From Hydrogenophaga sp. (GTDB lineage: Bacteria; Pseudomonadota; Gammaproteobacteria; Burkholderiales; Burkholderiaceae_C): a stretch of DNA of 64,000 bases. The stretch is taken from contig JAEUOT010000011.1 of assembly GCA_016790705.1 (NCBI GenBank), forward strand, positions 1 to 64,000. Direction: 5' to 3'. This document shows positions 1 through 64,000 of the stretch, piece by piece (positions within the stretch are counted from its first letter, which is position 1; each line of letters opens with the position of its first letter). The position numbers and the translations under genes are program-made. The notes beneath the pieces were generated by a model, which did not search any database, was not told where the DNA came from, and saw only the letters and a list, made by a program, of their open reading frames with translations.

Positions 1-171
<171 letters not shown>

Positions 172-177
172 CCGGTT

Positions 178-771
178 TCAGATCACCGCGCGCAGCGCAG
201 GCCCGGTGCCTGCGCCCGAGGTGGCACGCACCAAACGCTCCAGCAGGGGAGTGGGCTGGGTATCGGCGTCCACCAGGTCCATCTGCCAGGGCCCCATGAA
301 GCCATGGGCCACGCTGGACTGCAAAAAGGCCAGCAGTCCGTCGTAATAGCCGTCCACATTGAGCAGGCCGATGGGCTTGTCGTGGTAGCCCAGCTGGCGC
401 CAGGTCCAGACCTCGAACAACTCTTCGAAGGTGCCAATGCCCCCCGGCAGGGCCAGAAAGGCACCGCTGCGCTCGGCCATCAGTGCCTTGCGTTCGTGCA
501 TGGTTTGCACAATGTGCAGCTCGTCGCAGGCATGGTTGGCAAATTCACGGTCCACCAGCGACTGCGGTATCACACCCACCACGCGGCCACCGGCCGCTGC
601 GGTGGCCTGGGCCACCAGGCCCATCAGGCCGCTACTACCGCCGCCATACACAAGTTGCCCACCCTGGTGGCCAATCCATGCACCCACAGCGCGGGCCGCA
701 TCGGCGTACGAATCCAGGTTGCCAGGGCGTGAGCCGCAGTACACGCACAGCGAAAAAGCCGGTTCAGCCAT
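178..771 (-). CDS. LOG-family (TIGR00730) cytokinin riboside 5'-monophosphate phosphoribohydrolase-like protein
   Basis: A Rossmann-fold protein of 197 aa. It has the family's PGGIGTFEE motif at residues 109-117, a glycine-rich VYGGGSSGLMG at 41-51, and MHERK at 91-95. Family members hydrolyse the N-glycosidic bond of nucleoside monophosphates. The ATG at 771 is preferred: it has AGGA nine bases upstream and overlaps the stop of the RDD gene by a few bases. A TTG at 792 would add seven residues. It appears to be the last gene of a minus-strand cluster. Confidence 0.85.
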   Translation of the reverse strand: MAEPAFSLCVYCGSRPGNLDSYADAARAVGAWIGHQGGQLVYGGGSSGLMGLVAQATAAAGGRVVGVIPQSLVDREFANHACDELHIVQTMHERKALMAERSGAFLALPGGIGTFEELFEVWTWRQLGYHDKPIGLLNVDGYYDGLLAFLQSSVAHGFMGPWQMDLVDADTQPTPLLERLVRATSGAGTGPALRAVI

Positions 772-1360
772 GGGCGGTGTCCTGCTTGCCAAGGGCTTTG
801 GGCTTGGAGTCTATGAGCCGGGTTCCGGCCAGTACGTCATGCCAGAACTGGCCCTGGGGATGGAGTCGGCTCGACAGGGACCAGACCAGGATCCAGCCGA
901 TCACCAGCACCGCAATTTCACCCACCGGCAGCCCAAACGGTGCCACCGCCAGCAGGGGTGGCAGAAACCACAGCCAACTCAGCACGTAACGCAGCAGGGC
1001 GCGTGGCTGGCTCACCGGGGCGCCGAAGCGATCCACCATGCGGATGTGCCAGGTCTTCATGGCCAGTGTTTGCCCCTTGGACCAAAACCACACGAAGTAG
1101 ATGCCAAAGACCACGAACAGGAAGGCCTGCAAGGCGTTGCGGTTGTCCAGCGCGTGGCGCGTTTGGCTCAAGGTGCCAAACAGGTAGCCAGCGATGAAGA
1201 CCACGCCAAACATCAGCATGCCTTCGTACAGCCAGCAGGCCATGCGGCGACCCAGGCCAGGCGTTGGCGAGAGTGCGCTGCCGTCGGGCGGCTGCGGCAA
1301 GGTCGGAGGGGTGGGGGAGGTGCCAGATTGCATGGGCAAGGCGATTGCAGGCAGCGCCAT
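764..1360 (-). CDS. RDD family inner-membrane protein
   Basis: 198 aa with a proline-rich N-terminus, then the RDD arrangement: arginines (GRRMACWLYEG) at the start of the first membrane segment and an acidic residue later (FWHDVLAGT). Hydrophobic stretches lie at about residues 45-62, 78-93 and 125-160. RDD proteins are small inner-membrane proteins, some linked to ion transport; no substrate can be deduced. Its start lies just after the DUF3106 gene on the same strand, and this cluster is common near ilv genes in Comamonadaceae (recalled context). Confidence 0.75.
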   Translation of the reverse strand: MALPAIALPMQSGTSPTPPTLPQPPDGSALSPTPGLGRRMACWLYEGMLMFGVVFIAGYLFGTLSQTRHALDNRNALQAFLFVVFGIYFVWFWSKGQTLAMKTWHIRMVDRFGAPVSQPRALLRYVLSWLWFLPPLLAVAPFGLPVGEIAVLVIGWILVWSLSSRLHPQGQFWHDVLAGTRLIDSKPKALGKQDTAHG

Positions 1361-1375
1361 GCCGCCAGCGTCGGA

Positions 1376-2251
1376 TCAGTTGATGTAGATGTTGCTGGAG
1401 GGGCCTTCTGCCGGTGCGCCAGTCTGTGCGGGGGCGGAGGCGTCCGGCGCCATGGCAGGCGCCATGCTGTCGGCGGCGCTGGATGCCGTCGCGGCAGGTG
1501 CCTGGGCCGGGGCGGGCGCCACCGGCGGCTCGGAAGTGCGCTTCTCGCCTCCGCCAGGCGCGGCAATGCGCGGAGGGGAGTTCTTCGATGAAGGCACTTT
1601 CGGGGGATTGGCCACGTTGTCCGGAGCCTCTTTGGCGGCTGGAACACGGGTGAACTTCTTGGGCGGTACGGGTTGGATGGACGTGGCTGCGCCCCGAGGT
1701 TTGGTGGCGGCACTGGCCGCAAGGCGTCGTTTTTCCTCTTCGCTCAAGGCTTGGTAGGCGTCCCACTGCGAGCGCTTGTCATCCAGTCGCAGGCGCTGGG
1801 TGGCAGCAAAGTTGATCCGCGCCTGGTTGCGCTGCTGAATGCTCAGGCTGGCCCAGGCCGTCATGCGCTCGTGCAGGCGGGCCTGTTCGGATTCAGGCAG
1901 GGTGTGGAAGGTTTGCGCCAATGCCAGCCAGCGTCGTTTTTGCACTTCGCTCATCAGTGCCCAGCGTTCGGCCAAGGGGTACAGCGCCAGCTTTTGGGGG
2001 GTGTCCAGCGTTTCCCAGCCTGGACCTTCCGAGGCTTGCGGGGTGGCAGAACTGCCTGTAGGCCCTGCGACCGCGCTGGGATGGCGGATGTTTTCCGGCG
2101 TGGTGTAGATGGTGCCGGGCAGTTCGCTCAGTTGTCCTGCGGCTTTCCATGCGCCCACCACCAAGGCACCCAGCAATGCCAACGCCAGCACGATGGCTGG
2201 CGTCGGGCTTTGAGAGGGAGTGGTCAATGGCGTGCGCTTGTGTCGGTGCAT
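1376..2251 (-). CDS. DUF3106 domain protein with N-terminal membrane anchor
   Basis: 291 aa. A single hydrophobic segment at about residues 19-36 is followed by a tryptophan- and leucine-rich helical region (residues 75-170, repeated W..L-type turns such as LALYPLAERWALM and QKRRWLALAQ) typical of DUF3106, then a long Pro/Ala/Ser-rich tail. Likely anchored in the inner membrane with a periplasmic helical domain; function unknown. It lies between the RDD and DUF3619 genes on the same strand and is probably co-transcribed with the sigma factor upstream. Confidence 0.7.
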   Translation of the reverse strand: MHRHKRTPLTTPSQSPTPAIVLALALLGALVVGAWKAAGQLSELPGTIYTTPENIRHPSAVAGPTGSSATPQASEGPGWETLDTPQKLALYPLAERWALMSEVQKRRWLALAQTFHTLPESEQARLHERMTAWASLSIQQRNQARINFAATQRLRLDDKRSQWDAYQALSEEEKRRLAASAATKPRGAATSIQPVPPKKFTRVPAAKEAPDNVANPPKVPSSKNSPPRIAAPGGGEKRTSEPPVAPAPAQAPAATASSAADSMAPAMAPDASAPAQTGAPAEGPSSNIYIN

Positions 2252-2283
2252 GCAAACAAAGGGAACCGGAAGGGCCGGGCTGC

Positions 2284-2733
2284 TCAGTGGGCCTGATGGC
2301 TGTCGGTGGTTTTCAGAAACTGGACAAACCCCGGGTCAGAGTATGCCGCTGGCGGCAGATCATCGGCAAGCAGGGCCGCATCGACCTCCGCCACCTCAAG
2401 GATACCCGTTTCGTCCAGATCCATCTGAATGACTACCAGTCCCGCCAGCAGCGCAAGAACGGGCACCGCAGACAGCAGGGATTGCCACCAGCCCATCCCC
2501 TGGGGGCCGGTTCCCAGCACGGCGCTGTGACCGGCCCTGTGCACCGACCCTGCGGCATGCATGATGGCAACGGGTTTCTTGCGCCGGGCCAGTGCCTGCA
2601 TGCGCGAGGCGCGCAGGCGTTCGCTGATGTCGTAGGGCAGCTGCTGCGTGCCTTCCGACAGGCGCAAGGCCACGCTGCGAGCGAAATGCTCGGCATTGCG
2701 TTCGTTCGATGGCGGGTAGCTGTGGTCGTTCAT
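2284..2733 (-). CDS. DUF3619 family membrane protein
   Basis: 149 aa. A basic soluble N-terminal part (residues 1-75) is followed by one membrane segment at about residues 85-102 (LLSAVPVLALLAGLVVI) and an acidic C-terminus. Its start overlaps the stop of the sigma factor gene (ATGA), so the two are translationally coupled. Position and topology, one helix with a cytoplasmic N-terminus encoded directly after an ECF sigma gene, resemble an anti-sigma factor; that role is an inference. Confidence 0.7.
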   Translation of the reverse strand: MNDHSYPPSNERNAEHFARSVALRLSEGTQQLPYDISERLRASRMQALARRKKPVAIMHAAGSVHRAGHSAVLGTGPQGMGWWQSLLSAVPVLALLAGLVVIQMDLDETGILEVAEVDAALLADDLPPAAYSDPGFVQFLKTTDSHQAH

Positions 2734-3299
2734 AGCTTGATTCCTCTGGCCTTCAATGCCTTGCTCAGGGCCTGGATGGCACGGAAACAGTGGGTTTTGA
2801 CGCTGCCTTCCGAGCAGCCCATGGCGGCTGCTGTTTCAGCCACGTCCATTTCTTCCCAGTAACGCATGAGAAAGGCCTCCCGTTGACGTGGGGGCAGCTC
2901 CTGGATTTCCAATTCGATGTCGCGCAGCACCTGGCCCCGTTCTGCCTGGTCCTGGGCGCTTTGGGCCTGCTCCCCACCTTCAGGGCCATTCCAGGCTTCC
3001 AGCAGGTCGAAGTCTCCCCCGTCGTCGGCATTGCCCTCGAAGTCTGCCATGGACGAGAACAATGCATTGTGTGTCTTCTGGCGCCGGAACCAGTCCAGCG
3101 TGCAGTTGGACAGGATGCGCTGGAACAGCATGGGCAGTTCCGCAGGCGGCTTGTCGCCATAGTGCTCCGACAGGCGCATCATGCTGTCCTGCACGATGTC
3201 CAGGGCCGATTCCTCGTTGCGAACGTGGTACAGCGCGCGCTTGAAGGCGCGTTTTTCCACGCTCTTGAGGAAATCCGAGAGTTCTTTTTCGGTGGCCAA
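2730..3299 (-). CDS. RNA polymerase sigma factor, ECF/sigma-70 family
   Basis: 189 aa from a TTG start at 3299. Region 2 is visible as RNEESALDIVQDSMMRLSEHY and region 4 as LPPRQREAFLMRYWEEMDVAETAAAMGCSEG. The frame stays open upstream to an ATG at 3446, but that start would overlap the promoters of the divergent ilvB gene; related Comamonadaceae proteins begin at the equivalent of (M)ATEKELSDFL, as I recall. No strong Shine-Dalgarno precedes the TTG, so the start is uncertain. It heads the DUF3619-DUF3106-RDD cluster. Confidence 0.75.
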   Translation of the reverse strand: MATEKELSDFLKSVEKRAFKRALYHVRNEESALDIVQDSMMRLSEHYGDKPPAELPMLFQRILSNCTLDWFRRQKTHNALFSSMADFEGNADDGGDFDLLEAWNGPEGGEQAQSAQDQAERGQVLRDIELEIQELPPRQREAFLMRYWEEMDVAETAAAMGCSEGSVKTHCFRAIQALSKALKARGIKL

Positions 3300-3371
3300 G
3301 GGGATGGATCGGGAAGGAAAGATGCGCGTCAGGTTGCGCCAGACAGCTGCATGCCGCTGTAACAGCGCTGG

Positions 3372-3380
3372 ATTATCGCA
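3372..3380 (-). promoter_or_regulatory. Extended -10 promoter candidate for the sigma factor operon
   Basis: On the minus strand this reads TGCGATAAT, an extended -10 element with no obvious -35. Transcription would begin about 65 bases before the TTG start at 3299, which supports the shorter sigma factor model. Confidence 0.4.
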
Positions 3381-3425
3381 TTGCAAGGCTTTTTTACGAC
3401 AGAGCACCCATTTGCTTTGTTGCGG

Positions 3426-3434
3426 TGCGATAAT
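3426..3434 (+). promoter_or_regulatory. Extended -10 promoter candidate for ilvB
   Basis: TGCGATAAT on the plus strand, an extended -10 with no clear -35, about 150 bases before the ilvB ATG. The leader between them shows no leucine-, isoleucine- or valine-rich leader peptide. The same nonamer faces the other way about 50 bp upstream. Confidence 0.4.
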
Positions 3435-3584
3435 GAACCCCTGCAACTAAAGGCAAACGGGTCACGGTCCGGCGCGGAGATCATCGCGCTCATGTCCTTG
3501 GCCTCAAGTTCCGAGCGGGCTTCACGAGAGCAGGCGCAAGGGGCACCCAAGGTTTTTCGTCAGAGAAATTCGCAAAGGTTCATC

Positions 3585-5366
3585 ATGGAAATCACCAAGG
3601 CCGAAATCGCTTCGGCGGCTGCTGCGCAGCAACACACGCATTCCCCGCAAGAGCTCATGGGCTCTGAAATCCTCGTCAAGGCCCTGCAGGCCGAAGGCGT
3701 GAAGTACATCTGGGGCTATCCCGGCGGCGCGGTGCTCTACATCTACGACGCGCTCTACAAGCAAGACACCATGCAGCACGTGCTGGTGCGCCATGAACAG
3801 GCCGCCGTGCATGCCGCCGACGGTTATGCGCGCGCTACGGGCGATGTGGGTGTGGCGCTGGTGACCTCGGGGCCGGGCGTGACCAATGCCGTGACCGGCA
3901 TCGCTACGGCGTACATGGACAGCATTCCCATGGTGATCATCACCGGCCAGGTGCCGACGGCGGCCATCGGCCTCGATGCCTTTCAGGAGTGCGACACCGT
4001 GGGCATCACGCGCCCCATCGTCAAGCACAACTTCCTGGTCAAGGACGCCCGTGACCTGGCGGTCACGCTGAAAAAGGCCTTCCACATTGCCCGCACCGGC
4101 CGTCCTGGCCCGGTGGTGGTCGATATTCCCAAGGACGTGTCCTTCAAGAAGGTGCCTTTCGAGGGCTATCCGCAGTCCGTCGAAATGCGCTCCTACAACC
4201 CGGTGCGCAAGGGCCATGGTGGCCAGATCCGCAAGGCGCTGCAGTTGCTGATGTCGGCCAAGCGGCCTTACATCTATACCGGCGGTGGTGTGCTGCTGGG
4301 CAATGCGGTGCAGGAGTTGCGCACGCTGGTGGACATGCTGGGCTACCCGGTCACCAACACGCTGATGGGCCTGGGCGCCTATCCGGCATCCGATCGCAAG
4401 TTCCTGGGCATGCTGGGCATGCATGGCACGGTGGAAGCCAACAACGCCATGCAGAACTGTGACGTGCTGCTGGCCGTGGGTGCACGTTTTGACGACCGGG
4501 TGATCGGCAATCCCAAGCATTTTGCGCAGAACGAGCGCAAGATCATTCACATCGACATCGACCCTTCCAGCATCTCCAAGCGTGTGAAGGTCGATATTCC
4601 CATCGTCGGCGACGTCAAAGATGTGCTGACCGAGCTGATTTCCATGGTCCGCGAATCGGGCAGCCGGCCCGACGAGGCAGCACTGGCCGCCTGGTGGACC
4701 ACCATCGAGAGCTGGCGTGAGCGCGACTGCCTCAAGTACGACCGTGGCAACAAAGAGGTCATCAAGCCGCAGTATGTGGTGGAGACCCTTTGGAACATGA
4801 CCAAGGACAGCGAGACCTACATCACCTCCGACGTGGGCCAGCACCAGATGTGGGCTGCGCAGTTCTACCGGTTCGACGAGCCACGCCGCTGGATCAATTC
4901 GGGTGGCCTGGGCACCATGGGTGTGGGCATTCCCTACGCCATGGGCATCAAGCTGGCCAAGCCCGACGCCGAGGTGTTCTGCATCACCGGCGAAGGCTCG
5001 GTGCAGATGAACATCCAGGAACTTTCCACCTGCCTGCAGTACAACACGCCGATCAAGGTCGTGGCGCTGAACAACCGGTATCTGGGCATGGTGCGCCAGT
5101 GGCAGGAGATCGAATACTCCGGCCGCTACAGCCACAGCTACATGGACGCGCTGCCCAATTTCGTGAAGCTGGCCGAGGCCTATGGCCACGTGGGCCTGCT
5201 CATCGAGCACCCGCGTGACGTCGAGCCCGCGCTGCGCGAAGCACGCAAGCTCAAGGACCGGACCGTGTTCCTGGACTTCCGCACCGACCCCACCGAGAAC
5301 GTGTTCCCGATGGTGCAGGCCGGTAAGGGCTTGACGGAAATGCTGCTGGGGTCTGAAGACCTCTAA
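3585..5366 (+). CDS. ilvB: Acetolactate synthase large subunit
   Basis: 593 aa, the usual length for the catalytic subunit. It makes 2-acetolactate or 2-aceto-2-hydroxybutyrate, the first common step to valine/leucine and isoleucine, using thiamine diphosphate, Mg and FAD. Visible are the catalytic glutamate in RHEQAAVHAADGYAR, the GITGQVP-like FAD region, and the ThDP/Mg segment from GEGSVQMN to LNN. The ATG at 3585 follows AAAGG; upstream in-frame codons fall in the leader. It heads ilvB-ilvH-ilvC in pathway order. Confidence 0.95.
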   Translation: MEITKAEIASAAAAQQHTHSPQELMGSEILVKALQAEGVKYIWGYPGGAVLYIYDALYKQDTMQHVLVRHEQAAVHAADGYARATGDVGVALVTSGPGVTNAVTGIATAYMDSIPMVIITGQVPTAAIGLDAFQECDTVGITRPIVKHNFLVKDARDLAVTLKKAFHIARTGRPGPVVVDIPKDVSFKKVPFEGYPQSVEMRSYNPVRKGHGGQIRKALQLLMSAKRPYIYTGGGVLLGNAVQELRTLVDMLGYPVTNTLMGLGAYPASDRKFLGMLGMHGTVEANNAMQNCDVLLAVGARFDDRVIGNPKHFAQNERKIIHIDIDPSSISKRVKVDIPIVGDVKDVLTELISMVRESGSRPDEAALAAWWTTIESWRERDCLKYDRGNKEVIKPQYVVETLWNMTKDSETYITSDVGQHQMWAAQFYRFDEPRRWINSGGLGTMGVGIPYAMGIKLAKPDAEVFCITGEGSVQMNIQELSTCLQYNTPIKVVALNNRYLGMVRQWQEIEYSGRYSHSYMDALPNFVKLAEAYGHVGLLIEHPRDVEPALREARKLKDRTVFLDFRTDPTENVFPMVQAGKGLTEMLLGSEDL

Positions 5367-5368
5367 GC

Positions 5369-5424
5369 AAAATTGGCCTCCAGCGCTTGCACATCAAGCG
5401 CTATTCGCTATCAATTTGATAGCA
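5369..5424. repeat. Comamonadaceae-type intergenic palindromic repeat
   Basis: Two adjacent palindromes: AGCGCTTG (5382-5389) with CAAGCGCT (5395-5402), and GCTATCAA (5407-5414) with TTGATAGC (5416-5423). I recognise this arrangement, with the flanking GGCCTCC, as a short repeat scattered between genes in Acidovorax/Variovorax/Polaromonas-type genomes. It lies between ilvB and ilvH. A further hairpin, CCCGCGCA/TGCGCGGG (5453-5474), follows it. There is no T-tract, so neither is a classic terminator. Confidence 0.6.
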
Positions 5425-5504
5425 TTTATTGACGAATCTATTGTCTGCCAAGCCCGCGCATTACCGTGCGCGGGGGAGGGTAGCGAAAAGAGGAATCTGA
5501 TCTC

Positions 5505-5996
5505 ATGAAACACATCATTGCTGTCTTGCTGGAAAACGAGCCTGGAGCTCTTTCCCGCGTCGTGGGCCTGTTCTCGGCCCGTGGCTACAACATCGAGTCG
5601 CTCACCGTGGCGCCCACCGAGGATGCATCGCTCTCGCGCATGACCATCCAGACCACGGGCTCCGACGACGTGATCGAGCAAATCACCAAGCACCTGAACC
5701 GCCTCATCGAGGTGGTCAAGGTGGTCGATCTCACCGAGGGTGCCTACACCGAGCGTGAGCTCATGATGGTGAAGGTGCGCGCCGTGGGCAAGGAGCGCGA
5801 GGAGATGAAGCGGATGGCCGACATCTTCCGTGGCCGCATCATCGACGTCACCGAGAAGAGCTACACCATCGAGCTGACCGGTGACCAGTCCAAGAACGAA
5901 GCCTTCCTGCAGGCCATCGACCGCACAGCCATCCTGGAGACCGTGCGCACGGGTGCCAGCGGTATTGGCCGTGGCGAACGCATCCTGCGCGTGTGA
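5505..5996 (+). CDS. ilvH: Acetolactate synthase small (regulatory) subunit
   Basis: 163 aa, the normal length. An N-terminal ACT domain (NEPGALSRVVGLFSARGYNI) binds the feedback inhibitor valine and activates the large subunit; the C-terminal domain ends RGERILRV. It starts at the ATG after AAAGAGG. It lies about 140 bp after ilvB across a palindromic repeat and upstream of ilvC. Confidence 0.95.
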   Translation: MKHIIAVLLENEPGALSRVVGLFSARGYNIESLTVAPTEDASLSRMTIQTTGSDDVIEQITKHLNRLIEVVKVVDLTEGAYTERELMMVKVRAVGKEREEMKRMADIFRGRIIDVTEKSYTIELTGDQSKNEAFLQAIDRTAILETVRTGASGIGRGERILRV

Positions 5997-6019
5997 CGGA
6001 TGGGCCTTCGACCGGCTAG

Positions 6020-7171
<1,152 letters not shown>

Positions 7172-7203
7172 TCCGGTTGGCCTTCTCGGCCGCGGATGCA
7201 TGC

Positions 7204-7228
7204 AAAGGCCACCTCGGTGGCCTTTGTC
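7204..7228 (+). terminator. Terminator-like hairpin after ilvC
   Basis: Perfect stem AAAGGCCACC / GGTGGCCTTT with a two-base loop, about 30 bp after the ilvC stop. The downstream T-tract is short, so termination may be partial. Confidence 0.6.
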
Positions 7229-7300
7229 CGTTTGTCGCGGTATCGGTCACCCCTTACACTGCCTTCTCGCGCCTCGACTCCGGGGCGGCCTCAGATCAAC

Positions 7301-8110
7301 ATGCACGACGGCTCCGATCCCCTCATCGAACTTCCCACCGAACCTCCTCGGCGTCCCAAAGGCATTTACATGCTGCCGAACATGATCACGCTGGCGGCGC
7401 TGTTCGGTGGCTTCTATGCCATCGTGATGGCGATGAATGGACGCTTTGACTTGGCCACGGTCGGTATCTTCGCGGCCATGGTGCTTGACAGCCTGGACGG
7501 ACGCGTGGCCCGGATGACCAACACGCAGAGCGCATTCGGCGAGCAGATGGATTCACTCTCCGACATGGTGTCCTTCGGGGCCGCGCCAGCCCTGGTGGCC
7601 TACGTCTGGGTGCTCAAGGATGTGGGTCGCTGGGGCTGGATTGCGGCATTCGTGTATTGCGCCTGTGCAGCTCTGCGTCTGGCCCGTTTCAACGTGAATA
7701 CCGGAGTCGTCGACAAGCGCTATTTCCAGGGCTTGCCATCGCCAGCGGCGGCGGCGCTGGTGTCGGGCTTCATCTGGCTGGCCAATGAACTGGAGTTGCC
7801 CAAGGGCGATCTGGTCTGGCCCATGTTCGCCATCACGCTTTACGCCGGTTTGACGATGGTGACCAACGTACCGTTCTACAGCTTCAAAGACCTGAGCTTG
7901 AAGAAAAGTGTTCCCTTTGCTGCCATCGTTCTGGTGGCGCTGGGCATTGCGGTCATCAACATCCATCCGCCTACCGTGCTGTTCGGACTTTTCGTGTTGT
8001 ACGGCCTGTCGGGCTATGCCATGTACATCTGGCGCAAGGCGAAGGGACGCCCCACGAGCGTGATCAGCACGTCGACCGACGAGCCGGACGAGCGCGGACT
8101 GCACGAGTGA
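7301..8110 (+). CDS. pssA: CDP-diacylglycerol-serine O-phosphatidyltransferase
   Basis: 269 aa integral membrane enzyme that makes phosphatidylserine, the precursor of phosphatidylethanolamine. The CDP-alcohol phosphatidyltransferase motif is complete: D66-G67-x2-A70-R71-x8-G80-x3-D84-x3-D88. Several hydrophobic helices follow. The start at 7301 puts about 22 soluble residues before the first helix; no strong ribosome site is visible, and an in-frame upstream start near 7196 would overlap the hairpin after ilvC. Sitting between ilvC and leuA is common in betaproteobacteria. Confidence 0.9.
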   Translation: MHDGSDPLIELPTEPPRRPKGIYMLPNMITLAALFGGFYAIVMAMNGRFDLATVGIFAAMVLDSLDGRVARMTNTQSAFGEQMDSLSDMVSFGAAPALVAYVWVLKDVGRWGWIAAFVYCACAALRLARFNVNTGVVDKRYFQGLPSPAAAALVSGFIWLANELELPKGDLVWPMFAITLYAGLTMVTNVPFYSFKDLSLKKSVPFAAIVLVALGIAVINIHPPTVLFGLFVLYGLSGYAMYIWRKAKGRPTSVISTSTDEPDERGLHE

Positions 8111-8164
8111 AGTCCGTTGCAAACGTTGTCATGGATTTCCTTGATCGGGAATTCATAAGCTTTG

Positions 8165-8173
8165 TGCTACATT
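8165..8173 (+). promoter_or_regulatory. Extended -10 promoter candidate for the leuA leader
   Basis: TGCTACATT, an extended -10 element. A start site 7-8 bases downstream would fall at or next to the ATG of the leader peptide at 8181, making the leader peptide leaderless. Confidence 0.4.
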
Positions 8174-8180
8174 GCCCCCC

Positions 8181-8237
8181 ATGATTCGCATTTCGCTCGC
8201 GCTACTACTGGGTGTCCTTCACGGGCAGGTGGAATAG
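8181..8237 (+). CDS. leuL: Leucine-rich leader peptide of the leuA attenuator
   Basis: An 18-residue reading frame, MIRISLALLLGVLHGQVE. Five of the 18 residues are leucine; two of the five use CTA, which is rare in such GC-rich genomes. It ends 20 bases before an intrinsic terminator and about 110 bases before leuA, the layout of a ribosome-mediated attenuator: stalling at Leu codons when leucyl-tRNA is scarce would favour readthrough. No ribosome site is seen upstream, consistent with leaderless translation. Too short for routine gene finding. Confidence 0.7.
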   Translation: MIRISLALLLGVLHGQVE

Positions 8238-8256
8238 CACGCGCGTTTTCCAGCAT

Positions 8257-8294
8257 AACGGCCCGTTTGCACCCGCAGCGGGCCGTTTGTTTTG
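8257..8294 (+). terminator. Attenuator terminator upstream of leuA
   Basis: Stem AACGGCCCG (8257-8265) / CGGGCCGTT (8279-8287) followed by TTGTTTT. It lies between the leucine-rich leader peptide and leuA and is the likely attenuator. Confidence 0.7.
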
Positions 8295-8348
8295 GAACTG
8301 CGGGTTTTTTCAAGAGTGGTCCACGAGGCCACACACCGGAGAACTGAG

Positions 8349-9890
8349 ATGAGCGACAAGTTGATCATTTTCGACACCACCTTGCGCGATGGCGAGCAGT
8401 CGCCTGGCGCTTCCATGACCAAGGACGAGAAGCTGCGCATTGCTCGCCAGCTGGAGCGTCTGAAAGTCGATGTGATCGAAGCTGGCTTTGCGGCCAGCTC
8501 TAACGGCGACTTCGATTGCGTGCAGGCCATCGCCAACACGATCAAGGACTCTACGGTGTGTTCGTTGGCCCGTGCCAACGACCGCGATATCTCCCGTGCT
8601 GCGGAGGCCCTTCGTGGCGCCAACCGTGCGCGCATTCATACCTTCATCGCGACCAGCCCGCTGCACATGGAGAAGAAGCTGCGCATGACGCCCGATCAGG
8701 TGTTCGAGCAGGCCAAGCAGTCGGTGCGCTTTGCGCGCAACCTGGTCGACGACATCGAGTTCAGCCCGGAAGACGGCTACCGCAGCGACATCGATTTCCT
8801 TTGCCGGGTCCTTGAAGCGGTGATCAATGAAGGGGCGACCACCCTCAACATCCCCGACACCGTTGGTTACGCCGTGCCCGAGCTCTACGGCAACTTCATC
8901 CGCACCCTGCGCGAGCGCATTCCGAACTCCGACAAGGCCATCTGGTCGGTGCATTGCCACAACGATCTTGGTATGGCAGTGGCGAATTCGCTGGCGGGTG
9001 TGAAGATCGGTGGCGCACGCCAGGTTGAGTGCACGATCAACGGTTTGGGTGAACGTGCAGGCAACTGCTCGCTGGAAGAAATCGTGATGGCCGTGAAGAC
9101 GCGTCGCGACTATTTCAATCTCGATCTTGGCGTGGATACATCGCAGATTGTTCCGGCCAGCCGCATGGTCAGCCAGACCACCGGTTTTGTGGTGCAGCCC
9201 AACAAGGCGGTGGTAGGGGCCAATGCTTTCGCTCACGCCAGCGGCATCCACCAGGACGGTGTGCTCAAGGCGCGCGACACCTACGAGATCATGCGGGCTG
9301 AAGACGTGGGCTGGAGCGCCAACAAGATCGTGCTGGGCAAGCTTTCGGGGCGCAACGCGTTCAAACAGCGCCTGCAAGAGCTCGGCATTGAGATGGAGTC
9401 CGAGAGCGAGATCAACACGGCGTTTGCAGCCTTCAAGGAGCTGGCTGATCGCAAGAGCGAGATCTTCGACGAGGACATCCTGGCGCTGTGCAGCGACGAG
9501 AAGGTCACGACCGAAAAGGAGCGCTATGGCTTGGTATCACTGGCCCAACACAGCGAAACCGGCGAACGCCCTCATGCGGAGGTGGTCTTCACGATCGAGG
9601 GGCGCGAGGTGCATGGCACCGCAGATGGCAATGGGCCGGTCGATGCCTCTCTCAAGGCCATCGAGAGCCATGTCAACAGTGGCGCGGAGCTGGTGCTGTA
9701 TTCGGTCAATGCCATCACCAGCGGGTCTACCGAAAGCCAGGGAGAGGTGACGGTGCGACTGCAGCACAGTGGGCGGGTGGTCAACGGTGTCGGTGCCGAC
9801 CCGGACATCGTGGTGGCCTCGGCCAAAGCCTATCTGAGCGCGCTCAACAGATTGCAAAGCCAGGCAGAGCGCGTCTCCGCTCAAGGATAG
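8349..9890 (+). CDS. leuA: 2-isopropylmalate synthase
   Basis: 513 aa, type 1 LeuA, condensing 2-oxoisovalerate with acetyl-CoA as the first committed step to leucine. Visible are the N-terminal TIM-barrel motifs [13 protein letters not shown] and [26 protein letters not shown], and a C-terminal leucine-binding regulatory domain (about residues 395-513). GGAG precedes the ATG. Transcription is probably controlled by the leader peptide and terminator upstream; ilvC product flux feeds it. Confidence 0.95.
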
Positions 9891-9927
9891 GCCTTTTGAA
9901 ATCAACGACTTGAGACTGCTATCTCGG

Positions 9928-9975
9928 GTGAATGCTGGAACAAGCCGGGTTTTGCCCCTTTGTTCCGGCGTTCAC
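9928..9975. terminator. Long imperfect inverted repeat after leuA
   Basis: Arms GTGAATGCTGGAACAA (9928-9943) and TTGTTCCGGCGTTCAC (9960-9975) pair at 14 of 16 positions. It lies in the gap between leuA and pbpG. There is no T-tract, so it may be an RNA 3'-end stabiliser or Rho-related hairpin rather than a strong terminator. Confidence 0.45.
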
Positions 9976-10002
9976 TGAGAAGTGGTTTGCAAGTTTTTGA
10001 TA

Positions 10003-10031
10003 TTGCTAGTTTTTTTGCGGCCTCATATACT
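10003..10031 (+). promoter_or_regulatory. Sigma-70 promoter candidate for pbpG
   Basis: TTGCTA (10003-10008), a 17 bp spacer, then TATACT (10026-10031). The expected start site is about 30 bases before the pbpG ATG. Confidence 0.6.
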
Positions 10032-10067
10032 CTCGCCAGTCAAATGCCTTCGTCAGGAGTGGAATCA

Positions 10068-11288
10068 ATGAGTCGCAGCCGGGAACGCTTGTTCACACTT
10101 TTGCAAGGATTTGCGACAGTGGCAGTGGCTGTTGCGCTGGTGCTTCCCATGTCAGCGAGTGCTGCCACAAAAAAGGCCGCCAAAGCCCGCAAGGTGCCCT
10201 CCGTGTTGGTCAAGAAGGGCGAAGTCAAGCTGACGTCCAGCAAGAAGGGGCGCTCCGGTTCCGTCGCGCTTGCTTCGCGTCGAACGAATGCGAAGGCTTC
10301 TCGCTTGGCCAAGGCTGAGGATGGACGCTCATCCAGACGAGGTGTCCTGAGCAAGCGACAGGAAGCACGTGCCGCCTCGCGACTCGCAGCGACAAAAAAC
10401 AACCGTGCGGAACGGGCTCCGTTGCAGTTGGTTTCGCACCAACCTTCTGTTGCCAGTGGTTCTAGCGAGTTGCGCTCGTCGTTCGGTGAGCGTCAGGGTT
10501 TGCGGTCCTCGGGTGACCCTCTGGAGCTCAATTCGAGCGTGGCCCTTGTGGTGGATCAGCAAACAAACGAGGTGTTGTTCAGCAAAAACGAGGCTGCTGT
10601 GTTGCCGATCGCGTCGCTGACCAAGTTGATGACGGGCCTGGTGGTGACCGACGCTAACCTGCCAATGGATGAGTTGATCACCATCACCACCGACGACATC
10701 GACACGGTCAAGGGCAGTCGTTCGCGTCTTGCTGTCGGGACGACGCTGACTCGTCGCGAGATGATGCACTTGGCCTTGATGTCGAGTGAAAACAGGGCGG
10801 CTCATGCCTTGGGTCGCACCTATCCCGGCGGGCTGGATCAGTTTGTCCGTTTGATGAACGCCAAAGCGCGCGAAATCGGCATGCGGGATACGCGGTATGT
10901 CGAGCCGACGGGCCTGTCCAGTTCCAATCAGTCCAGTGCCCGCGACTTGGCGACTCTGGTGTCCGTGGCCTATCAGCGGCCGATCCTCAGAAGTCTGACG
11001 ACTTCTCCGAGCCACCAGCTGGATCTTGGCAATCGCACACTGGAGTTCCGCAATTCAAATGGCCTGATCCGCAACCCTGAGTGGGAGATTGGGCTGCAGA
11101 AGACCGGCTATATCACCGAAGCCGGCCGCTGTCTGGTGATGCAAGCGCGCGTCGCCGGTCGTCAGTTGATCATGGTTTTCCTCGATGCTGCGGGGAAACT
11201 GGGCCGTGCTCAAGATGCCGAGCGAGTGCGGCGGTGGGTGGAAACCCAGGCTGTCCACGCAGGGGTGTCGGGGCGCCCACAGGGCTGA
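10068..11288 (+). CDS. pbpG: D-alanyl-D-alanine endopeptidase (PBP7/8-type, S11 serine peptidase)
   Basis: 406 aa. A signal peptide (residues 1-34, ending near SASAA) leads to the periplasm, followed by a long Lys/Arg/Ser-rich linker to about residue 140. The penicillin-binding motifs are SLTK (about 183-186), SEN (about 240) and KTG (about 345). Such enzymes cleave D-Ala-mDAP cross-bridges in peptidoglycan. AGGAG precedes the ATG at 10068; an upstream in-frame ATG at 9960 would lie before the promoter. The basic linker is unusually long compared with E. coli PbpG. Confidence 0.88.
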   Translation: MSRSRERLFTLLQGFATVAVAVALVLPMSASAATKKAAKARKVPSVLVKKGEVKLTSSKKGRSGSVALASRRTNAKASRLAKAEDGRSSRRGVLSKRQEARAASRLAATKNNRAERAPLQLVSHQPSVASGSSELRSSFGERQGLRSSGDPLELNSSVALVVDQQTNEVLFSKNEAAVLPIASLTKLMTGLVVTDANLPMDELITITTDDIDTVKGSRSRLAVGTTLTRREMMHLALMSSENRAAHALGRTYPGGLDQFVRLMNAKAREIGMRDTRYVEPTGLSSSNQSSARDLATLVSVAYQRPILRSLTTSPSHQLDLGNRTLEFRNSNGLIRNPEWEIGLQKTGYITEAGRCLVMQARVAGRQLIMVFLDAAGKLGRAQDAERVRRWVETQAVHAGVSGRPQG

Positions 11289-11303
11289 TCGAAAACTCCA
11301 TGC

Positions 11304-11336
11304 AAAAAAAAAAACGGCCACAGGTGGCCGTTTTTT
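11304..11336. terminator. Bidirectional intrinsic terminator between pbpG and the IclR gene
   Basis: Stem AAAAAACGGCCAC / GTGGCCGTTTTTT with a two-base loop. It has A-tract and T-tract flanks, so it can terminate the convergent pbpG and IclR-family transcripts. Confidence 0.85.
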
Positions 11337-11352
11337 GTTGGGCAGACAGACT

Positions 11353-12156
11353 TCAGCGCGTAACGGGTTGCGCTGCAAAACCTCTCGGGCAGCCAAGGGC
11401 GACGGAGATCTCAGCCGCAGTCGTGCGCAGTTTGGGAACCCAGTTCTCATCGATTCTGTCGGCGGGCGCCGAGATCGACAGTCCAGCCACCAGCTTGCAC
11501 TGGTCGTCATAGATGCCGGCGGCCATGCAGCGCACCCCGAGCTCAAGCTCTTCGTTGTCGCGTGCCAGGCCAGCCTGCCGGCATTGCTGCAGTTCACGCT
11601 CCAGGGTGGCAAGCTGCGTCAGGCTGTTGCGGGTGTTGCCCGCAAGCCCCGTGCGCGTGGCGTAGGCTCGTACCCGCTGTGGTTCGTCGGCCGCGAGGAA
11701 AAGCTTGCCGACGGATGTCAGATGCAGAGGGGCCCTGCCGCCGATGGCGCGCACGACCTGCATGCCGGAGCGCTCGCTGTAGGCACGCTCCACGTAGACG
11801 ATCTCGTCACCTTGGCGCACGCTGAGGTTGACGGGCTGCTGGATCTGTTTGTGCAATTCCCGCATTGGAACCAGCGCGGCATCGCGCACGCTCAGCCGCG
11901 CCTTGACCAGGTTGCCCAGTTCCAGCAGCCGCATGCCGAGTCGGTAGCTGCCGGCTTCGGGTCTGTCGACAAACCGCCCGATGGTCAGGTCGTTGAGGAT
12001 GCGATGGGCGGTGGAGGGGTGAAGCCCGGTCTTCTCGCTGATTTCCTTGAGGGACACGGGGTCCTCGCGCGAGGCCAGGACCTCCAGAAGGTTGAACATC
12101 CGTTCGATGACTTGAACGGTGGGGGTGGAGGGCAAGGAGTCGGAGCGTTTTGACAT
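11353..12156 (-). CDS. IclR family transcriptional regulator
   Basis: 267 aa. N-terminal winged helix-turn-helix at residues 14-70 (LKEISEKTGLHPSTAHRILNDL) and a C-terminal effector domain at about 85-255 with the IclR signature ending (GLSISAPADRI). IclR regulators bind small organic acids or aromatics and usually control a nearby catabolic gene. Here both neighbours, pbpG (convergent) and bpt (same strand), are housekeeping genes, so the target cannot be inferred. Confidence 0.85.
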   Translation of the reverse strand: MSKRSDSLPSTPTVQVIERMFNLLEVLASREDPVSLKEISEKTGLHPSTAHRILNDLTIGRFVDRPEAGSYRLGMRLLELGNLVKARLSVRDAALVPMRELHKQIQQPVNLSVRQGDEIVYVERAYSERSGMQVVRAIGGRAPLHLTSVGKLFLAADEPQRVRAYATRTGLAGNTRNSLTQLATLERELQQCRQAGLARDNEELELGVRCMAAGIYDDQCKLVAGLSISAPADRIDENWVPKLRTTAAEISVALGCPRGFAAQPVTR

Positions 12157-12193
12157 GGCCGCTGAAAGTTTGCGGCTATTTTATCTGATGAAA

Positions 12194-12934
12194 TCAGTTG
12201 CCCGGCTTCCACTGGCCGTCGCGCAACACCTCATGGGGGCGGAATGCCGCCTTGTAGTTCATTTTCGGACTCTGCGCGATCCAGTAGCCGAGATAGAGGT
12301 GGGTCAGGCCGAGCTGCCGGGCCTGCTCGATTTGCCAGAGGATGCAGAACGTACCGTAGCTGGCCTGAGGATCATCGGGCTCGTAGAAGGTGTAGACCGC
12401 TGACAGTCCGTCGCTGAGCACATCGACGATGGACACCATCACCAGCCGCCCGGCCTGGCCCTCGACGGAGGGTTCCCTGAATTCGACCAGTCGCGAGTTG
12501 ACACGGCTTTGCAGCAGGAACTGGCTGTACTGATCAACGCTGTCCTGGTCCATGCCGCCGCCGGCATGGCGGCTGTTCTGGTAACGAAGATACAGCTGGT
12601 AGTGCTCGGGCAGGAAACACAGACCCAGGACACGCGTTTCAAGCCTCGAATGGCGCTTGCGTGAACGCTGTTGACTGCGGCTGGGCACGAAATCCAAGAC
12701 CGGAATGCGCAGCGGCACACAGGCCTGACATCCGTCGCAGTGCGGTCGGTAGGTGAACATGCCACTGCGGCGGAACCCTAGCCCGACAAGGTCGGAGTAG
12801 GCGTCGTTGTGGATGAGATGACTGGGCGTGGCGACCTGCGAGCGCGCCTGACGTCCTGCCAGGTAGCTGCAGGGGTAGGGCGCTGTTGCGTAAAACTGGA
12901 GCGCCTGTAACGGAAGTTCGTTGAGCTGCGTCAC
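12194..12934 (-). CDS. bpt: Aspartate/glutamate leucyltransferase (ATE1-like, N-degron pathway)
   Basis: 246 aa. It transfers Leu from Leu-tRNA to N-terminal Asp/Glu, marking proteins for ClpS/ClpAP. The ATE N-terminal cysteine region is visible ([14 protein letters not shown], then [14 protein letters not shown]) with the C-terminal acyltransferase domain ([30 protein letters not shown]). The GTG start at 12934 overlaps the aat stop as GTGA, so the two are translationally coupled. The frame extends upstream but only as a shadow of aat. Confidence 0.88.
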
Positions 12935-13704
12935 GCGGTCGCACGATCGGCGGGTTGGAGTTGAATCCAGTATACGGGGTCGAACTGCCAGACGGGCGGA
13001 CGGTGGTTGACGGTATGGGTGAGATGCTCCGCAAAGCGGCTGCGCGGCATGAGTGAGGCACCCATCGAGGCGAGATGGGGCGTGTCCTGCTGGCAGTCGA
13101 TGAGCGGAATACCCTGTGCACGACAGAACGCGATGAGGGCGGCGAGGGCAATTTTGGAGGCGTCGCTGCGCAGGCTGAACATCGACTCGCCAAACACCAT
13201 GGCACCGAGGTTGACGCAATACAGACCGCCGGCCAGTTCGCCGTCGATCCATGTCTCCACACTGTGTGCCAAGCCTGCCTGGTGCAGACGGATGTAGGAC
13301 TGCACCATCGCCGGAAGAATCCAGGTTCCGCTCTGGCCTTTTCGCGGTGTGGTCGCACAGGCTCTGATGACGCGGCCGAAATCACTGTCAAACCGGACGT
13401 CCAGCCTGGCGTCAGCCAGCAGTCGGTCGATGGTCTTGCGCAGGGACCGGTGAAATCGAAAGTCGGCGGTCCGCAGCACCATGCGTGGATCAGTGCTCCA
13501 CCACAAGATGGGTTGCCCGGCACCGTACCAAGGGAATATGCCTTGCCGGTAGGCTTCCCCCAGCGATCCCACCGACAGATCGCCGCCAGCGGCAAGAAGG
13601 CCTGGCGCCGGGCTCTCCGGGCCCCATGCCTGTTCAACCGGCGGAAAAGGGGTGCCCGGGTCCAGCCAAGGCAGATGCGGGTCGAATGAGGGGGACGTCG
13701 ACAT
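12931..13704 (-). CDS. aat: Leucyl/phenylalanyl-tRNA-protein transferase
   Basis: 257 aa. It adds Leu or Phe to N-terminal Lys/Arg of proteins as the second bacterial N-degron enzyme. Motifs: [46 protein letters not shown], and [16 protein letters not shown]. Translationally coupled to bpt downstream (GTGA), so both destabilising-residue enzymes are made together. Confidence 0.93.
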
Positions 13705-13709
13705 GCACG

Positions 13710-14102
13710 CTATTGTGCGTCGATGCGTACAGGGCGGGTTCGCGAGACGATGACAGCGGCGAGAGCAAGGCCCAGACCGATTCCCGTGCTGTCGGCCAGC
13801 CAGTCGAGGACATCACCGGTGCGCCACCCGGTTGCCGCCTGTGCGACCTCGATCAATGCACCGTAGAAAAGGAGTCCGACAACGATTCGCCAAGTCGGGG
13901 TGCGGGGATAGCCCAGACGGGCAAAACCTGCGAGTCCGGCAAAACCGGTCGCGTGTTGCGCCTTGTCCCAGATGTCGAAGATCTGCTCGGGCAAGCGATC
14001 CACCGGCATCAGTGAGAGAACCCCGACCGCTGCGACCAGGCACCAGAAGACAACCTTGAAAGCATGGGAGAGTCGAGCGAAAGACCGCATGGACCGAATC
14101 AT
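13710..14102 (-). CDS. VanZ-like membrane protein
   Basis: 130 aa from the ATG at 14102 (14090 is a second option). Four hydrophobic helices and the VanZ-type [15 protein letters not shown] and [27 protein letters not shown] motifs. Function unknown; VanZ proteins can confer low-level teicoplanin resistance. A longer frame to 14183 would cross a strong intrinsic terminator and the prophage junction, so it is rejected. Before phage insertion it lay directly downstream of tRNA-Asn. Confidence 0.75.
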
Positions 14103-14112
14103 TGTGGCCAAC

Positions 14113-14150
14113 AAAAAAGCACTTGGGCCTAGACCCAAGTGCTTCAATTT
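14113..14150 (-). terminator. Intrinsic terminator, formerly of tRNA-Asn
   Basis: Perfect 11-bp stem AAGCACTTGGG (14117-14127) / CCCAAGTGCTT (14134-14144) with T-tracts on both strands. On the minus strand it would sit about nine bases after the CCA end of tRNA-Asn once the prophage is removed, so it is most likely the tRNA's native terminator, now about 45.5 kb away. Confidence 0.8.
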
Positions 14151-14160
14151 TTTGGCTCCC
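14150..14160. other. attL core of the prophage
   Basis: TTTTGGCTCCC, identical to 59692-59702 at the 3' end of tRNA-Asn (the CCA end plus the first bases of the acceptor stem on the plus strand). Sequence to the left is host (terminator, VanZ gene); sequence to the right is phage. An 11-base match exactly at a tRNA end, plus the terminator logic, makes this the likely left boundary. Confidence 0.75.
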
Positions 14161-14321
14161 GGAAAACGCGTCACTACGAACACAGGTCATCGAAATTCTG
14201 CGTCCGATTATGCGGGCGTCACGTGGACAGATGGCGCCGAGAGGGGTTGCATCCGCTGCCTGAAGTGGCACTATTCACCCCGTCTCCTCGGACGGAATCC
14301 TTGAATCAAGGGCAACTGACG

Positions 14322-14357
14322 AAGGGCCGGCTCGCAAGGGTCGGCCCTTTTTCTTTT
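14322..14357 (+). terminator. Plus-strand terminator at the left phage end
   Basis: Stem AAGGGCCG / CGGCCCTT followed by TTTTTCTTTT. No plus-strand gene precedes it in the prophage; in the circular phage genome it would lie about 60 bases after the stop of the serine recombinase and would terminate that gene. Confidence 0.7.
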
Positions 14358-14361
14358 GTGC

Positions 14362-14784
14362 TCAGCGCTTGGTGGCCGTTCCGTTGTACGTCACGGAACA
14401 CGAAGCACCGTTTGAAGCCGTTGCCTTCCCCGTAAACGTCACGCTGTAGGTGTTCCCACCTGATGGCGAATAAGTCAGGGTCAGAAGTGAGTTGGCGGAC
14501 CCATAGTTTCCTGATGCTGTTGCGGTGAATCCGCCCGACCCGTTGACCGATCCGAACAGGTACTGACCATTGAAGGACACTGTCACGCCACCAGTTCCGA
14601 CCACCACCTGGTGATCCGCTCCGTTGTAGGATGGGTAGACGCCACAGTTGTCGGATGACTTTGACAGGGAGACAGCATAGGTTCCAGTCATTTCCTCTGG
14701 TGATGGTGCGTCGCTTCCACCGCCACATGCTGTAAGCAAGGCGAGCGAGGTCAAAATGGAGCTGACAAAGGCAAGTCTCTTCAT
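14362..14784 (-). CDS. Phage-borne lipoprotein of unknown function (moron candidate)
   Basis: 140 aa. A lipoprotein signal peptide ends at the lipobox LLTAC (Cys about residue 20), followed by GGGSD and a short Gly/Ser/Thr-rich beta-type domain with two cysteines (NCGVY; SCSVTY) that could form a disulphide. GGAGG precedes the ATG and a -10-like TATAGT lies 40 bases upstream. It is the only minus-strand gene in the left half of the prophage, between attL and the terminase genes, typical of a lysogeny-expressed moron. Function not recognised. Confidence 0.65.
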   Translation of the reverse strand: MKRLAFVSSILTSLALLTACGGGSDAPSPEEMTGTYAVSLSKSSDNCGVYPSYNGADHQVVVGTGGVTVSFNGQYLFGSVNGSGGFTATASGNYGSANSLLTLTYSPSGGNTYSVTFTGKATASNGASCSVTYNGTATKR

Positions 14785-14885
14785 GGGTATCCTCCGGTTG
14801 CAGTGGGAGTTGACACTATAGGGTCCTGCGAAGGGGGGCAGATTGCCCCCCTTTTTTTGCGCCGTTCGGCCGCTGATCATGGGCC
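14785..14885. promoter_or_regulatory. Leader between the lipoprotein gene and the terminase operon
   Basis: Contains the minus-strand ribosome site and -10-like TATAGT of the lipoprotein gene, and a plus-strand intrinsic terminator (next entry). I see no clear late promoter for the terminase operon. Confidence 0.3.
14830..14864 (+). terminator. Intrinsic terminator, copy 1 of a 35-bp exact repeat
   Basis: Stem AAGGGGGGCA / TGCCCCCCTT with loop GAT and a seven-base T-run. The 35 bases from 14830 to 14864 recur exactly at 27198-27232. It shields the terminase operon from upstream plus-strand transcription. Confidence 0.85.
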
Positions 14886-15833
14886 ATGCCCAAGGACTGG
14901 TCGGCTGAGCTTTCGCACGTCTCCTTTCGGTGCGGTTCGTGCCGCGCCACGTGGACCGGTGCGCCCGATCTGGTGGAGCCAGCGCCCGACCAGGAACACC
15001 ACCCGTTTGCCTACTTCGCCCACTGCGTGAAGTGCGGCGAGGAGAACCAGCCGCAGGCGTCGTGGGAGCGCGCACTGCTGAAGGCGCACCAGCATTCGAC
15101 TGGTCCACGCACCGACGCCGGCAAGGCTGCTACGGCGCGCAACCTGGAAGGCCACCCGACCGCTGAGGAGGCGCTGCGCACGCGTTTCAACGCGATGAAG
15201 CACGGCATGGCTGCACGGACTGCCACCTACTTCCCGGCCAAGCCGGACCGGTATGCGTTCTGCGCGCGCTGCGAGGTGGATCGGGTGTGGTGCAGTCAGC
15301 AGGCAGCGTGCGTGAAGCAGACGGAAATCTTCCTGCTGCACCACGCGGCGTTCGACAAGCGGGACCCGAAGGTGCTGGCCAGCCTGCATGCGGACCTGCA
15401 GGCCACGCTGACGGCGATGCTGCAGATGGCCATTCAGGAGGTGCTGGGCGAGGGCATCACGATCACCCAGCCTCGGGTCGAGCTCAACCGAGAAGGCGAT
15501 CCGGTCACGCTGACCTACCTGGACCAACAGGGCAAGCGGCAGTACATCATGAACCGCCAGGCGAACCCGGCCATCAAGGCGGTGACGGAGCTGGTGACGC
15601 GCCTGGGCCTGTCGATGAGCGACCTGGGCATGACGGTGCGCGCGGCCGATGCGGAGGAAGCTGGGTTTCAGGGCCGGCTCAAGGACGATGAGGACACGCG
15701 CGAGAGCCTGGCCGAATTCGGGCGGCGCATGGCTCTGGCCACCGAGCAGGCGCGGGATCAGATCGCGGCGGCGCAGAAGCGCAAGGCGGCAGACCCGGTG
15801 CTGGTGGAGTTTCAAGCGCGGGGGCAGTCGTGA
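14886..15833 (+). CDS. Putative terminase small subunit with two zinc ribbons
   Basis: 315 aa, immediately upstream of and overlapping the large terminase. An N-terminal Cys4 cluster (C16, C19, C47, C50) is followed by STGPRTDAGK and a FNAMKHG motif, an arrangement I associate with terminase small-subunit-like phage proteins, then a second cysteine group (C126, C129, C136, C142) and a helical C-terminus. Role as DNA-recognition subunit is inferred from position. No good Shine-Dalgarno precedes the ATG. It is longer than most small terminases. Confidence 0.55.
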   Translation: MPKDWSAELSHVSFRCGSCRATWTGAPDLVEPAPDQEHHPFAYFAHCVKCGEENQPQASWERALLKAHQHSTGPRTDAGKAATARNLEGHPTAEEALRTRFNAMKHGMAARTATYFPAKPDRYAFCARCEVDRVWCSQQAACVKQTEIFLLHHAAFDKRDPKVLASLHADLQATLTAMLQMAIQEVLGEGITITQPRVELNREGDPVTLTYLDQQGKRQYIMNRQANPAIKAVTELVTRLGLSMSDLGMTVRAADAEEAGFQGRLKDDEDTRESLAEFGRRMALATEQARDQIAAAQKRKAADPVLVEFQARGQS

Positions 15834-17434
15834 GGACCAGCGCAGCTGAACGCCAGAACAGCTCGATCCGGGCTGAGCGGGCCATCATGAAATACGCGCT
15901 GCCGGACCCGGAGACGGGCATTCGACCGCATGCGCTCTGGCACAAGTACGTGCACAACGTGGAGCTGGACCCGATCCAGCTGCTGAAGATGCAGGAGATG
16001 GATCGGCACCCGAACACGGTGGACTTTTCCAGCCGGCGCACGGGCAAAACGGCGGTGAAGGAGATGTACCACCTGGAGATGCTGGCCACGAAGCCTTACC
16101 AGGAGCTGGGCATCGTGGCACCACGGATGCAGCAGAGCCAGAACAACCTGAACTACCTGATTGACGGCGTGCGGCGCAGCGAGATGCTGAGCGCGTTCAT
16201 CGCCTACCGCCAGGGCCGGCCGCAGCTGAAGGACACGGGCATGGCGTTCGCCAACGGGTCGAAGGCGAGCGCCTACGGGATCATGAGCCAGATCGACGGC
16301 GACTCGATCACGATGGCCAGCCTGGAGGAGACCGACGACATGCCGCAGGACCGGCTGATGAGCCGCTTTCTGCCGATGCTGGGCGCCGCGCGCCGCCTGG
16401 GCGTGGACCGAAAGACCACGGAGTTCAAGCCATCGATCCGCATCAGCGGGGTCTACAAGGGCGCGGACGTGCTGCAGCGCCTGATCGACACAGGGGAATA
16501 CCACACGCTGCCGGCGGTGGACGTGCACCTGGGTGTGGAGCTGGGCATGGTGGACGCGGCGTGGGCCGAGAGCATGCGCATCCAGCTGCCGCCGGAGGAG
16601 TACATCCGGCAGTTCCTGTGCCAGAACATCAAGGCGCGCAACTGGATCTGGGAGGAGTACATCCGGCGCGCGTCGGCGCTGGGCCTGGAGGCAGGGCTGG
16701 AGCGGGCAGGGCCGGTACCTGGCCAGCGGTACAAGAAGCGCGGCCTGCTGTCTTTCGGCTACGACCACACCGGCCACGGCGAGAACCCTGCGGCCTCGAA
16801 AAGCGCCCTGGTGGTGTGCGAGCAGATGGGCAATTGGGCGACGTTCCCGTTCGTGAAGCTGTGGCAGCCGGGCGTGGATGACCGGGTGCTGGCGCGCGAC
16901 CTGGTGGCGCTGTGGGACTACTTCCGACCGGACTACGCCATCGGCGACGCCTACGGCGTGGGCATGCTGACCGCAGTCAACGACGAACTGTTTGCAAAGG
17001 GCTTGACGCACATCAACCGGGAGACCGTGCTGGACGGGCAGAGCACCGGCAGCGCTTGGGCTGGCTGGGCGTTCGCACCGATGCGGTTCGAGGGCATGGT
17101 GAAGCACGTGATGGCCAGCGCGTTGCGCGAGGTGTTCCACCACAACCGCGCGGCCTACCCATACGTGGACACGGCCAGCGACGACGAACCCGAGGAGTGG
17201 CTGGCGTTCGGGAGGCAGCTGGCCAACATGAAGGCGGTGCCGACCCAGGCGAGCTACAGCAGCTTCCAGATGGTCGACCAGAAGCGGGGCGACGACTTGT
17301 TTGACGCGGCGTGCGCGGCGATCTACGCGCAGCTGACCCGAGGCCTGGCCGATGCGCCGGCCGTGATTGAACACCGGCGTATGAGCCGGGAAAACATGCT
17401 GGGTATGCCCAGCGTCTTGGGGCTACCCGCATGA
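15830..17434 (+). CDS. Terminase large subunit
   Basis: 534 aa packaging motor. An ATPase P-loop variant, FSSRRTGKTA, is at about residues 66-75; the acidic EETDD at about 166-170 is a likely Walker B/coupling region. The RNase H-like nuclease domain shows three aspartates: GYDHTGHG, AIGDAYGVG and GDDLFDAACAAIYA. It starts at a GTG that overlaps the previous stop (GTGA) with a G-rich ribosome site. It hands over to the portal gene through an ATGA overlap. Confidence 0.88.
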   Translation: MRTSAAERQNSSIRAERAIMKYALPDPETGIRPHALWHKYVHNVELDPIQLLKMQEMDRHPNTVDFSSRRTGKTAVKEMYHLEMLATKPYQELGIVAPRMQQSQNNLNYLIDGVRRSEMLSAFIAYRQGRPQLKDTGMAFANGSKASAYGIMSQIDGDSITMASLEETDDMPQDRLMSRFLPMLGAARRLGVDRKTTEFKPSIRISGVYKGADVLQRLIDTGEYHTLPAVDVHLGVELGMVDAAWAESMRIQLPPEEYIRQFLCQNIKARNWIWEEYIRRASALGLEAGLERAGPVPGQRYKKRGLLSFGYDHTGHGENPAASKSALVVCEQMGNWATFPFVKLWQPGVDDRVLARDLVALWDYFRPDYAIGDAYGVGMLTAVNDELFAKGLTHINRETVLDGQSTGSAWAGWAFAPMRFEGMVKHVMASALREVFHHNRAAYPYVDTASDDEPEEWLAFGRQLANMKAVPTQASYSSFQMVDQKRGDDLFDAACAAIYAQLTRGLADAPAVIEHRRMSRENMLGMPSVLGLPA

Positions 17435-18849
17435 ACATGACGAACCGAATCGACACCGCAAAGCAGGGGCTGGCCATGCTGTGGCGCAGCCTGACACCGT
17501 TTGCCTCCAGCCTGCCGGGCGAGAAGGGTGCGCGGCTGGCCAGCGACGACGCGATGGAGCGGGCCTACCGGACGATGTGGATCGACTACGACCGGCGGGC
17601 GCTGGTGCGGTTGATGCGCGAGATGGACCAGAAGGACGGGCGGGTGAAGAGCGTGCACGGCCGGGTGGCGCGCGACGTGATCCGGGGCGGGTTGGTGCTG
17701 GAGGTGAACGAGAAGGGCAGCAGCGAGACGCTCAAGCGCGAGTGGGCCGCGTTCGTCCACCGCCTGCAGCTGGGCCGCAGCGAGAAGCTCAAGAGCGATG
17801 CCCGCGGCCTGGTGATGGAGGGCAACCTGGCGCACCAGCTGGTGCTGGACGATGGCCAGTCTGGCGGGCAGCGGCAGGTGATGGCGGCGCTGCGGATGCC
17901 GAGTGACACCATCGTGCCGCTGGTGGACGATGCCGGGCGGTTCAAGAACCCGGCAGCAGCCTACGAACAGCGCGACGTCATGAGCGGTCAAGCGCTGGCG
18001 ACGTTCGCGGCCTGGCAGCTGATGATGAGCCGGCTGGACCCGCAGAACTTCGATGACCTGGGCAGCATGGGCCGTCCGTGGCTTGACGCGGTGGCCAGCA
18101 CCTGGCGCAAGCTGGTGATGACCGAGGAGGACCTGGTGTTGCGTCGGCGGATGCGCGCGCCGCTGCGCCTGGTGCACGTGCTGGAAGGGGCAGATGACGC
18201 TGCGCTGGCGAAGTACCGCCGCGAAGTGGAGGGGGAAAAGGCGGAGATTGCGACCGACTTCTACATGAACCGCAAGGGCGGCGTGAGTGCGATCCAGGGG
18301 GACGAAACGCTGGGCGACATTGGCGATGTGGCGCACCTGCTGGACACGTTCTTTGCCGGCAGCCCCGCACCGAAGGGGCTGTTTGGCTACACGGGTGGCC
18401 TCGCTCGGGACATCCTGGAAGACCTGAAGCGTGGGTACTACGACGAGGTGGACGGGCTGCAGGACCTGCTGGCGGGGGCGTATGTGGTGGCGTTCCGCAT
18501 CCACCTGCTGTTCCGGGGCATGGACCCTGGGCCTGATGAGTTCCTGGTGCGGTTTGCCGAGCGGCGCACGGAGACGCCGAACCAAGTGGCGGACCTGGCG
18601 CTGAAGTACATGGCGCTGCAGATTCCGCAGGACGAGCTGGACCTCCTGCTGGGCTATGACCCGGACACGCTGGCTGAGAAGCGCAAGGAGGCCGCGAAGA
18701 ACCGCGACCCGTACCCGGTGCCCGGTTCGGTTGGAGGGAAGCCGGTGGCGCCGCCCCGGGTCAGCGTGACACCGGGGAACGCGCCGAAGGGTGAGAGCGC
18801 TACGGCGGTGAGCCAGCCGGGGAGCAACCAAGGAAAGGGCAGGGGATGA
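17431..18849 (+). CDS. Phage portal protein
   Basis: 472 aa, the usual portal size, directly after the large terminase (ATGA overlap). It has the helical, acidic/basic-patterned sequence of portals with the central region GRPWLDAVASTWRKLV through DFYMNRKGGVSAIQGDETLGD and a Pro/Ala-rich tail. It forms the dodecameric vertex for DNA entry. The call rests mainly on size, order and pattern. Confidence 0.75.
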   Translation: MNMTNRIDTAKQGLAMLWRSLTPFASSLPGEKGARLASDDAMERAYRTMWIDYDRRALVRLMREMDQKDGRVKSVHGRVARDVIRGGLVLEVNEKGSSETLKREWAAFVHRLQLGRSEKLKSDARGLVMEGNLAHQLVLDDGQSGGQRQVMAALRMPSDTIVPLVDDAGRFKNPAAAYEQRDVMSGQALATFAAWQLMMSRLDPQNFDDLGSMGRPWLDAVASTWRKLVMTEEDLVLRRRMRAPLRLVHVLEGADDAALAKYRREVEGEKAEIATDFYMNRKGGVSAIQGDETLGDIGDVAHLLDTFFAGSPAPKGLFGYTGGLARDILEDLKRGYYDEVDGLQDLLAGAYVVAFRIHLLFRGMDPGPDEFLVRFAERRTETPNQVADLALKYMALQIPQDELDLLLGYDPDTLAEKRKEAAKNRDPYPVPGSVGGKPVAPPRVSVTPGNAPKGESATAVSQPGSNQGKGRG

Positions 18850-19058
18850 AGATCGAAATCGACGTGGGCAAGACGTCGCACAGCCAGTCGGTGGTGCTGG
18901 TGGCCACGCAGCAGAGCAATGGCACCTGGCTCTATGAGCTGGTGAAGCACGCGGCCGCCCAGCGCGACGACACGGTGCACATGCCGAACCTGACCGACGA
19001 AACGATGGCTGCGATTTGCGCGGCGTACCTGAAGACGAAGGCGCTGGCCAAAGCATGA
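18846..19058 (+). CDS. Small phage protein of unknown function
   Basis: 70 aa, ATGA-coupled to the portal gene and ATGA-coupled to the next gene. No known motif; a beta-type N-terminus (MKIEIDVGKTSHSQSVVLVAT) and helical C-terminus. Translationally coupled in the head operon. Confidence 0.6.
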   Translation: MKIEIDVGKTSHSQSVVLVATQQSNGTWLYELVKHAAAQRDDTVHMPNLTDETMAAICAAYLKTKALAKA

Positions 19059-20155
19059 AGACTTCCGCCGCGATCCGCCGGGCCAGCCAGCAGGCGCGCA
19101 ATGCGATGCGCGAGCTGGACGCGGCCGGCGTGGCTGAGCTGCTGCAGACCTACGGGGATGCGGCCGACCAGGTGCGCGCGGCCATTGCGGGCCGGCTGGA
19201 CGGGTCCAACATGGTGCCGCGCGAGCAGCTGCAGGCGCTGTTGCGGCAGATCGAGGACATCGTGGCTGCGCTGGGCCAGCAGTACCTGGAGCTACTGACG
19301 AACTACCTCGGCCAGGCGGCGACTCTGGGGGTGCGTCCTTACACCGCCCAGGGGGTTGCCGCTGTGGGTGGCTCTGGATCCGCGCAGGCGGTGCTGGACA
19401 GCGCGGCGGCGATGCGGGTGAGCGAGGGCGCGGTACGGTACGTTCAGTCGTTCACCGCGGCCGATGGCCTGCAGCTGAGCGACCGGCTGTGGCGGCTGGA
19501 CCAGGGCGCCAAGGAGGTGCTGCAGCGCGCGATCGGGAACGCGGTGGTGCAGGGCTGGAGCGCGAGCCGGGCGGCGGCTGAGCTGGCCTACGCTGGCCAG
19601 CCGATGCCGCCGGGGGTGGCGATGCAGCTGACCAAGGCCCGGGGGCCGGCGCTGGCCAAGCTGGGGGACTTGCTGAACTCGGGGGACGGGGCGGAGGTCT
19701 GGAAGGCGGATCGGGTGTTCCGAACGGAAATCAACCGGGCGCACGGCGAGGCATACATGGCCAGCGCGGAGCAGACGCCGGGCTTTGCCGGCTTCAAGTT
19801 CCTGCTGAGCCCGGCGCACCCGGAGCCGGATATCTGCGATCTGCTGGCCAGCCAGAACCTGCACGGGCTCGGGCCAGGGGTGTACCCGACGCGCGAGGCC
19901 ACGCCCTGGCCAGCGCACCCGAACACGCTCAGCTTCGTGCAGATCGTGTTCCAGGACGAAATCACGGACGCAGACCGTGCGGGCAAGGAGACGGAGCTGC
20001 AGGCGCTGCAGCGGCTGTCGCCGGAGATTCGGGCCGGTGTGCTGGGGGTGGCCAAGGCGGAGTACTTCGATGCTGGTTTGCTGCGCTCGAAGGGGATGAT
20101 CCGGGCGCCGCTGAAGGCGGTGACGGAGCGGCTGACGCGGCAGGGGGTGATCTGA
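19055..20155 (+). CDS. Head morphogenesis protein (Mu gpF / SPP1 gp7-like)
   Basis: 366 aa. Helical N-terminus and a C-terminal domain with the Mu gpF-like pattern: RTEINRAHGEAYMAS, then SPAHPEPDICDLLA and PWPAHPNTLS. Such minor head proteins sit next to the portal and often accompany injected DNA. ATGA overlap with the preceding gene, TGATG with the following. Confidence 0.75.
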   Translation: MKTSAAIRRASQQARNAMRELDAAGVAELLQTYGDAADQVRAAIAGRLDGSNMVPREQLQALLRQIEDIVAALGQQYLELLTNYLGQAATLGVRPYTAQGVAAVGGSGSAQAVLDSAAAMRVSEGAVRYVQSFTAADGLQLSDRLWRLDQGAKEVLQRAIGNAVVQGWSASRAAAELAYAGQPMPPGVAMQLTKARGPALAKLGDLLNSGDGAEVWKADRVFRTEINRAHGEAYMASAEQTPGFAGFKFLLSPAHPEPDICDLLASQNLHGLGPGVYPTREATPWPAHPNTLSFVQIVFQDEITDADRAGKETELQALQRLSPEIRAGVLGVAKAEYFDAGLLRSKGMIRAPLKAVTERLTRQGVI

Positions 20156-20496
20156 TGGACTTCATGGAGCTGCTGCAGCAGTACAAGGACAACCCCAGGC
20201 GCGAGAGCGCGGCGATGCTGCTGGACTACCCGGCGCTGTTGACCTACTGCGTGATCTGGAAACAGGTGGAGGTGCGCCGGCTCACGGAATACCCGACTGA
20301 GTTGAGCTGGGCGGGCCTGTGGGAGTGCGTGTTTGTGGACGTGGAGAAGATCGCCTTGCTGGCCGATGACGAGGAGGTCAAGGCCCGCAAGATGGTGGAG
20401 CGGCTGAAGGGGCTGCGCCTGGTGTACCCGGATGGGACGGTGATGCGCCTGGCAGAACAGGTGATCGCCAAGAAGCTGACCGATGCGCTGGCCTGA
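20155..20496 (+). CDS. Phage protein of unknown function
   Basis: 113 aa, last gene of the head-operon overlap chain. Helical, charged, with no recognised motif (AGLWECVFVDVEKIALLADDEEVKARK). A gap of about 60 bp follows. Confidence 0.6.
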   Translation: MDFMELLQQYKDNPRRESAAMLLDYPALLTYCVIWKQVEVRRLTEYPTELSWAGLWECVFVDVEKIALLADDEEVKARKMVERLKGLRLVYPDGTVMRLAEQVIAKKLTDALA

Positions 20497-20557
20497 TTCG
20501 CATCAATATTTGCAACCGTTAACCCGCGTCCGTTGACGCAGAAAGGAGGTGAGAAAT

Positions 20558-20701
20558 ATGGCAACACGTCTTCGCCGTGGTCGCGCAAGCGGCCGCCCGA
20601 CCCGTGCTCAGTACAACCGGGCTTCCCCGGCTGTGAAGAGCATGTACAAGGACTTCACGCGCGCTGCCGGTGTGTCCGGCGGTCGTTCGTCCGGTTCGTG
20701 A
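20558..20701 (+). CDS. Very basic 47-residue protein with a perfect Shine-Dalgarno
   Basis: MATRLRRGRASGRPTRAQYN begins a 47-aa peptide that is about one quarter Arg/Lys with almost no acidic residues. AAAGGAGGTGA, the full complement of the 16S 3' end, lies five to seven bases before the ATG, the strongest ribosome site in the prophage. A terminator follows directly. Possible DNA-condensing or nucleic-acid-binding role; function inferred only from charge. Absent from standard long-gene predictions. Confidence 0.7.
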   Translation: MATRLRRGRASGRPTRAQYNRASPAVKSMYKDFTRAAGVSGGRSSGS

Positions 20702-20720
20702 TCCCCTGTCGGGAGGGGTG

Positions 20721-20746
20721 AAAAGGGCCAGAAATGGCCCTTTTTT
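20721..20746 (+). terminator. Intrinsic terminator closing the first head operon
   Basis: Stem AAAAGGGCCA / TGGCCCTTTT with a four-base GAAA loop and six T. Separates the packaging/portal operon from the nucleic-acid module. Confidence 0.85.
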
Positions 20747-20758
20747 GCCGCCTCGTAA

Positions 20759-20854
20759 GCATCAAATAATGATGCTATAATGTGGCATCCAAGGGGGAAA
20801 ACCCCTTGTTTCCCCGCTCCTCGGGGGCTTGCTGAGGACTTTTGGAGAACTGCG
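20759..20854 (+). promoter_or_regulatory. Promoter plus two-hairpin leader, copy A
   Basis: Extended -10 promoter TGCTATAAT (20773-20781) inside a palindrome (GCATCA/TGATGC, 20759-20775). The predicted 5' leader forms hairpin 1 (AAGGGG-GAAAA-CCCCTT) and hairpin 2 (CCCCG-CTCCT-CGGGG), then GGAGAAC before the start codon. Thirty bases around the promoter are identical to copy B at 22826-22855, while hairpin 1 has a different sequence in copy B but still pairs. Confidence 0.75.
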
Positions 20855-20950
20855 ATGACGCAATGGAGCGCGCCCCGCGTGGCGGTGGCATTTGCTGAGC
20901 TGGCCGGCCTGGTGGCCGTGGTGCTGGATTCGATGGTGTGGAGGGTCTGA
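20855..20950 (+). CDS. 31-residue small peptide
   Basis: First coding sequence after promoter copy A, with GGAGA upstream and three bases before the methyltransferase start. Sequence starts MTQWSAPRVAVAFAELAGLV and is hydrophobic in its second half, possibly one short membrane helix. It may be a leader peptide or a small membrane protein. Function unknown. Confidence 0.5.
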   Translation: MTQWSAPRVAVAFAELAGLVAVVLDSMVWRV

Positions 20951-20953
20951 GCC

Positions 20954-22813
20954 ATGAGCGAAGACCTGATGCATGCGGACGAGCTGGAGGTGGTGAACGA
21001 TGAGCCGTTCTTTGCCCCGGCCAGCGCGGACATGGTGGACGGCCTGCTGGGTGAGTACCGGGCGATGCGTGCCAAGGTGGAGCGAGTGGCTGCGGTGATG
21101 AACGGCCCGGACCTGGCCGGGGCGCTGCACTACTTCGCGGAATACGCAGGGCGCAATGACCGGCACCTGTCGTCGCACACTGTGGAAAAGCTGTTTGACC
21201 TCGATGGCGCGATCGCGCACCTGAACGCGGCGTTTTGGTCGAAGGCGATGCACCTGACGGATGTGCTTGACGTCATGCCGCAGGCACGGCGCGATGCCTG
21301 GCACAAACAGATCCAGAACCCGCTGGGCGAGAAGAAGGACCGTTACAGCGCGGAGTGGATCGTGGAGCCGATCCCGGAGTTCAACGAGGACAACGTGCGT
21401 TCGACGCTGACGGCGCTGCTGACGCAGCGGGAGACGTTCTTTGCTGAGCGGGTGGACGGCATTTTTCGCAGCCTGTCGAAGACGCACGTGACGAACGCGC
21501 CGGAGGGGTTTAACCGCCGGATGATCATTGCGAACTGCGTGGACCAGTGGGGCTATGTGGGGCACAGCCGAGTGGGCGTGATCAACGATCTGCGCTGCGT
21601 GATTGCTCGGTTCATGGGGCGAGAGGAACCGAAGTACGACGCGACTGGCGGGGTGGTTCGGTATGCCAGGGAGCGCCGCGGCGAGTGGATCAGCGTGGAC
21701 GGTGGGGCGATCCGCATCCGTTGCTACCTGGTGGGCACGGCGCACCTGGAGGTGCACCCGGACATGGCGTGGCGTCTGAACTGCGTGTTGGCCCAGCTGT
21801 ACCCGCTGGCGATCCCGTCACAGTTCCGCGAGCGGCCGAAGAAGCGGCTGAAGGCGTTTCAGATGATCGGGCGACCACTGCCGTTTGCGGTGCTGGCGCG
21901 GCTGGGAGCGCTGGAGCAGGCTTGGGACTTGAAGCCGAACGCGGGGTTTCGCGAGAACAACCGCGTGACTGTGCCGGGGTGCTACGACTTTCGGTATGGC
22001 GAACGTGAGGCCAGCGAGCAGGTAAGGGCCGAGACGGGGCGGGTGCTGGCTGCCCTGGGCGGCACGCCGGTGAGTGAAAGACGGTGGGCGTTCGACTACA
22101 ACCCGCTGGAGGTGATCAAAGAGATTGTGGCGAGCGGGTGTGTGCCGGACCAGAAAGCGCACCAGTTCTACCCGACGCCCGAGAAGCTGGCGCGGATTGC
22201 GGTGGACCTGGCGGAAGTGAAGGATGGCCACGCGGTGCTGGAGCCGAGCGCCGGCATTGGCGGGCTTGCTGACCTGCTGCCGGCCGACCGCACAACGTGC
22301 GTCGAGATAAGCCCGCTGCACTGCAAGGTGCTGGAGGCGAAGGGCTACATGGTGAGGAACTTCGATTTCCTGGCATGGACAGACGCCACTGTGGCGCGGT
22401 TTGACCGCATCGTGATGAACCCGCCTTTCAGTGATGGCCGGTGGCAGGCACACACGGAGCACGCGGCCGGGATGCTCACGCCCGGCGGGCGGCTGGTGGC
22501 GATCTTGCCGGCGAGCGCGAAAAACCGGATGAGCCTGACGGGCCTGGATTGCCAGTGGCATGGCCCCTATGACAACGAGTTTGCCGGCACGAGCGTTTCG
22601 GTGGTCATCCTGGTGGCTGTTGGTGCCAAGGTGGCCCCGAAGCCGGCCCAGGCTTCCCCCAGGGATGAGCCGGCCCCGGCCCCGGTGAAGGCATCCGGCA
22701 GCACCAGGAAGGCCCCCAGGGCTGCCCAGGTGGCCCCGGATGGCCCCCAGGATGAGCCCGAAGCCCTGCAGGACCTGGAGCCGGCCGGGGAGGGGCAAAA
22801 CTGCCTTTTCTGA
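20954..22813 (+). CDS. DUF4942 / class I SAM-dependent DNA methyltransferase with C-terminal clamp-binding-like motif
   Basis: 619 aa. The N-terminal half matches the DUF4942 style found in phage methylases (FFAERVDGIFRSLS..HVTN; GFNRRMI). The C-terminal half is a methyltransferase: HQFYPTPEKLA (about 402-412), VLEPSAGIGGLADLL as motif I, and the catalytic IVMNPPFS at about 487-494, typical of N6-adenine enzymes. A Pro/Ala/Lys-rich linker follows, and the protein ends GQNCLF, resembling the clamp-binding consensus Qxx(L/M)F. It is driven by promoter copy A, and the next gene is a sliding clamp. Confidence 0.8.
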   Translation: MSEDLMHADELEVVNDEPFFAPASADMVDGLLGEYRAMRAKVERVAAVMNGPDLAGALHYFAEYAGRNDRHLSSHTVEKLFDLDGAIAHLNAAFWSKAMHLTDVLDVMPQARRDAWHKQIQNPLGEKKDRYSAEWIVEPIPEFNEDNVRSTLTALLTQRETFFAERVDGIFRSLSKTHVTNAPEGFNRRMIIANCVDQWGYVGHSRVGVINDLRCVIARFMGREEPKYDATGGVVRYARERRGEWISVDGGAIRIRCYLVGTAHLEVHPDMAWRLNCVLAQLYPLAIPSQFRERPKKRLKAFQMIGRPLPFAVLARLGALEQAWDLKPNAGFRENNRVTVPGCYDFRYGEREASEQVRAETGRVLAALGGTPVSERRWAFDYNPLEVIKEIVASGCVPDQKAHQFYPTPEKLARIAVDLAEVKDGHAVLEPSAGIGGLADLLPADRTTCVEISPLHCKVLEAKGYMVRNFDFLAWTDATVARFDRIVMNPPFSDGRWQAHTEHAAGMLTPGGRLVAILPASAKNRMSLTGLDCQWHGPYDNEFAGTSVSVVILVAVGAKVAPKPAQASPRDEPAPAPVKASGSTRKAPRAAQVAPDGPQDEPEALQDLEPAGEGQNCLF

Positions 22814-22825
22814 GGCATCACAGAA

Positions 22826-22916
22826 TCAAATAATGATGCTATAATGTGGCATCCGGCCCGGTGTGGCCGGTCCCCGCTCCTCGGGGGTTTGCAGAGGACT
22901 TTTTGGAGAACTTGAC
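22826..22916 (+). promoter_or_regulatory. Promoter plus two-hairpin leader, copy B
   Basis: The same 30-base promoter core (TGCTATAAT at 22838-22846) as copy A. Hairpin 1 here is CCGGCC-CGGTGT-GGCCGG, a different sequence from copy A but still paired, and hairpin 2 is again CCCCG-CTCCT-CGGGG. GGAGAAC precedes the clamp gene. Confidence 0.75.
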
Positions 22917-24431
22917 ATGATCGACCTGAAAACCATTCTGAAGCTTGCCGCCAAGCCGAGCAGCGTGGAAGCGACGCGCTGCGTGGTGTTCACGGGCAAG
23001 AGCGCGATGACGATGAATGGGATGGACTGGATTGCGGGCGTGCCGTGCGAGCAGCCGGCGCTGACGAAGCCGGTGGTGGTGCCGATTGCCGCGATCCAGA
23101 AACACCTGTCCAAGAGTCGCCACCTGTTGGTGACGCCGGACGGGCTGACGAACGGGAGCAACATCACGACGGCGTTTGAGTTCGGCAAGCACGACTATGC
23201 GGGCATGCTGGACCACATGCCGAAGATGCCCGAGACGAAGCCGGTGCAGTTCGAGCTGGACCTGGACGCGCTGGACCGGGTGCAGGTGGTGGCGGGGCGG
23301 CAGGATATCCGCTACTACCTGAACGGGGTTCTGTTCGACCTGACGCATGGGGCGCTGGTGGCCACCGATGGCCACCGGATGCATCTGTACCTGAACCGGG
23401 TTCCCCAGGCGTTTGACCGAGGCATCAAGGATGGGAAGCCGACGAAGCCCGAGGTGTCGGTGATCTGCCCGAACGCGCCGCTGGATTTCATCGTCAACAG
23501 CGCGCAGGAGCGGGCACAGGTGATGCTGTGGGATGCGGACAAGGAGCAGCAGGGGTGCATCCTGATCAACGCGGGCGATGCGTTTGTGTGGGTGCGCAAC
23601 CCGATCAAAGGCAAGTTCCCCGACTGGCAGCGCGTGCTGCCGGCCCTGGCGCAGCGGCCGGTGTGGGCCGAGCTGGACCCGGTGCAGGTGGCGGACGCGG
23701 CTGCCGGCTTGGCCGGGGTCTACAAGGCCGCAGGCTCGAAGCAGGGCGCGGCCCAGCTGAACCTCGGGGCCCACGCGCTGATCGCCAACACGAAGGAACG
23801 CGACCGTATCCCCCTGGTGGTGAACCTGCACACCGATGTGCCGGGCTTTGACCTGACGAAGCTGGCCGGGGCCATGCATGCGACGTTCTATGCCGGGTAT
23901 CTGCAGGACGTGGCGGACTGCGTGACGGCGAAGGCGCAGTGGCGCCTGTCGGCTGAGAAGCCCTGGAATGATTCGCTGCTGGTGACAGACGGTGATTTCC
24001 GGGGCGTGGTGATGCCGATGCGCGATATCGACAACCTGGCCCCGGAAACCGCCCAGGCTGCCCCGGTGGCTGCTGAGCCCGTGCCGGCCGTCGAATCGGC
24101 CCAGGAAGCCCCCCAGTGGCTGCCGGCCCCGGTCAAGGCTCCCCGACTGGCCAAAAAGGCCCGGAAACCGGCCCAGGAGGCCCCCCAGGCTGCCCCGGTG
24201 GCTGCTGAGCCCGTGCCGGCCGTCGAATCGGCCCAGGAAGCCCCGGAAGCTGCCCAGGCTGCCGAGGCCCCGGAACCGGTGCCAGATGCCCCCCAGGTGG
24301 CCGAATCCGAGCCCGTGCCGGCTGCTGTGGCTGCTGTGGCTGCCCAGCTGGTGCAGGGGGCCCAGGAGACTGCCAAAAAGGCCCCCAGGAAGCCCCGCAA
24401 GGCCCCCCAGGCTGCCCCGGTGGCTGCCTGA
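22917..24431 (+). CDS. Phage-encoded DNA sliding clamp (DnaN/beta-like) with a long C-terminal tail
   Basis: 504 aa. Segments closely match the bacterial beta clamp: QDIRYYLNGVLFD (about 128-140; E. coli has QDVRYYLNGMLFE), VATDGHR (about 148-154), GKFPDWQRVLP (about 231-241; E. coli GRFPDYRRVLP) and VVMPMR (about 364-369), which is the very C-terminus in E. coli DnaN. The first ~370 residues therefore span three clamp domains. A ~130-residue Ala/Pro/Glu/Lys tail follows, with an exact 61-bp internal repeat. The clamp would tether polymerase or partner proteins to DNA. No phage DNA polymerase is seen, so it may recruit host Pol III or the neighbouring methyltransferase. Confidence 0.85.
   Translation: MIDLKTILKLAAKPSSVEATRCVVFTGKSAMTMNGMDWIAGVPCEQPALTKPVVVPIAAIQKHLSKSRHLLVTPDGLTNGSNITTAFEFGKHDYAGMLDHMPKMPETKPVQFELDLDALDRVQVVAGRQDIRYYLNGVLFDLTHGALVATDGHRMHLYLNRVPQAFDRGIKDGKPTKPEVSVICPNAPLDFIVNSAQERAQVMLWDADKEQQGCILINAGDAFVWVRNPIKGKFPDWQRVLPALAQRPVWAELDPVQVADAAAGLAGVYKAAGSKQGAAQLNLGAHALIANTKERDRIPLVVNLHTDVPGFDLTKLAGAMHATFYAGYLQDVADCVTAKAQWRLSAEKPWNDSLLVTDGDFRGVVMPMRDIDNLAPETAQAAPVAAEPVPAVESAQEAPQWLPAPVKAPRLAKKARKPAQEAPQAAPVAAEPVPAVESAQEAPEAAQAAEAPEPVPDAPQVAESEPVPAAVAAVAAQLVQGAQETAKKAPRKPRKAPQAAPVAA
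24052..24244 (+). repeat. 61-bp direct repeat inside the clamp tail
   Basis: Bases 24052-24112 recur exactly at 24184-24244, 132 bases apart and in frame. They encode repeated Ala/Pro-rich linker (AAPVAAEPVPAVESAQEAP). The tail has grown by tandem-type duplication. Confidence 0.85.
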
Positions 24432-24457
24432 CCTGACTAGCCCCCCTGCAACCCCAA

Positions 24458-24482
24458 CCCGGCCCCCTGGCCGGGTTTTTTT
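24458..24482 (+). terminator. Intrinsic terminator after the clamp gene
   Basis: Stem CCCGGCC / GGCCGGG with a four-base loop and seven T. Confidence 0.88.
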
Positions 24483-24494
24483 GAGGCTTGAAAG

Positions 24495-24725
24495 ATGAAT
24501 GCAACAAGAAGGAAAGCACTCCGGGAAATCCTGGATCAAGTCGTCGGGCTCCGCTCTCGCCTGGAGGTTGTGCGAGACGAGGAGCAGGATGCGTTTGACA
24601 ACATGCCAGAGAGCCTGCAGTCGAGCGAAGGAGGGCAGAAGATCGAGGCGTCTTTGGAGCGACTAGACGATGCCTTGTCCACGTTCGAGGAACTTGAATC
24701 GTCACTAGATGACGCGGCGGCTTGA
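24495..24725 (+). CDS. Small acidic coiled-coil phage protein
   Basis: 76 aa, strongly acidic, helical throughout with heptad-like leucines (ALREILDQVVGLRSRLEVV; ASLERLDDALSTFEELES). It contains the AFDNMPESLQ segment found in many short phage proteins of unknown function. It starts just after the clamp terminator with a weak ribosome site. Function unknown. Confidence 0.65.
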   Translation: MNATRRKALREILDQVVGLRSRLEVVRDEEQDAFDNMPESLQSSEGGQKIEASLERLDDALSTFEELESSLDDAAA

Positions 24726-24735
24726 ACTGCTGCGC

Positions 24736-24758
24736 AATCAAAAAGTGAGGCTATCATG
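24736..24758 (+). promoter_or_regulatory. Degenerate third copy of the promoter core
   Basis: Nineteen of 23 bases match the promoter core of copies A and B, with TATCAT (24752-24757) in place of TATAAT. The two-hairpin leader is absent. A start 7-8 bases downstream falls next to the ATG at 24765, so the gene after it may be translated from a leaderless mRNA. Confidence 0.5.
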
Positions 24759-24764
24759 CACGGC

Positions 24765-25025
24765 ATGGCGAACCCGAAACTAGAAAAATCCCTGCGCCTG
24801 CTGGTGGCGATCGAGCGCAACCCGCAGTCAAGCGTGGCCCTGGCTGAGACGCTGGGCGTGAGCCGGCCGACTGTGGTGCGCCTGGTGGAAGAGCTGCGCG
24901 AGCTGGGGTGCCAGATCGTGGCTGTGCGCGATGGCATGGAGTGGTTCTACGAGCTGCACGATTGGGGCGTGTTCGCACCGGCCCGGGTGCGCAAGCTGCT
25001 GACCTCGAAGGAGCCTGCATGGTGA
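24765..25025 (+). CDS. Winged helix-turn-helix DNA-binding protein
   Basis: 86 aa from the ATG at 24765. Helix-turn-helix at about residues 24-46 (SVALAETLGVSRPTVVRLVEEL) and a wing-like C-terminus (QIVAVRDGMEWFYELHDWGVF). The earlier ATG at 24756 overlaps the -10 element and is unlikely to be transcribed. It overlaps the PP-loop gene by seven bases. Possible local regulator; its targets may be the duplicated promoters. Confidence 0.7.
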   Translation: MANPKLEKSLRLLVAIERNPQSSVALAETLGVSRPTVVRLVEELRELGCQIVAVRDGMEWFYELHDWGVFAPARVRKLLTSKEPAW

Positions 25026-25741
25026 ACCGAGTGTGTGAAGTGGTGCGCGAGGCGATAGGGCACGACAAGGCCCTTTTGTCGTTCAGTCTCGGGAAGGACA
25101 GCTGGGCTGCCTGGCTGAGCGCGCGGGACTACTTCGACTTCACGCCGTACTACCTGTACCTGGTGCCGGGCCTTGAGTTCGTTCAGGACTACATCGGCTA
25201 CGCGGAGCAGAAGCTGGGCAAGCGGATCGTGCAGTTACCGCATCCGGCCTTCTATCGGTGGATCAACCACGCCACGTACCAGCCGCCGGAGCGGCTGCGC
25301 ACGATCTTCGCCATCGACTGGCCAGCGTTCGACTACGAGGACATGCGGGCGGCTGTGATCGAGGACATGAAGCTGCCGGAGGATGTGTGGACGGCGACGG
25401 GTGTGCGCGCGGCCGACAGCCCGATGCGGCGGGCCTCGCTGATCAAGAACCAGGGGGTCAACGCGAAGCGGAAGTACTTCTATCCCTGCTGGGACTGGAA
25501 CAAGGAGCGGCTGCTGGCCGAGCTGGTGGCCAACGACATTCGGCTGCCGGTGGATTACAAGGTGTTCGGCCGGTCGTTCGACGGGCTGGACTTGCGCTTC
25601 CTGATCAAGATCAGGGAGCATTTCCCGAGGGACTATCGGACCATCCTGGACTGGTTCCCTCTGGTGGACATGGAGATTGCACGCTATGAGTTCGCGCAAA
25701 GGGCAGGGCAAGCACGGATCGCTGGACAGCGCAGGGCTTGA
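25019..25741 (+). CDS. PP-loop (PAPS reductase/DndC-like) phage protein
   Basis: 240 aa. The adenylation PP-loop LLSFSLGKDS at about residues 18-27 is followed by a Rossmann-like ATP pyrophosphatase fold (YYLYLVPGLEFVQDYI). The ECGLH cysteine of true PAPS reductases, present in the host CysH at 63.8 kb, is missing, so sulfonucleotide reduction is unlikely. Such phage proteins are suspected of nucleic acid modification, but no activity is established. The start overlaps the preceding winged-helix gene; the 3' end overlaps the next gene by 56 bases. Confidence 0.75.
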   Translation: MVNRVCEVVREAIGHDKALLSFSLGKDSWAAWLSARDYFDFTPYYLYLVPGLEFVQDYIGYAEQKLGKRIVQLPHPAFYRWINHATYQPPERLRTIFAIDWPAFDYEDMRAAVIEDMKLPEDVWTATGVRAADSPMRRASLIKNQGVNAKRKYFYPCWDWNKERLLAELVANDIRLPVDYKVFGRSFDGLDLRFLIKIREHFPRDYRTILDWFPLVDMEIARYEFAQRAGQARIAGQRRA

Positions 25742-26195
25742 TGACCTGGCCGGGCTGGATGGCCTGGGTGATGACGGTGACGGGCTCGGTGGTCTGGATG
25801 CGCTGGGCGCTCTGGAGGACCTGGAGGCCGGTGCATCGCAGAAGAACCCGGACGATCCGATCCCGGAGCTGGACTACGAGAACATGACGAACGAGGAGGT
25901 GGCCGTCGCTGAAACCAGCGCGGTGCTTGCCGCGTTCAAGGCGCGGGCGAAGGCAGAGCAGGAACGGTTCACGCTGGCCACGGACAGCGAGTATTGGGTG
26001 GCGGTGTGCTTCCAGACGCGGGAGCAGAAGGAGCACTTCCTGGAAGTGACAAAGCTGCTGAAGGCGGGGGATAAGTACATTGACGGTGCGTTGGTGGCCA
26101 AGGTGCTGGGGATCACGCTGCCGCCGGCTGAGGTGCCCTACAACGTGAGCACGAAGGTGGACGCAAAGTACGCGGCGCTGGTGAAGGACTTGTGA
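25686..26195 (+). CDS. Phage protein with Gly/Leu/Asp-rich N-terminus, overlapping the PP-loop gene
   Basis: 169 aa. The N-terminal 50 residues are a repetitive Gly-Leu-Asp stretch (GLDDLAGLDGLGDDGDGLGG) encoded partly inside the end of the PP-loop gene in another frame; the C-terminal 100 residues look like a folded domain (DSEYWVAVCFQTREQKEHFLEV). The overlap suggests co-expression with the PP-loop protein as a partner. Function unknown. Confidence 0.65.
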   Translation: MSSRKGQGKHGSLDSAGLDDLAGLDGLGDDGDGLGGLDALGALEDLEAGASQKNPDDPIPELDYENMTNEEVAVAETSAVLAAFKARAKAEQERFTLATDSEYWVAVCFQTREQKEHFLEVTKLLKAGDKYIDGALVAKVLGITLPPAEVPYNVSTKVDAKYAALVKDL

Positions 26196-26740
26196 TGGCT
26201 GAAAAGACATTGTTGGATGTACCGCCGCAGGTGGTCGAAGCTGTCGCTGGTGTGATCCGCCAAGCACGAGCGCTGGGGAAGACTGCCCCGGCTGTACTGG
26301 ATGCTTCGCACCGGGCTGCTGAGCTGCTGACCAAGGCACTGTCGGACCACCTGGTGGAGTGGCCCCCGGCGGTGCTGATGAAGGCGTCGGAGGCCTACAT
26401 GGGCGGTGTGATCGATGGCGCGGCTGCGGTGGTGCTGGAGAACCCCTACGGTGAAGGGAATCACCACCGGATCAGCTGGCGGCGACAGTGGGATGTGGAC
26501 GTCGATGCGCTGACGGCGACGCACCGCACTTCCGGTTTTTCGATGCGTTTTGAGCCGCAGCCAGGCGGTGGCTACACTGCGCACCTGGCTTGCGAGCTGC
26601 CCCCGCTGGGGCCCGAAGGTGAGCGTGCGATGGCGCAGATGTTCGGGCTGCGCCAGTTGCTCAAGGATGGGTGGGATATCTGGCACACGGTGGCCAGGAA
26701 GCAGCGGGGCAACACGATGGTCAGCGGCCCGCCCGCGTGA
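26195..26740 (+). CDS. Phage protein of unknown function
   Basis: 181 aa, TGATG overlap with the previous gene. Mixed helical and beta sequence with a central WRRQWDVDVDALTATHRTSG stretch. No recognised motif. Same operon as the PP-loop gene. Confidence 0.6.
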   Translation: MAEKTLLDVPPQVVEAVAGVIRQARALGKTAPAVLDASHRAAELLTKALSDHLVEWPPAVLMKASEAYMGGVIDGAAAVVLENPYGEGNHHRISWRRQWDVDVDALTATHRTSGFSMRFEPQPGGGYTAHLACELPPLGPEGERAMAQMFGLRQLLKDGWDIWHTVARKQRGNTMVSGPPA

Positions 26741-26825
26741 CAGCCGATGAACCGCGACGGCTCGATGGGCGGGTCCGTTGCACCTACTGTTGGGCGGCAC
26801 CCGCCCAAAGCAAAGGAGGCCAGCG

Positions 26826-27137
26826 ATGGCGATGAACAAGTGGATTCCAGAGAGCGACCCGATGGTGCTTCGCCGCGTGGGTAAGACCGGCGAGGAATGC
26901 GCCGAGCTGGCGAAGGTGTGCAGCCGCATCACGATCCAGGGTCTTGATGGCGTGGACCCGGCGACCGGCGAGAGCAACCGCCGAGCGCTGGCAAAGGAGA
27001 TCGCCGACGTGGTGGCGCAGTGCCTCGTGACCATCAAAGCGCTCGACTTGCCGCGCGAGTTCATTGATGAGCGAGTGAACGTCAAGCGCGACCAGATGGC
27101 CGAGTGGGAGGCGATGTTCTCGGCGCCCGCCGCGTGA
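26826..27137 (+). CDS. MazG-like nucleotide pyrophosphohydrolase
   Basis: 103 aa. The all-alpha NTP-pyrophosphatase pattern is visible: GKTGEECAELAKVCSR (ExxE) and ALAKEIADVVAQCLVT (ExxD). MazG-like enzymes hydrolyse (d)NTPs or alarmones and in phages may clean the nucleotide pool or blunt (p)ppGpp signalling. AAAGGAGG precedes the ATG; a GC-rich inverted repeat GGGCGGGT/ACCCGCCC (about 26767-26808) forms its leader. A terminator follows. Confidence 0.75.
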   Translation: MAMNKWIPESDPMVLRRVGKTGEECAELAKVCSRITIQGLDGVDPATGESNRRALAKEIADVVAQCLVTIKALDLPREFIDERVNVKRDQMAEWEAMFSAPAA

Positions 27138-27197
27138 CGCCCAACCACCAGGTGACCGGCGCATAGCGTCCGGTCCACGGCCCTGTTGGGCCAGACA

Positions 27198-27232
27198 GAA
27201 GGGGGGCAGATTGCCCCCCTTTTTTTGCGCCG
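27198..27232 (+). terminator. Intrinsic terminator, copy 2 of the 35-bp exact repeat
   Basis: Same sequence as 14830-14864: stem AAGGGGGGCA / TGCCCCCCTT, loop GAT, seven T, then GCGCCG. It ends the nucleic-acid module and precedes the capsid operon. Confidence 0.85.
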
Positions 27233-27279
27233 CAAACCCGCTGAGGATGCCAGTCGCGTAACTACCGCGAACAGGCATC

Positions 27280-29946
27280 ATGAAGCGCTCTCTCTTGTCC
27301 CTTGTAGCCCGTGCGTTGGCCGTGTCGGTCGGCGTTTCTGCGGCTGCTGTGCCGGGCCGGCACATCCTGCTTTCCGGCGACGATCAGACGAACAGCCCAC
27401 CCGGTACGGTGCGGTTCCTGTCGAGTCGTGTCGAGCTGGCGGAGGGTCAGCAGCAGTCTTGGATCACGTTGACCCGGACGGGCAACTTCAGCGATCCGCG
27501 CTACGGCGATTTCATGATCACGCCGACCCACCTCGCTCAGATGGTGGACAACTTCAACAAGCGGGTGCTGGGCCAGGACGTGTTCATTGACGTGAACCAC
27601 CGGCCTGCCGATGGCGCCGCTGCGAAGGTCCTGAAGCTGAGCGTGGAGAACGGCCGGCTGCGCGCCCTGGTCGAGTGGACTCCCTTTGGTATCGATGCGG
27701 TGAAGAACCGGGGCTTCGCATACCTGAGCGCTGAGTACCACGAAAACTGGAAGGACAACGAAGCGAAGAACGCCCACGGCTGTGTGCTGCTGGGGGCTGG
27801 TCTGACGCTGCGCCCGGTGATCAAGAACCTGGACCCGGTGCAACTGTCCGAGGGCGACGAAGACGCAGCGTTTCGCCTGGCGGTCTCTACCCAACTGATC
27901 AACGAACTCTCGGAGCAATCCACCATGAACTGGCTCGAACAACTGAAAGCAAAGTACGAAGCGATGGGCATCAAGGGCGAGGCCCTGACGAAGCTGCTCG
28001 CCGAAGCGAAGACCGCCTTTGATGCCGCTGGCGCCGATCAGGCGAAGGCGCTGGCGGTGATGACCACCTGGGAGGGTGTCGGCAAGGCCGTGTCCGACCA
28101 GATCAAGGCGCTGGCCGCAGCCGGCAACACCCAGCCGGTGACGATCCAGCTGGCGGCCCCTGGCCAGACCCCGGACGTGGCTGCCGAGGTGGCCCGCCTG
28201 CTGGCTGAGCGCGATGCGCAAGCGCTGGCTGGTCAGACGGCGATGGCCGCGAAGCTGAAGCTGCTGGGCGACACGATTGCCGAGGGCGACAAGACGCTGA
28301 CGCCCGAGGGCGTGAAGAAGCTGTGTGACGAGGTGGCTCCGCTGGTGACGGCTGTCACCACCGATGACCAGGTGAAGGCGCTGGCCAACCTGCAGGTGGA
28401 GAACGTGAAGAAGCTGAGCGCTGCGCACAAGCTGGTGACCCTGGGCTACAACAGCCCGAGCGGCCACGTCCACATCACCGTCGACGACTCGAACCAGATC
28501 AAGGCGCTGCAGGAACAAATTGACCGTCGCCTGGGCTACGACCGCATGAGCGAGGCCAAGCGCTTTGAAAAGACCGGCGGCAAGCTGCTGGCCGAGAACA
28601 AGGCCGCTGCCGAGGCCGCGCTGGCGCAGTTCGACCGCGACAACGCGCGCCGCCTGGCCGAAGAGCATCGCGCTCTGGCCGGTGGCGTGGGTTCGGTGAG
28701 CGACACGGCGGTGCCGGTGATCGTGGAGCGTACGGTGCTGCGTGAGGCGCTGTACAACCTGGTGAGCCTGAACTTCATGAACGTTGGCACGGTGCCGTTT
28801 GCGAACGTGATCAACGTGCCGTACAGCTACCGAGACACCACGGCCGCTGGTGTGAGCGCACTGCGCCGCTACGAGGGGCAGGGCATCCGCAACGCGGGCG
28901 TGATCCAGACGCAGGAAGAGGCCCGCCCGATCCCGCAGAAGCTGGCTTTCCGCTTCAGCTCGGAAATGCAGTTGCTGCTGAGCGCTGCGGCCATCGACTT
29001 CGATCCGGTGGCGGAGAACGTGCGCAACGTGGTGCGCATCGTGGGCGAGGACACCGAGGCACTGAACTGCAATGAGCTGGTGTTCAGCGCGGACGAGTCG
29101 GGGGCGCTGGCGTTCACCGACACGCTGACGGCGCAGTGCAACGGCACGAACAAGGTGTTCGTGACGACGAAGTTCCCGGTGGTGAAGCCTCGCAAGGTGT
29201 TCGACCTGAAAGGCCAGCAAGTGGGCGCCACGCTGAACGACCTCGTGGTGACCTTGAACGCGGTGGTGCGCCAGCCTTATGAGCTGCCGGCCGATGGCTC
29301 TGCGCTGGCGGCGGGCACCTACTACATCATGGACTGGAACCTGGGCGAGCTGCGCTTTGTGGACCAGACCGGCGCGGCCGTGACCCCGACCAACGGCTGG
29401 GTTCTGACTGTGGCCGGCTACTACAGCACCAACGTGGTGAAGTGGGATAGCGATGCGGTGGGTGGCGAGGACGTCAAGGACCGCTACGACCGCTTGCTGA
29501 CCGTGATCGGCACCCGCAAGGCTGTGCTGTCGAGCGACCGCTTCTACAGCCCGAACATGGTGCTGATGAGCGCGACGCTGGACAACGCGGTGAGCCAGGC
29601 CCGCAGTTTCGAGGCGAACGCTTCGCGCGTGGCGACCGGTCTGGCGGCTGACGGTTCGCTGGGCCAGATCAAGGCTCTGGCGACCTACAACACCTCGGCC
29701 CCGGGCCTGGTGATGGGGGACACCCGCATCCTGGTCGGCGAGCGCGGCAACAGCCGCTTCCGCATGGTCAAGCCGTTCTCGATGAACCCGCTGGAGCAAG
29801 TGCGCAACAGCAACGGCCAGTTCACCGACCAGCGCGAGGCCTTTGGCACGCAGTGGGTGATGGTGCACACCCCGACGCAGCTGAAAAACAGCCTCTCCAG
29901 CGTGGTGGTGTACAGCGCCACCGGCCGCGTGGCGCGGGCTGCGTAA
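27280..29946 (+). CDS. Fused prohead protease - scaffold - major capsid protein
   Basis: 888 aa in one uninterrupted frame. Residues ~40-200 resemble the Mu gpI-type protease (DVFIDVNHRPADGAA; AYLSAEYHENW). Residues ~216-470 are helical and Ala/Lys-rich, as expected for a scaffold. Residues ~480-888 look like a HK97-fold major capsid protein (RTVLREALYNLVSLNFMNVG; VMGDTRILVGERGNSRFRMV). An internal ATG at 27925 (MNWLEQLKAKYEAMGIKG) has GGAG nine bases before it, so a scaffold-capsid product can be made separately. Most phages encode these as separate genes. The last ORF residues, AFGTQWVMVHTPTQLKNS, are typical of capsid ends. Confidence 0.75.
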   Translation: MKRSLLSLVARALAVSVGVSAAAVPGRHILLSGDDQTNSPPGTVRFLSSRVELAEGQQQSWITLTRTGNFSDPRYGDFMITPTHLAQMVDNFNKRVLGQDVFIDVNHRPADGAAAKVLKLSVENGRLRALVEWTPFGIDAVKNRGFAYLSAEYHENWKDNEAKNAHGCVLLGAGLTLRPVIKNLDPVQLSEGDEDAAFRLAVSTQLINELSEQSTMNWLEQLKAKYEAMGIKGEALTKLLAEAKTAFDAAGADQAKALAVMTTWEGVGKAVSDQIKALAAAGNTQPVTIQLAAPGQTPDVAAEVARLLAERDAQALAGQTAMAAKLKLLGDTIAEGDKTLTPEGVKKLCDEVAPLVTAVTTDDQVKALANLQVENVKKLSAAHKLVTLGYNSPSGHVHITVDDSNQIKALQEQIDRRLGYDRMSEAKRFEKTGGKLLAENKAAAEAALAQFDRDNARRLAEEHRALAGGVGSVSDTAVPVIVERTVLREALYNLVSLNFMNVGTVPFANVINVPYSYRDTTAAGVSALRRYEGQGIRNAGVIQTQEEARPIPQKLAFRFSSEMQLLLSAAAIDFDPVAENVRNVVRIVGEDTEALNCNELVFSADESGALAFTDTLTAQCNGTNKVFVTTKFPVVKPRKVFDLKGQQVGATLNDLVVTLNAVVRQPYELPADGSALAAGTYYIMDWNLGELRFVDQTGAAVTPTNGWVLTVAGYYSTNVVKWDSDAVGGEDVKDRYDRLLTVIGTRKAVLSSDRFYSPNMVLMSATLDNAVSQARSFEANASRVATGLAADGSLGQIKALATYNTSAPGLVMGDTRILVGERGNSRFRMVKPFSMNPLEQVRNSNGQFTDQREAFGTQWVMVHTPTQLKNSLSSVVVYSATGRVARAA
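27912..27927 (+). promoter_or_regulatory. Internal ribosome site and start in the protease-capsid gene
   Basis: GGAG (27912-27915), nine bases, then ATG (27925). Similar nested starts make scaffold proteins from the protease genes of lambda (C/Nu3) and Mu (I/Z). Confidence 0.55.
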
Positions 29947-30025
29947 CCCATAACCCGAAGCCAAGAGCTGACCCCCGCCGGCCTTGCGTGCCGGCGGGCG
30001 AATGCCAGGCGAACAGGAGAACGAC

Positions 30026-30538
30026 ATGGGTTTGAAGTACATCGAGAACACGGGCCGCGACGTCATCTTTGTGGGCGGCAAGTTGATCCCCCCAGGCGAG
30101 GGCCGGGAAATTGACGAGTCGGTGCTGCCTCCCGAGCTGCAGGACAAGCAGCCGGAGCAGCTTGTCGACGCAGGCCCTTCGCTGGCGGAGCTGATCGCAG
30201 AGTTCCTGAAGGGGAACGTGAAGGAGGTCAAGGCCGGCCTGCACGATCTGACGGGCGAGGGCCTGGACCTGGTGGACACGATCGAGGGCGGAGCCGAAAC
30301 GCCGCGTTCGACGGTGCTGGAGGCCGTCAAGGCTGAGCGCATCCGCCGCGCGAACGCTGCCCTGGAAGAAGAGCAGGCGCAGAAGGACTTCGAGGCTGCG
30401 GTGGCCCTGGCCTACCAGAAGCAGTTGGACGCCCTGACGCCCGAGCAACTGGCCGCGCTGGGCGAGGACCAGAAGACCGCATTGCGCGCCCAGGCTGAGC
30501 TGGACGTGAAGGCTGCAGCCGGCAGCGCGGGGGCGTGA
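30026..30538 (+). CDS. Phage head-associated protein of unknown function
   Basis: 170 aa. N-terminal beta-type segment (GRDVIFVGGKLIPPGEGREI) then a long charged helix. AGGAG precedes the ATG. It lies between the capsid gene and the connector genes, so a capsid decoration or linker role is possible but unproven. Confidence 0.6.
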   Translation: MGLKYIENTGRDVIFVGGKLIPPGEGREIDESVLPPELQDKQPEQLVDAGPSLAELIAEFLKGNVKEVKAGLHDLTGEGLDLVDTIEGGAETPRSTVLEAVKAERIRRANAALEEEQAQKDFEAAVALAYQKQLDALTPEQLAALGEDQKTALRAQAELDVKAAAGSAGA

Positions 30539-30540
30539 GC

Positions 30541-31161
30541 ATGGGCATGGCGCTGGCGTCCCTGGTGACCGACTTGAAGGCGTCGCTGCATGACAGCGCC
30601 AAGGTCTTCACGTCGCCTGGCGATGCCGACTTTGAGCGGTTCCTGCAGCAGGCCCTGCCTGACATGCAGTTCAAGCGTCCGCTGTCTCGGCTGGCCACCG
30701 TCACGCTGTTGACGGACCAGACGCGCTACGCCATGCCTGTCTCGGACTTCGCGGCCTACAAGGTGTCGGAGTGGGCAGATCCACGCCGCGCGCCGAAGCC
30801 CTGGGAGCCTGGCTATCCGGGCCCGGTGCCGCGCATCAGCACGGAGTGGGACGGCGCTGCCTGGTGGGTGGTGATGGACCCGGCGCCGACTGCGGCGCTG
30901 CTGGCCTGCTACGGGTCTTCGCTGCGGTTCTGGTACTTCGCCCGCCACGTGCTGGGCGCGGCGGACGGTGACACGACGGTGAATGTGCTGGATCGTGGCT
31001 TGCTGCTGCTGCGCGCCCAGGTGGAAGCGCTGAAGGAGATGGCCATCCGCAATGTGACCAAGCCGGTGCAGATGCGGGACGGGCTGAGCGGTACGCCGCG
31101 CAACAGCACGCCGTCTGCCCTGGCTGAGCAGCTGCTGACCGAGTTCAGGGAGGCACGCTGA
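30541..31161 (+). CDS. Putative head-tail adaptor
   Basis: 206 aa from ATG 30541 (a GTG at 30535 overlapping the previous stop is an alternative). Starts MGMALASLVTDLKASLHDSA and is mostly helical, with WADPRRAPKPWEPGYPGP in the middle. It follows the capsid gene in the position of connector proteins (gp6-type). Call is from position and pattern. Confidence 0.5.
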   Translation: MGMALASLVTDLKASLHDSAKVFTSPGDADFERFLQQALPDMQFKRPLSRLATVTLLTDQTRYAMPVSDFAAYKVSEWADPRRAPKPWEPGYPGPVPRISTEWDGAAWWVVMDPAPTAALLACYGSSLRFWYFARHVLGAADGDTTVNVLDRGLLLLRAQVEALKEMAIRNVTKPVQMRDGLSGTPRNSTPSALAEQLLTEFREAR

Positions 31162-31700
31162 TGCTGACGCACAACGCTGATCAGGTAGCGATTTCGCTGG
31201 AGGCTCACGGCGCGCAGATGGAGCGCGAGGTGTGGGCCGAGGCGGCACGCCTGGCGCAGGAAGCGGCCCGGCGGATGCGCGAGCGTGCGCCCAAGTGGCA
31301 CACGGTGTTGGCCAACTCGATCACGGTGACGATGAGTGCGCCGAACACCTGGGAGATTCGCCCGGGGGTGGATTACGCGATCTACCGCGAGAAGGGCCAG
31401 CCCGCTGGAAAGCACCTGCCCCGGTTCTTCGACCCGGCCGCCAAGCCCATCGTGGACTGGCTGGCCAGCAAGGCGTTTGCCGGCATGCGCCGTGTGACGA
31501 AGAAGTCTCGGGCGTTCATGAACCGCGAGCTGGAGCTTCGGGACCGGTACATGGGGCTGTCGTGGCACGTGTTCCACAAGGGCCTGAAGGCGACGCCATT
31601 CGTGGAGCCGGTGGCCCGGGAAATGGATGTTGAGGTGCCGCGCCGGCTGGATGCCGTGGTGCAGCGCCTGGTGGCTCAAGCGAACGGGAGTGCCGCATGA
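31161..31700 (+). CDS. HK97 gp10-like tail/neck protein
   Basis: 179 aa. Pattern of gp10-type proteins: an amphipathic N-terminal helix (EVWAEAARLAQEAARRMRER), then APKWHTVLANSITV and YAIYREKGQPAGKHLP with a C-terminal helical PFVEPVAREM. Overlaps both neighbours by single or few bases in the head-tail joining operon. Confidence 0.65.
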   Translation: MLTHNADQVAISLEAHGAQMEREVWAEAARLAQEAARRMRERAPKWHTVLANSITVTMSAPNTWEIRPGVDYAIYREKGQPAGKHLPRFFDPAAKPIVDWLASKAFAGMRRVTKKSRAFMNRELELRDRYMGLSWHVFHKGLKATPFVEPVAREMDVEVPRRLDAVVQRLVAQANGSAA

Positions 31701-32113
31701 CGGACGCCGACGCAGCCCTGAGCGCTATCGAGTCCTCGCTGTTCGCCAAGTTGTCGACCCGCAAGGTGCAGCGGTCGTTGATTGACCCCGCCACTGCGCA
31801 GGAAGAGGAACTGCTGGCCGGCGTGGTGTGCATGGTGTCGGTGGGCGGTGGTGGGTTCGTTTCGTACCGAGGCCGCGAGGGCGAGTTGGGCCTGATCAGG
31901 CTGTCGCTGGTCGGCTTCCTGAAGGTGGCCGAGGACACGGCACAGAGCGCCATCGAGACGGCGGAGCTGAACCTGCTGAACGAGCTGCTGGGCTGGGTGC
32001 AGGACCCGAACGGGCCGGTCGGCATGACGGTTTCGCCGAAGGCGTTTCGGCAGAGCCAGCAGCTGGAACACCCCTACGGCTGGCTGGTGCTGGACGTGGA
32101 AGTCGAGTTTTAA
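31697..32113 (+). CDS. Putative tail terminator protein
   Basis: 138 aa. Alpha/beta sequence (ALSAIESSLFAKLSTRKV; GLIRLSLVGFLKVAED; WLVLDVEVEF) and position before the tail tube gene match gpU/Gp37-type tail terminators. ATGA overlap with the gp10-like gene. Confidence 0.5.
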   Translation: MTDADAALSAIESSLFAKLSTRKVQRSLIDPATAQEEELLAGVVCMVSVGGGGFVSYRGREGELGLIRLSLVGFLKVAEDTAQSAIETAELNLLNELLGWVQDPNGPVGMTVSPKAFRQSQQLEHPYGWLVLDVEVEF

Positions 32114-32123
32114 GGAGAGCCAC

Positions 32124-32312
32124 ATGGCAACGAAGAGCAAACAAACCACCGAGGCCGGCGAGGTCCGCCAGCCGATGCCGGAGCCCGAGGGCGGCTGGCC
32201 GGCGGACGAATACACCGGCCAGGCGGGCACGTTCATCCGCGACCCGTTCACCGGCAGGCGCTACCCGGAGGGCAACCCGCCCGCCGATCCAGAGCAACCG
32301 ACCGCGGACTGA
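32124..32312 (+). CDS. Small phage protein of unknown function
   Basis: 62 aa, hydrophilic, Pro/Gly/Glu-rich, low complexity (MPEPEGGWPADEYTGQAGTF). Likely disordered. AAGGAGA precedes the ATG, so it is probably translated. Role unknown. Confidence 0.55.
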   Translation: MATKSKQTTEAGEVRQPMPEPEGGWPADEYTGQAGTFIRDPFTGRRYPEGNPPADPEQPTAD

Positions 32313-32337
32313 TCCGCACAACTGAAGGAGTCCCGAC

Positions 32338-33273
32338 ATGGGCAAGAAGATGCGAAACATGCTGGTGCTGGCAGGTGTGCAGACCGCCCAAGGCACCCCC
32401 CTGGCGCTGACGGCCGGCGCGAACGCGGTGCTGTGCCGCAGCGCAGGCCCGAGCGTGATCAACGCCGAGTTCGTCAAACGCCCGCTGATTCGCGGTGCGA
32501 TGGGCAACTACGGGTCGGACCCGAACGGTATCTATCGCTCGCTGGAGCTGGAGGTGGAGCTGGCAGGGTCTGGCACCGCCGGCACAAAGCCGGGTCAAGC
32601 TGCGCTGTTGGTCGGATGCCGGATGACGGAGACGCTTACGGCAGGCACCAAGGTCGACTACCAGCCGGCGACCACGGGGGAAAAGTACCTCACGATGGAG
32701 TGCTACCTGGACGGCGTGAAGTTCAAGATGACCGACGCCATTGGCACCGTGTCGTTCGAGATGAGCCCCGGCGGCTACCCCATCGCGAAGTACAAGTTCA
32801 TCGGCGTGTACGAGATGCTGACGGACACACCAAACCCGACCGGCGCCGTGTTCACCACGCAGCTCAAGCCGCTGCTGGTCAACAAGACCAACACGCCCAC
32901 GTTCACCATCGACGCTCTGGCGTTGCCGACCAGTGCCTTCTCGCTGGACCTGGCCAACGACATTTCGTGGCGCGAGCTGATCAACTACGCCGCCCCTGAC
33001 CAGGCAGACCGCAACCCCACGGCCAGCGTCACGGTCGAGCTGGGCACGGTCGCGGCCAAGAACTGGGGCGAGACGATCAAGGCGGGCACGGCGATGCCGC
33101 TGCTGATCACGCACGGCCTGACGGCCGGAAACATCGTGAAGCTGTCGGCGCCGAAGCTGATGGTGAACGCGGAGCCGAGCTTGTCCGACGACAAGGGCAA
33201 CGCGATGTTGCAGATGAACTTAGACGTCACGCCCACCTCGGGCAACGACGAACTGACGATCACTTTCCAGTAA
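32338..33273 (+). CDS. Major tail tube protein
   Basis: 311 aa, directly upstream of the G/GT frameshift pair as in lambda-type siphoviruses, with a beta-rich sequence of the phage tail tube family (NMLVLAGVQTAQGTPLALTA; YPIAKYKFIGVYEM; LMVNAEPSLSDDKGNAMLQM). AAGGAG precedes the ATG. It builds the non-contractile tail tube. Confidence 0.7.
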   Translation: MGKKMRNMLVLAGVQTAQGTPLALTAGANAVLCRSAGPSVINAEFVKRPLIRGAMGNYGSDPNGIYRSLELEVELAGSGTAGTKPGQAALLVGCRMTETLTAGTKVDYQPATTGEKYLTMECYLDGVKFKMTDAIGTVSFEMSPGGYPIAKYKFIGVYEMLTDTPNPTGAVFTTQLKPLLVNKTNTPTFTIDALALPTSAFSLDLANDISWRELINYAAPDQADRNPTASVTVELGTVAAKNWGETIKAGTAMPLLITHGLTAGNIVKLSAPKLMVNAEPSLSDDKGNAMLQMNLDVTPTSGNDELTITFQ

Positions 33274-33286
33274 GGAGCACACACAC

Positions 33287-33619
33287 ATGGCTTTCAGTTT
33301 CAAGAAGGCGGAGGCGCCGCGTTTCGCCGCCAAGGTCGAGGTACCAGTGCCGAACGAGCGCGGTGGCCACGACAAACAGTCGTTCACCGCCTTCTTCAAG
33401 CGCACTTCGACCGATGAACTGCGCGCTATTGGCGAGCAGGGCATGACGGACGCGGACCTGATTCGGGACCGCCTGGTGGGCTGGGAGATGAAGGACGCGG
33501 AAACGAACGAAGACGTCCCGTTCACGCAAGAGACCCTGGAGGCGGTGCTGCAAATCCAGCCGTGTCCGAAGTACATCGCGCTGGCGTTCTGGCAGCACGT
33601 GTCAGGGGGAAAGTCCTAA
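33287..33619 (+). CDS. Tail assembly chaperone, short form (gpG-like)
   Basis: 110 aa. Helical acidic protein directly upstream of the tape measure gene. Near its 3' end (33607-33613) lies the slippery heptamer GGGAAAG, in the correct frame (G GGA AAG), four codons before its stop. A fraction of ribosomes would shift to -1 and make the long form. Helps assemble the tail tube around the tape measure. Confidence 0.75.
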   Translation: MAFSFKKAEAPRFAAKVEVPVPNERGGHDKQSFTAFFKRTSTDELRAIGEQGMTDADLIRDRLVGWEMKDAETNEDVPFTQETLEAVLQIQPCPKYIALAFWQHVSGGKS

Positions 33620-34032
33620 ACCTGCAGGCGCTGGCCAAGGCCTGGGCAGGGCAGGGCGCCAAGCCCAAGTCACGGCCTCTGCAGGTGGATGAGGAGGTGA
33701 TCGAGCTGATGCGCAGGGCGGGGGCCAGCGCGGAGGACCTGGAGCTGGCCAGGCAGGTGCAGGCGGTGCAGGAAGAAGCGGACCCACCGGCTGAGGTGTG
33801 GGAGGACAACTGGGACAGCTGGTTGTTCTTCATGCGGGTGGCGGCGCAGTGGGTTCGGACGGGCTGGACTGGCGTGCGAGTGGCGCTGGACTGGCCTGGG
33901 ATCGAGGTGGTGGCCAAGGCCCTGGGGTACCGGGGCAAACGGTGGCGGGGCCTGGTGGAGGACCTGCTGGTGATTCAGGCGGAGGCGTTGGCGACCTTTG
34001 CCGCGCAACAGGAACAGGAAGCGGGCGACTGA
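33607..34032 (+). CDS. Tail assembly chaperone frameshift extension (gpGT-like)
   Basis: Downstream part of the fusion made by -1 frameshifting at GGGAAAG: after codon 109 the reading frame continues VLNLQALAKAW for 139 residues to the stop at 34032, giving a 248-aa G-T fusion. There is no convincing independent ribosome site in the -1 frame. The T domain binds the tape measure protein. It shares its layout with lambda G/GT. Confidence 0.7.
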   Translation, partial: GKVLNLQALAKAWAGQGAKPKSRPLQVDEEVIELMRRAGASAEDLELARQVQAVQEEADPPAEVWEDNWDSWLFFMRVAAQWVRTGWTGVRVALDWPGIEVVAKALGYRGKRWRGLVEDLLVIQAEALATFAAQQEQEAGD

Positions 34033-34033
34033 C

Positions 34034-37000
34034 ATGGCGTGGAAGGGCACTGAGCTGATCGTGCGGATCGCTGCGGACTTGAAGAAGTACCGCGCCGATC
34101 TGCGTGAGGCTGGCCAGGAAACCCGCCAGATGATGAGCACGGCGGCTCGCTCCACGGATGGGCTGACGGCCTCGCACCGCGCCCTGGAAAGCCAGGCAGC
34201 ACGCACCGCTCAGCAGCTGTTGAGCGCCGGCCGTGCGGCCGCCAGCGGAGACATGGCCAGGGCGGGCATGGATGCAGCCCAGGCGGCGGCAGGGATGGGC
34301 CGGGCGAGCACCGCAGCCGTTGGGCTCGGGGCCGCTTTCGGTCTGATTGCGACGGCGCTGGCGGGCTACCTGGTGGTGTCCTACAAGGCAGCGGCCGAAC
34401 ACGAGCGGCAGGCCAATCTGATGGCCCTGACGGGCAATGCAGCGGGCGTGGTGGCCGGTGAGGTCAACCGCATGGCCCTGAGCGTGGCGGACAGCTCGAA
34501 GACCACGGTGGGTTCTGCCCGGGAGATTCTGGAGGCCCTGCAGGGCACGGGGAAGATCGGCCGGGTGGCGATGCTGGACATGGCTCAGTCGGTGGCGCTG
34601 GTGGCCAGGGCCAGTGGAGACACCCAGGAGACCGTCACAGCGGACTTCGAGCAGATGGCCGATGGCGTGACGAAGTGGGCGGTCAAACACAATGAGCAGT
34701 ACCACTTCCTGACGGTCGAGCAGTACCGGTACATCAAGAGCCTGGATGAGGCTGGTCGGCAGCAGGAAGCGATGATCGCGACCACCGAGGCGCTGAACAA
34801 GCATCTGGGCGGGATCGGCGAGAACGTGGGATACCTGCAGGGCGCCTGGCGCAGCCTGGCCAACGCGGCGAGCCTGGCCTGGGACAAGATGCTCAACATT
34901 GGGCGGGCAGAGACTGTCACCGACAAACTCGATTCGGTTGGAAAGCGCGTGGAGTACATGCGCGGTCAGCTTGAGCTGAGCAAGTCGCGCGGCCTGGCTG
35001 GTCCGGTTGCCAAAGACCAGAAGCTGCTGGACGTGCTGTTGCAGCAGCAGTCTCTGCTGCAGTCGGATGCCCGACTGGAGCGCCGGGCGGCCGACGCGAA
35101 GTCGGCAAGCGCTCAGGCGACCGCCGCGCTGATCGCCAAGGAGGAGGAGGCCGACAAAGCCAAGAAGCGGCACCACGCCAGTACGTCGAAGCTCACCGAT
35201 GCTGAGCGCGAGGCAGCGAAGTGGGCCAAGGAGCTGGCCAAGGCCCGCGCCGACGCCGTTGCGCTGACTGACCGCGCCGGCGAGGCCTACGCGAAATCGG
35301 CTGATGCGGTGATGGAAAGCAATGCCGCGCTGCGCGAGGAGATTGCCGCCATCGGCGCCAGTTCCGCTGAACGGGCTGCCCTGGTGCAGGCCAAGGAAGA
35401 GGAGATTGTGGCCAGCCTGGAGCTGGAGCTGATCAATGCCAGGAACACCGAAGCGTCGGCCACGACGATCACGAACCTTGAGCGGGAAATCGCGCTGCGC
35501 AAACAGCGGATCGAGCTGCTGGGCCGCAAGACGGAGCGGGAGAACGCCTATGCGATGGAGCAGGAGACGACTGCCGCGCTGAAGGAGCTGGGCAAGCGTG
35601 CCGACACGGAATGGGATCGCACGAGCGCCTACCTGGCCGACGCCTTGTCGGGCGCGATCATGGCCGGCTTCGACAGCGGGAAGGGCTTCGTCAACGGGTT
35701 CTTCAGCTACGTGGGCCGGCTGCTGAAGCAGACGTTTTCACAGGAGTTGTCGGCCTACATCAAGGGGTCCATGCAGTCGTACCTGACGGGCAACACCTCG
35801 GGGATGAACAACTCGCTGATCGGCGCAGCGGTGCAGTACTACACCGGGGGCAGCGCTGGTGCCAGTACTGCCTCTCTGGCCTACGCCAACATGGTCGGCG
35901 CCGCTGGTGGCGACTCCATCGGGGCTCTGTACACGGCCAACGGTGGCTGGGCGGGGGTAGGCACAGGCGGGTCAGCGGCTGCCAGTGGCGGGTCCAGCAT
36001 GATGGCCTGGGCCGGCTATGCCGCGTTGATCTATGCGGCTGTGCAGTACGCAGACAGGCTGTATTCCCAGGGCTGGAACCGTCAGGCGTTGGGCTATGGC
36101 CAGGGCACCACCACTCGGTTCGGCTACAGCAGCTACACCAGCGACCCGAGCTATGGCAAGTCGACGGTGTACGAGGGCAGTGTGGAGAAGTTCAAGTACT
36201 CCATGCTGAAGGCCGCAGGGGTGTCGGACAAGTGGGCGCAGATCATGAGCGGGTCTGTTCGGATGGCCCATATGTTCGGTCGCAAGCTGTCCGAGGTGGG
36301 CTACGCGATCGACATTGCGGCTGGCCAGATCGCGGTGAGCGGGTACGCGAAGTACAAGGCCGGCTGGGCGAGTTTCCGGGGCGACAAGACGGTCTCGGCG
36401 CAGATCGACGCGCGGGACGCTGAGATGGTGCGCCTGCAGGTGGAGGCATTGAAGCAGGGCGCGCGGGGAATGGCGTCGGCGATGGGCATGTCTGGCGAGG
36501 CCATCGACAACTACACCGCCCGCATCAAGGTCAACATGAAGGGGGCGACGACGGCGGCAGAGCAGTCGGAGCGGATGGCCAAGGCGCTGGACGATCTGCA
36601 GTACTCCATGCTGCGCGCGGCCAGCGGCGGGAAGATGACCCGCGACAGCTTCGACCAGCTGATGACGCAGGTTCGCACGGACATTGAGTCGGCGGGCATC
36701 AGCGTGTCGGGCATTGCGGACATCCTGGTGCAAGGCATGACGGGCCGGCTGAGTCAGGCGGACGTGGGCGACCAGTTGGCGTCCACCATCGTTGGAGGCA
36801 TCTACAACGCCATCGCCAGCCAGTACGCCGGCATGATCGCGCAAGCGTTCATGCAGCAGATCATCACGCCGGTTTTCACTGCCATCGTGGCTGGCGTTCC
36901 CATCTCACAGGCGATTTCTCAGGCAGCAATCGACAACGTGGTGGCGACCGCTCAGGCAGCTACGCAAGCGCTGAACGCCATTGTCAGTAACGCTCAGTTC

Positions 37001-38407
37001 CAGGCTGCTATTGCCGGGATTGAGGACGCCATCGGCGGGGTCAGCGTCGCTGTCACGAGCGTCGACTTCCCGGCCTACACCTCGGCGATCAATGAGGTCA
37101 ATCAAGCGGAGCAAGAGCGGTTTGGCATCGAGACGGAGTTGCTGAACCTGTTGGGCGACACCACCAAGCTGCGCGAGCGCGAGCTGGCTGCGCTGGACGA
37201 GAGCAACCGCGCTCTGAAGATGCAGGTGTACACGATCCAGGACGCGAAGGACGCCATGCAGTCGGCGTTTGACCTGGTGCAGCGGGCGGTGCAGAAGCAG
37301 CGCGACGAGCTGTCGACGCAGCTTGACGCCGCCAGGGAGTCCGAGGGCGTGCTGTCGAGCGTGTTCGGCACGTTGAGGGACAACATCAACGACATGCGCG
37401 GTCAGGTGAGCAGCACCAACCAACTATCCGCCACGCAGGCGCGGGCAAACATCTCCGCGATGCTGGCCGGGAAGCTGGCGATCACGTCTGAGGGCGTGTC
37501 CTCAGCTGTTCAGGCGGTGCGAGATGGCATCGACACCACGATCTATGAGTCTGCGGTCGAGCGGGACAAGGCCAGATTGCTGGCTGCGAACCAGCTGCAG
37601 GCGCTGAAGGACATGGTGGAGCCGCAGTTGAGCGCGGCCGAACAGTCGGTGGTGTCGCTGGAGACACAGATCACGCAACTGGACCAACAGATCGAGTTGG
37701 CCCAGGACCTGTTGAATGCCGCTCAGGGCATTGACACGCGAGTGCTGACGGTTGAGCAGGCAATGGCTGAGCTGTCCACCGCGATGGCGACCTACACCAG
37801 CGCGGTGCAGGGTGTGGTGACCTCCGCTTTCATGTCCTCGGCTCCCAACGGTTCAGGTGCCGGCGGATGGGGTGGCTACGAGGGCGGCGGCGAGTCCTCT
37901 GGAGCCTGGACGGCGGATGGCTACGCCGCGAACAACCCCGACGTGGTTGCGGCTTACGAGGCCAACAAGAACGCGGACTGGTGGCCGTCGAACCTGAGCA
38001 GCTGGGATGCCTACGCGGCTTGGCACTGGAACGGCGACGGCCAGCGAGAAGGCCGGAACTACTGGACTGGAGGCTACACCGGGGCTGGTGGCAAATACGA
38101 AGTCGCTGGCCTGGTGCACAAGGGCGAGGTGGTCTGGTCTCAGGCGGATGTGGCCAGGGCCGGCGGAGTGCCAGCGGTGGAGGCCATGCGCGTGGGTGGC
38201 GGCGGAAGCGACGCAGAGACGAAGGTTTTGCTGAGAGCGCTCCTGGAAGAAACAAAGGCCGCTCGCGGCGCCAATGAGGCTGCTGCACGGCTGCTGGAAA
38301 AGCTGAACACGAGGATCAAGAACGTGACTCGGGCAGAAGACGGACAGGAGCGGTTGATGGTCGGAACGCCTGGCCTTGAGCCGCTGCCGGTGGAGGTGGT
38401 GTCGTGA
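34034..38407 (+). CDS. Tail length tape measure protein
   Basis: 1457 aa, the longest tail gene. Starts at ATG 34034, one base after the chaperone stop. Long helical and coiled-coil regions, a hydrophobic segment at about residues 95-130 (GLGAAFGLIATALAGYLVV), Gly/Ser-rich patches around residues 610-690, and a C-terminal coiled coil. By tape-measure logic (about 1.5 A per residue) the tail is roughly 200 nm; a rough inference. It overlaps the next gene (GTGA). Confidence 0.85.
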   Translation: MAWKGTELIVRIAADLKKYRADLREAGQETRQMMSTAARSTDGLTASHRALESQAARTAQQLLSAGRAAASGDMARAGMDAAQAAAGMGRASTAAVGLGAAFGLIATALAGYLVVSYKAAAEHERQANLMALTGNAAGVVAGEVNRMALSVADSSKTTVGSAREILEALQGTGKIGRVAMLDMAQSVALVARASGDTQETVTADFEQMADGVTKWAVKHNEQYHFLTVEQYRYIKSLDEAGRQQEAMIATTEALNKHLGGIGENVGYLQGAWRSLANAASLAWDKMLNIGRAETVTDKLDSVGKRVEYMRGQLELSKSRGLAGPVAKDQKLLDVLLQQQSLLQSDARLERRAADAKSASAQATAALIAKEEEADKAKKRHHASTSKLTDAEREAAKWAKELAKARADAVALTDRAGEAYAKSADAVMESNAALREEIAAIGASSAERAALVQAKEEEIVASLELELINARNTEASATTITNLEREIALRKQRIELLGRKTERENAYAMEQETTAALKELGKRADTEWDRTSAYLADALSGAIMAGFDSGKGFVNGFFSYVGRLLKQTFSQELSAYIKGSMQSYLTGNTSGMNNSLIGAAVQYYTGGSAGASTASLAYANMVGAAGGDSIGALYTANGGWAGVGTGGSAAASGGSSMMAWAGYAALIYAAVQYADRLYSQGWNRQALGYGQGTTTRFGYSSYTSDPSYGKSTVYEGSVEKFKYSMLKAAGVSDKWAQIMSGSVRMAHMFGRKLSEVGYAIDIAAGQIAVSGYAKYKAGWASFRGDKTVSAQIDARDAEMVRLQVEALKQGARGMASAMGMSGEAIDNYTARIKVNMKGATTAAEQSERMAKALDDLQYSMLRAASGGKMTRDSFDQLMTQVRTDIESAGISVSGIADILVQGMTGRLSQADVGDQLASTIVGGIYNAIASQYAGMIAQAFMQQIITPVFTAIVAGVPISQAISQAAIDNVVATAQAATQALNAIVSNAQFQAAIAGIEDAIGGVSVAVTSVDFPAYTSAINEVNQAEQERFGIETELLNLLGDTTKLRERELAALDESNRALKMQVYTIQDAKDAMQSAFDLVQRAVQKQRDELSTQLDAARESEGVLSSVFGTLRDNINDMRGQVSSTNQLSATQARANISAMLAGKLAITSEGVSSAVQAVRDGIDTTIYESAVERDKARLLAANQLQALKDMVEPQLSAAEQSVVSLETQITQLDQQIELAQDLLNAAQGIDTRVLTVEQAMAELSTAMATYTSAVQGVVTSAFMSSAPNGSGAGGWGGYEGGGESSGAWTADGYAANNPDVVAAYEANKNADWWPSNLSSWDAYAAWHWNGDGQREGRNYWTGGYTGAGGKYEVAGLVHKGEVVWSQADVARAGGVPAVEAMRVGGGGSDAETKVLLRALLEETKAARGANEAAARLLEKLNTRIKNVTRAEDGQERLMVGTPGLEPLPVEVVS

Positions 38408-39351
38408 ACCGTGGAGAGTGCATTACCTGGGTCGTTCCGCCCGTGCGGTTCCAGCAGTCTCAGCTGCTGAGCACCAACGCCACCAATCAGGAGCCGATGT
38501 GGCTGATGGGCACCACCTACGCGCTGGGGGATCGCGTGTTGCGGCAGGCTACGCCAAGCACCGGCTGGATGAAGGGGGTTCCGATGCTGCGGGTGTTTGA
38601 GAGCCTGGTGGCCTCGAATACCGCCGATCCGACCGCAGAACCGGCCAAGTGGAAGGACATTGGCCCGGCCAATTCGGTGGCGATGTTCACGTCTCGACTG
38701 GCTGAGCAAACCATGAGAGACGGGGATCTGAACGTCGTGGTGAGCCCAGGCGCGGTGGTGACTTGCTGCGCATTTTTTGGGTTGGTCGGGGACTCGATCA
38801 CGCTGACTGTTCGAACCGCAGCCGGAGACGTGCGCAGCACTGAGACGAAGCCATTGATCGGCCGGCCCGGGGTGACGGACTGGCTGACGTTCTTCCTGGC
38901 CCCCTACGAACAGATTACGCAGGCGCTGTTCATCCCTCTGACGTGCCTGCCTGGTGACAAGTTGGAAGTGACCATTGCCGGACCGGCGGTGGCGTGCTCT
39001 CGCATGTCATACGGTCAGATGGTCGACCTGGGGTGGGGCCCGGATTATGGGGCGACCTGGGCGATGGACAACTACACGTCCAGCGATCCCGACGAGTTCG
39101 GCTATGTCGACCCGATCACCAGGGACTACGCACCCCGAAACAACATCACCTTCAGGGTGGACAAGGCGCGCATCAATGCGACGTTGAACACGTTGATCGC
39201 TTTGCGCGGCACCCCTTGCCTGCTGGTCGGATCAAGGGACCCCGACTACATCACGGCGCTGGTGAACTTTGGCCTGGTGAGGGACCCATCCATGCCCATC
39301 CCGAGGGCCACGCACGCCGATATGTCGTTTGAGTTCAAAGGCTTCGTCTGA
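38404..39351 (+). CDS. Distal tail / tail-tip protein
   Basis: 315 aa. GTG start overlapping the tape measure stop. Beta-rich, with repeated tryptophan/proline patches and ending DMSFEFKGFV. Its place directly after the tape measure gene fits a distal tail or tail-hub component. No sequence motif is diagnostic. Confidence 0.55.
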   Translation: MNRGECITWVVPPVRFQQSQLLSTNATNQEPMWLMGTTYALGDRVLRQATPSTGWMKGVPMLRVFESLVASNTADPTAEPAKWKDIGPANSVAMFTSRLAEQTMRDGDLNVVVSPGAVVTCCAFFGLVGDSITLTVRTAAGDVRSTETKPLIGRPGVTDWLTFFLAPYEQITQALFIPLTCLPGDKLEVTIAGPAVACSRMSYGQMVDLGWGPDYGATWAMDNYTSSDPDEFGYVDPITRDYAPRNNITFRVDKARINATLNTLIALRGTPCLLVGSRDPDYITALVNFGLVRDPSMPIPRATHADMSFEFKGFV

Positions 39352-39353
39352 CC

Positions 39354-40988
39354 ATGATTACAACCCTGATCCCCCTGCTGTCTACGCCGGTCGCCGACGA
39401 CCTGGACACCGCAAACTTCCCGGCCCGCGCCCGCGCCAACTTCCTGGAGGTCAACCCGATCCTGTCGGCGATCAACCAGATGATCGTCGAGCTGAACGCG
39501 GAAAGCGACTCGATCAACAGCCAGTCGAGCGGCGCCGCAGCGGCGCGCACCGCGGCCGAAGCCGCTGCCGCTGCAGCGGCCGTCAGTGCCAGCGCTGCCG
39601 CCGCGACCTCGACCGCGGCCAACTGGGTCTCGGGCACCACCTACGCGATCGGCAACGTGCGCCGCAGCCTGATCGACGGCATGCCCTACCGGCGCCTGAC
39701 CGCCGGCGCCGGCACCATCGACCCGCGCGACGACGCGACCAATTGGGCGCTGGACTACCTGCAGTACGACACCAGCCTGCCGACCATCCGCCCGAGCCTG
39801 TTGCTGGACTTCGCCAACTCGGGCGTGGTCGACCCGCGCATCACCGTTACCCGGGCCAGCACGGCCACGTATTGGGACGCCAACGGCGTGCTCAAGACCG
39901 CCGCCGCCAACACCCTGCGCATCACGCACGCCCCTGTGACTGGAGAGCGGCTGGGGGCACTCGGTGAAGGGTTGGCGACAAACAGGGCGCTGTATTCCGG
40001 GGATATTTCAAATGCGAATTGGGCCAAGGTGCGCGTTAACGTGGTCTCTGGTGTTGTTGCTCCTGACGGAATTGGCGTAATGGCCAGAATAGCCCCTACC
40101 TCAGAGAATCAAAACCACTACGTCGCGATGGTTGCAGCAGGGGTTGGTGCTGGGTCTAAGTTGGTGGTGTCTGTGTTTGCCCGCAGCGCTGGGATGGGTA
40201 GGTTTAAGTTGCTTACTCAGTCTGGGGTTGTTTGGCCAGAGGCAATATTTGATGTCAACTCTGGGGTTGTTGCTTATCAAAACGGCTGTATTGCTGACAT
40301 TGAGCTTGTAGCTCCCGGAACTTATCGCTGTTGGGCGGCAGTGGACTCTACTGACGCTAATGCAACTCTGCACATCATGCCCGTTGCAAATGACAATTCC
40401 CAGGTTTTTGTGGGTGATGGCGTTTTAGGTGTGGATGTGTGGGGGGCGCAGATGGAAACCGGGGTGTCAACCCCTACCAGCTACATCCCAACAACCAGCG
40501 CAGCGGCCTCAAGGTCTGCCGATGACATTGTGATTTCTGGCGCCTCATTCACCTCGTTTTACAAGCAGGGTGAAGGCACGTTTGTTCAGGATTTAATTTT
40601 CCTCCCCACTGATGGCGGGTCTACGGGTAATACGGGTAAAGACCTGTTTAGCTATGAAACTGCCGGGACAAATTCTCGGCTGACGGCATTCTTTTTTCAG
40701 AAAAAAATTGGCCTTTATCTTGGGGCTGCAGGCGGGGCTCAGTTGCTTAACTTTGCGACCGCCGACTGTCTGAGTGTCGGCCTGAATCGGGTTTGTATTT
40801 CGGTCAAGGCTGGCTCCGCTGTTATTGCTGTAAATGGAAAAACAACGGCCATCGTTACTGGCGGCCCTGCGGTGCCTGCGGCTGATCGTGTCAAATTTAT
40901 CACGGCGCCAAATAGGCCAATTCCACGGCACAAGTATTACCCGTTTGCGGTGTCTACGTCGGAAGCAATTGCCTTGAGCAGAATTTAA
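39354..40988 (+). CDS. Tail fibre / receptor-binding protein, mosaic
   Basis: 544 aa. An N-terminal attachment part with an Ala-rich coiled-coil region (residues 50-85) and WVSGTTYAIGNVRRS is encoded in GC-rich phage-like DNA; from about residue 200 (near 39950) the codons become much more AT-rich (for example TTTCAAATGCG, GTTGTTGCTTATC) to the end. The C-terminal part is a lectin-like, carbohydrate-binding type beta domain. The change suggests exchange of the receptor-binding half by recombination. Confidence 0.65.
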   Translation: MITTLIPLLSTPVADDLDTANFPARARANFLEVNPILSAINQMIVELNAESDSINSQSSGAAAARTAAEAAAAAAAVSASAAAATSTAANWVSGTTYAIGNVRRSLIDGMPYRRLTAGAGTIDPRDDATNWALDYLQYDTSLPTIRPSLLLDFANSGVVDPRITVTRASTATYWDANGVLKTAAANTLRITHAPVTGERLGALGEGLATNRALYSGDISNANWAKVRVNVVSGVVAPDGIGVMARIAPTSENQNHYVAMVAAGVGAGSKLVVSVFARSAGMGRFKLLTQSGVVWPEAIFDVNSGVVAYQNGCIADIELVAPGTYRCWAAVDSTDANATLHIMPVANDNSQVFVGDGVLGVDVWGAQMETGVSTPTSYIPTTSAAASRSADDIVISGASFTSFYKQGEGTFVQDLIFLPTDGGSTGNTGKDLFSYETAGTNSRLTAFFFQKKIGLYLGAAGGAQLLNFATADCLSVGLNRVCISVKAGSAVIAVNGKTTAIVTGGPAVPAADRVKFITAPNRPIPRHKYYPFAVSTSEAIALSRI

Positions 40989-40998
40989 AGGGGAAATC

Positions 40999-41580
40999 AT
41001 GGGACTGTTAGGACCTAGACCCAACCAGGTGCCGACCAACGGGGACCTCGGATCGCTGGCCTGGTGGAGCGCGGAGCAGTTTGAGGCCCGCGTGGCGCAG
41101 ATCGTCGCGGCGCTGACCGTGGCGCCGTTTGCGGCGGGCACCAAGATGCTGTTCAGCGGCTCGGCGTCGCCCTCTGGCTGGACGCTTGACACGACGCACA
41201 ACAACAAGGCGCTGCGCGTGGTGTCGTCTGCCGCGGTCGGCTCGGGTGGCTCGGTGGCGTTCACGACGGCGTTTGCCAACCGCACGCTGACAGGATCGGT
41301 GGCTGCCACGACGCTGACGGCCAGCCAGATGCCGGCGCACGAACACAGCCTGAACGCGCCGAACAGCAACGGCCAGCCGACCGCGACCGGCATCTACACC
41401 GGCCTGAGTCTGAACTACGGAACCGGCATCTACGCGCCGCAGTGGTGGCAGGACCGCGCGGGCTACAACGAGGTCAAGGCCGCCAGCGTGGGCGGCGGCG
41501 GGTCGCACACGCACGGCTGGTCCGGCACGCTGGACATGGCGGTGCAGTACGTCGACGTGTTCTTTGCGGTGAAGGCGTGA
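40999..41580 (+). CDS. Tail collar / fibre-tip domain protein
   Basis: 193 aa. Contains the tail collar-type region (GTKMLFSGSASPSGWTLD; NKALRVVSS; AHEHSL and GSHTHGWSG histidine motifs that bind metal in fibre tips). GGGG precedes the ATG. GC content returns to phage average. Probably a fibre tip or accessory fibre. Confidence 0.65.
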   Translation: MGLLGPRPNQVPTNGDLGSLAWWSAEQFEARVAQIVAALTVAPFAAGTKMLFSGSASPSGWTLDTTHNNKALRVVSSAAVGSGGSVAFTTAFANRTLTGSVAATTLTASQMPAHEHSLNAPNSNGQPTATGIYTGLSLNYGTGIYAPQWWQDRAGYNEVKAASVGGGGSHTHGWSGTLDMAVQYVDVFFAVKA

Positions 41581-41963
41581 TGGCCATGAACAAACAGGTA
41601 CCACGCGCCGCTGATGGGCTGATCTGCCCGTACCACCAGAAAGACACCGCCGAGGTCTGCCACCGCTGCCCGAAGTGGGTGCAGATCCGCGGGCGCGATC
41701 CGCAGTCGGAAGAGGAAATCGACCGCTGGTCGTGCGCCGACGCGCTGGTGCCGCTGCTGTTGATCGAGAACGCGCAGCAACTGCGGCATGTGGCGGGCTC
41801 TACCGAGAGCTTCCGCAACGAAATGGCCGATGCACAGCGCCTCAGCCAGGCGATGTTTCAGGCGGCCGTCACGGCGCCGCCGGCGGTCCACATGGGCGAC
41901 TTGCCCGAGCAAGCGCAGCCGGGCCTGCTGGGCCGGGTGTTCCGGCTGGTCAACAAGGGGTAA
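41580..41963 (+). CDS. Phage protein with Cys/His cluster
   Basis: 127 aa, TGATG overlap with the collar gene. The N-terminus has CPYHQKDTAEVCHRCPKW, a likely metal-binding cluster; the rest is helical. Occurs in the fibre-assembly position. Function unknown. Confidence 0.55.
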   Translation: MAMNKQVPRAADGLICPYHQKDTAEVCHRCPKWVQIRGRDPQSEEEIDRWSCADALVPLLLIENAQQLRHVAGSTESFRNEMADAQRLSQAMFQAAVTAPPAVHMGDLPEQAQPGLLGRVFRLVNKG

Positions 41964-41966
41964 ACG

Positions 41967-42791
41967 ATGCGAGTGACGATCATTGTGGAAGACGGCTTGG
42001 TGGCTGTGGATGGTGTGGCTTACCGTGGTCTGGACCTGTCGACGGTGGCTGCGGGGCGGCGTGAATTGGTGGCCGATGTGCCTGTGCCGCAGCCTGTCGC
42101 GGTTGAGGCCGAAGCGCTGGCGCCGGTCGAGGCGGTGCCCGAAGGGGTTGATCTGGTGGACACGGCGCCGGTGGAGCCCGCGCCGCTGGTGACGGTGCTG
42201 GCGACGCGGGTGCATGCGGTGCAGTGGTTCGAGTCGGCGGGCCACGTCGAAGAGTACGACGCGGCCACGGGCGAGGCGCTGCCGAACCGCTCGATCGCAT
42301 CGCTGGACGAGTTCCGCCCGGCGCTGGATGCCTGGGACGCGGCGCACAAGGCCGCGACCACGCCGCCGACGCTGACGATGGCGGACATCCGCGCCAAGGG
42401 GCTGGCCGAGGTCGACCAGATGCATCAGGCGACACTGCTGCGCCTGACGGGCAACCCGACCGATGCGGAGCGCAACACCTGGGCCGGAAAAGTAGAGCTG
42501 GCCAAGGCGGTGTTGGCCGGCGCTGAGCTGCGCGTCGATCAGGAGGCTTTCCTGATGGCTCGCGGTCTGGACACGCCCGCGAAGCGCAAGGCCTACGCCG
42601 ACGAGGTGATGGCCAACAGCGCCCGTTACTGGACGCTGGTCGGCATGGCCGACAAGGTGCGCAGCGAGGCGCGCGCGCGGATCATGGCGGTGCAGACCAT
42701 GAGCGGCTGGGCCGCGTGCGGCGCAGCGAACCGGGCGGCGGCTGCGGCGGCGATTGCCGAGGCGATGGCCGGTCAGGCGGGGGGTGCGTGA
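41967..42791 (+). CDS. Putative tail fibre assembly-type protein
   Basis: 274 aa. N-terminal beta segment (RVTIIVEDGLVAVDGVAYRG), a Val/Pro/Glu-rich linker with VHAVQWFESAGHVEEYD, then a helical C-terminal domain. Position after the fibre genes suggests a fibre chaperone; there is no diagnostic motif. TGATG overlap with the following lipoprotein gene. Confidence 0.45.
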   Translation: MRVTIIVEDGLVAVDGVAYRGLDLSTVAAGRRELVADVPVPQPVAVEAEALAPVEAVPEGVDLVDTAPVEPAPLVTVLATRVHAVQWFESAGHVEEYDAATGEALPNRSIASLDEFRPALDAWDAAHKAATTPPTLTMADIRAKGLAEVDQMHQATLLRLTGNPTDAERNTWAGKVELAKAVLAGAELRVDQEAFLMARGLDTPAKRKAYADEVMANSARYWTLVGMADKVRSEARARIMAVQTMSGWAACGAANRAAAAAAIAEAMAGQAGGA

Positions 42792-43303
42792 TGCCTGCCG
42801 CGCTGCGCTCGGGCTTCCTGGTGTGGGTGCTGTGGGCCTGGCTGTCGCTGGGTCTGGCCGGCTGCGCCGTGCAACCGGCGCCCGTCGACGCGCTGCGCAC
42901 GCAGGCCGTGGCGGGACAGGCGGCGGACGTGGCCACCACGGCGGCGGGCCTTGCCCTGGGCGCGGCCGAAGCGAACCCGCTGGGCCTCGCCACGCTTGGC
43001 GTCAAGGCGGTGGTGGCGCATCAGATCCGGCAAGCGCCGGCCGACGAGCAGCCGGGCCTGTGGAGCGCATACGGCGCCTTCGGTTGGGGCGCGGCGGCGA
43101 ACAACCTGTGCGTGGTCGCGGCGATGGCCACGGGCGGCGTGAGCGCGGCGCTGTGCCCGCTGTTGGGGTTGGCAGCCGGTATGTCGGTCTGGGAGGCCGA
43201 CAAGGCGGCGCGGGAAGAGGCGACCTTCTGGGCGATCTGCGCGCGCGAGCGCGAGCGGGTTCCGGGGTTGGAGTGTGTCTATACGGCGAGGAGGGCCGAC
43301 TGA
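42791..43303 (+). CDS. Phage lipoprotein
   Basis: 170 aa. Signal peptide with lipobox LAGC (Cys about 25) directs it to a membrane as a lipoprotein. The remainder is hydrophobic, Gly/Ala-rich, with possible amphipathic helices (WGAAANNLCVVAAMATGGV). TGATG overlaps on both sides. Role in lysis or superinfection exclusion cannot be decided. Confidence 0.6.
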   Translation: MPAALRSGFLVWVLWAWLSLGLAGCAVQPAPVDALRTQAVAGQAADVATTAAGLALGAAEANPLGLATLGVKAVVAHQIRQAPADEQPGLWSAYGAFGWGAAANNLCVVAAMATGGVSAALCPLLGLAAGMSVWEADKAAREEATFWAICARERERVPGLECVYTARRAD

Positions 43304-43836
43304 TGCTCACTGCATGGTTTTACGGCGACCACAAGGAAGAGGGCCTCATGGACCGCCTCGGTGTTCAGGTGATCCGTCTCGGGCAGACCCAGGAGCAGTA
43401 CGGCCGGTACACGCACGTGGAGGCGATCCACGGCGGGACCTGGGATGACGCCGTGTTGTCCAGTGCGAGCGTCCGAGACGGGCGCAAGGTGCGGACAGAG
43501 GCCCATGTCCGGCTGTCGCCGGGGAAGTGGTCGATCTGGAACGTGCCGCTCTGGGATCGGGAGCGCAGCGTGGCGTGGTTCCGAGAGCACCGTGGGAAGC
43601 GCTATTCGATGCTGGGAGCCGCAGCGAGCGCGGCGTGGCCGGTGAGGGCTGCGCTTGGGGTGGCGAGGGTGGATATCGGTGCGCTCGGTCAGTGGTGCTC
43701 GCGCTCCGTTGGTGAGTCCGAAGGTGTGGCCGGGGCGGTGGACATGAGCGTGTCTGAGCTGGCGGCGCATGTGTGGAGCCTGCCCGGTACGGAGGACGTG
43801 ACGGTGCCGTTTTTTGGGGGGGTGATCCGTGGCTGA
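43303..43836 (+). CDS. Putative papain-fold (YiiX/NlpC-like) hydrolase
   Basis: 177 aa. It contains THVEAIHGGTWDDAV followed later by WCSRSVGESEGVAG, reminiscent of permuted papain-fold peptidases where H-E and Cys form the active site. Such phage proteins may cleave peptidoglycan at entry or lysis. Sequence match is weak. It starts TGATG after the lipoprotein gene. Confidence 0.4.
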   Translation: MLTAWFYGDHKEEGLMDRLGVQVIRLGQTQEQYGRYTHVEAIHGGTWDDAVLSSASVRDGRKVRTEAHVRLSPGKWSIWNVPLWDRERSVAWFREHRGKRYSMLGAAASAAWPVRAALGVARVDIGALGQWCSRSVGESEGVAGAVDMSVSELAAHVWSLPGTEDVTVPFFGGVIRG

Positions 43837-44146
43837 CAAGGGAGAAGAGGTGCGGCTGCAGGCCGAGACGATCCGGTACCTGCAGGTGCAAATGCGGGAG
43901 GCGGTGCGCGAGGGCATCAAGGAAGCGATGACCGAAGAAGCGGCCGAGGCCTTCTGGGGCGCCGGTCTGGCCATGCTGCAGAAGCAGGCGCAGCAGCACG
44001 CCGGGCGGTTCGTGCTGGGCGGTTTGATGGGCCTGGCCAAGAAGGCGGGGCTGTTCGTGATGTTCGGCGGGATCGTCTACGCGGTAGGCGGTTGGACGGC
44101 GCTGGCTGGGCTGTTCAAGTCGATTTTTTCGAGCCCATCGCCATGA
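43829..44146 (+). CDS. Membrane protein of the lysis region (holin candidate)
   Basis: 105 aa from GTG 43829. A soluble helical N-terminus (residues 1-65) and one or two hydrophobic helices at about 66-98 (GGLMGLAKKAGLFVMFGGIVYAVGG). Overlaps its neighbours. A holin or accessory role is suggested by position only. Confidence 0.5.
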   Translation: MADKGEEVRLQAETIRYLQVQMREAVREGIKEAMTEEAAEAFWGAGLAMLQKQAQQHAGRFVLGGLMGLAKKAGLFVMFGGIVYAVGGWTALAGLFKSIFSSPSP

Positions 44147-44331
44147 CGACGGATGACCTGGGTTCGGTGATGCGGCAGCGGGGCAAGGTGGTCGCGCTGC
44201 TGGTGGTGTGCGGCACGGTGGTGGCACTGGTGCACAAGGAGTCGGCCGGCGCCGTGATGGGCGCGGTGTCGTTGGCGGTTGGCGCCCTGGCGGGCATGGA
44301 GGCTTGGGCCTCGAAAGGAGTTGGCAAATGA
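44143..44331 (+). CDS. Small two-helix membrane protein (holin candidate)
   Basis: 62 aa with two hydrophobic segments (residues 16-32 and 38-55) separated by a short turn. ATGA overlaps on both sides, immediately before the endolysin gene. Size and topology fit a class II holin. Confidence 0.55.
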   Translation: MTTDDLGSVMRQRGKVVALLVVCGTVVALVHKESAGAVMGAVSLAVGALAGMEAWASKGVGK

Positions 44332-45245
44332 GGTTTCGTTACGTGTACATGGTGGGCGGCTCTCTGGCGGTGCTGGCGGCGCTGTATTTCACAGACCCGG
44401 ACAAGGGGGTGATGACGGGGATGGCGGCGCTGGCGCTGGTGGCGAACGTGCTGGCCGTGGCTGCGGCGCACTTTTCCCGAAAGGGGATGTTCGACTACCT
44501 GGACCTGGAGGCGGTGATGCGCGAGGCGATGAAGTCGCCGTCCGGCGCTGGACGGGTCTTTCAGGGCGTGTGCCTGGTGATCGCGGCGCTCCTGCTGCTG
44601 TTTGGCATGTCGATGGCCAGGGCTGCTGTGCCAGCCCAGGCGGTGCCCTATCTGCCGGTGCTGTCGGCTGAGCTGGCCAAGACGTGGCCAGGTGCACCGG
44701 TACCGGGGGAGTACTTCGGCGCGCTGGTGCACCACGAGTCGGCGTGTGCGGTGTCGCCGCGCAAGTGCTGGAACCCTGCCGTGCGGCTGAAGACGCCACG
44801 GGAGGAGGGCGCCGGCCTTGGCCAGCTGACCCGCGCCTGGTCGAAGACCGGGGCACTGCGGTTCGACAAGCTGGCGGAGATGCGCCAGGCGCACCCGGCG
44901 CTGCGCGAGCTGCGGTGGGAGTCGGTCTATCAGCGGGCGGATCTGCAGCTGCGCACGATGGTGCTGATGGTGAAGGCGGACTACCCGCGATTCGCCGGCA
45001 CGGCGGAACCGCTGGCGTTCACTGACGCGGCTTACAACGGCGGCTGGGGTGGGGTGCAGAAGGAACGACGGGCGTGCGGCATGACGTCAGGGTGCAACCC
45101 TCAACGGTGGTTCGGGCACGTGGAGCGGGTCTGCCTGAAGTCGACGGCGGCGCTCTATGGCCAGCGGTCGGCGTGTGACATCAACCGGCACCACGTGCGG
45201 GACGTGTTGCTGGTGCAGATGCCTCGGTATCGGGGGTTCGTATGA
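44328..45245 (+). CDS. Membrane-anchored lytic transglycosylase-type endolysin
   Basis: 305 aa. Three hydrophobic segments at residues 8-21, 28-47 and 80-99 precede a lysozyme-like domain with catalytic glutamate E137 (HHESAC) and GAGLGQLTRAW, the SLT signature, then AYNGGWGGV. It would cut peptidoglycan glycan strands. Fusing three helices to an SLT domain is unusual: the last segment may work as a SAR or signal sequence. ATGA overlaps with both neighbours. Confidence 0.65.
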   Translation: MRFRYVYMVGGSLAVLAALYFTDPDKGVMTGMAALALVANVLAVAAAHFSRKGMFDYLDLEAVMREAMKSPSGAGRVFQGVCLVIAALLLLFGMSMARAAVPAQAVPYLPVLSAELAKTWPGAPVPGEYFGALVHHESACAVSPRKCWNPAVRLKTPREEGAGLGQLTRAWSKTGALRFDKLAEMRQAHPALRELRWESVYQRADLQLRTMVLMVKADYPRFAGTAEPLAFTDAAYNGGWGGVQKERRACGMTSGCNPQRWFGHVERVCLKSTAALYGQRSACDINRHHVRDVLLVQMPRYRGFV

Positions 45246-45784
45246 AGGCGCGCGAATGGCTTGGCCTGGTGGTCAAAGGCGCCGCGGGCTGGCAGACGTA
45301 TGCCTGGATCGCGGCGGGTGTGGTGGCGGTTGCTGGTGTGGCGGTCGCTGGTGTGCTGGTGTGGTTCAACGGCCGGATTGATGCCGCGCACGAGGCCGGC
45401 AAGACGGCGGAGAAGGTCGAGCAGATGGCCAGCGACTTGTCCGCTCTGAAGAACGTGGTGGACGCGGACAAGGAGAGCAACGATGCGATCGCAGAAAACG
45501 TGGCGAGGCTGGGCGGCATGGCTGCCCGTGTGGATGAGCTTGAGCGGGTGCGCCGCGCCGACGCCGCCCGCGTCGACGGGCTTGTCCGATCAGCTCCTGA
45601 GCCGGCCGTCCGTGCCCATGCCGCGCAGGCCGAACGAGATATTGCAGTCCTGGAAGGACAGCGTGACGGATTCGCAGAGGAGGCGGTGCAAGCGTCTACA
45701 GCTGCTTGGGGAATTGAAGACACCCTGCAGCGACGACGTGACGCCATCGCCGCCCAGCGCAAAGCCCTGAAACCCAAGGAGTGA
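45242..45784 (+). CDS. Rz-like inner-membrane spanin subunit
   Basis: 180 aa. One N-terminal membrane helix (residues 19-42, WIAAGVVAVAGVAVAGVLVWF) and a long periplasmic coiled coil (EKVEQMASDLSALKNVV and onward). This is the i-spanin pattern; it would disrupt the outer membrane after endolysin action. It follows the endolysin gene (ATGA). A small Rz1-type lipoprotein was not found inside it; the next gene encodes a larger lipoprotein. Confidence 0.6.
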   Translation: MKAREWLGLVVKGAAGWQTYAWIAAGVVAVAGVAVAGVLVWFNGRIDAAHEAGKTAEKVEQMASDLSALKNVVDADKESNDAIAENVARLGGMAARVDELERVRRADAARVDGLVRSAPEPAVRAHAAQAERDIAVLEGQRDGFAEEAVQASTAAWGIEDTLQRRRDAIAAQRKALKPKE

Positions 45785-46365
45785 TGACCATGATGAAGCG
45801 TTTGTTTGTGTGGGCCGCGCTGGCGGCTTCGGTGGCCCTGGCGGGCTGTTCAGCCCTGACCGATGGCAGCGGCTTCAAGGTGGCGACGGACGCCAACACG
45901 GCGCGCGGAGACACGTACCAGGAGAACATCCTGCTGCAGGCTGGCCACGATCTGGAGGCGGTCAACGCCTGTTACCTGCGGGCCTCTGGCTACGCTCGAG
46001 TGAGCGGGACGAAGAACGCGGTGTTCAAGATCGGCGAGCCGACCAGCGCCGAGGGGTGCACGGTGATGGCGACGGCGCTGCGCACGCAGAGCAACATGCT
46101 CACGGCGTTCGCGCCGTTCATCGCTCAGGCGCTGATGGGCCGGGTGCCGGCGGCACCGGAGGAAATCATCGAGTCGCTGCTGAAGGACGGGATGAAGTTT
46201 GCGCTGATGAAGTTCGGTGTGTCGGCCGTGACGAAGGTGGTGGAGTCCGGTCAGTTGGCACAGGCGCAGATCGCCCAGGCGGCGATCAACAAGCCTACGC
46301 AGGTGATCGAGCAGCCGGTTCTGGTGACGGTACCGGAGGGCGCGGCGGTGTTGCCGACGCAGTGA
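45784..46365 (+). CDS. Phage lipoprotein, possible outer-membrane partner of the spanin
   Basis: 193 aa. Signal peptide with lipobox ALAGC (Cys about 21 from the second ATG). The mature part is helical with two further cysteines. It follows the Rz-like gene with a TGATG overlap. Much longer than Rz1-type o-spanins, so the spanin role is uncertain. Last plus-strand gene of the lysis operon. Confidence 0.6.
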   Translation: MTMMKRLFVWAALAASVALAGCSALTDGSGFKVATDANTARGDTYQENILLQAGHDLEAVNACYLRASGYARVSGTKNAVFKIGEPTSAEGCTVMATALRTQSNMLTAFAPFIAQALMGRVPAAPEEIIESLLKDGMKFALMKFGVSAVTKVVESGQLAQAQIAQAAINKPTQVIEQPVLVTVPEGAAVLPTQ

Positions 46366-46368
46366 CGT

Positions 46369-46698
46369 CTACCTGAAGAGGGAGAGCAGCGCGAGCTGCT
46401 TTTCCACGGGCATCCGCCGGAAGACGGCAAGCATGGCCCGGTCGGTCTCTGTGAGGGGATCGGCCGGGCTTTTGTCTTCCTGGGTGGTGTTGCGGGTGGT
46501 GAGGTTGGGGGCGGTGTAGCTGGGGGGGAGCGACTGCGTGCCCTGCAAGCTCGAAAGGAGGCGGTGAAGGATTTCAGCGTGGAGGGTTCGGCCGTTGATG
46601 GCTGCCTCTCTCATGAGCTGTGCCTTGAGGTCAGGGGCAAGACGTATCCCTGTCGGCGGGACGTCTCGCATCTTGACTTTCTCTGTGGGTGAACTCAT
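46369..46698 (-). CDS. Arc-type ribbon-helix-helix repressor, divergent
   Basis: 109 aa. N-terminal ribbon-helix-helix (GIRLAPDLKAQLMREAAINGRTLHAEILHRLL, read as beta strand plus two helices), then a disordered linker and a C-terminal helix (MPVEKQLALLSLF). Divergent from the plus-strand RHH gene across an operator region. A lysogenic repressor or anti-immunity role is likely but not proven. Confidence 0.75.
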   Translation of the reverse strand: MSSPTEKVKMRDVPPTGIRLAPDLKAQLMREAAINGRTLHAEILHRLLSSLQGTQSLPPSYTAPNLTTRNTTQEDKSPADPLTETDRAMLAVFRRMPVEKQLALLSLFR

Positions 46699-46715
46699 CG
46701 GCCGATTTTATTTGA

Positions 46716-46778
46716 CCGTGTGTTGCACACGGTGTTGTTTTGGTGTATTGTGTAGCACATCGTGTATTACACAGGAGC
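46716..46778 (+). promoter_or_regulatory. Divergent control region with three palindromic operators and a promoter
   Basis: Promoter TTGCAC (46723-46728), 17 bp, TATTGT (46746-46751), then AGGAG (46773-46777). Palindromes: CCGTGTGTTGCACACGG (46716-46732) over the -35, TGTGTAGCACA (46749-46759) at the -10, and GTGTATTACAC (46762-46772) at the start site. All share a TGTG-N3-CACA-type core, as expected for RHH dimers. Confidence 0.75.
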
Positions 46779-46785
46779 CAAGCAA

Positions 46786-46959
46786 ATGAAGAAGGCAGAA
46801 GAGTGCTTGTTTTCCATCCGCATGCCGGGAGCACTGGTCAAGCGGTTGGACAAAGAGGCTGAGCGTGCGCAGCGCAGCCGTAGTGCAGAAATCCGGTTTC
46901 GTCTGGAGTCGTCTCTGAAGGTGACGAAGCCGCGCAAGGCCTCTGGCGGGGTGGCGTGA
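46786..46959 (+). CDS. Small Arc-type ribbon-helix-helix protein
   Basis: 57 aa, almost entirely one RHH domain (CLFSIRMPGALVKRLDKEAER, RSAEIRFRLESSL). AGGAG lies eight bases before the ATG. First gene after the palindromic operators, so autoregulation is likely. Confidence 0.75.
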   Translation: MKKAEECLFSIRMPGALVKRLDKEAERAQRSRSAEIRFRLESSLKVTKPRKASGGVA

Positions 46960-47213
46960 TGGAAGAGGAGGAATACACCCTGATCGATCGCGGCGGCAGG
47001 AAGTTCTTCCAAGTGTTGCTGCGCATGCCGGTCGAAATGGTTGAGCACATGGACAAGGCGTCCAAGGCCAGCTATCGCAGCCGCACCGGCGAAATCCTGA
47101 TGCGGCTCGAAGAGTCGATGAGGGGCGAGAGCTTTGATGCGCATGGCTGCATCGTGAAGAGCATTCCGTCGGGTGTCCATGCACCAACTGACAACCGGTC
47201 CGGGGGTCAGTGA
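46959..47213 (+). CDS. Second plus-strand ribbon-helix-helix protein
   Basis: 84 aa, TGATG overlap with the previous RHH gene. RHH core at residues 15-55 (FQVLLRMPVEMVEHMDKASK, RTGEILMRLEESM). Two RHH genes in a row suggest heterodimers or a Mnt/Arc-like pair. Confidence 0.7.
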   Translation: MEEEEYTLIDRGGRKFFQVLLRMPVEMVEHMDKASKASYRSRTGEILMRLEESMRGESFDAHGCIVKSIPSGVHAPTDNRSGGQ

Positions 47214-47680
47214 TGCCCGGCAAACACGAAATTGATCACGCCAACCCGTTCGAGGCGTTCCGTCGCCTGGTGTACCGGCATGACGTGAAGAAGCTGGCCC
47301 CTCGCATGGGGATGAAGGCCGGGACTCTCTACAACAAGGCCGACGCCGACACGGACAGCCACAACCAACCGACGCTGCGGGATGTGGTGTCGCTGACTGA
47401 GCTGACCGGGGATTACTCGGTGCTCGATGCGCTGAACGAAATGTTCGGCCGGGCGGCGTTCGACGTGGCGCCGCATGCCCAGGTGAGCGATGCCGCGCTG
47501 TTGGAGCTGCTGACCCAGCTGGGCATTGAAAAGGGGGACTTCCACCGGGCGCTGCACGAGGCGCTGGAGGACGGGAAGTTTTCCACCAAGGAGCTGCAGC
47601 AGATCCGCGCGACGGCGTTTGACCTGGTGTCGGCGCTGATGACGTTGGTGGCCCGTGTGGAAGGGCTGCGCAGTGAGTAA
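47213..47680 (+). CDS. CII-like phage regulatory protein
   Basis: 155 aa, TGATG overlap. Resembles the phage CII regulatory family: N-terminal helix-turn-helix (KLAPRMGMKAGTLYNKADAD), then LRDVVSLTELTGDYSVLDAL, a C-terminal helical oligomerisation segment. Likely activates or times early/late or lysogeny transcription. The position after RHH genes makes this the immunity/control region. Confidence 0.7.
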   Translation: MPGKHEIDHANPFEAFRRLVYRHDVKKLAPRMGMKAGTLYNKADADTDSHNQPTLRDVVSLTELTGDYSVLDALNEMFGRAAFDVAPHAQVSDAALLELLTQLGIEKGDFHRALHEALEDGKFSTKELQQIRATAFDLVSALMTLVARVEGLRSE

Positions 47681-48044
47681 GTCCGATCAATCCCCGATGG
47701 CTGAGCGCTTCGGGCCGGTGGTGTACCGGCTCGGGGATGTGACTCGGCCGAAGTTTGTTTCCGGTGTGTTGGTGTCCCTGTTTGGCCGCGAGTTCGAGGC
47801 GGCTGTGCAAAGGAGGCTGTGCGATGGGAACTCAAGCGACGGTCCAGCAGATGGAGCTGCTGGCGGACACGGTGGCGCCTTTGCCGCTGGACGTGATGAA
47901 GGAAATGCGCCGGGTGTGGGACCGGCGGTGGAGGCACTGGCACTGGTGCCTGCGGTTCGAGGACGCCTGCGCCGATCCGGTGACGTTTCGGCTGTTGCGC
48001 TTGTCGACCAAGGGGGGCCGCGCGCTGCGGCCGACGCCCGATGA
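47673..48044 (+). CDS. Uncertain small gene overlapping the CII-like stop
   Basis: GTG start overlaps the CII-like stop. The first 55 residues (MAERFGPVVYRLGDVTRPKF, VSGVLVSLFGREFEAAVQRR) look protein-like; beyond 47824 the frame turns Gly/Ala-rich and overlaps a better-supported gene for more than 200 bases. The true protein may be shorter or the frame may be decayed. Confidence 0.35.
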   Translation: MSKSDQSPMAERFGPVVYRLGDVTRPKFVSGVLVSLFGREFEAAVQRRLCDGNSSDGPADGAAGGHGGAFAAGRDEGNAPGVGPAVEALALVPAVRGRLRRSGDVSAVALVDQGGPRAAADAR

Positions 48045-48048
48045 ATGA
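47824..48048 (+). CDS. Small phage protein of unknown function
   Basis: 74 aa, with AAAGGAGG before the ATG. Aromatic- and Arg-rich centre (MRRVWDRRWRHWHWCLRFED). Unknown function; possibly nucleic-acid-binding. Confidence 0.6.
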   Translation: MGTQATVQQMELLADTVAPLPLDVMKEMRRVWDRRWRHWHWCLRFEDACADPVTFRLLRLSTKGGRALRPTPDE

Positions 48049-48406
48049 CCTGGATTTGAAGGATGTGCCGGCATGGAGCCTTTCGGGGCTGCTGTGGGCG
48101 CTGGGGCTGGCTTGCCTGGTGTGCGCGGGCTCGGCTCTTGATGTGCAGGGGTACACCGTTCGAGGAGAGAGACATGGCGATGAAGCGGTATTTGCCGGAG
48201 GCGGAGCAGGCCCGGCTGTTGAAGGCTGCGAAGGGGTCGAGCGACCCGCTGGCGCAGCGGGACTACCACTGGCTGAGCACGCTGGTGCTGACGGGGATGC
48301 GGATCGGGGAGTTTTCCCGGCTGACGGTGCCCCAGGTGCAGCAGGCGCTGCGTGTGGGCTGGCTGGTGAGTCGGCCGGAGAACTGCAAGGGCGGCCGGGG
48401 GAATGA
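48041..48406 (+). CDS. Uncertain small membrane-type gene
   Basis: The first 45 residues contain one hydrophobic helix (LSGLLWALGLACLVCAGSA). From 48174 on, the frame overlaps the tyrosine recombinase gene and turns Gly/Ala/Glu-rich like a shadow. If real, translation probably ends with the membrane peptide only through readthrough of this frame; support is weak. Confidence 0.25.
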   Translation: MNDLDLKDVPAWSLSGLLWALGLACLVCAGSALDVQGYTVRGERHGDEAVFAGGGAGPAVEGCEGVERPAGAAGLPLAEHAGADGDADRGVFPADGAPGAAGAACGLAGESAGELQGRPGE

Positions 48407-48851
48407 GTACCTGGTGACCGAGCAGCTGCGGCTGCACCTGCAGGCGCTGGTGCGATATGCGGCGTTGCTGGGGTCGGGCGAGGTGTCGGCAGCCGGTTCG
48501 GCCGGTGAGCTGCCCCTGGTGCCTGGCCGAGGCGGTGAGCCGCTGTCGGTGCGGTCGTATCAGCAGCGGGTGAAGTTGTGGGCCCACGAGGCGGGGCTGG
48601 ACCCTCGCATGAGCCCGCACTGGATGCGGCACACCCGGGGGATGAACATCATTCGCCGGACCCGGGCGACGGACCCGGGGCGCGCGCTGCTGGTGGCCAA
48701 GGAGGCGCTGGGGCATGCCTCGCTGAAGAGCACCGGGGTCTACCTGGAGCTGAGCCGAGAAGAGCTGACCGCCCAGCTGCAGGCGGTGGACGCCGCCGGC
48801 GGGCGGGTGACGCGCCAGCAGGCGCGGGCGCTGGCGTTGGGGGGGGTGTGA
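48174..48851 (+). CDS. Small tyrosine recombinase, catalytic domain only
   Basis: 225 aa. Catalytic residues visible: Arg in LTGMRIGEFSRL, HWMRHT (HxxR), LGHASLKSTGVYLELS (His and Tyr). The usual N-terminal core-binding domain is missing. GGAG precedes the ATG. It sits in the early region far from the att sites, so genome multimer resolution or inversion is more likely than integration. Confidence 0.75.
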   Translation: MAMKRYLPEAEQARLLKAAKGSSDPLAQRDYHWLSTLVLTGMRIGEFSRLTVPQVQQALRVGWLVSRPENCKGGRGNEYLVTEQLRLHLQALVRYAALLGSGEVSAAGSAGELPLVPGRGGEPLSVRSYQQRVKLWAHEAGLDPRMSPHWMRHTRGMNIIRRTRATDPGRALLVAKEALGHASLKSTGVYLELSREELTAQLQAVDAAGGRVTRQQARALALGGV

Positions 48852-49252
48852 TGGCCAAGCCGACACGGGACCAACTGGCGGCGCTGATCGCGCTGTGGGA
48901 AATGGCGCAGGCCGATCACGGCGGCGCCAAGGTGGCCGGCAAGTTCTTGCTGGGCCTCTACAACGGGCATCGCTTCCCCTTCGATCTGACGGACCTGCGG
49001 GTGCTCGATGCCGCCCGCTTCCATCAGTGCCTGGAGGTGCTGCGGATGGACTACTGCCCCTACGAGGAGGTGCACGTGACGCTGGGTCGTTACTGCGCCC
49101 CGGATGGAAAGCCGTTGGGCTTTGAGTTCGAGCACCTGGCCTATCGGCTGCGCATGAAGAAAGCAATGTCGGCGGGCGCGATGAAGCTGGCGCTGCGCGA
49201 TCGCGCTGCACGCCAAAACCGAGAGGAGGCCAGTCATGCGGTTCGGGCCTGA
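48851..49252 (+). CDS. DUF7673-like phage protein
   Basis: 133 aa, TGATG overlap with the recombinase. Has a conserved FLLGLYNGHRFPFDLTDLRVLD segment seen in phage and ICE proteins of unknown function. Overlaps the next gene by 17 bases. Confidence 0.6.
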   Translation: MAKPTRDQLAALIALWEMAQADHGGAKVAGKFLLGLYNGHRFPFDLTDLRVLDAARFHQCLEVLRMDYCPYEEVHVTLGRYCAPDGKPLGFEFEHLAYRLRMKKAMSAGAMKLALRDRAARQNREEASHAVRA

Positions 49253-49559
49253 AGACATGATGCCACCGGCTGGCCAGGAACTGGCGGAGCGCGTGAAGGT
49301 GCGCATCGTGGTGCGCGAGGTGGAGCGCTACGAGCGTGTGGTGGAGATGCCCCGGTCGCTGTTCGAGCTGAGCCGGGAGCGGTTGGCCAAGGCGTCGGCC
49401 GAGGCGGCGCCGGGGATTGCCTGCCTGATGTTCGATGCGTTTGTGTCGGATGCCGGCGACGACTTCACGGAGCTGACCGAGGTGGAGGCTTTCGAGCTGA
49501 CGGACCCGGACGCGGCGGAGAGCCTGGTGGTGGACCCGGGCGCAACGGTGGAGGGCTGA
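49236..49559 (+). CDS. Phage early protein of unknown function
   Basis: 107 aa, acidic. RIVVREVERYERVVEMPRSL then an acidic C-terminus. GAGGAG precedes the ATG. No recognised family. Confidence 0.55.
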   Translation: MRFGPEDMMPPAGQELAERVKVRIVVREVERYERVVEMPRSLFELSRERLAKASAEAAPGIACLMFDAFVSDAGDDFTELTEVEAFELTDPDAAESLVVDPGATVEG

Positions 49560-49562
49560 GCG

Positions 49563-49766
49563 ATGGCACAAGGGCTTGACTTCAAGGTGACGGTGATCGG
49601 CGCGGATGGGTCCAAGGTGGTGCGCGAGGTGCGCGGCACGGCGGGCTCGGACGCGGCGATAGCGTGGGTGGAGCAGCTGGTGGAAGCGCGGATCGGTGAG
49701 GCGCGGTGGGCGTCGGCGATCCGCCTGTCTCCGCCCGTTCGGGAGGTGCCGCCATGTGGACTGTGA
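49563..49766 (+). CDS. Small phage early protein
   Basis: 67 aa. Beta-type N-terminus (LDFKVTVIGADGSKVVREVRG) and one helix. Overlaps the next gene by 13 bases. Unknown. Confidence 0.5.
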   Translation: MAQGLDFKVTVIGADGSKVVREVRGTAGSDAAIAWVEQLVEARIGEARWASAIRLSPPVREVPPCGL

Positions 49767-50002
49767 AGGTGGTTCTGTGGTGGCTGCTGGTGTTGGCCTT
49801 GGCCGGTCTGCAGCGGGTGCTGGTGTGGCTGCTGTACCTACCGATGACGGCGCTGGATGCGTGCTGCGACGGCCGCGACGCGGCGGAAATCGAGTGGCTG
49901 CTGGCCTGCACTCAGATGCGCCTGGCGCGGCGGCGCCGGGTGAACCTCTCGGAGGTTTCCCGGGTGAATCTGCAGGAGGTGGCCGATGGGCAGCGCAGCT
50001 GA
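49754..50002 (+). CDS. Small membrane protein
   Basis: 82 aa. A hydrophobic N-terminal helix (VVLWWLLVLALAGLQRVLVWLL) and a basic tail (MRLARRRRVNLSEV). Possibly a membrane-tethered early protein such as a superinfection or host-takeover factor; inference only. Confidence 0.5.
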   Translation: MWTVKVVLWWLLVLALAGLQRVLVWLLYLPMTALDACCDGRDAAEIEWLLACTQMRLARRRRVNLSEVSRVNLQEVADGQRS

Positions 50003-50441
50003 GTTCCTGGACGAGGTGATCAAGACGCCGGCTTTCAAGGACGCGATGCGCGCACTGTTGAAGGCGGGAACCTGGGTGGGTCGGGAGGTGTTCGATGCGA
50101 TGGAGCACCTGCCGATGGCGATGGACAACGCGCTGTCTGACCTGGTGATGCTGGGCCTGGCCACGCACCAGCCGGCGGCGGGGTACCGGTTGGCGCAGCC
50201 ACCGCTGCTGCGTGAGGTTGGGCGGCGTTTGGCGCTGTCTGGCAGCGACAAGGAGGTGTTGGCCAAGCTGGTCGGGGATGAGGTGCAGATCGGCATTGCG
50301 ATGCGGGATGCGGCCGGCGAGGTGGTGATGGCAGGGGTGCATGTGCCGGTGCCCGATGGCATGGCGCCGGACCAGGTGGTGCAGTGGGCCGCGGACTCGA
50401 TCTGCGGCACGTTCGTTGCGCAGGGGGTGGCCCATGTCTGA
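49986..50441 (+). CDS. Phage early protein of unknown function
   Basis: 151 aa, overlapping both neighbours. Helical N-terminus (AEFLDEVIKTPAFKDAMRAL) and a LATHQPAAGYRLAQPPLLREV segment. No motif. Confidence 0.55.
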   Translation: MGSAAEFLDEVIKTPAFKDAMRALLKAGTWVGREVFDAMEHLPMAMDNALSDLVMLGLATHQPAAGYRLAQPPLLREVGRRLALSGSDKEVLAKLVGDEVQIGIAMRDAAGEVVMAGVHVPVPDGMAPDQVVQWAADSICGTFVAQGVAHV

Positions 50442-51054
50442 CCAGGCGGTGGGGAACCCGTTCGCGGCGCTGGTGGTGTCGCCGCCGGCCAGGCTGCCTC
50501 TGTCGGGGAGCGTGACGGTGGTGGTGCAGGGGAAGGTGTTGCCGAAGGCTCGCAAGCTGCGCAACGAAGAGTTGGACCGGTTTGCAGACCCCGATGAAGG
50601 GGAAGACCGGGAGAGGGTAGAGGCGCAGTTGCGCGAACTCCGCCGGGCACACCAGCGTGCGAAATATCAGCGCGAGCGGCAGAACCCCGAGGCGATGGCC
50701 AGGCGCAAGGCCTACGACCAGAAGAACCGGGCAAAGAAGGCTGCGGCTCAGGCCCGGTGGGAAGAGAAGAACCGAGAGCACCGCAGGAAGTACCGGACGG
50801 AGTGGGAGGCTCGGAAGCGGCTGATGAACCCTGAGCACGTCGCCAAAGATGCGGCTCGGGCTCGGGAGTGGGCCCGAAAGAACGCTGAGCAGCGCCGTGC
50901 GAAGCGCCAGGCGATGACGCCGGAGCAGCGGGCGGCTGAGCAGGAGCGGCGGCGGCGGTACCGGGAAGAGAACCGGGAGCGGATCGCGGAAGTTCGGAGG
51001 GCTTGGCGCGCGAAGAAGAAGGCCGAGGCGTCGGCGAAGAAGGGAAGCCAATGA
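50434..51054 (+). CDS. Highly charged, basic helical phage protein
   Basis: 206 aa. From residue ~55 it is one continuous Arg/Lys/Glu-rich helix (RRAHQRAKYQRERQNPEAMA, repeated R.W..KN.E.RR patterns roughly every 28 residues). This is like single-helix charge-rich proteins or HNH-associated repeats (W.KKN.E.RR). It may bind nucleic acid. Unknown function. Confidence 0.55.
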   Translation: MSDQAVGNPFAALVVSPPARLPLSGSVTVVVQGKVLPKARKLRNEELDRFADPDEGEDRERVEAQLRELRRAHQRAKYQRERQNPEAMARRKAYDQKNRAKKAAAQARWEEKNREHRRKYRTEWEARKRLMNPEHVAKDAARAREWARKNAEQRRAKRQAMTPEQRAAEQERRRRYREENRERIAEVRRAWRAKKKAEASAKKGSQ

Positions 51055-51824
51055 TGCAAGTGGAACGCGTTGAATCGGGGTCACTGCGTGGCCTGAAGTC
51101 GGCCGCTGAGCTGTCTAAAGACCGGCCGCACGGCGACCGTCTGCGGTACATGGCGGGCTGTCGGTGCGATGCCTGCCGGCGTGCCAATTCCGCCTATGAA
51201 AACGCCAGGCAGCAGGCCCGCAAACGGGGTGAGTGGAATGGCCTTGTGCCGGCAGAGAAGGCCAGGGCTCACGTTCTTGCCCTGCGGGAAAAGGGGATCG
51301 GACGCCGGCAGGTGGCAGACGCTGCAGGTGTGTCTGAGACGTCGCTTTCTCTGATGCTCAGTGGCCGTCGCACCAAGATTCGGGCGATGGCTGAGCGGGC
51401 ACTGCTGGCCGTGACTGAGGCAGCGGTGGCCGATGGTGCATACATCGACGCCGGGCCGACTTGGAAGCTGCTGGACGAGCTGGTGGCCACCGGGTACACG
51501 AAGGCCGAAATTGCCATTGCCCTGGGCTATTCCCGGGGTGCTCTGCAGTTTTCTCGGGAGCAGTGCACGGCAGCGAACGCCTACCAGGTCGAGCGGTTGT
51601 ATGCCCGTTGGAGAAGGGTGCCGGCCGGGCCGTCATTGGCGTTGATCGCTGAACTGCGGGAGGAGGGGTATCGACCTGACCGCATCGAGCGAATGCTGCG
51701 GGAACTCGCTGATCGGTTGCACCAGGACACACCGAACCTCGATACCCGGAGCGGCTTTATCCACGCCGGCACCGCTGAGCTGTTGGAGCGGTTGCACCTC
51801 TCAGTGACGGGGGAGCCGACATGA
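51051..51824 (+). CDS. Putative regulator with a Cys-rich N-terminus and two helix-turn-helix regions
   Basis: 257 aa. N-terminal HGDRLRYMAGCRCDACRRAN (metal-binding-like), then HTH 1 (GIGRRQVADAAGVSETSLSL) and HTH 2 (GYTKAEIAIALGYSRGALQ), and a third repeat-like EEGYRPDRIERMLREL. ATGATG start overlaps the preceding stop. Likely DNA-binding early regulator. Confidence 0.6.
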   Translation: MMQVERVESGSLRGLKSAAELSKDRPHGDRLRYMAGCRCDACRRANSAYENARQQARKRGEWNGLVPAEKARAHVLALREKGIGRRQVADAAGVSETSLSLMLSGRRTKIRAMAERALLAVTEAAVADGAYIDAGPTWKLLDELVATGYTKAEIAIALGYSRGALQFSREQCTAANAYQVERLYARWRRVPAGPSLALIAELREEGYRPDRIERMLRELADRLHQDTPNLDTRSGFIHAGTAELLERLHLSVTGEPT

Positions 51825-52105
51825 CGACACAAGAGCTGTTGGAAATCGCCTCGGCTGTGCTGGGGCTGAGCGGGGCGCTGCTGCTGGCGACGAAGAGCCG
51901 GTGGGCGGGCTGGGCGTTCGTGCTGTGGCTGGCCAGCAATGCGGGCTGGATGGCGTTCGGTGCCATGTCGGGGCATTGGGCCCTGGTTGGCCAGCACGCG
52001 GGGTTCTCGATCACGAGCGCCATCGGCGTGTGGACGTGGCTGCTGCGGCCGGTGTGGTCCGGGCTGATGGATGACATTTCGAGGGGGTGGCGCAATGTCG
52101 ACTGA
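51821..52105 (+). CDS. Small membrane protein (three-helix)
   Basis: 94 aa with three hydrophobic segments, beginning with ASAVLGLSGALLLATKSRW. The pattern resembles small PnuC-fragment-like phage membrane proteins. Function unknown. Confidence 0.5.
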   Translation: MTTQELLEIASAVLGLSGALLLATKSRWAGWAFVLWLASNAGWMAFGAMSGHWALVGQHAGFSITSAIGVWTWLLRPVWSGLMDDISRGWRNVD

Positions 52106-52454
52106 TGCTGTGATGAACACCACCATCCCACGCTGCGATTGCCTGAACTTCTGCTTTGACGATGAGCGCGTGCGAGCTGGTCGCGCCAGACCTTGTGAGT
52201 TCGGCGCCCGCCAGCTTGCCGAGAACCGGCAAACCGAGGAACTGCGCTGGGTCAACCCGACGCCCACCACCATGCCAGACGCCGGTTCTATCGTGCTGTG
52301 CGAGCTGCAGGTCGAATTCGATCGCGTCTGCCCTGGCTATTGGGCTGGTGACTACTGGTGTTCCCTCGACGGCGGCAAGCTCCCCGGCAAGGTTACAGGC
52401 TGGGCCGCGTGGCCCAAAGGTCGCCAGGGCACAGCGCGACATCGGACTCTCTGA
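52095..52454 (+). CDS. DUF551-like phage protein
   Basis: 119 aa. C-terminal part matches the DUF551 style: PTTMPDAGSIVLCELQVEF, PGYWAGDYWCSLDGGKLPGK, VTGWAAWP. The N-terminus has CDCLNFCFD cysteines. Such small proteins are common in phage early regions; function unknown. Confidence 0.6.
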   Translation: MSTDAVMNTTIPRCDCLNFCFDDERVRAGRARPCEFGARQLAENRQTEELRWVNPTPTTMPDAGSIVLCELQVEFDRVCPGYWAGDYWCSLDGGKLPGKVTGWAAWPKGRQGTARHRTL

Positions 52455-52506
52455 CGACTTCGCTTTTCTGCCTCGCCACGCCGGCGGGGCGCTTTCTGTT
52501 TCCACT

Positions 52507-55401
52507 ATGACAACAACACCAACAGGATCAACCCGTGGCCGGGTGCGCAAGGACGCGGCGGCGCGGTTGAACAAGGACATTTCGTGCGAGGAGCTGGCGG
52601 AGCGCCTGGGCCTGGAGAAGGGCAAGGAGACCACCGCCAAGGGGACGAAGTTCAAGGACCCAGACGACGACTCGAAGCACTCGCCGCAGATGCTGTGCTA
52701 TTCGGAGCACGGCGCTGGCTGGACCAACTTCCGCTCCGGGTTGAGCGGGTCGGCCATCGACTTGATGATGAAGGCGAGGGGGTTGGACTTCCTGGACGCT
52801 GTGCGGGAGCTGGGCCGGATGTTCGGCATCGATGTGCTGGAGGCTCCGGCCGCTGGCCAGGCTGCGGAGCCGAGGGAGCGGCCGAGCCTGGTGGAGCACA
52901 TCGCTGCCCAGGCGCTGAAGGCGGCGCGCACGGACACGGGGCGGGCTGAGCTGCTGGAGTTCCTGGAGGGCTCTCGGGGGTTGTCTCGGGCGGTGATCGA
53001 GCGCGCCATGAAGGCGGGCACGCTGGGCCTGAACACCTACGTGAACACGAAGCACGATCCGGGCGAGTATGGCCACGGTGGGCCTGGGGCCTCGTTCATC
53101 GTGAAGGACCGCATTGGCCACAAGGTGGTGGCGGTGGACACGCGGTATTTCGACCCGGAGACGGCCGGTGGCAAGACGAACAGCCAGGGCGAAAAGGACG
53201 GGGTGCTGTGGTGCTCGGACTGGAAGCGGGTGGAGAAGGCCAAGCGGGTCTACGTGGTGGAGAGCAGCATCAACGCGCTGTCGGTGGAGTCGGCGCTGGA
53301 GTGGGCGGCTGCGGTGGCGCTGCGGGGCACGTCGAACGCCTACGACGGCGCGGTGGACTGGAGCTGGGCGCGGGGCAAGGAGGTGGTGCTGTGCCTGGAC
53401 AACGACCCGCCGTTGCCGCCGGATCACAAGAAGGCGGGCTATTGCCCGGGTCTGATGGCGGCATGGGCGCTGCACGAGACGCTGACGGCGCTGGATATTT
53501 CGTGCCTGCTGGTCGACCAGAGCACCTGGTTCGAGGACCAGGATGCGAAGAAAGACCCGATCAACGATGTGAACGACTACCTGAAGCTGCTGGGGCCGGA
53601 CAAGACGGCCAAGGCGCTGCAGGTGCTGGAGGCCTGGCTGATCCCTGGCATGGCGGGCGACGACACGCGGCAGGGCCGGCCGCGGCTGCACCTTCCGCAC
53701 CACGACTACCTCACGTACTGGAAGTACCGGGTGAAGCCGGACTTCACGCAGTTCATCAGCAAGGTGACGGAGCGGGACGATCCGAACGGCGGGGACGAGA
53801 AGGTGAAGAGCTTCGAGTTCACGGACGTGGCTGGCTTCCGGGTGGCGGCGGTGAGCCGGGTGGCGATCGCGTCGCCGCAGTCCACGATGACGGGGGACAA
53901 GGATCACAGCCCGCACACGGTGTTCGCGCTGTCGGTGCAGGTGGCGCGGCACGGGCCGGTGCTGCAGCGGCGGGTGGTGGACGATGAGAAGCTGCACAAC
54001 CTGGACGTGTGGAAGAAGCTGGGCCCGGTGTTCGCACCTGGTCCGTTTGCCCGCCTGGTGAACCTGTGGGAGCGGGCTGCGTCCATCGGGGCGCGGGACG
54101 CGATCAACTTCGTGGGCCTGGCCTGGCGCGACGGCCGCGCGGTGGTGAATGAGGGGCCGGACTGTTTCTTTGCGGATCCACGGCAGCAGTGCCCGTATCA
54201 CGAGCTGGTGTTTCCCTCGGGGACGGTGGAACAGGGGCGGGCGGTGGTGCAGCAGTTCGGGGCGACGTTCGCCGAGGCGGCGGCGCTGATCCCGCTGGTG
54301 TGGGGGCTGTCGGCGCACATCAAGGCGTTCATCGGGTTCTGGCCGCACTTCGTGATGCAGGCCGAGAAGGCGACCGGCAAAACGACGCTGGTGAAGCGGA
54401 TCGAGCGGGCGATTGCGATGGTGATGAGCAGCCGGCAGAGCCTGCAGACGGAGTTCCGCCAGATGACGTCGCTGAGCTACACCAGCCACCCGGTGGGCTG
54501 GGGGGAAATGTCCACGAACAAGCAGGACGTGATCAACAAGGCGATCCACAACCTGCAGGAGAGCTACCAGTACGAACACACCAGGCGCGGCGCGGAGCTG
54601 ATGGACTTCCTGCTGTGTGCCCCGGTGCTGCTGGCGGGCGAGGACGTGCCTGTGGACTCGCTGGTGGGCAAGATCGTCCGGTCGGAGCTGACGAAGGCGA
54701 AGCGGGGGCCGCTGATCCCCGAGGACGTGCCGGTTTTCCCGGTGAAGCAGTGGCTGCAGTTCCTGGCCAGGAAGTCGCGGCCGGAGGTGCAGGCGCTGCA
54801 CGAGCAGTCGGTTTCGGACAGCTACGACAACTGTGTGGCCGGCACTGGCGACACGGGTGCGGAGCGGATGGTGAACAACTACGCGGCGGTGGCCACCGGC
54901 TGGCGGCTGCTGTGTGAGTTCCTGGGCATCGAGGCGTCGGAGTTTTCCTTCCTGCAGCACCTGTGGGGCGAGATGAACCGCCACATCAGTGAGACGGTGA
55001 GCGACCGCCAGCCGTGGGCCTGGATCGTGGAGAAGCTGCTGAGCGAGATTGCGGCGCACAAGTTCCAGTACCCGTTCGCGTTCGATGACGTGGACGAGGT
55101 GCCGGCGCTGTGCATCCGCACTGGCCACGTGATGGACCACATGCGGCAGACGCCCTACCTGCGGGAGTTTTGGGACGGGCTGCCGGTGAAGAGTGATCGG
55201 GTGTTCAAGCGCCAGCTGGAGCAGGCCGGCGTGCTGCTGATGGGCAAGGATGACCGGTCGGCCGAGGTGGAGCGCACGGTGAAGGGCCAGCGGGTTGGCC
55301 ACATGGTGGCGATGCCGCTGGAGGCGCTGCGCAAGTTCGGGCTGTACGCCGTGGTGCCGAAGTCGGCGCCGGCAGAGGCTGAGGGGGAGAAGCAATGGTG
55401 A
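52507..55401 (+). CDS. Primase-helicase fusion (Toprim plus DUF927-like ATPase)
   Basis: 964 aa. N-terminal primase-type zinc-domain remnant (ELAERLGLEKGKETT; GTKFKDPDDDSKHSPQML) that lacks the usual four cysteines. Toprim domain about residues 245-320 (VYVVESSINALSVESAL; VLCLDND). DUF927-like helicase domain with Walker A ATGKTT at about 621-626 and a later Walker B. It primes and unwinds phage DNA. The start at 52507 follows a short gap after the DUF551 gene. GGGG occurs upstream, but no strong ribosome site. Confidence 0.8.
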   Translation: MTTTPTGSTRGRVRKDAAARLNKDISCEELAERLGLEKGKETTAKGTKFKDPDDDSKHSPQMLCYSEHGAGWTNFRSGLSGSAIDLMMKARGLDFLDAVRELGRMFGIDVLEAPAAGQAAEPRERPSLVEHIAAQALKAARTDTGRAELLEFLEGSRGLSRAVIERAMKAGTLGLNTYVNTKHDPGEYGHGGPGASFIVKDRIGHKVVAVDTRYFDPETAGGKTNSQGEKDGVLWCSDWKRVEKAKRVYVVESSINALSVESALEWAAAVALRGTSNAYDGAVDWSWARGKEVVLCLDNDPPLPPDHKKAGYCPGLMAAWALHETLTALDISCLLVDQSTWFEDQDAKKDPINDVNDYLKLLGPDKTAKALQVLEAWLIPGMAGDDTRQGRPRLHLPHHDYLTYWKYRVKPDFTQFISKVTERDDPNGGDEKVKSFEFTDVAGFRVAAVSRVAIASPQSTMTGDKDHSPHTVFALSVQVARHGPVLQRRVVDDEKLHNLDVWKKLGPVFAPGPFARLVNLWERAASIGARDAINFVGLAWRDGRAVVNEGPDCFFADPRQQCPYHELVFPSGTVEQGRAVVQQFGATFAEAAALIPLVWGLSAHIKAFIGFWPHFVMQAEKATGKTTLVKRIERAIAMVMSSRQSLQTEFRQMTSLSYTSHPVGWGEMSTNKQDVINKAIHNLQESYQYEHTRRGAELMDFLLCAPVLLAGEDVPVDSLVGKIVRSELTKAKRGPLIPEDVPVFPVKQWLQFLARKSRPEVQALHEQSVSDSYDNCVAGTGDTGAERMVNNYAAVATGWRLLCEFLGIEASEFSFLQHLWGEMNRHISETVSDRQPWAWIVEKLLSEIAAHKFQYPFAFDDVDEVPALCIRTGHVMDHMRQTPYLREFWDGLPVKSDRVFKRQLEQAGVLLMGKDDRSAEVERTVKGQRVGHMVAMPLEALRKFGLYAVVPKSAPAEAEGEKQW

Positions 55402-55748
55402 ACAAGGCCGAAAGGCAGCGCCACGCGGCCTGGGCGCTGCAGCTGGAGGGGGTGATGGACCTTTGGTGCCATGTCTGGCCAGAGAGCAAGCGCCAGGACG
55501 CCCGGGAGCAGTTCGAGCGGTGGATGCGGGTCTGCGACGCGGAATCCAGCTCGTCGTTGACGGGGTTGGTGGGTTACCTGGTCAATGCCTTGGCCAACGC
55601 CAAGGAGGGCAATTGGGCCCGGCGGCCGCTGGACGCTGCCTATGTGATGTGCCGCGAGCAGTTCTACGGCTACGCGGCCGAGGCCTACGCCAGGCGTTTC
55701 CCGATCCATGGGCCTTGGCCAAAGGAAGTCGATGACGTGCCGTTCTGA
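55395..55748 (+). CDS. Phage protein of unknown function after the primase
   Basis: 117 aa, overlapping the primase stop. Helical and Trp-rich (DLWCHVWPESKRQDAREQFE; GLVGYLVNALANAKEGNW). It may be a replication accessory factor. Last gene before the long non-coding region. Confidence 0.55.
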   Translation: MVNKAERQRHAAWALQLEGVMDLWCHVWPESKRQDAREQFERWMRVCDAESSSSLTGLVGYLVNALANAKEGNWARRPLDAAYVMCREQFYGYAAEAYARRFPIHGPWPKEVDDVPF

Positions 55749-56392
55749 GGCCCTGGAAGGCCTGCAGCGCGTCGTCGCGCTGCTTCCAGCTCACGGCGCA
55801 GCCGCTGGATGGATTGATGCGCGCAGCGCATCGGTTTGGCCTCGTCCCCCCCGTGCCCCCCGATCACGAAAAGCTCCGCCCAAGGACGGTGGCCAGCCAG
55901 CCCAGGGGGCGCCCAGGCATAGGTTTTCGCTATCCCGGGAGACGGTGGCGCGCGCAGACAGCCCTGATCCGGGGATTTCCGCAGTTTGGGGAGGTGTTTT
56001 GCTCGATTCGACTAAGGGCCGCACGGCGTTCGCAACTTTTGCGCTTCCCCGGGATGCCTCGATTTCTCCACGGATTAGCTCATTTCTTCCACGGGTCTGT
56101 TTTTGGTCCGGGTGCCCTCTCTCTCCTCTCTCTCTCTCTCTTTTAAGAGGAGGAGGAAGGAAGAAGGAAGGGGGCGAGGAGCGCGCAAGGCATCCCCGGG
56201 TTCAAGATGTAACACGGGGTTACAAACCTTACGGTTCGGGGAAAAAACGGGCTTTCCACGGAATTTCCGGGGATCGCTACGAACCGTTTATCCAATGGTT
56301 TCAATGGGTTAGCGAGGGCGGGCCTCGATCCCCGGGTTTTTCCGTGGAAATGCCCCTGTCCCCCCGCGTGGTGGTCGTTCCTGGAGGTGTGG
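55749..56392. other. Non-coding, iteron-rich region: candidate replication origin and control region
   Basis: No convincing gene in about 640 bp. A 20-base CT-repeat/polypyrimidine tract (about 56119-56142) is followed directly by a purine tract (56144-56173). TTTC(T)TCCACGG-type motifs occur at 56062-56074, 56082-56095 and 56252-56261, and inverted in TTTCCGTGGAAA (56339-56350). A perfect inverted repeat TGTAAC-ACGGG-GTTACA is at 56208-56224. TTATCCAAT (56289-56297) resembles a DnaA box. Together these look like an origin between primase and integrase genes. Confidence 0.5.
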
Positions 56393-57424
56393 ATGGCGTT
56401 CGGTGACATGACGGACAGCGAGGCGATTGATGCGTTCTGCGACTGGCTGCACATGGCCCAGGGTCGCAGCTTGCGGACGCTGGAGGTGTACCGCCTGGCG
56501 CTGACCAGGCTGGGGGAGTTCATGCGGCCGCGCTCGATCCGCGAGGCGGACGGTTCCGAGCTTGAAGCCTTCACGGGGCTGTGGCTGCACAAGAAGGGTG
56601 TCGTGGCACAGAGCCGCAAGCCCTACGTGAGCGCGGTGCGGGTGTTCTTCGGCTGGGCCAAGATGAAGGGCCTGCTGCCGGCGGATCGAAACCCCGCGGC
56701 CGAGATTGCGCACCCGAAGACCGGGCGGAACATCCCTCGGGCGATGAGCCTGGCCAGCGCTGAGCGCCTGATGTGGGCGCCCGACCTGGGGACGTTCGTG
56801 GGTATCCGGGACGCGGCCATGATGGCGCTGCTGATGGGCTGTGGGCTGCGTGTCGGGGGGCTGTGTGCCCTGAACGAGGGGGATCTGCAGACGGTCGTGG
56901 TGGGCCGCGAGGCGCGCATGGTGGTGCGCGTGATCGAGAAGGGCGCCAAGGAGCGGCTGGTGCCCGTGCCCAGGGAGGCGGACGCGCTGCTGAGGGTCTA
57001 CCTGGCACATGAGGACCTGGCGCTGATCGACCGCAACACCACGAACCGCCGGGGCAAGCCGGACAAGGTGCTGTTCGTGAACACCAAGCACCCCGTGCTG
57101 GATGAGCACGAGCACATCGGGGAGGCACGCCGGCTGCACAGGCGCGGTGTGTGGGGAGTGATCCAGCGGCACGGCGAGCGTGTGGGCATTCCCCCCGAGG
57201 AGCTGCACCCTCATGCCATGCGCCACCTGTTCGGCACTGAGCTGACCGAGGAGGATGTGTCGCTGGCCACCACGCAGGAACTGATGGGCCATGCCGACCC
57301 GAAGTCCACCAAGATTTACATCACCCTGTCCATGCGCAAGAAGATGCGCAGCGTCGACCAGGCCGCGCCGCTGGCCAAGATGCGGACCCCAATTTCCGAG
57401 TTCCTGAAGCGCGTCCCTCGCTGA
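56393..57424 (+). CDS. Full-length tyrosine recombinase/integrase
   Basis: 343 aa. N-terminal SAM-like core-binding domain (residues 1-110, DAFCDWLHMAQGRSLRTLEV), then the catalytic domain: Arg in CGLRVGGLCAL, HAMRHLFG (HxxR) and LMGHADPKSTKIYITLS (His, Tyr). GGAGG precedes the ATG. It lies 2-3 kb from attR but a serine recombinase is nearer and abuts attR, so its role (integration, resolution or host Xer-like function) is open. Confidence 0.8.
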   Translation: MAFGDMTDSEAIDAFCDWLHMAQGRSLRTLEVYRLALTRLGEFMRPRSIREADGSELEAFTGLWLHKKGVVAQSRKPYVSAVRVFFGWAKMKGLLPADRNPAAEIAHPKTGRNIPRAMSLASAERLMWAPDLGTFVGIRDAAMMALLMGCGLRVGGLCALNEGDLQTVVVGREARMVVRVIEKGAKERLVPVPREADALLRVYLAHEDLALIDRNTTNRRGKPDKVLFVNTKHPVLDEHEHIGEARRLHRRGVWGVIQRHGERVGIPPEELHPHAMRHLFGTELTEEDVSLATTQELMGHADPKSTKIYITLSMRKKMRSVDQAAPLAKMRTPISEFLKRVPR

Positions 57425-57467
57425 CCCGCTTCCTGATTTTTCACAGCATTCCCGAGGACCGATCTAC

Positions 57468-57674
57468 ATGCCCGACCGCTCAGCACCATTACGCAATGCC
57501 TATAGCCGCACAGTGGTGTCCCCGGCAGAACCCAGCATTCATGGGCGTTCCGAGGCGATCCCGCACGCTCCCGCAACTGAGGCCAATAACAGGCTAACTC
57601 GCACGGGGCCGACTTCGCACACTGTCAGAAAGCGAAGTGCACGCACCCACGCTCAGAGGGAGACACGGGCATGA
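57468..57674 (+). CDS. Uncertain small basic protein
   Basis: 68 aa, Ser/Thr/Arg/Pro-rich and low complexity. GAGGA lies 8-9 bases before the ATG. The gap between integrase and the Mor-like gene (57425-57670) may equally be non-coding. Confidence 0.3.
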   Translation: MPDRSAPLRNAYSRTVVSPAEPSIHGRSEAIPHAPATEANNRLTRTGPTSHTVRKRSARTHAQRETRA

Positions 57675-58162
57675 CGCAGCACGAAAAGCGCAGTGCGTGG
57701 CACGCAGGGATGCAGATCGACTGGGTGGGGCACGACGACGACGAGGGGGTGGGGGCTCGGCAGCCCCAGGCACACGGCCACGGGCGGGGGGGTGGGTACC
57801 TCTATGAATGCACTACTCCCCAGGTTTGGGAGGATGCGAAGCTGCGCGAGCTGGCCGACATGGGCATGCCGCTGATCTGGATGGAGGTTGCCCAGGCCAT
57901 CGGCTTCGATGCGTTCATCACCATGTGGCGCCTGCTGGATGCGGAGTACGAACGCAGGGCCGACGCCGGCTCCATGATCGAAATCGAGCTGCGCCGGTAC
58001 CGGAGCTACCTGCGGTTCCAGCGAAACCGCTTCATTGAAGGCCTGGCTCCGTTCCTGGATGACCGCACCATCCGGGATAGGGTGGCCGACGAACTTGGTG
58101 AAGAACTGAGCCTTGATCATGTGACACGACTGGCCAACCGGCGCAGGATCGGCGGCGCATGA
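57671..58162 (+). CDS. Mor-like helical protein in the recombinase operon
   Basis: 163 aa. N-terminus rich in His/Gly/Asp, then LADMGMPLIWMEVAQAIGFD and a C-terminal RDRVADELGEELSLDHVTRLANRRRI reminiscent of Mor/C-type activators. ATGA overlap with the serine recombinase. It could be a DNA-binding regulator or a recombination directionality factor. Confidence 0.5.
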   Translation: MTQHEKRSAWHAGMQIDWVGHDDDEGVGARQPQAHGHGRGGGYLYECTTPQVWEDAKLRELADMGMPLIWMEVAQAIGFDAFITMWRLLDAEYERRADAGSMIEIELRRYRSYLRFQRNRFIEGLAPFLDDRTIRDRVADELGEELSLDHVTRLANRRRIGGA

Positions 58163-59736
58163 AACGCGCCGTGATCTACGCCCGGGTATCGAGCCGGAAA
58201 CAAGCTGACGATGGCATCTCGATGGACGCTCAGATCGAGCAGTGCGAGGCGCGAGCTGCAGCGCTGGGCGCCCAGGTACTGCGGGTGTTCCGGGACGATG
58301 GGGTTTCCGGCCGGTCGACAAAAGGTCGCACCGGATTCCTGGCTGCGGTGGCCTACTGTGAGGCCGCGCCGGTCGATTTCTTCATCACCTGGAGCACCAG
58401 CCGATTCGCTCGCAACGCCATCGACCTATGGGTTCATCAGGACCAGCTGAAGGCGCTGGGGACGCGGCTGGAGTGTCTGAACGCGGACATTGACGACGAC
58501 ACGGATGCTGGGTTCATCAACCGGGTGTTCATGGGTGCGATGGACCAGATGGTGTCGCGGCAGATTTCGCGCGACACGCTGCGGTCAATGAAGAAGTCGG
58601 CCGAGGACGGGTTTTTCACAGGTGGCCACGTGCCGTTTGGGTACCTGGTGCAGCAGGAAGGGAAGCGGGGCAAGTTGGCCCCCCATCCTGATGAGGCCCC
58701 GGTGGTGCGCAAGGCGTTCGAGCTGGCGCTGTCTGGTCTCGGTGGGCTGGCGATCATGCAGCAGCTGAACTCATGCGGGCAGCTGAGGCGAGGGGAGCGC
58801 TGGAAGAAGACCAGCATGCTCTACGTGCTGCGGAACGAGGTGTATGCCGGGGTCCGGACGTTCAACCGCCGGAACAAGAAGACGGGGCAGGAGAAGCCGC
58901 GCGACCAGTGGGTGCAGGTTGAAAGCCATGAGCCGCTGGTGGCTCGGGCGGACTTTGAAAAGGTGCAGATCATGATGAACGACAGGGCTCCCAAGGTCAC
59001 CCAGGGCGGCACGCCGCGCTCCGGGTTCGTGTTTTCCGGGCTGCTGGCCTGCGGCATCTGTGGGAACCCCCTGCAGATCGTCAACGGTACCAGCCGCAGC
59101 GGCGCGCTGTACAACTACTACGGGTGTTGCTCCCACAAGAAGGGGGCGCCGCGGTGCCTGTTCAAGAACGCGCGTGCTGACCTGTTTGACGACTGGCTGG
59201 TGGGCGAAATCGTGGCCAAGCTGGTGACCGTCGAGGCGATGGAGCACGCCGTGCAAGAGGTGTCGGACATGGGCAGCCGCTGGGCCCAGGAGCGCGCTGC
59301 ACAGCGCACGCTGCTGGTGAAGGAGCTGAGGGACCTAGAGAGTCGGCGCAGCAACCTCTATGACCTGCTGGAGACGCACGGCAAGGACACGCCGGACCTG
59401 GCCGACATTCGGGACCGCCTGAAGCTGCGGAACGCCGAAATTCGTGCGGTGGAGGCCCGTCTGGAGCTGCTGGAAGATGAGCCGGCCAGGGCGAAGGCCT
59501 TGAAGATCGAGCCAGGGCTGGCCGTGGAGGTGATGCGCGAGGTGGTGATGGCCGGCGACGCGCAAAAAAAACGCGCCTTCATGGGCGCGTTTCTGGAGAA
59601 CATCACGGTGCACTTGGACAGGGTGGCGGTCGCTTACCGCTCTGAAGCCCTGGTGGGCCTTGGACACCCTGCTGGTGTTCGTAATGGAGTGTTTTGGCTC
59701 CCCGACCTGGACTCGAACCAGGGACCTGCGGATTAA
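58159..59736 (+). CDS. Large serine recombinase (phage integrase) reading into tRNA-Asn
   Basis: 525 aa in the lysogen. N-terminal resolvase domain with the catalytic serine in YARVSSRKQADDG (S10 or S11), GVSGRSTKGRTGF and STSRFARN. Recombinase domain follows, then a Cys4 zinc ribbon (CGICGNPLQI; CCSHKKGAPRC) and a coiled coil (about residues 380-450). The last 11 residues (PDLDSNQGPAD) are encoded by the host tRNA gene. In the circular phage genome the frame would instead run into 14161-14263 and end with about 34 different residues. It is the likely integrase. Confidence 0.85.
   Translation: MKRAVIYARVSSRKQADDGISMDAQIEQCEARAAALGAQVLRVFRDDGVSGRSTKGRTGFLAAVAYCEAAPVDFFITWSTSRFARNAIDLWVHQDQLKALGTRLECLNADIDDDTDAGFINRVFMGAMDQMVSRQISRDTLRSMKKSAEDGFFTGGHVPFGYLVQQEGKRGKLAPHPDEAPVVRKAFELALSGLGGLAIMQQLNSCGQLRRGERWKKTSMLYVLRNEVYAGVRTFNRRNKKTGQEKPRDQWVQVESHEPLVARADFEKVQIMMNDRAPKVTQGGTPRSGFVFSGLLACGICGNPLQIVNGTSRSGALYNYYGCCSHKKGAPRCLFKNARADLFDDWLVGEIVAKLVTVEAMEHAVQEVSDMGSRWAQERAAQRTLLVKELRDLESRRSNLYDLLETHGKDTPDLADIRDRLKLRNAEIRAVEARLELLEDEPARAKALKIEPGLAVEVMREVVMAGDAQKKRAFMGAFLENITVHLDRVAVAYRSEALVGLGHPAGVRNGVFWLPDLDSNQGPAD
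59564..59592 (-). terminator. Minus-strand intrinsic terminator inside the recombinase gene
   Basis: On the minus strand: AAACGCGCC-(six-base loop)-GGCGCGTTT followed by an eight-T run. It lies 103 bases after the 3' end of tRNA-Asn in the lysogen and can stop tRNA transcription that has lost its native terminator. Confidence 0.7.
59692..59702. other. attR core of the prophage at the tRNA-Asn 3' end
   Basis: TTTTGGCTCCC, same as 14150-14160. It includes the encoded CCA and the discriminator and first acceptor bases of tRNA-Asn. The tRNA body to the right is host. Confidence 0.75.
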
Positions 59737-59770
59737 CAGTCCGTCGCTCTACCGACTGAGCTATCAGGGA
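59695..59770 (-). tRNA. tRNA-Asn (GUU anticodon)
   Basis: 76 nt including an encoded CCA. Acceptor stem TCCCTGA pairs with TCGGGGA; the anticodon loop reads CTGTTAATC with GTT anticodon; the T-loop is GGTTCGAGTCC. Phage integration left it intact. Its native terminator is now at 14.1 kb. Confidence 0.97.
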
Positions 59771-59780
59771 ACAGCCTCAA

Positions 59781-59809
59781 ATTATAGCGTCGAATTTTCC
59801 ATTTTTGAA
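59781..59809 (-). promoter_or_regulatory. Promoter of tRNA-Asn
   Basis: On the minus strand TTCAAA (59804-59809), 17 bp, TATAAT (59781-59786), with a start site close to the mature tRNA 5' end. Confidence 0.75.
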
Positions 59810-59831
59810 ACGCTGCGAAACTTTTTTGACA

Positions 59832-60923
59832 TCAGCGTCCGCTCGACACACCCAGCAGCGCGTGAAGGCGCGAGCTGCTGGTCGTGTATTCCAGGGTCAC
59901 CGGCCTTTCCGGGTGGATCAACGATGCTGCGGCAAACGCGGCCAGCGTGCACTCGTGAAAACCGCAGACCAGCAGCTTGCGTTTGCCAGGATAGGTGTTG
60001 ATGTCGCCCACGGCAAAAATCCCAGGCTCGGAAGTCGCGAAAGTCGCAGTGTCGACGACCAGCAGCTTGTGCTCCATGGCCAATCCCCATCCGGTCAGCG
60101 GGCCCAAGCGGGGAGACAGCCCCTGCAGAACAAGCAGGATGTCCGCAGGCAGGATCGATTGCGTTCCATCGGACAGGCCAACCTGGACCGTGTTCAGTAT
60201 CCCGCCCTTCGTGCCGGCTCCAGTCAGCTGGCCGGCGACGAATCGCATCCTGCCCTGCTGACAACAATCACGCATCCTGGAGACCACATGGGCATCGGCG
60301 CGGAAGCTGTCACGGCGGTGCATCAGCGTCACGCTGTGCGGGCGCTCTTCCTGGCGTTCCGCAAGCTCTAGGGCGACACCGATCGCGTGGTCGTCGTCAC
60401 CCACCACGATCACGTCACGACCGGCCAGCGGCCCCGCCTGGCTGGCATGGTGAAAGAGCTGCGTGCCCTCGAAGCTGTCCAGGCTCTCCACCTTGAGACG
60501 GCGCGGTTCGAAAGCGCCGACACCTGCGGCGATGAAAACGGTTGTCGCCAGCAGCCGTACCTGAGCGGAAGTCTCCAGCAGAAAACGGCCGTCGGGCATT
60601 CGTGACAATCCGGTCACGGTCTGACCCAGGTGGAAGGTCGGGGAGAACGGTGCGCACTGTCTGGCAAGTGCGTCTGCGAGCTCCTGGCCCGTGCAGACTG
60701 GCAGGCCTGGAACGTCGTAGATGAGTTTGTCGGGATAGAGCTGAACGGGCTGCCCCCCGACATGAGGCAGGGCATCGATCACGTGGGCCCGGATGTCCTG
60801 AAGGCCCAGTTCGAACACCTGAAACAGACCGACGGGGCCCGCACCGATCACCACAGCATCGGCAACGACGGGATCGCCGGCGGGCAAGGACGCCCGCCCT
60901 GCCTCGCCAGGCTGTGGGGGCAT
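59832..60923 (-). CDS. Ferredoxin-NADP+ reductase, thioredoxin reductase-like type
   Basis: 363 aa flavoenzyme moving electrons between NADPH and ferredoxin. FAD motif AVVIGAGPVGLFQVFELGLQ near the N-terminus; NADP motif VIVVGDDDHAIGVALELAE in the centre; C-terminal FAD motif PGIFAVGDINTY. The DD in the second Gly motif deviates from GxGxxA. It starts two bases after the ferredoxin stop, so the two form an operon. Confidence 0.85.
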   Translation of the reverse strand: MPPQPGEAGRASLPAGDPVVADAVVIGAGPVGLFQVFELGLQDIRAHVIDALPHVGGQPVQLYPDKLIYDVPGLPVCTGQELADALARQCAPFSPTFHLGQTVTGLSRMPDGRFLLETSAQVRLLATTVFIAAGVGAFEPRRLKVESLDSFEGTQLFHHASQAGPLAGRDVIVVGDDDHAIGVALELAERQEERPHSVTLMHRRDSFRADAHVVSRMRDCCQQGRMRFVAGQLTGAGTKGGILNTVQVGLSDGTQSILPADILLVLQGLSPRLGPLTGWGLAMEHKLLVVDTATFATSEPGIFAVGDINTYPGKRKLLVCGFHECTLAAFAAASLIHPERPVTLEYTTSSSRLHALLGVSSGR

Positions 60924-60925
60924 GT

Positions 60926-61255
60926 TCAGCGGATCAGTTCGGACAGCTTGCCGGTCCGGTCTTTCCACTGTTCGTGGTCTGGCAGCGGGTCCTTGCGCTT
61001 GGTGATGCTCTTCCAGTCGGGCAACTTGGCCAGCTCGGCGTTGAGGGCCGTCATGTGCACCTGATCCTTGGGCAGGTCTTCCTCGGCGAAGATGGCGCTG
61101 ACCGGGCACTCGGGGATGCATACCGCGCAGTCGATGCACTCGTCAGGGTCGATGGTCAGGAAATTGGGGCCTTCGCGGAAGCAGTCGACGGGGCAGACGT
61201 CGACGCAGTCGGTGTATTTGCAGCGGATGCAGGCTTCGGTGACGACGTGGGTCAT
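60926..61255 (-). CDS. fdxA: 7Fe ferredoxin FdxA type
   Basis: 109 aa. Cysteines [18 protein letters not shown] bind one cluster and [15 protein letters not shown] the other, the FdxA [3Fe-4S]/[4Fe-4S] layout with the typical C-terminal extension. It serves as electron carrier for the reductase encoded directly downstream. Confidence 0.92.
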
Positions 61256-61363
61256 GGTGCAGGAGAGAGATCGGAAAAACGCGTGATTTTAGGCGGTGCC
61301 GGAGGGTACGGCACCGGGAAGCCCTTGGCTTTGATATTGGTTAAGTCTTCCTGCGGTCGCGCT

Positions 61364-62668
61364 TCAGTTCACCAGCAAGGCACCGGACGTGCGATGGCTG
61401 GCCGTGTCCACGAGCACCAGCGAACCCAGCGCCCGTGACTGTGCGAAGGGGGCGGTCGCCAGAGGCTCCTGCAGCGCCAGTTCGATATGGCCGATGGCGT
61501 TGGGTTCGAGCTGGGTGGCGTCCTCTTCAGCGAGGGTGTGGATGTCGAGCTTGTGCACGATGCGCTTGACCTTGGCCTTCACCCAGCGGTGACCGTGCAG
61601 CGCCCAGTAGACGCGGCCCGCGACCAGCGTTTCGTCGTCCATCCAGGCGACGGTGGCACGGATCTCGCGGCTGGCCTCCAGCGATTGCCCCTGTTCGCTC
61701 ACCGCAAGCAGCCAGTCGCCACGCGAGACATCCACTTCTCTGTCCAGCACGATGCCGGCGCTGTGACCTGCGGCCACGGCCTTGGGCTGGCGCACGTGGT
61801 TCAGCACCTGGGCCACCGTGGCCGTCTGGCCGCCGGGCATGACCTTGACCTGTTGGCCCGGCTGTACGGCGCCAGTGGCAACTCGACCCCAGAACACGCG
61901 ACGACCCTGGCTGGTGTCGGACGAGGAAGAAAACTTCTCGACCCATTGGACTGGGAACGCCGGGGGCAGTTCGGTGTCAGGTTGGGTCACGGGCAGGTGT
62001 TCCAGGATGTCCAGCAGCGTGGGGCCGCTGTAGCCGCACCAGCCGGCCTGCGCGGGCGCGTCCACCACGTTCCAGCCCTTGAGGGCCGAGACGGGCACGG
62101 TGGCTGTGACGGCGATGCCGGCGTCGGTCGCGAAAGCGCTCAGGGCGGCGCCGATGTGGGCGAAGGCCAGGGCACTGTCTTCCACGGCGTCCAGCTTGTT
62201 GACGGCGAACACGATGGACGGCACACGCAGCAGCTTGAGCAGCAGCGAATGGCGGCGGGTCTGGGGCAGCAGCTTCAGACCGGCGTCGCGCCAGTCAAGC
62301 TTGGTCGCGTCGACCAGCACCACGGCGGCGTCGGCCGCAGAAGCCGCAGTGACCATGTTGCGGGTGTACTGCTCGTGGCCGGGGGCGTCGCCGATGATGA
62401 ACTTGCGGGTTTCGGTGTTGAAGTAGCGGTAGGCGACGTCGATGGTGATGCCCTGCTCGCGCTCGGCGGACAGGCCGTCGGTCAGCAGGGCGAGGTCGGT
62501 TTCGCCCTGGCGCTGCACACCGGCCAGGTGGTCCTGCAGCACGGCCTTGCTGTCCACCAGCAGGCGGCCGATCAGGGTGCTCTTGCCGTCATCGACAGAG
62601 CCGCAGGTGATGAACTTCAGCGCGGTGCGGGTGTCTTGCGCGGTGGAGGGAGAAACAACAGCGTTCAT
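61364..62668 (-). CDS. cysN: Sulfate adenylyltransferase subunit 1 (GTPase)
   Basis: 434 aa from ATG 62668. GTPase motifs: GSVDDGKST (P-loop), DAPGHEQY, and NKLD. Beta-barrel domains follow. With CysD it forms ATP sulfurylase, coupling GTP hydrolysis to APS synthesis. No C-terminal APS kinase domain (CysC) is fused. About 120 bp separate it from cysD. Confidence 0.93.
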   Translation of the reverse strand: MNAVVSPSTAQDTRTALKFITCGSVDDGKSTLIGRLLVDSKAVLQDHLAGVQRQGETDLALLTDGLSAEREQGITIDVAYRYFNTETRKFIIGDAPGHEQYTRNMVTAASAADAAVVLVDATKLDWRDAGLKLLPQTRRHSLLLKLLRVPSIVFAVNKLDAVEDSALAFAHIGAALSAFATDAGIAVTATVPVSALKGWNVVDAPAQAGWCGYSGPTLLDILEHLPVTQPDTELPPAFPVQWVEKFSSSSDTSQGRRVFWGRVATGAVQPGQQVKVMPGGQTATVAQVLNHVRQPKAVAAGHSAGIVLDREVDVSRGDWLLAVSEQGQSLEASREIRATVAWMDDETLVAGRVYWALHGHRWVKAKVKRIVHKLDIHTLAEEDATQLEPNAIGHIELALQEPLATAPFAQSRALGSLVLVDTASHRTSGALLVN

Positions 62669-62789
62669 ACAAAACTTTCGCGAGAAATGTCTGGTCCAGA
62701 ACACCGCGGAACCGGCTTTGCCGGGCCGCAGGTGTCGCCCCTTGAGGGGCGGAGCTGGCTACACGCAGTGAGCCAGCGATGGGGGTGGG
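62669..62789. repeat. GC-rich intergenic hairpins between cysD and cysN
   Basis: Contains CCGGCTTTGCCGG and CGCCCCTTGAGGGGCG palindromes. I recall similar GC-rich interspersed hairpins between genes in Comamonadaceae. They have no T-tract; they may tune cysN expression within the operon. Confidence 0.4.
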
Positions 62790-63734
62790 CTAGAAGTACC
62801 CGTCTTTTTTCCGCTTCTCCATGGAGGCTTCCGAGGTCTTGTCGTCCATCCGCGTGGCACCGCGCTCGCTCACGTCCGCAGCGAGCGTCTCGATCACGAT
62901 GTCGCCTGCCGTGGCGGCGAGGCTTTCCACCGGGCAGGTGCAGGTGATGTCACCCACGGTGCGGAAGCGCACGTCGCGGATCTGCACCGTCTCGCCATCC
63001 TTGGGCGGGGTCAGCTCGGTCACCGGTACCAGCAAGCCGCGGCGGTCGACCACCTCGCGCTTGTGGGTGTAGTAGATCGAGGGCAGGGCGATGTTCTCGC
63101 GATCGATGTACTGCCACACGTCCAGCTCGGTCCAGTTGCTGATGGGGAACACGCGGAAGTGTTCGCCAGGGGCCAGGCGGGTGTTGAACAGGGTCCAGAG
63201 CTCGGGGCGCTGGGCCTTGGGCTGCCACTGGCCGAAGCTGTCGCGGTGCGAAAAGATGCGCTCCTTGGCGCGGGCCTTCTCCTCATCGCGACGAGCGCCG
63301 CCGATCAGTGCGTCGAAGCGAAACTCTTCAATGGCTTCGAGCAGGGTGACCGACTGGTGCACGTTGCGGCTCTCGCCTGGATGGGCCAGACGCACGGTGC
63401 CGCGGGCCATCGAATCTTCAACGCTGCGCACGATCAGCTCGGCTTGCAACTCCTTGGCCCGGAAATCGCGAAAGTCGGTCACTTCGGGAAAGTTGTGACC
63501 GGTGTCGATCATCAGCAGCGGGGAGGGGATGCGACCGATGCCGAAGGCCTTTTCGGCGCACTTGAGCATCACCAGTGAGTCCTTGCCGCCCGAGAACAGC
63601 AGGGCGGGGCGCTCGAAGGCGGCCGCGACCTCGCGCAGGATGAAGATGGTTTCCTCTTCGAGCGCGTCCAGGTGGGCGTTGCTCAGGTGGTGTTCGGCGG
63701 TTTGCAGCACGGCGGAGTCGGTACGGGCGTTCAT
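62790..63734 (-). CDS. cysD: Sulfate adenylyltransferase subunit 2
   Basis: 314 aa from ATG 63734. PP-loop ALLFSGGKDSLVMLK and the C-terminal SMEKRKKDGYF ending of CysD. It makes APS from sulfate and ATP together with CysN. Confidence 0.93.
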   Translation of the reverse strand: MNARTDSAVLQTAEHHLSNAHLDALEEETIFILREVAAAFERPALLFSGGKDSLVMLKCAEKAFGIGRIPSPLLMIDTGHNFPEVTDFRDFRAKELQAELIVRSVEDSMARGTVRLAHPGESRNVHQSVTLLEAIEEFRFDALIGGARRDEEKARAKERIFSHRDSFGQWQPKAQRPELWTLFNTRLAPGEHFRVFPISNWTELDVWQYIDRENIALPSIYYTHKREVVDRRGLLVPVTELTPPKDGETVQIRDVRFRTVGDITCTCPVESLAATAGDIVIETLAADVSERGATRMDDKTSEASMEKRKKDGYF

Positions 63735-63769
63735 GATCGTTGTCGGCAGTCGGTTCGGTGGGCCGGGCT

Positions 63770-64000
63770 TCAATGGGCCAGGTGCAGGCCGCACTCGCGG
63801 TTTTCTTCGCCCTTGGTCGGGTCCACGTAGTCGAAGTTGTTGGGCAGGCCGTGCAGCTCGCAGTAGTGGTACAGGTCCTTGGAGGTCCAGTGGAGCAGCG
63901 GCGCCACCTTGATCAGGCCGTCCGGGTTGATGCTCACCGGGTCCATCTGGGCGCGCACGGCGGTGTCGGTGGCGCGCAGGGCGGTGAACCAGACCTTGGG
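63770..64000 (-). CDS. cysH: APS/PAPS reductase, C-terminal part (5' end outside window)
   Basis: The last 76 codons. It ends with the catalytic-cysteine motif ECGLH (NRECGLHLAH) and carries PLLHWTSKDLYHYCELHGLP upstream. It reduces (P)APS to sulfite with thioredoxin. It lies 36 bp before cysD on the same strand, in a cysH-cysD-cysN order. Confidence 0.92.
   Translation of the reverse strand, partial: PKVWFTALRATDTAVRAQMDPVSINPDGLIKVAPLLHWTSKDLYHYCELHGLPNNFDYVDPTKGEENRECGLHLAH

Follow-up and report, generated by a model that had tools for sequence, protein, structure and literature searches.

Phage and plasmid methyltransferases are usually seen as free enzymes that race against restriction. 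If many of them are tethered to replication, methylation would be timed to the copying of DNA, and incoming or replicating elements could be modified before they are cut. One of the closest described counterparts of such an arrangement is eukaryotic: in the parts of the source cited here, DNMT1 rides PCNA via a short motif and marks new DNA (PMC9690074). The locus that we describe resembles the DNMT1-PCNA pair in that a methyltransferase carries a short clamp-binding-like motif and may mark new DNA. DNMT1, however, performs cytosine maintenance methylation and uses a PCNA-binding motif and PCNA, whereas our system would pair an adenine-type phage enzyme with a beta-type clamp through a C-terminal peptide; we claim no shared ancestry.

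Bacterial and phage systems supply further parallels. In the portion of a 2024 review of beta-clamp partners that we draw on (PMC11139829), E. coli Pol II and Pol IV carry a peptide of the Q-L-x-L-F or Q-L-x-L-G-L type in a C-terminal tail, the beta-clamp groove can receive an L-F peptide that ends a flexible tail, and the L-F pair of the motif can bind alone; those enzymes are polymerases whose binding was measured, whereas the enzyme considered here ends in QNCLF, a peptide without an aliphatic second residue. IS transposases, as presented in the excerpts cited (PMC4549789, PMC5371812), are mobile-element enzymes tethered to the host beta clamp by a short motif, although they serve transposition rather than DNA modification. 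The orphan N6-adenine enzymes M.EcoGIX and M.BceJIII also belong to mobile elements, their action depends on the replication mode, and M.EcoGIX protects a plasmid from restriction; they differ in being Beta-class, single-strand specific, and linked to Pol I, and their authors, in the sections cited, speculate on an intermediary and cite the clamp contact of Pol I while reporting no clamp motif (PMC7736820). T4 gp45-dependent late transcription, as outlined in the text cited, places a phage clamp in a non-polymerase process on phage DNA, with the transcription machinery as its partner (PMC2988020). No word starting with "methyl" occurs in the 2024 review (PMC11139829), and none of the literature matches listed, as titles and the starts of abstracts, names a methyltransferase of a phage or plasmid that bears such a motif for clamp binding. 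Because this search left out most subscription journals and bioRxiv preprints, we call clamp-tethered methylation in phages and plasmids undescribed only provisionally.

The window, by which we mean the whole stretch of DNA analyzed, covers the first 64 kb of a contig of 101 kb, belonging to a 3.75-Mb genome. It contains a prophage-like element that encodes terminase, head, tail, and lysis proteins along with a DNA primase (phrog_5629) and tyrosine integrases, as well as a large serine recombinase whose gene end overlaps a tRNA-Asn. A methyltransferase gene and a sliding clamp gene are located within the head-gene block, each with its own promoter block.

The methyltransferase (20954..22813, + strand) is a 619-aa DUF4942 N6-type enzyme: it matches DUF4942 (PF13708; E = 2e-21) and, over residues 2-555, the phrog_6263 "DNA methyltransferase" profile (E = 2.9e-192), and it joins the DUF4942 domain to a class I domain with NPPF; its sequence also has an EPSAGIGG motif. 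Foldseek matched the catalytic part to class I methyltransferases, including RNA enzymes, Type I M subunits, PacII, and CamA, at a TM of about 0.2 over the whole chain. An AlphaFold model built on a 45-row alignment is confident across most of residues 16-566, and the last ~55 residues, rich in Pro, Ala, Gly, and Glu, are predicted to be disordered (aa 567-619; 22652..22810, + strand; pLDDT <50 at 567-575 and 577-619). The reading frame closes with the codons CAA AAC TGC CTT TTC TGA at 22796-22813, and the protein ends in EPAGEGQNCLF followed by the stop, so the original prediction of a GQNCLF end behind a flexible Pro/Ala linker was correct. Its proposal that QNCLF (aa 615-619; 22796..22810, + strand) is a clamp-ligand motif stands in part. 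The peptide occupies the last five residues of the disordered tail (pLDDT <50) and fits the relaxed pattern; it misses the strict definition, Q[AILMV]x[LM][FL] or a six-residue form (after PMC11139829), because Asn at position 2 is not aliphatic. For that reason we do not class the protein as a canonical clamp ligand, but in our preferred reading it would act like one.

The next gene encodes a sliding clamp, as had been proposed. The 504-aa DnaN-like product (22917..24431, + strand) has a core at about aa 1-372 followed by a Pro/Ala/Lys-rich tail, and its similarity to clamp profiles is full length: residues 5-372 match positions 17-367 of 368 of the phrog_947 "DNA polymerase processivity factor" profile (E = 3.3e-16), and a 3-row profile of the clamp matches solved PDB beta clamps (best E = 1.3e-14), the best of which we take to be that of P. 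aeruginosa. The Pfam central clamp domain scored 26.7, slightly below the cut-off of 27. The segments expected to form the peptide groove are retained (QDIRYYLNG, TDGHRM, GKFPDWQRVLP, and VVMPMR), giving the clamp an intact groove signature, and it aligns with solved clamps around R152/L155, T172-L177, P242-V247, and M362-R365 (E. coli numbering). An AlphaFold model of the clamp, run with 3 sequences only, reached a pLDDT of 29 and was discarded.

Clamps closely related to this one were found at four loci: the window, the prophage G027 (locus L105; 37%), L148 (about 54%), and L151 (about 50%). No copy emerged from a single-sequence viral scan; profile scans recovered L148 and then L151 and L152, the last being the contig of L148 again. 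Among 150 same-family genomes, a close copy occurs only in the genome of the window and in G027, and the remaining matches (E = 8.4e-9 or worse) probably represent host DnaN, as expected; among 399 same-order genomes, a close copy occurs in the window's own genome only, all others scoring at most 75 bits. The gene order around the clamp in G027 is that of the window. The gene before the G027 clamp encodes a 280-aa N6_Mtase (PF02384, phrog_5696), which does not belong to the DUF4942 family and in which a Pro/Ala linker leads to the C-terminal residues PEMLGLFD; the G027 clamp keeps most groove segments, without QDIRYY. RadC and two small ORFs take the place of the methyltransferase before the clamp in L148, and the clamp of L151 directly follows head-side genes without a methyltransferase. 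A methyltransferase therefore stands beside the clamp at two of the four loci (the window and G027), from different families and with a Leu-Phe tail in both.

That the same promoter cassette precedes both window genes was also confirmed. A 28-bp promoter-like block with TATAAT lies before the methyltransferase (20763..20790, + strand) and before the clamp gene (22827..22854, + strand); these are the only two copies in the whole window, with 0 mismatches between them and 0.00 expected in shuffles. Its extended -10, TGCTATAAT, sits inside overlapping inverted repeats (CATCA..TGATG and GATGC..GCATC), and a promoter scan gave the 22827 copy 10/12 matches with TG before the -10, a score that alone is within chance (0.6 expected). 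A 32-nt leader block, CCCCGCTCCTCGGGGG..TTGC.GAGGACTTTT, likewise occurs exactly twice in the whole window, once per gene, with 0 mismatches (20812..20843 and 22872..22903, both + strand). Counterparts of the leader, in the form CC.GC.CCTCGGGG....TGC, align upstream of the clamp genes of L148, L151, and G027 and, in G027, upstream of RadC as well, making six aligned copies in four phages. It seems a habit of this phage group to equip each accessory gene with a promoter and leader of its own.

We propose that a phage N6-type methyltransferase gained a disordered tether of ~55 residues with a weak clamp-binding peptide at its end. QNCLF would dock in the canonical ligand groove, in the simplest case that of the phage clamp made by the neighboring gene; the host clamp may be a target too. 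Given the kept groove segments and the known docking of terminal L-F peptides, we infer that the enzyme stays attached to DNA under replication; the tethered enzyme would then methylate phage DNA during copying, so that progeny DNA would be protected from restriction. Such protection, by analogy with M.EcoGIX, would be the likeliest benefit. We give clamp-tethered, replication-coupled methylation by the window enzyme a probability of about 0.5. Among the observations that weigh against it are the Asn at position 2 of the peptide, the rarity of motif-like ends among DUF4942 proteins, and the clamps of L148 and L151, which have no methyltransferase.

The best-surviving alternative, possible but on balance doubtful, is that QNCLF is incidental, the product of a low-complexity GC-rich tail like that of the clamp, with its Leu-Phe derived from a T-run in a 3′ hairpin. 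One imperfect repeat does occur in the tails of both window proteins (its copies score 61-70% against the reference copy), the QNCLF codons fall in a hairpin of 10 pairs, and the EMLGL codons of the G027 methylase fall in a 7-bp inverted repeat. That hairpin, however, is no better than those of shuffled sequences (z = -0.60), and no terminator was called there, so that an intrinsic terminator as the origin of the peptide is not supported. As a background we took 1900 C-termini from related loci, drawn from stop-to-stop ORFs of at least 120 aa that were greedily picked rather than curated as genes. The strict pattern occurs in the last 15 residues of 14/1900 of these and the relaxed pattern in 29/1900, and Q..[LM]F stands at the very end of 2/1900. 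Such an end is thus expected about once in a thousand for one named gene, for example the neighbor of a clamp, and roughly 0.1 times somewhere on a contig of 101 called genes; judged by sequence statistics of this kind, QNCLF beside a clamp is a lead, not proof.

The DUF4942 family itself favors the incidental origin. Only 3 of 93 distinct closed DUF4942 C-termini, the window included, have any motif-like end, an excess not clearly above the relaxed background of 29/1900. The other two belong to short-tailed proteins: a single sequence shared by L016 and L083, ending NDQLDIFKTA (motif QLDIF), and an Azotobacter beijerinckii protein (L097) ending KDGQMGLGL, in which QMGLGL has the strict six-residue form, like that of Pol IV. 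Tail length could be read from 78 of the 93, the other 15 being partly distant or broken relatives; the median is 8 residues past the recognizable core end, and the window protein, with 69, is the only one with a long tail (1/78) and the only one to reach 25. Its nearest relatives, L001 (74%) and L002 (67%), have no tail beyond the core, and no clamp was detected in the roughly 6 kb around them; the DUF4942 proteins at five loci from named phages or plasmids likewise stop near the core. A motif common to the whole family is ruled out by these counts, and the expectation that QxxLF would be conserved in homologues fails. No other fetched DUF4942 locus had a detected clamp nearby, and the comparison of homologues that adjoin a clamp is therefore not applicable to this family. 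An apparent out-of-frame DUF4942 tail on the Halomonas plasmid pTHAF12_a (L281) was rejected, as inspection of the frames assigned the end TDQLSLF to an ORF of its own, 70 aa long when counted from its ATG. Among 150 same-family genomes, 18 matched the window methyltransferase, all except its own weakly (3.7e-33 or worse), and among 369 same-class genomes only its own matched at an E value of 1e-40. Across the analysis, the viral-contig scans kept the best 80 of 96, the best 80 of 103, and the best 80 of 272 loci.

The phrog_5696 family, to which the G027 methylase belongs, argues against an incidental origin. We assembled it from viral-contig scans (one keeping the best 80 of 103), plasmid and phage records, and genome hits, obtaining 94 distinct closed members, or 81 at 80% identity. 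Within the last 16 residues of these 81, 26 carry a strict motif (against 14/1900 in the background), 11 more a relaxed one, and 44 neither; the count varies with the pattern, from 26 strict through 37 strict or relaxed to 40 with F/W variants. In an earlier subset of 61 members, 22 were strict, against a mean of 0.57 and a largest value of 5 in 500 rounds of tail shuffling. The motif, strict or relaxed, is found in 30 of 44 tails of at least 35 aa versus 2 of 20 shorter ones, statistics that cover 64 of the 81 members, the other 17 having no recognizable TP landmark. Among the 14 long-tailed members without a pattern match, seven are plainly without a motif and seven are variant-like (QLTLW, QLSFF, QLAFF, EQVAFDF, QSSFDF, EQLALI further in, and MLGLFD). 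The logo of the 40 members fitting the wider pattern reads Q(40) L(26) S/T(23) L(32) F(38), and in 31 of the 40 the motif is the very end of the protein. Identity within the motif is 63%, partly a consequence of pattern choice, versus 10% in the preceding 20 residues.

The DNA of the terminal five-residue strict motifs differs in 19 of 19 cases, which indicates selection on the protein, and the hairpins at gene ends hardly depend on whether a motif is present (mean z of -0.25 for strict, -0.45 for relaxed, and -0.18 for none). On a FastTree tree, motif presence requires at least 14 changes, against a mean of 27 and a smallest value of 20 among 200 sets of shuffled labels; the motif is therefore inherited, with repeated gain or loss. 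The recurrence of the window layout in the syntenic G027 phage, together with the identity of the window neighbor as a clamp, also counts against an accident of composition.

The family extends well onto plasmids. A tblastn search with one phrog_5696 member matched 2116 of 72,556 plasmid records at an E value of 1e-5 (582 over 80% of the query; 1467 typed conjugative), a set that includes distant members. Of the plasmid examples whose tails were read, the motif-bearing ones are pMOL28 (DDQLALF) and plasmids of Shinella (GQLRLF), Skermanella (QQLTLF), and Enterococcus mundtii (EQLVLF); motif-free ones come from Herbaspirillum and from two enterobacteria, Phytobacter and Klebsiella michiganensis. 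Of three named phages, one, Faecalibacterium phage Taranis, carries a variant (GQLTFF), and the motif is absent from Dulem virus 37 and Vibrio phage 268E42.1; among 11 genome loci one is canonical (DDQLALF), three are FDF-type variants, and seven have no motif (one of them broken). On these examples, many enterobacterial members may lack the tail.

How often these methylases have a clamp of their own bears on a second alternative, in which the peptide is a real clamp ligand aimed at the host clamp, either at any fork or in competition with host partners, and the phage clamp is coincidental or otherwise used. Clamp neighbors were sought on the fetched stretches, several of which end at contig ends, with two single-sequence queries, and one was detected for 6 of 81 phrog_5696 members (G027, L260, L233, L185, L209, and L258), yet the strict motif occurs in 26 of 81. 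The tailed plasmid copies of pMOL28, Shinella, Skermanella, and Enterococcus mundtii must use a host clamp unless one is encoded elsewhere, and the host clamp is the likely target for methylases without a clamp of their own. As an account of the window we nevertheless consider this unlikely: the clamp is the immediate neighbor of the methylase gene in the window, G027, and the phage contig L260, and only a 52-aa ORF intervenes in Microcystis phage Mae-JY04 (L150).

Those neighborhoods are worth setting out. In L260 just 2 bp separate the clamp gene from that of the methylase, whose last residues are GQLLMNF; the methylase of L233 carries QLKLF with a clamp at 3 kb, that of L185 carries QQAGLF with a short clamp 4 kb away, and those of L209 and L258 have no motif, with clamps 2.5 and 4.6 kb away, respectively. 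In Mae-JY04 the clamp and the 52-aa ORF are followed by an N6_N4 methylase ending RQIDLFGAVA, a third methylase type beside a clamp. A clamp lies within 1.2 kb of 8 of 66 N6_N4 methylases related to it. Of these eight, only Mae-JY04 has a Q-type motif (QIDLF); five of the remainder have GPLF, GGLF, or GSLF as Q-less ends, and no L/M-F is present in the other two, L344 and L312 (clamp on the opposite strand). A Q-type motif general to the N6_N4 (phrog_67-like) methylases was rejected at 1 strict and 3 more relaxed among 66. An L/M-F near the end occurs in 33 of the 66, mostly as GPLF without Gln, versus 93/1900 in the background; we regard these Q-less ends as suggestive only and do not count them as clamp motifs. 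Given the 6 of 81 and 8 of 66 neighborhoods, clamp and methyltransferase genes are repeated neighbors, and the motif is not universal among them.

The predicted clamp-tethered system thus gains from the LGLFD end in G027, the phrog_5696 motifs, L260, and Mae-JY04, and loses from the rarity of the motif in DUF4942, from L148 and L151, from L209 and L258, and from seven of the eight N6_N4 methylases. The pattern looks real and general on the sequences compared, and the window motif looks like a weak member of it. Clamp-tethered, replication-coupled methylation is likely for the wider methylase family, and the recurrent tails on phage and plasmid methylases suggest that mobile DNA is marked during copying. 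We further lean toward the view that phages and conjugative plasmids harbor a large unrecognized class of clamp-riding methyltransferases, in which at least two and probably at least three families have gained a C-terminal peptide, some with their own clamp in the operon. They would form a prokaryotic counterpart of DNMT1-PCNA that couples modification to replication of the element. If true, the list of beta-clamp partners would acquire a new enzyme class, and the shortness of the motif makes it accessible to peptides, two-hybrid assays, and tail deletions.

A third alternative, in which the phage clamp serves another process, for example as a T4-like late-transcription activator, and the methyltransferase is independent cargo under the same kind of promoter, draws on the position of both genes among the head genes, each behind a promoter block of its own, on the clamps of L148 and L151 without a methyltransferase, and on scans of 25 window proteins with PHROGs and/or Pfam, none of which matched a DNA polymerase (every called gene of at least 250 aa from 12.2 to 59.8 kb included), but it leaves the clamp-motif ends of the G027 methylase and of phrog_5696 unexplained, and we find it very improbable. 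The synteny with G027 continues downstream of the clamp: a winged HTH protein (24756..25025, + strand; HTH_11) has its counterpart at L105:3014-3274, and the PAPS-reductase-like protein that follows (25019..25741, + strand; phrog_2302) likewise has a syntenic counterpart in the G027 phage.

Clamp-type motifs also occur on proteins other than methylases. Close to the C-termini of PcfK-like proteins encoded 3' of phrog_5696 methylases, the family to which the methylase of the syntenic prophage G027 belongs, we found QMDLF, QMDMF, QLSLF or QILLF; these proteins lie at the fetched loci L270:6817-7863, L274:6698-7810, L273:4012-4659 and L261:2457-3275, the last of which scores under the Pfam cut-off for its PcfK-like assignment. 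On the Halomonas plasmid pTHAF12_a, an ORF missing from the PLSDB gene table (L281:5602-5844; 70 aa counted from ATG) adjoins a DUF4942 gene. Its product is thus very small, yet it terminates in the canonical clamp motif APTTPAPTDQLSLF; this protein is perhaps a separate adaptor.

Terminal motifs were likewise read on further methylases. In Azotobacter beijerinckii, the short tail of a DUF4942 methyltransferase ORF (L097:400-1755) closes with KDGQMGLGL, which satisfies the strict pattern in its six-residue, Pol IV-like form. Phage L021 encodes another N6_N4 DNA methylase (10144-10968), with the C-terminus KQADLFGTGTAA, besides a DUF4942 gene. DnaN-like clamp genes recurrently adjoin phrog_67-type methylases (L308, L314, L315, L344, L346 and L347), whose tails read GPLF, GGLF or GSLF, without Gln, at every one of these loci except L344, where none of the three is present.

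The clamps of the window, G027 and the Microcystis phage Mae-JY04 also match PHROG 3007, labeled "RusA-like Holliday junction resolvase." This label is probably wrong, because the two members that we read, L149:6058-6573 (BcepC6B gp31) and L185:1226-1984, resemble shortened beta clamps, with the motifs TDGHK/TNGHA and [FY]PD.RR. The distal end of the window clamp's Pro/Ala tail (24309-24404; PAAVAA..AQ.V..AQE.AKKAPRK) is kept in the close relatives at L148 and L151, unlike the middle, which is not conserved there, and the distal end may therefore have a function of its own.

Directly 5' of the first cassette, the promoter-like block and leader preceding the window methyltransferase, stands a strong hairpin, AAAAGGGCC...GGCCCTTTTTT (20715-20752; z -3.96). 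It is probably a terminator insulating that cassette; the terminator scan did not include it among its predictions. Farther along the window, at 58159-59770, the end of a gene for a large serine recombinase overlaps an oppositely oriented tRNA-Asn, a likely prophage attachment site.
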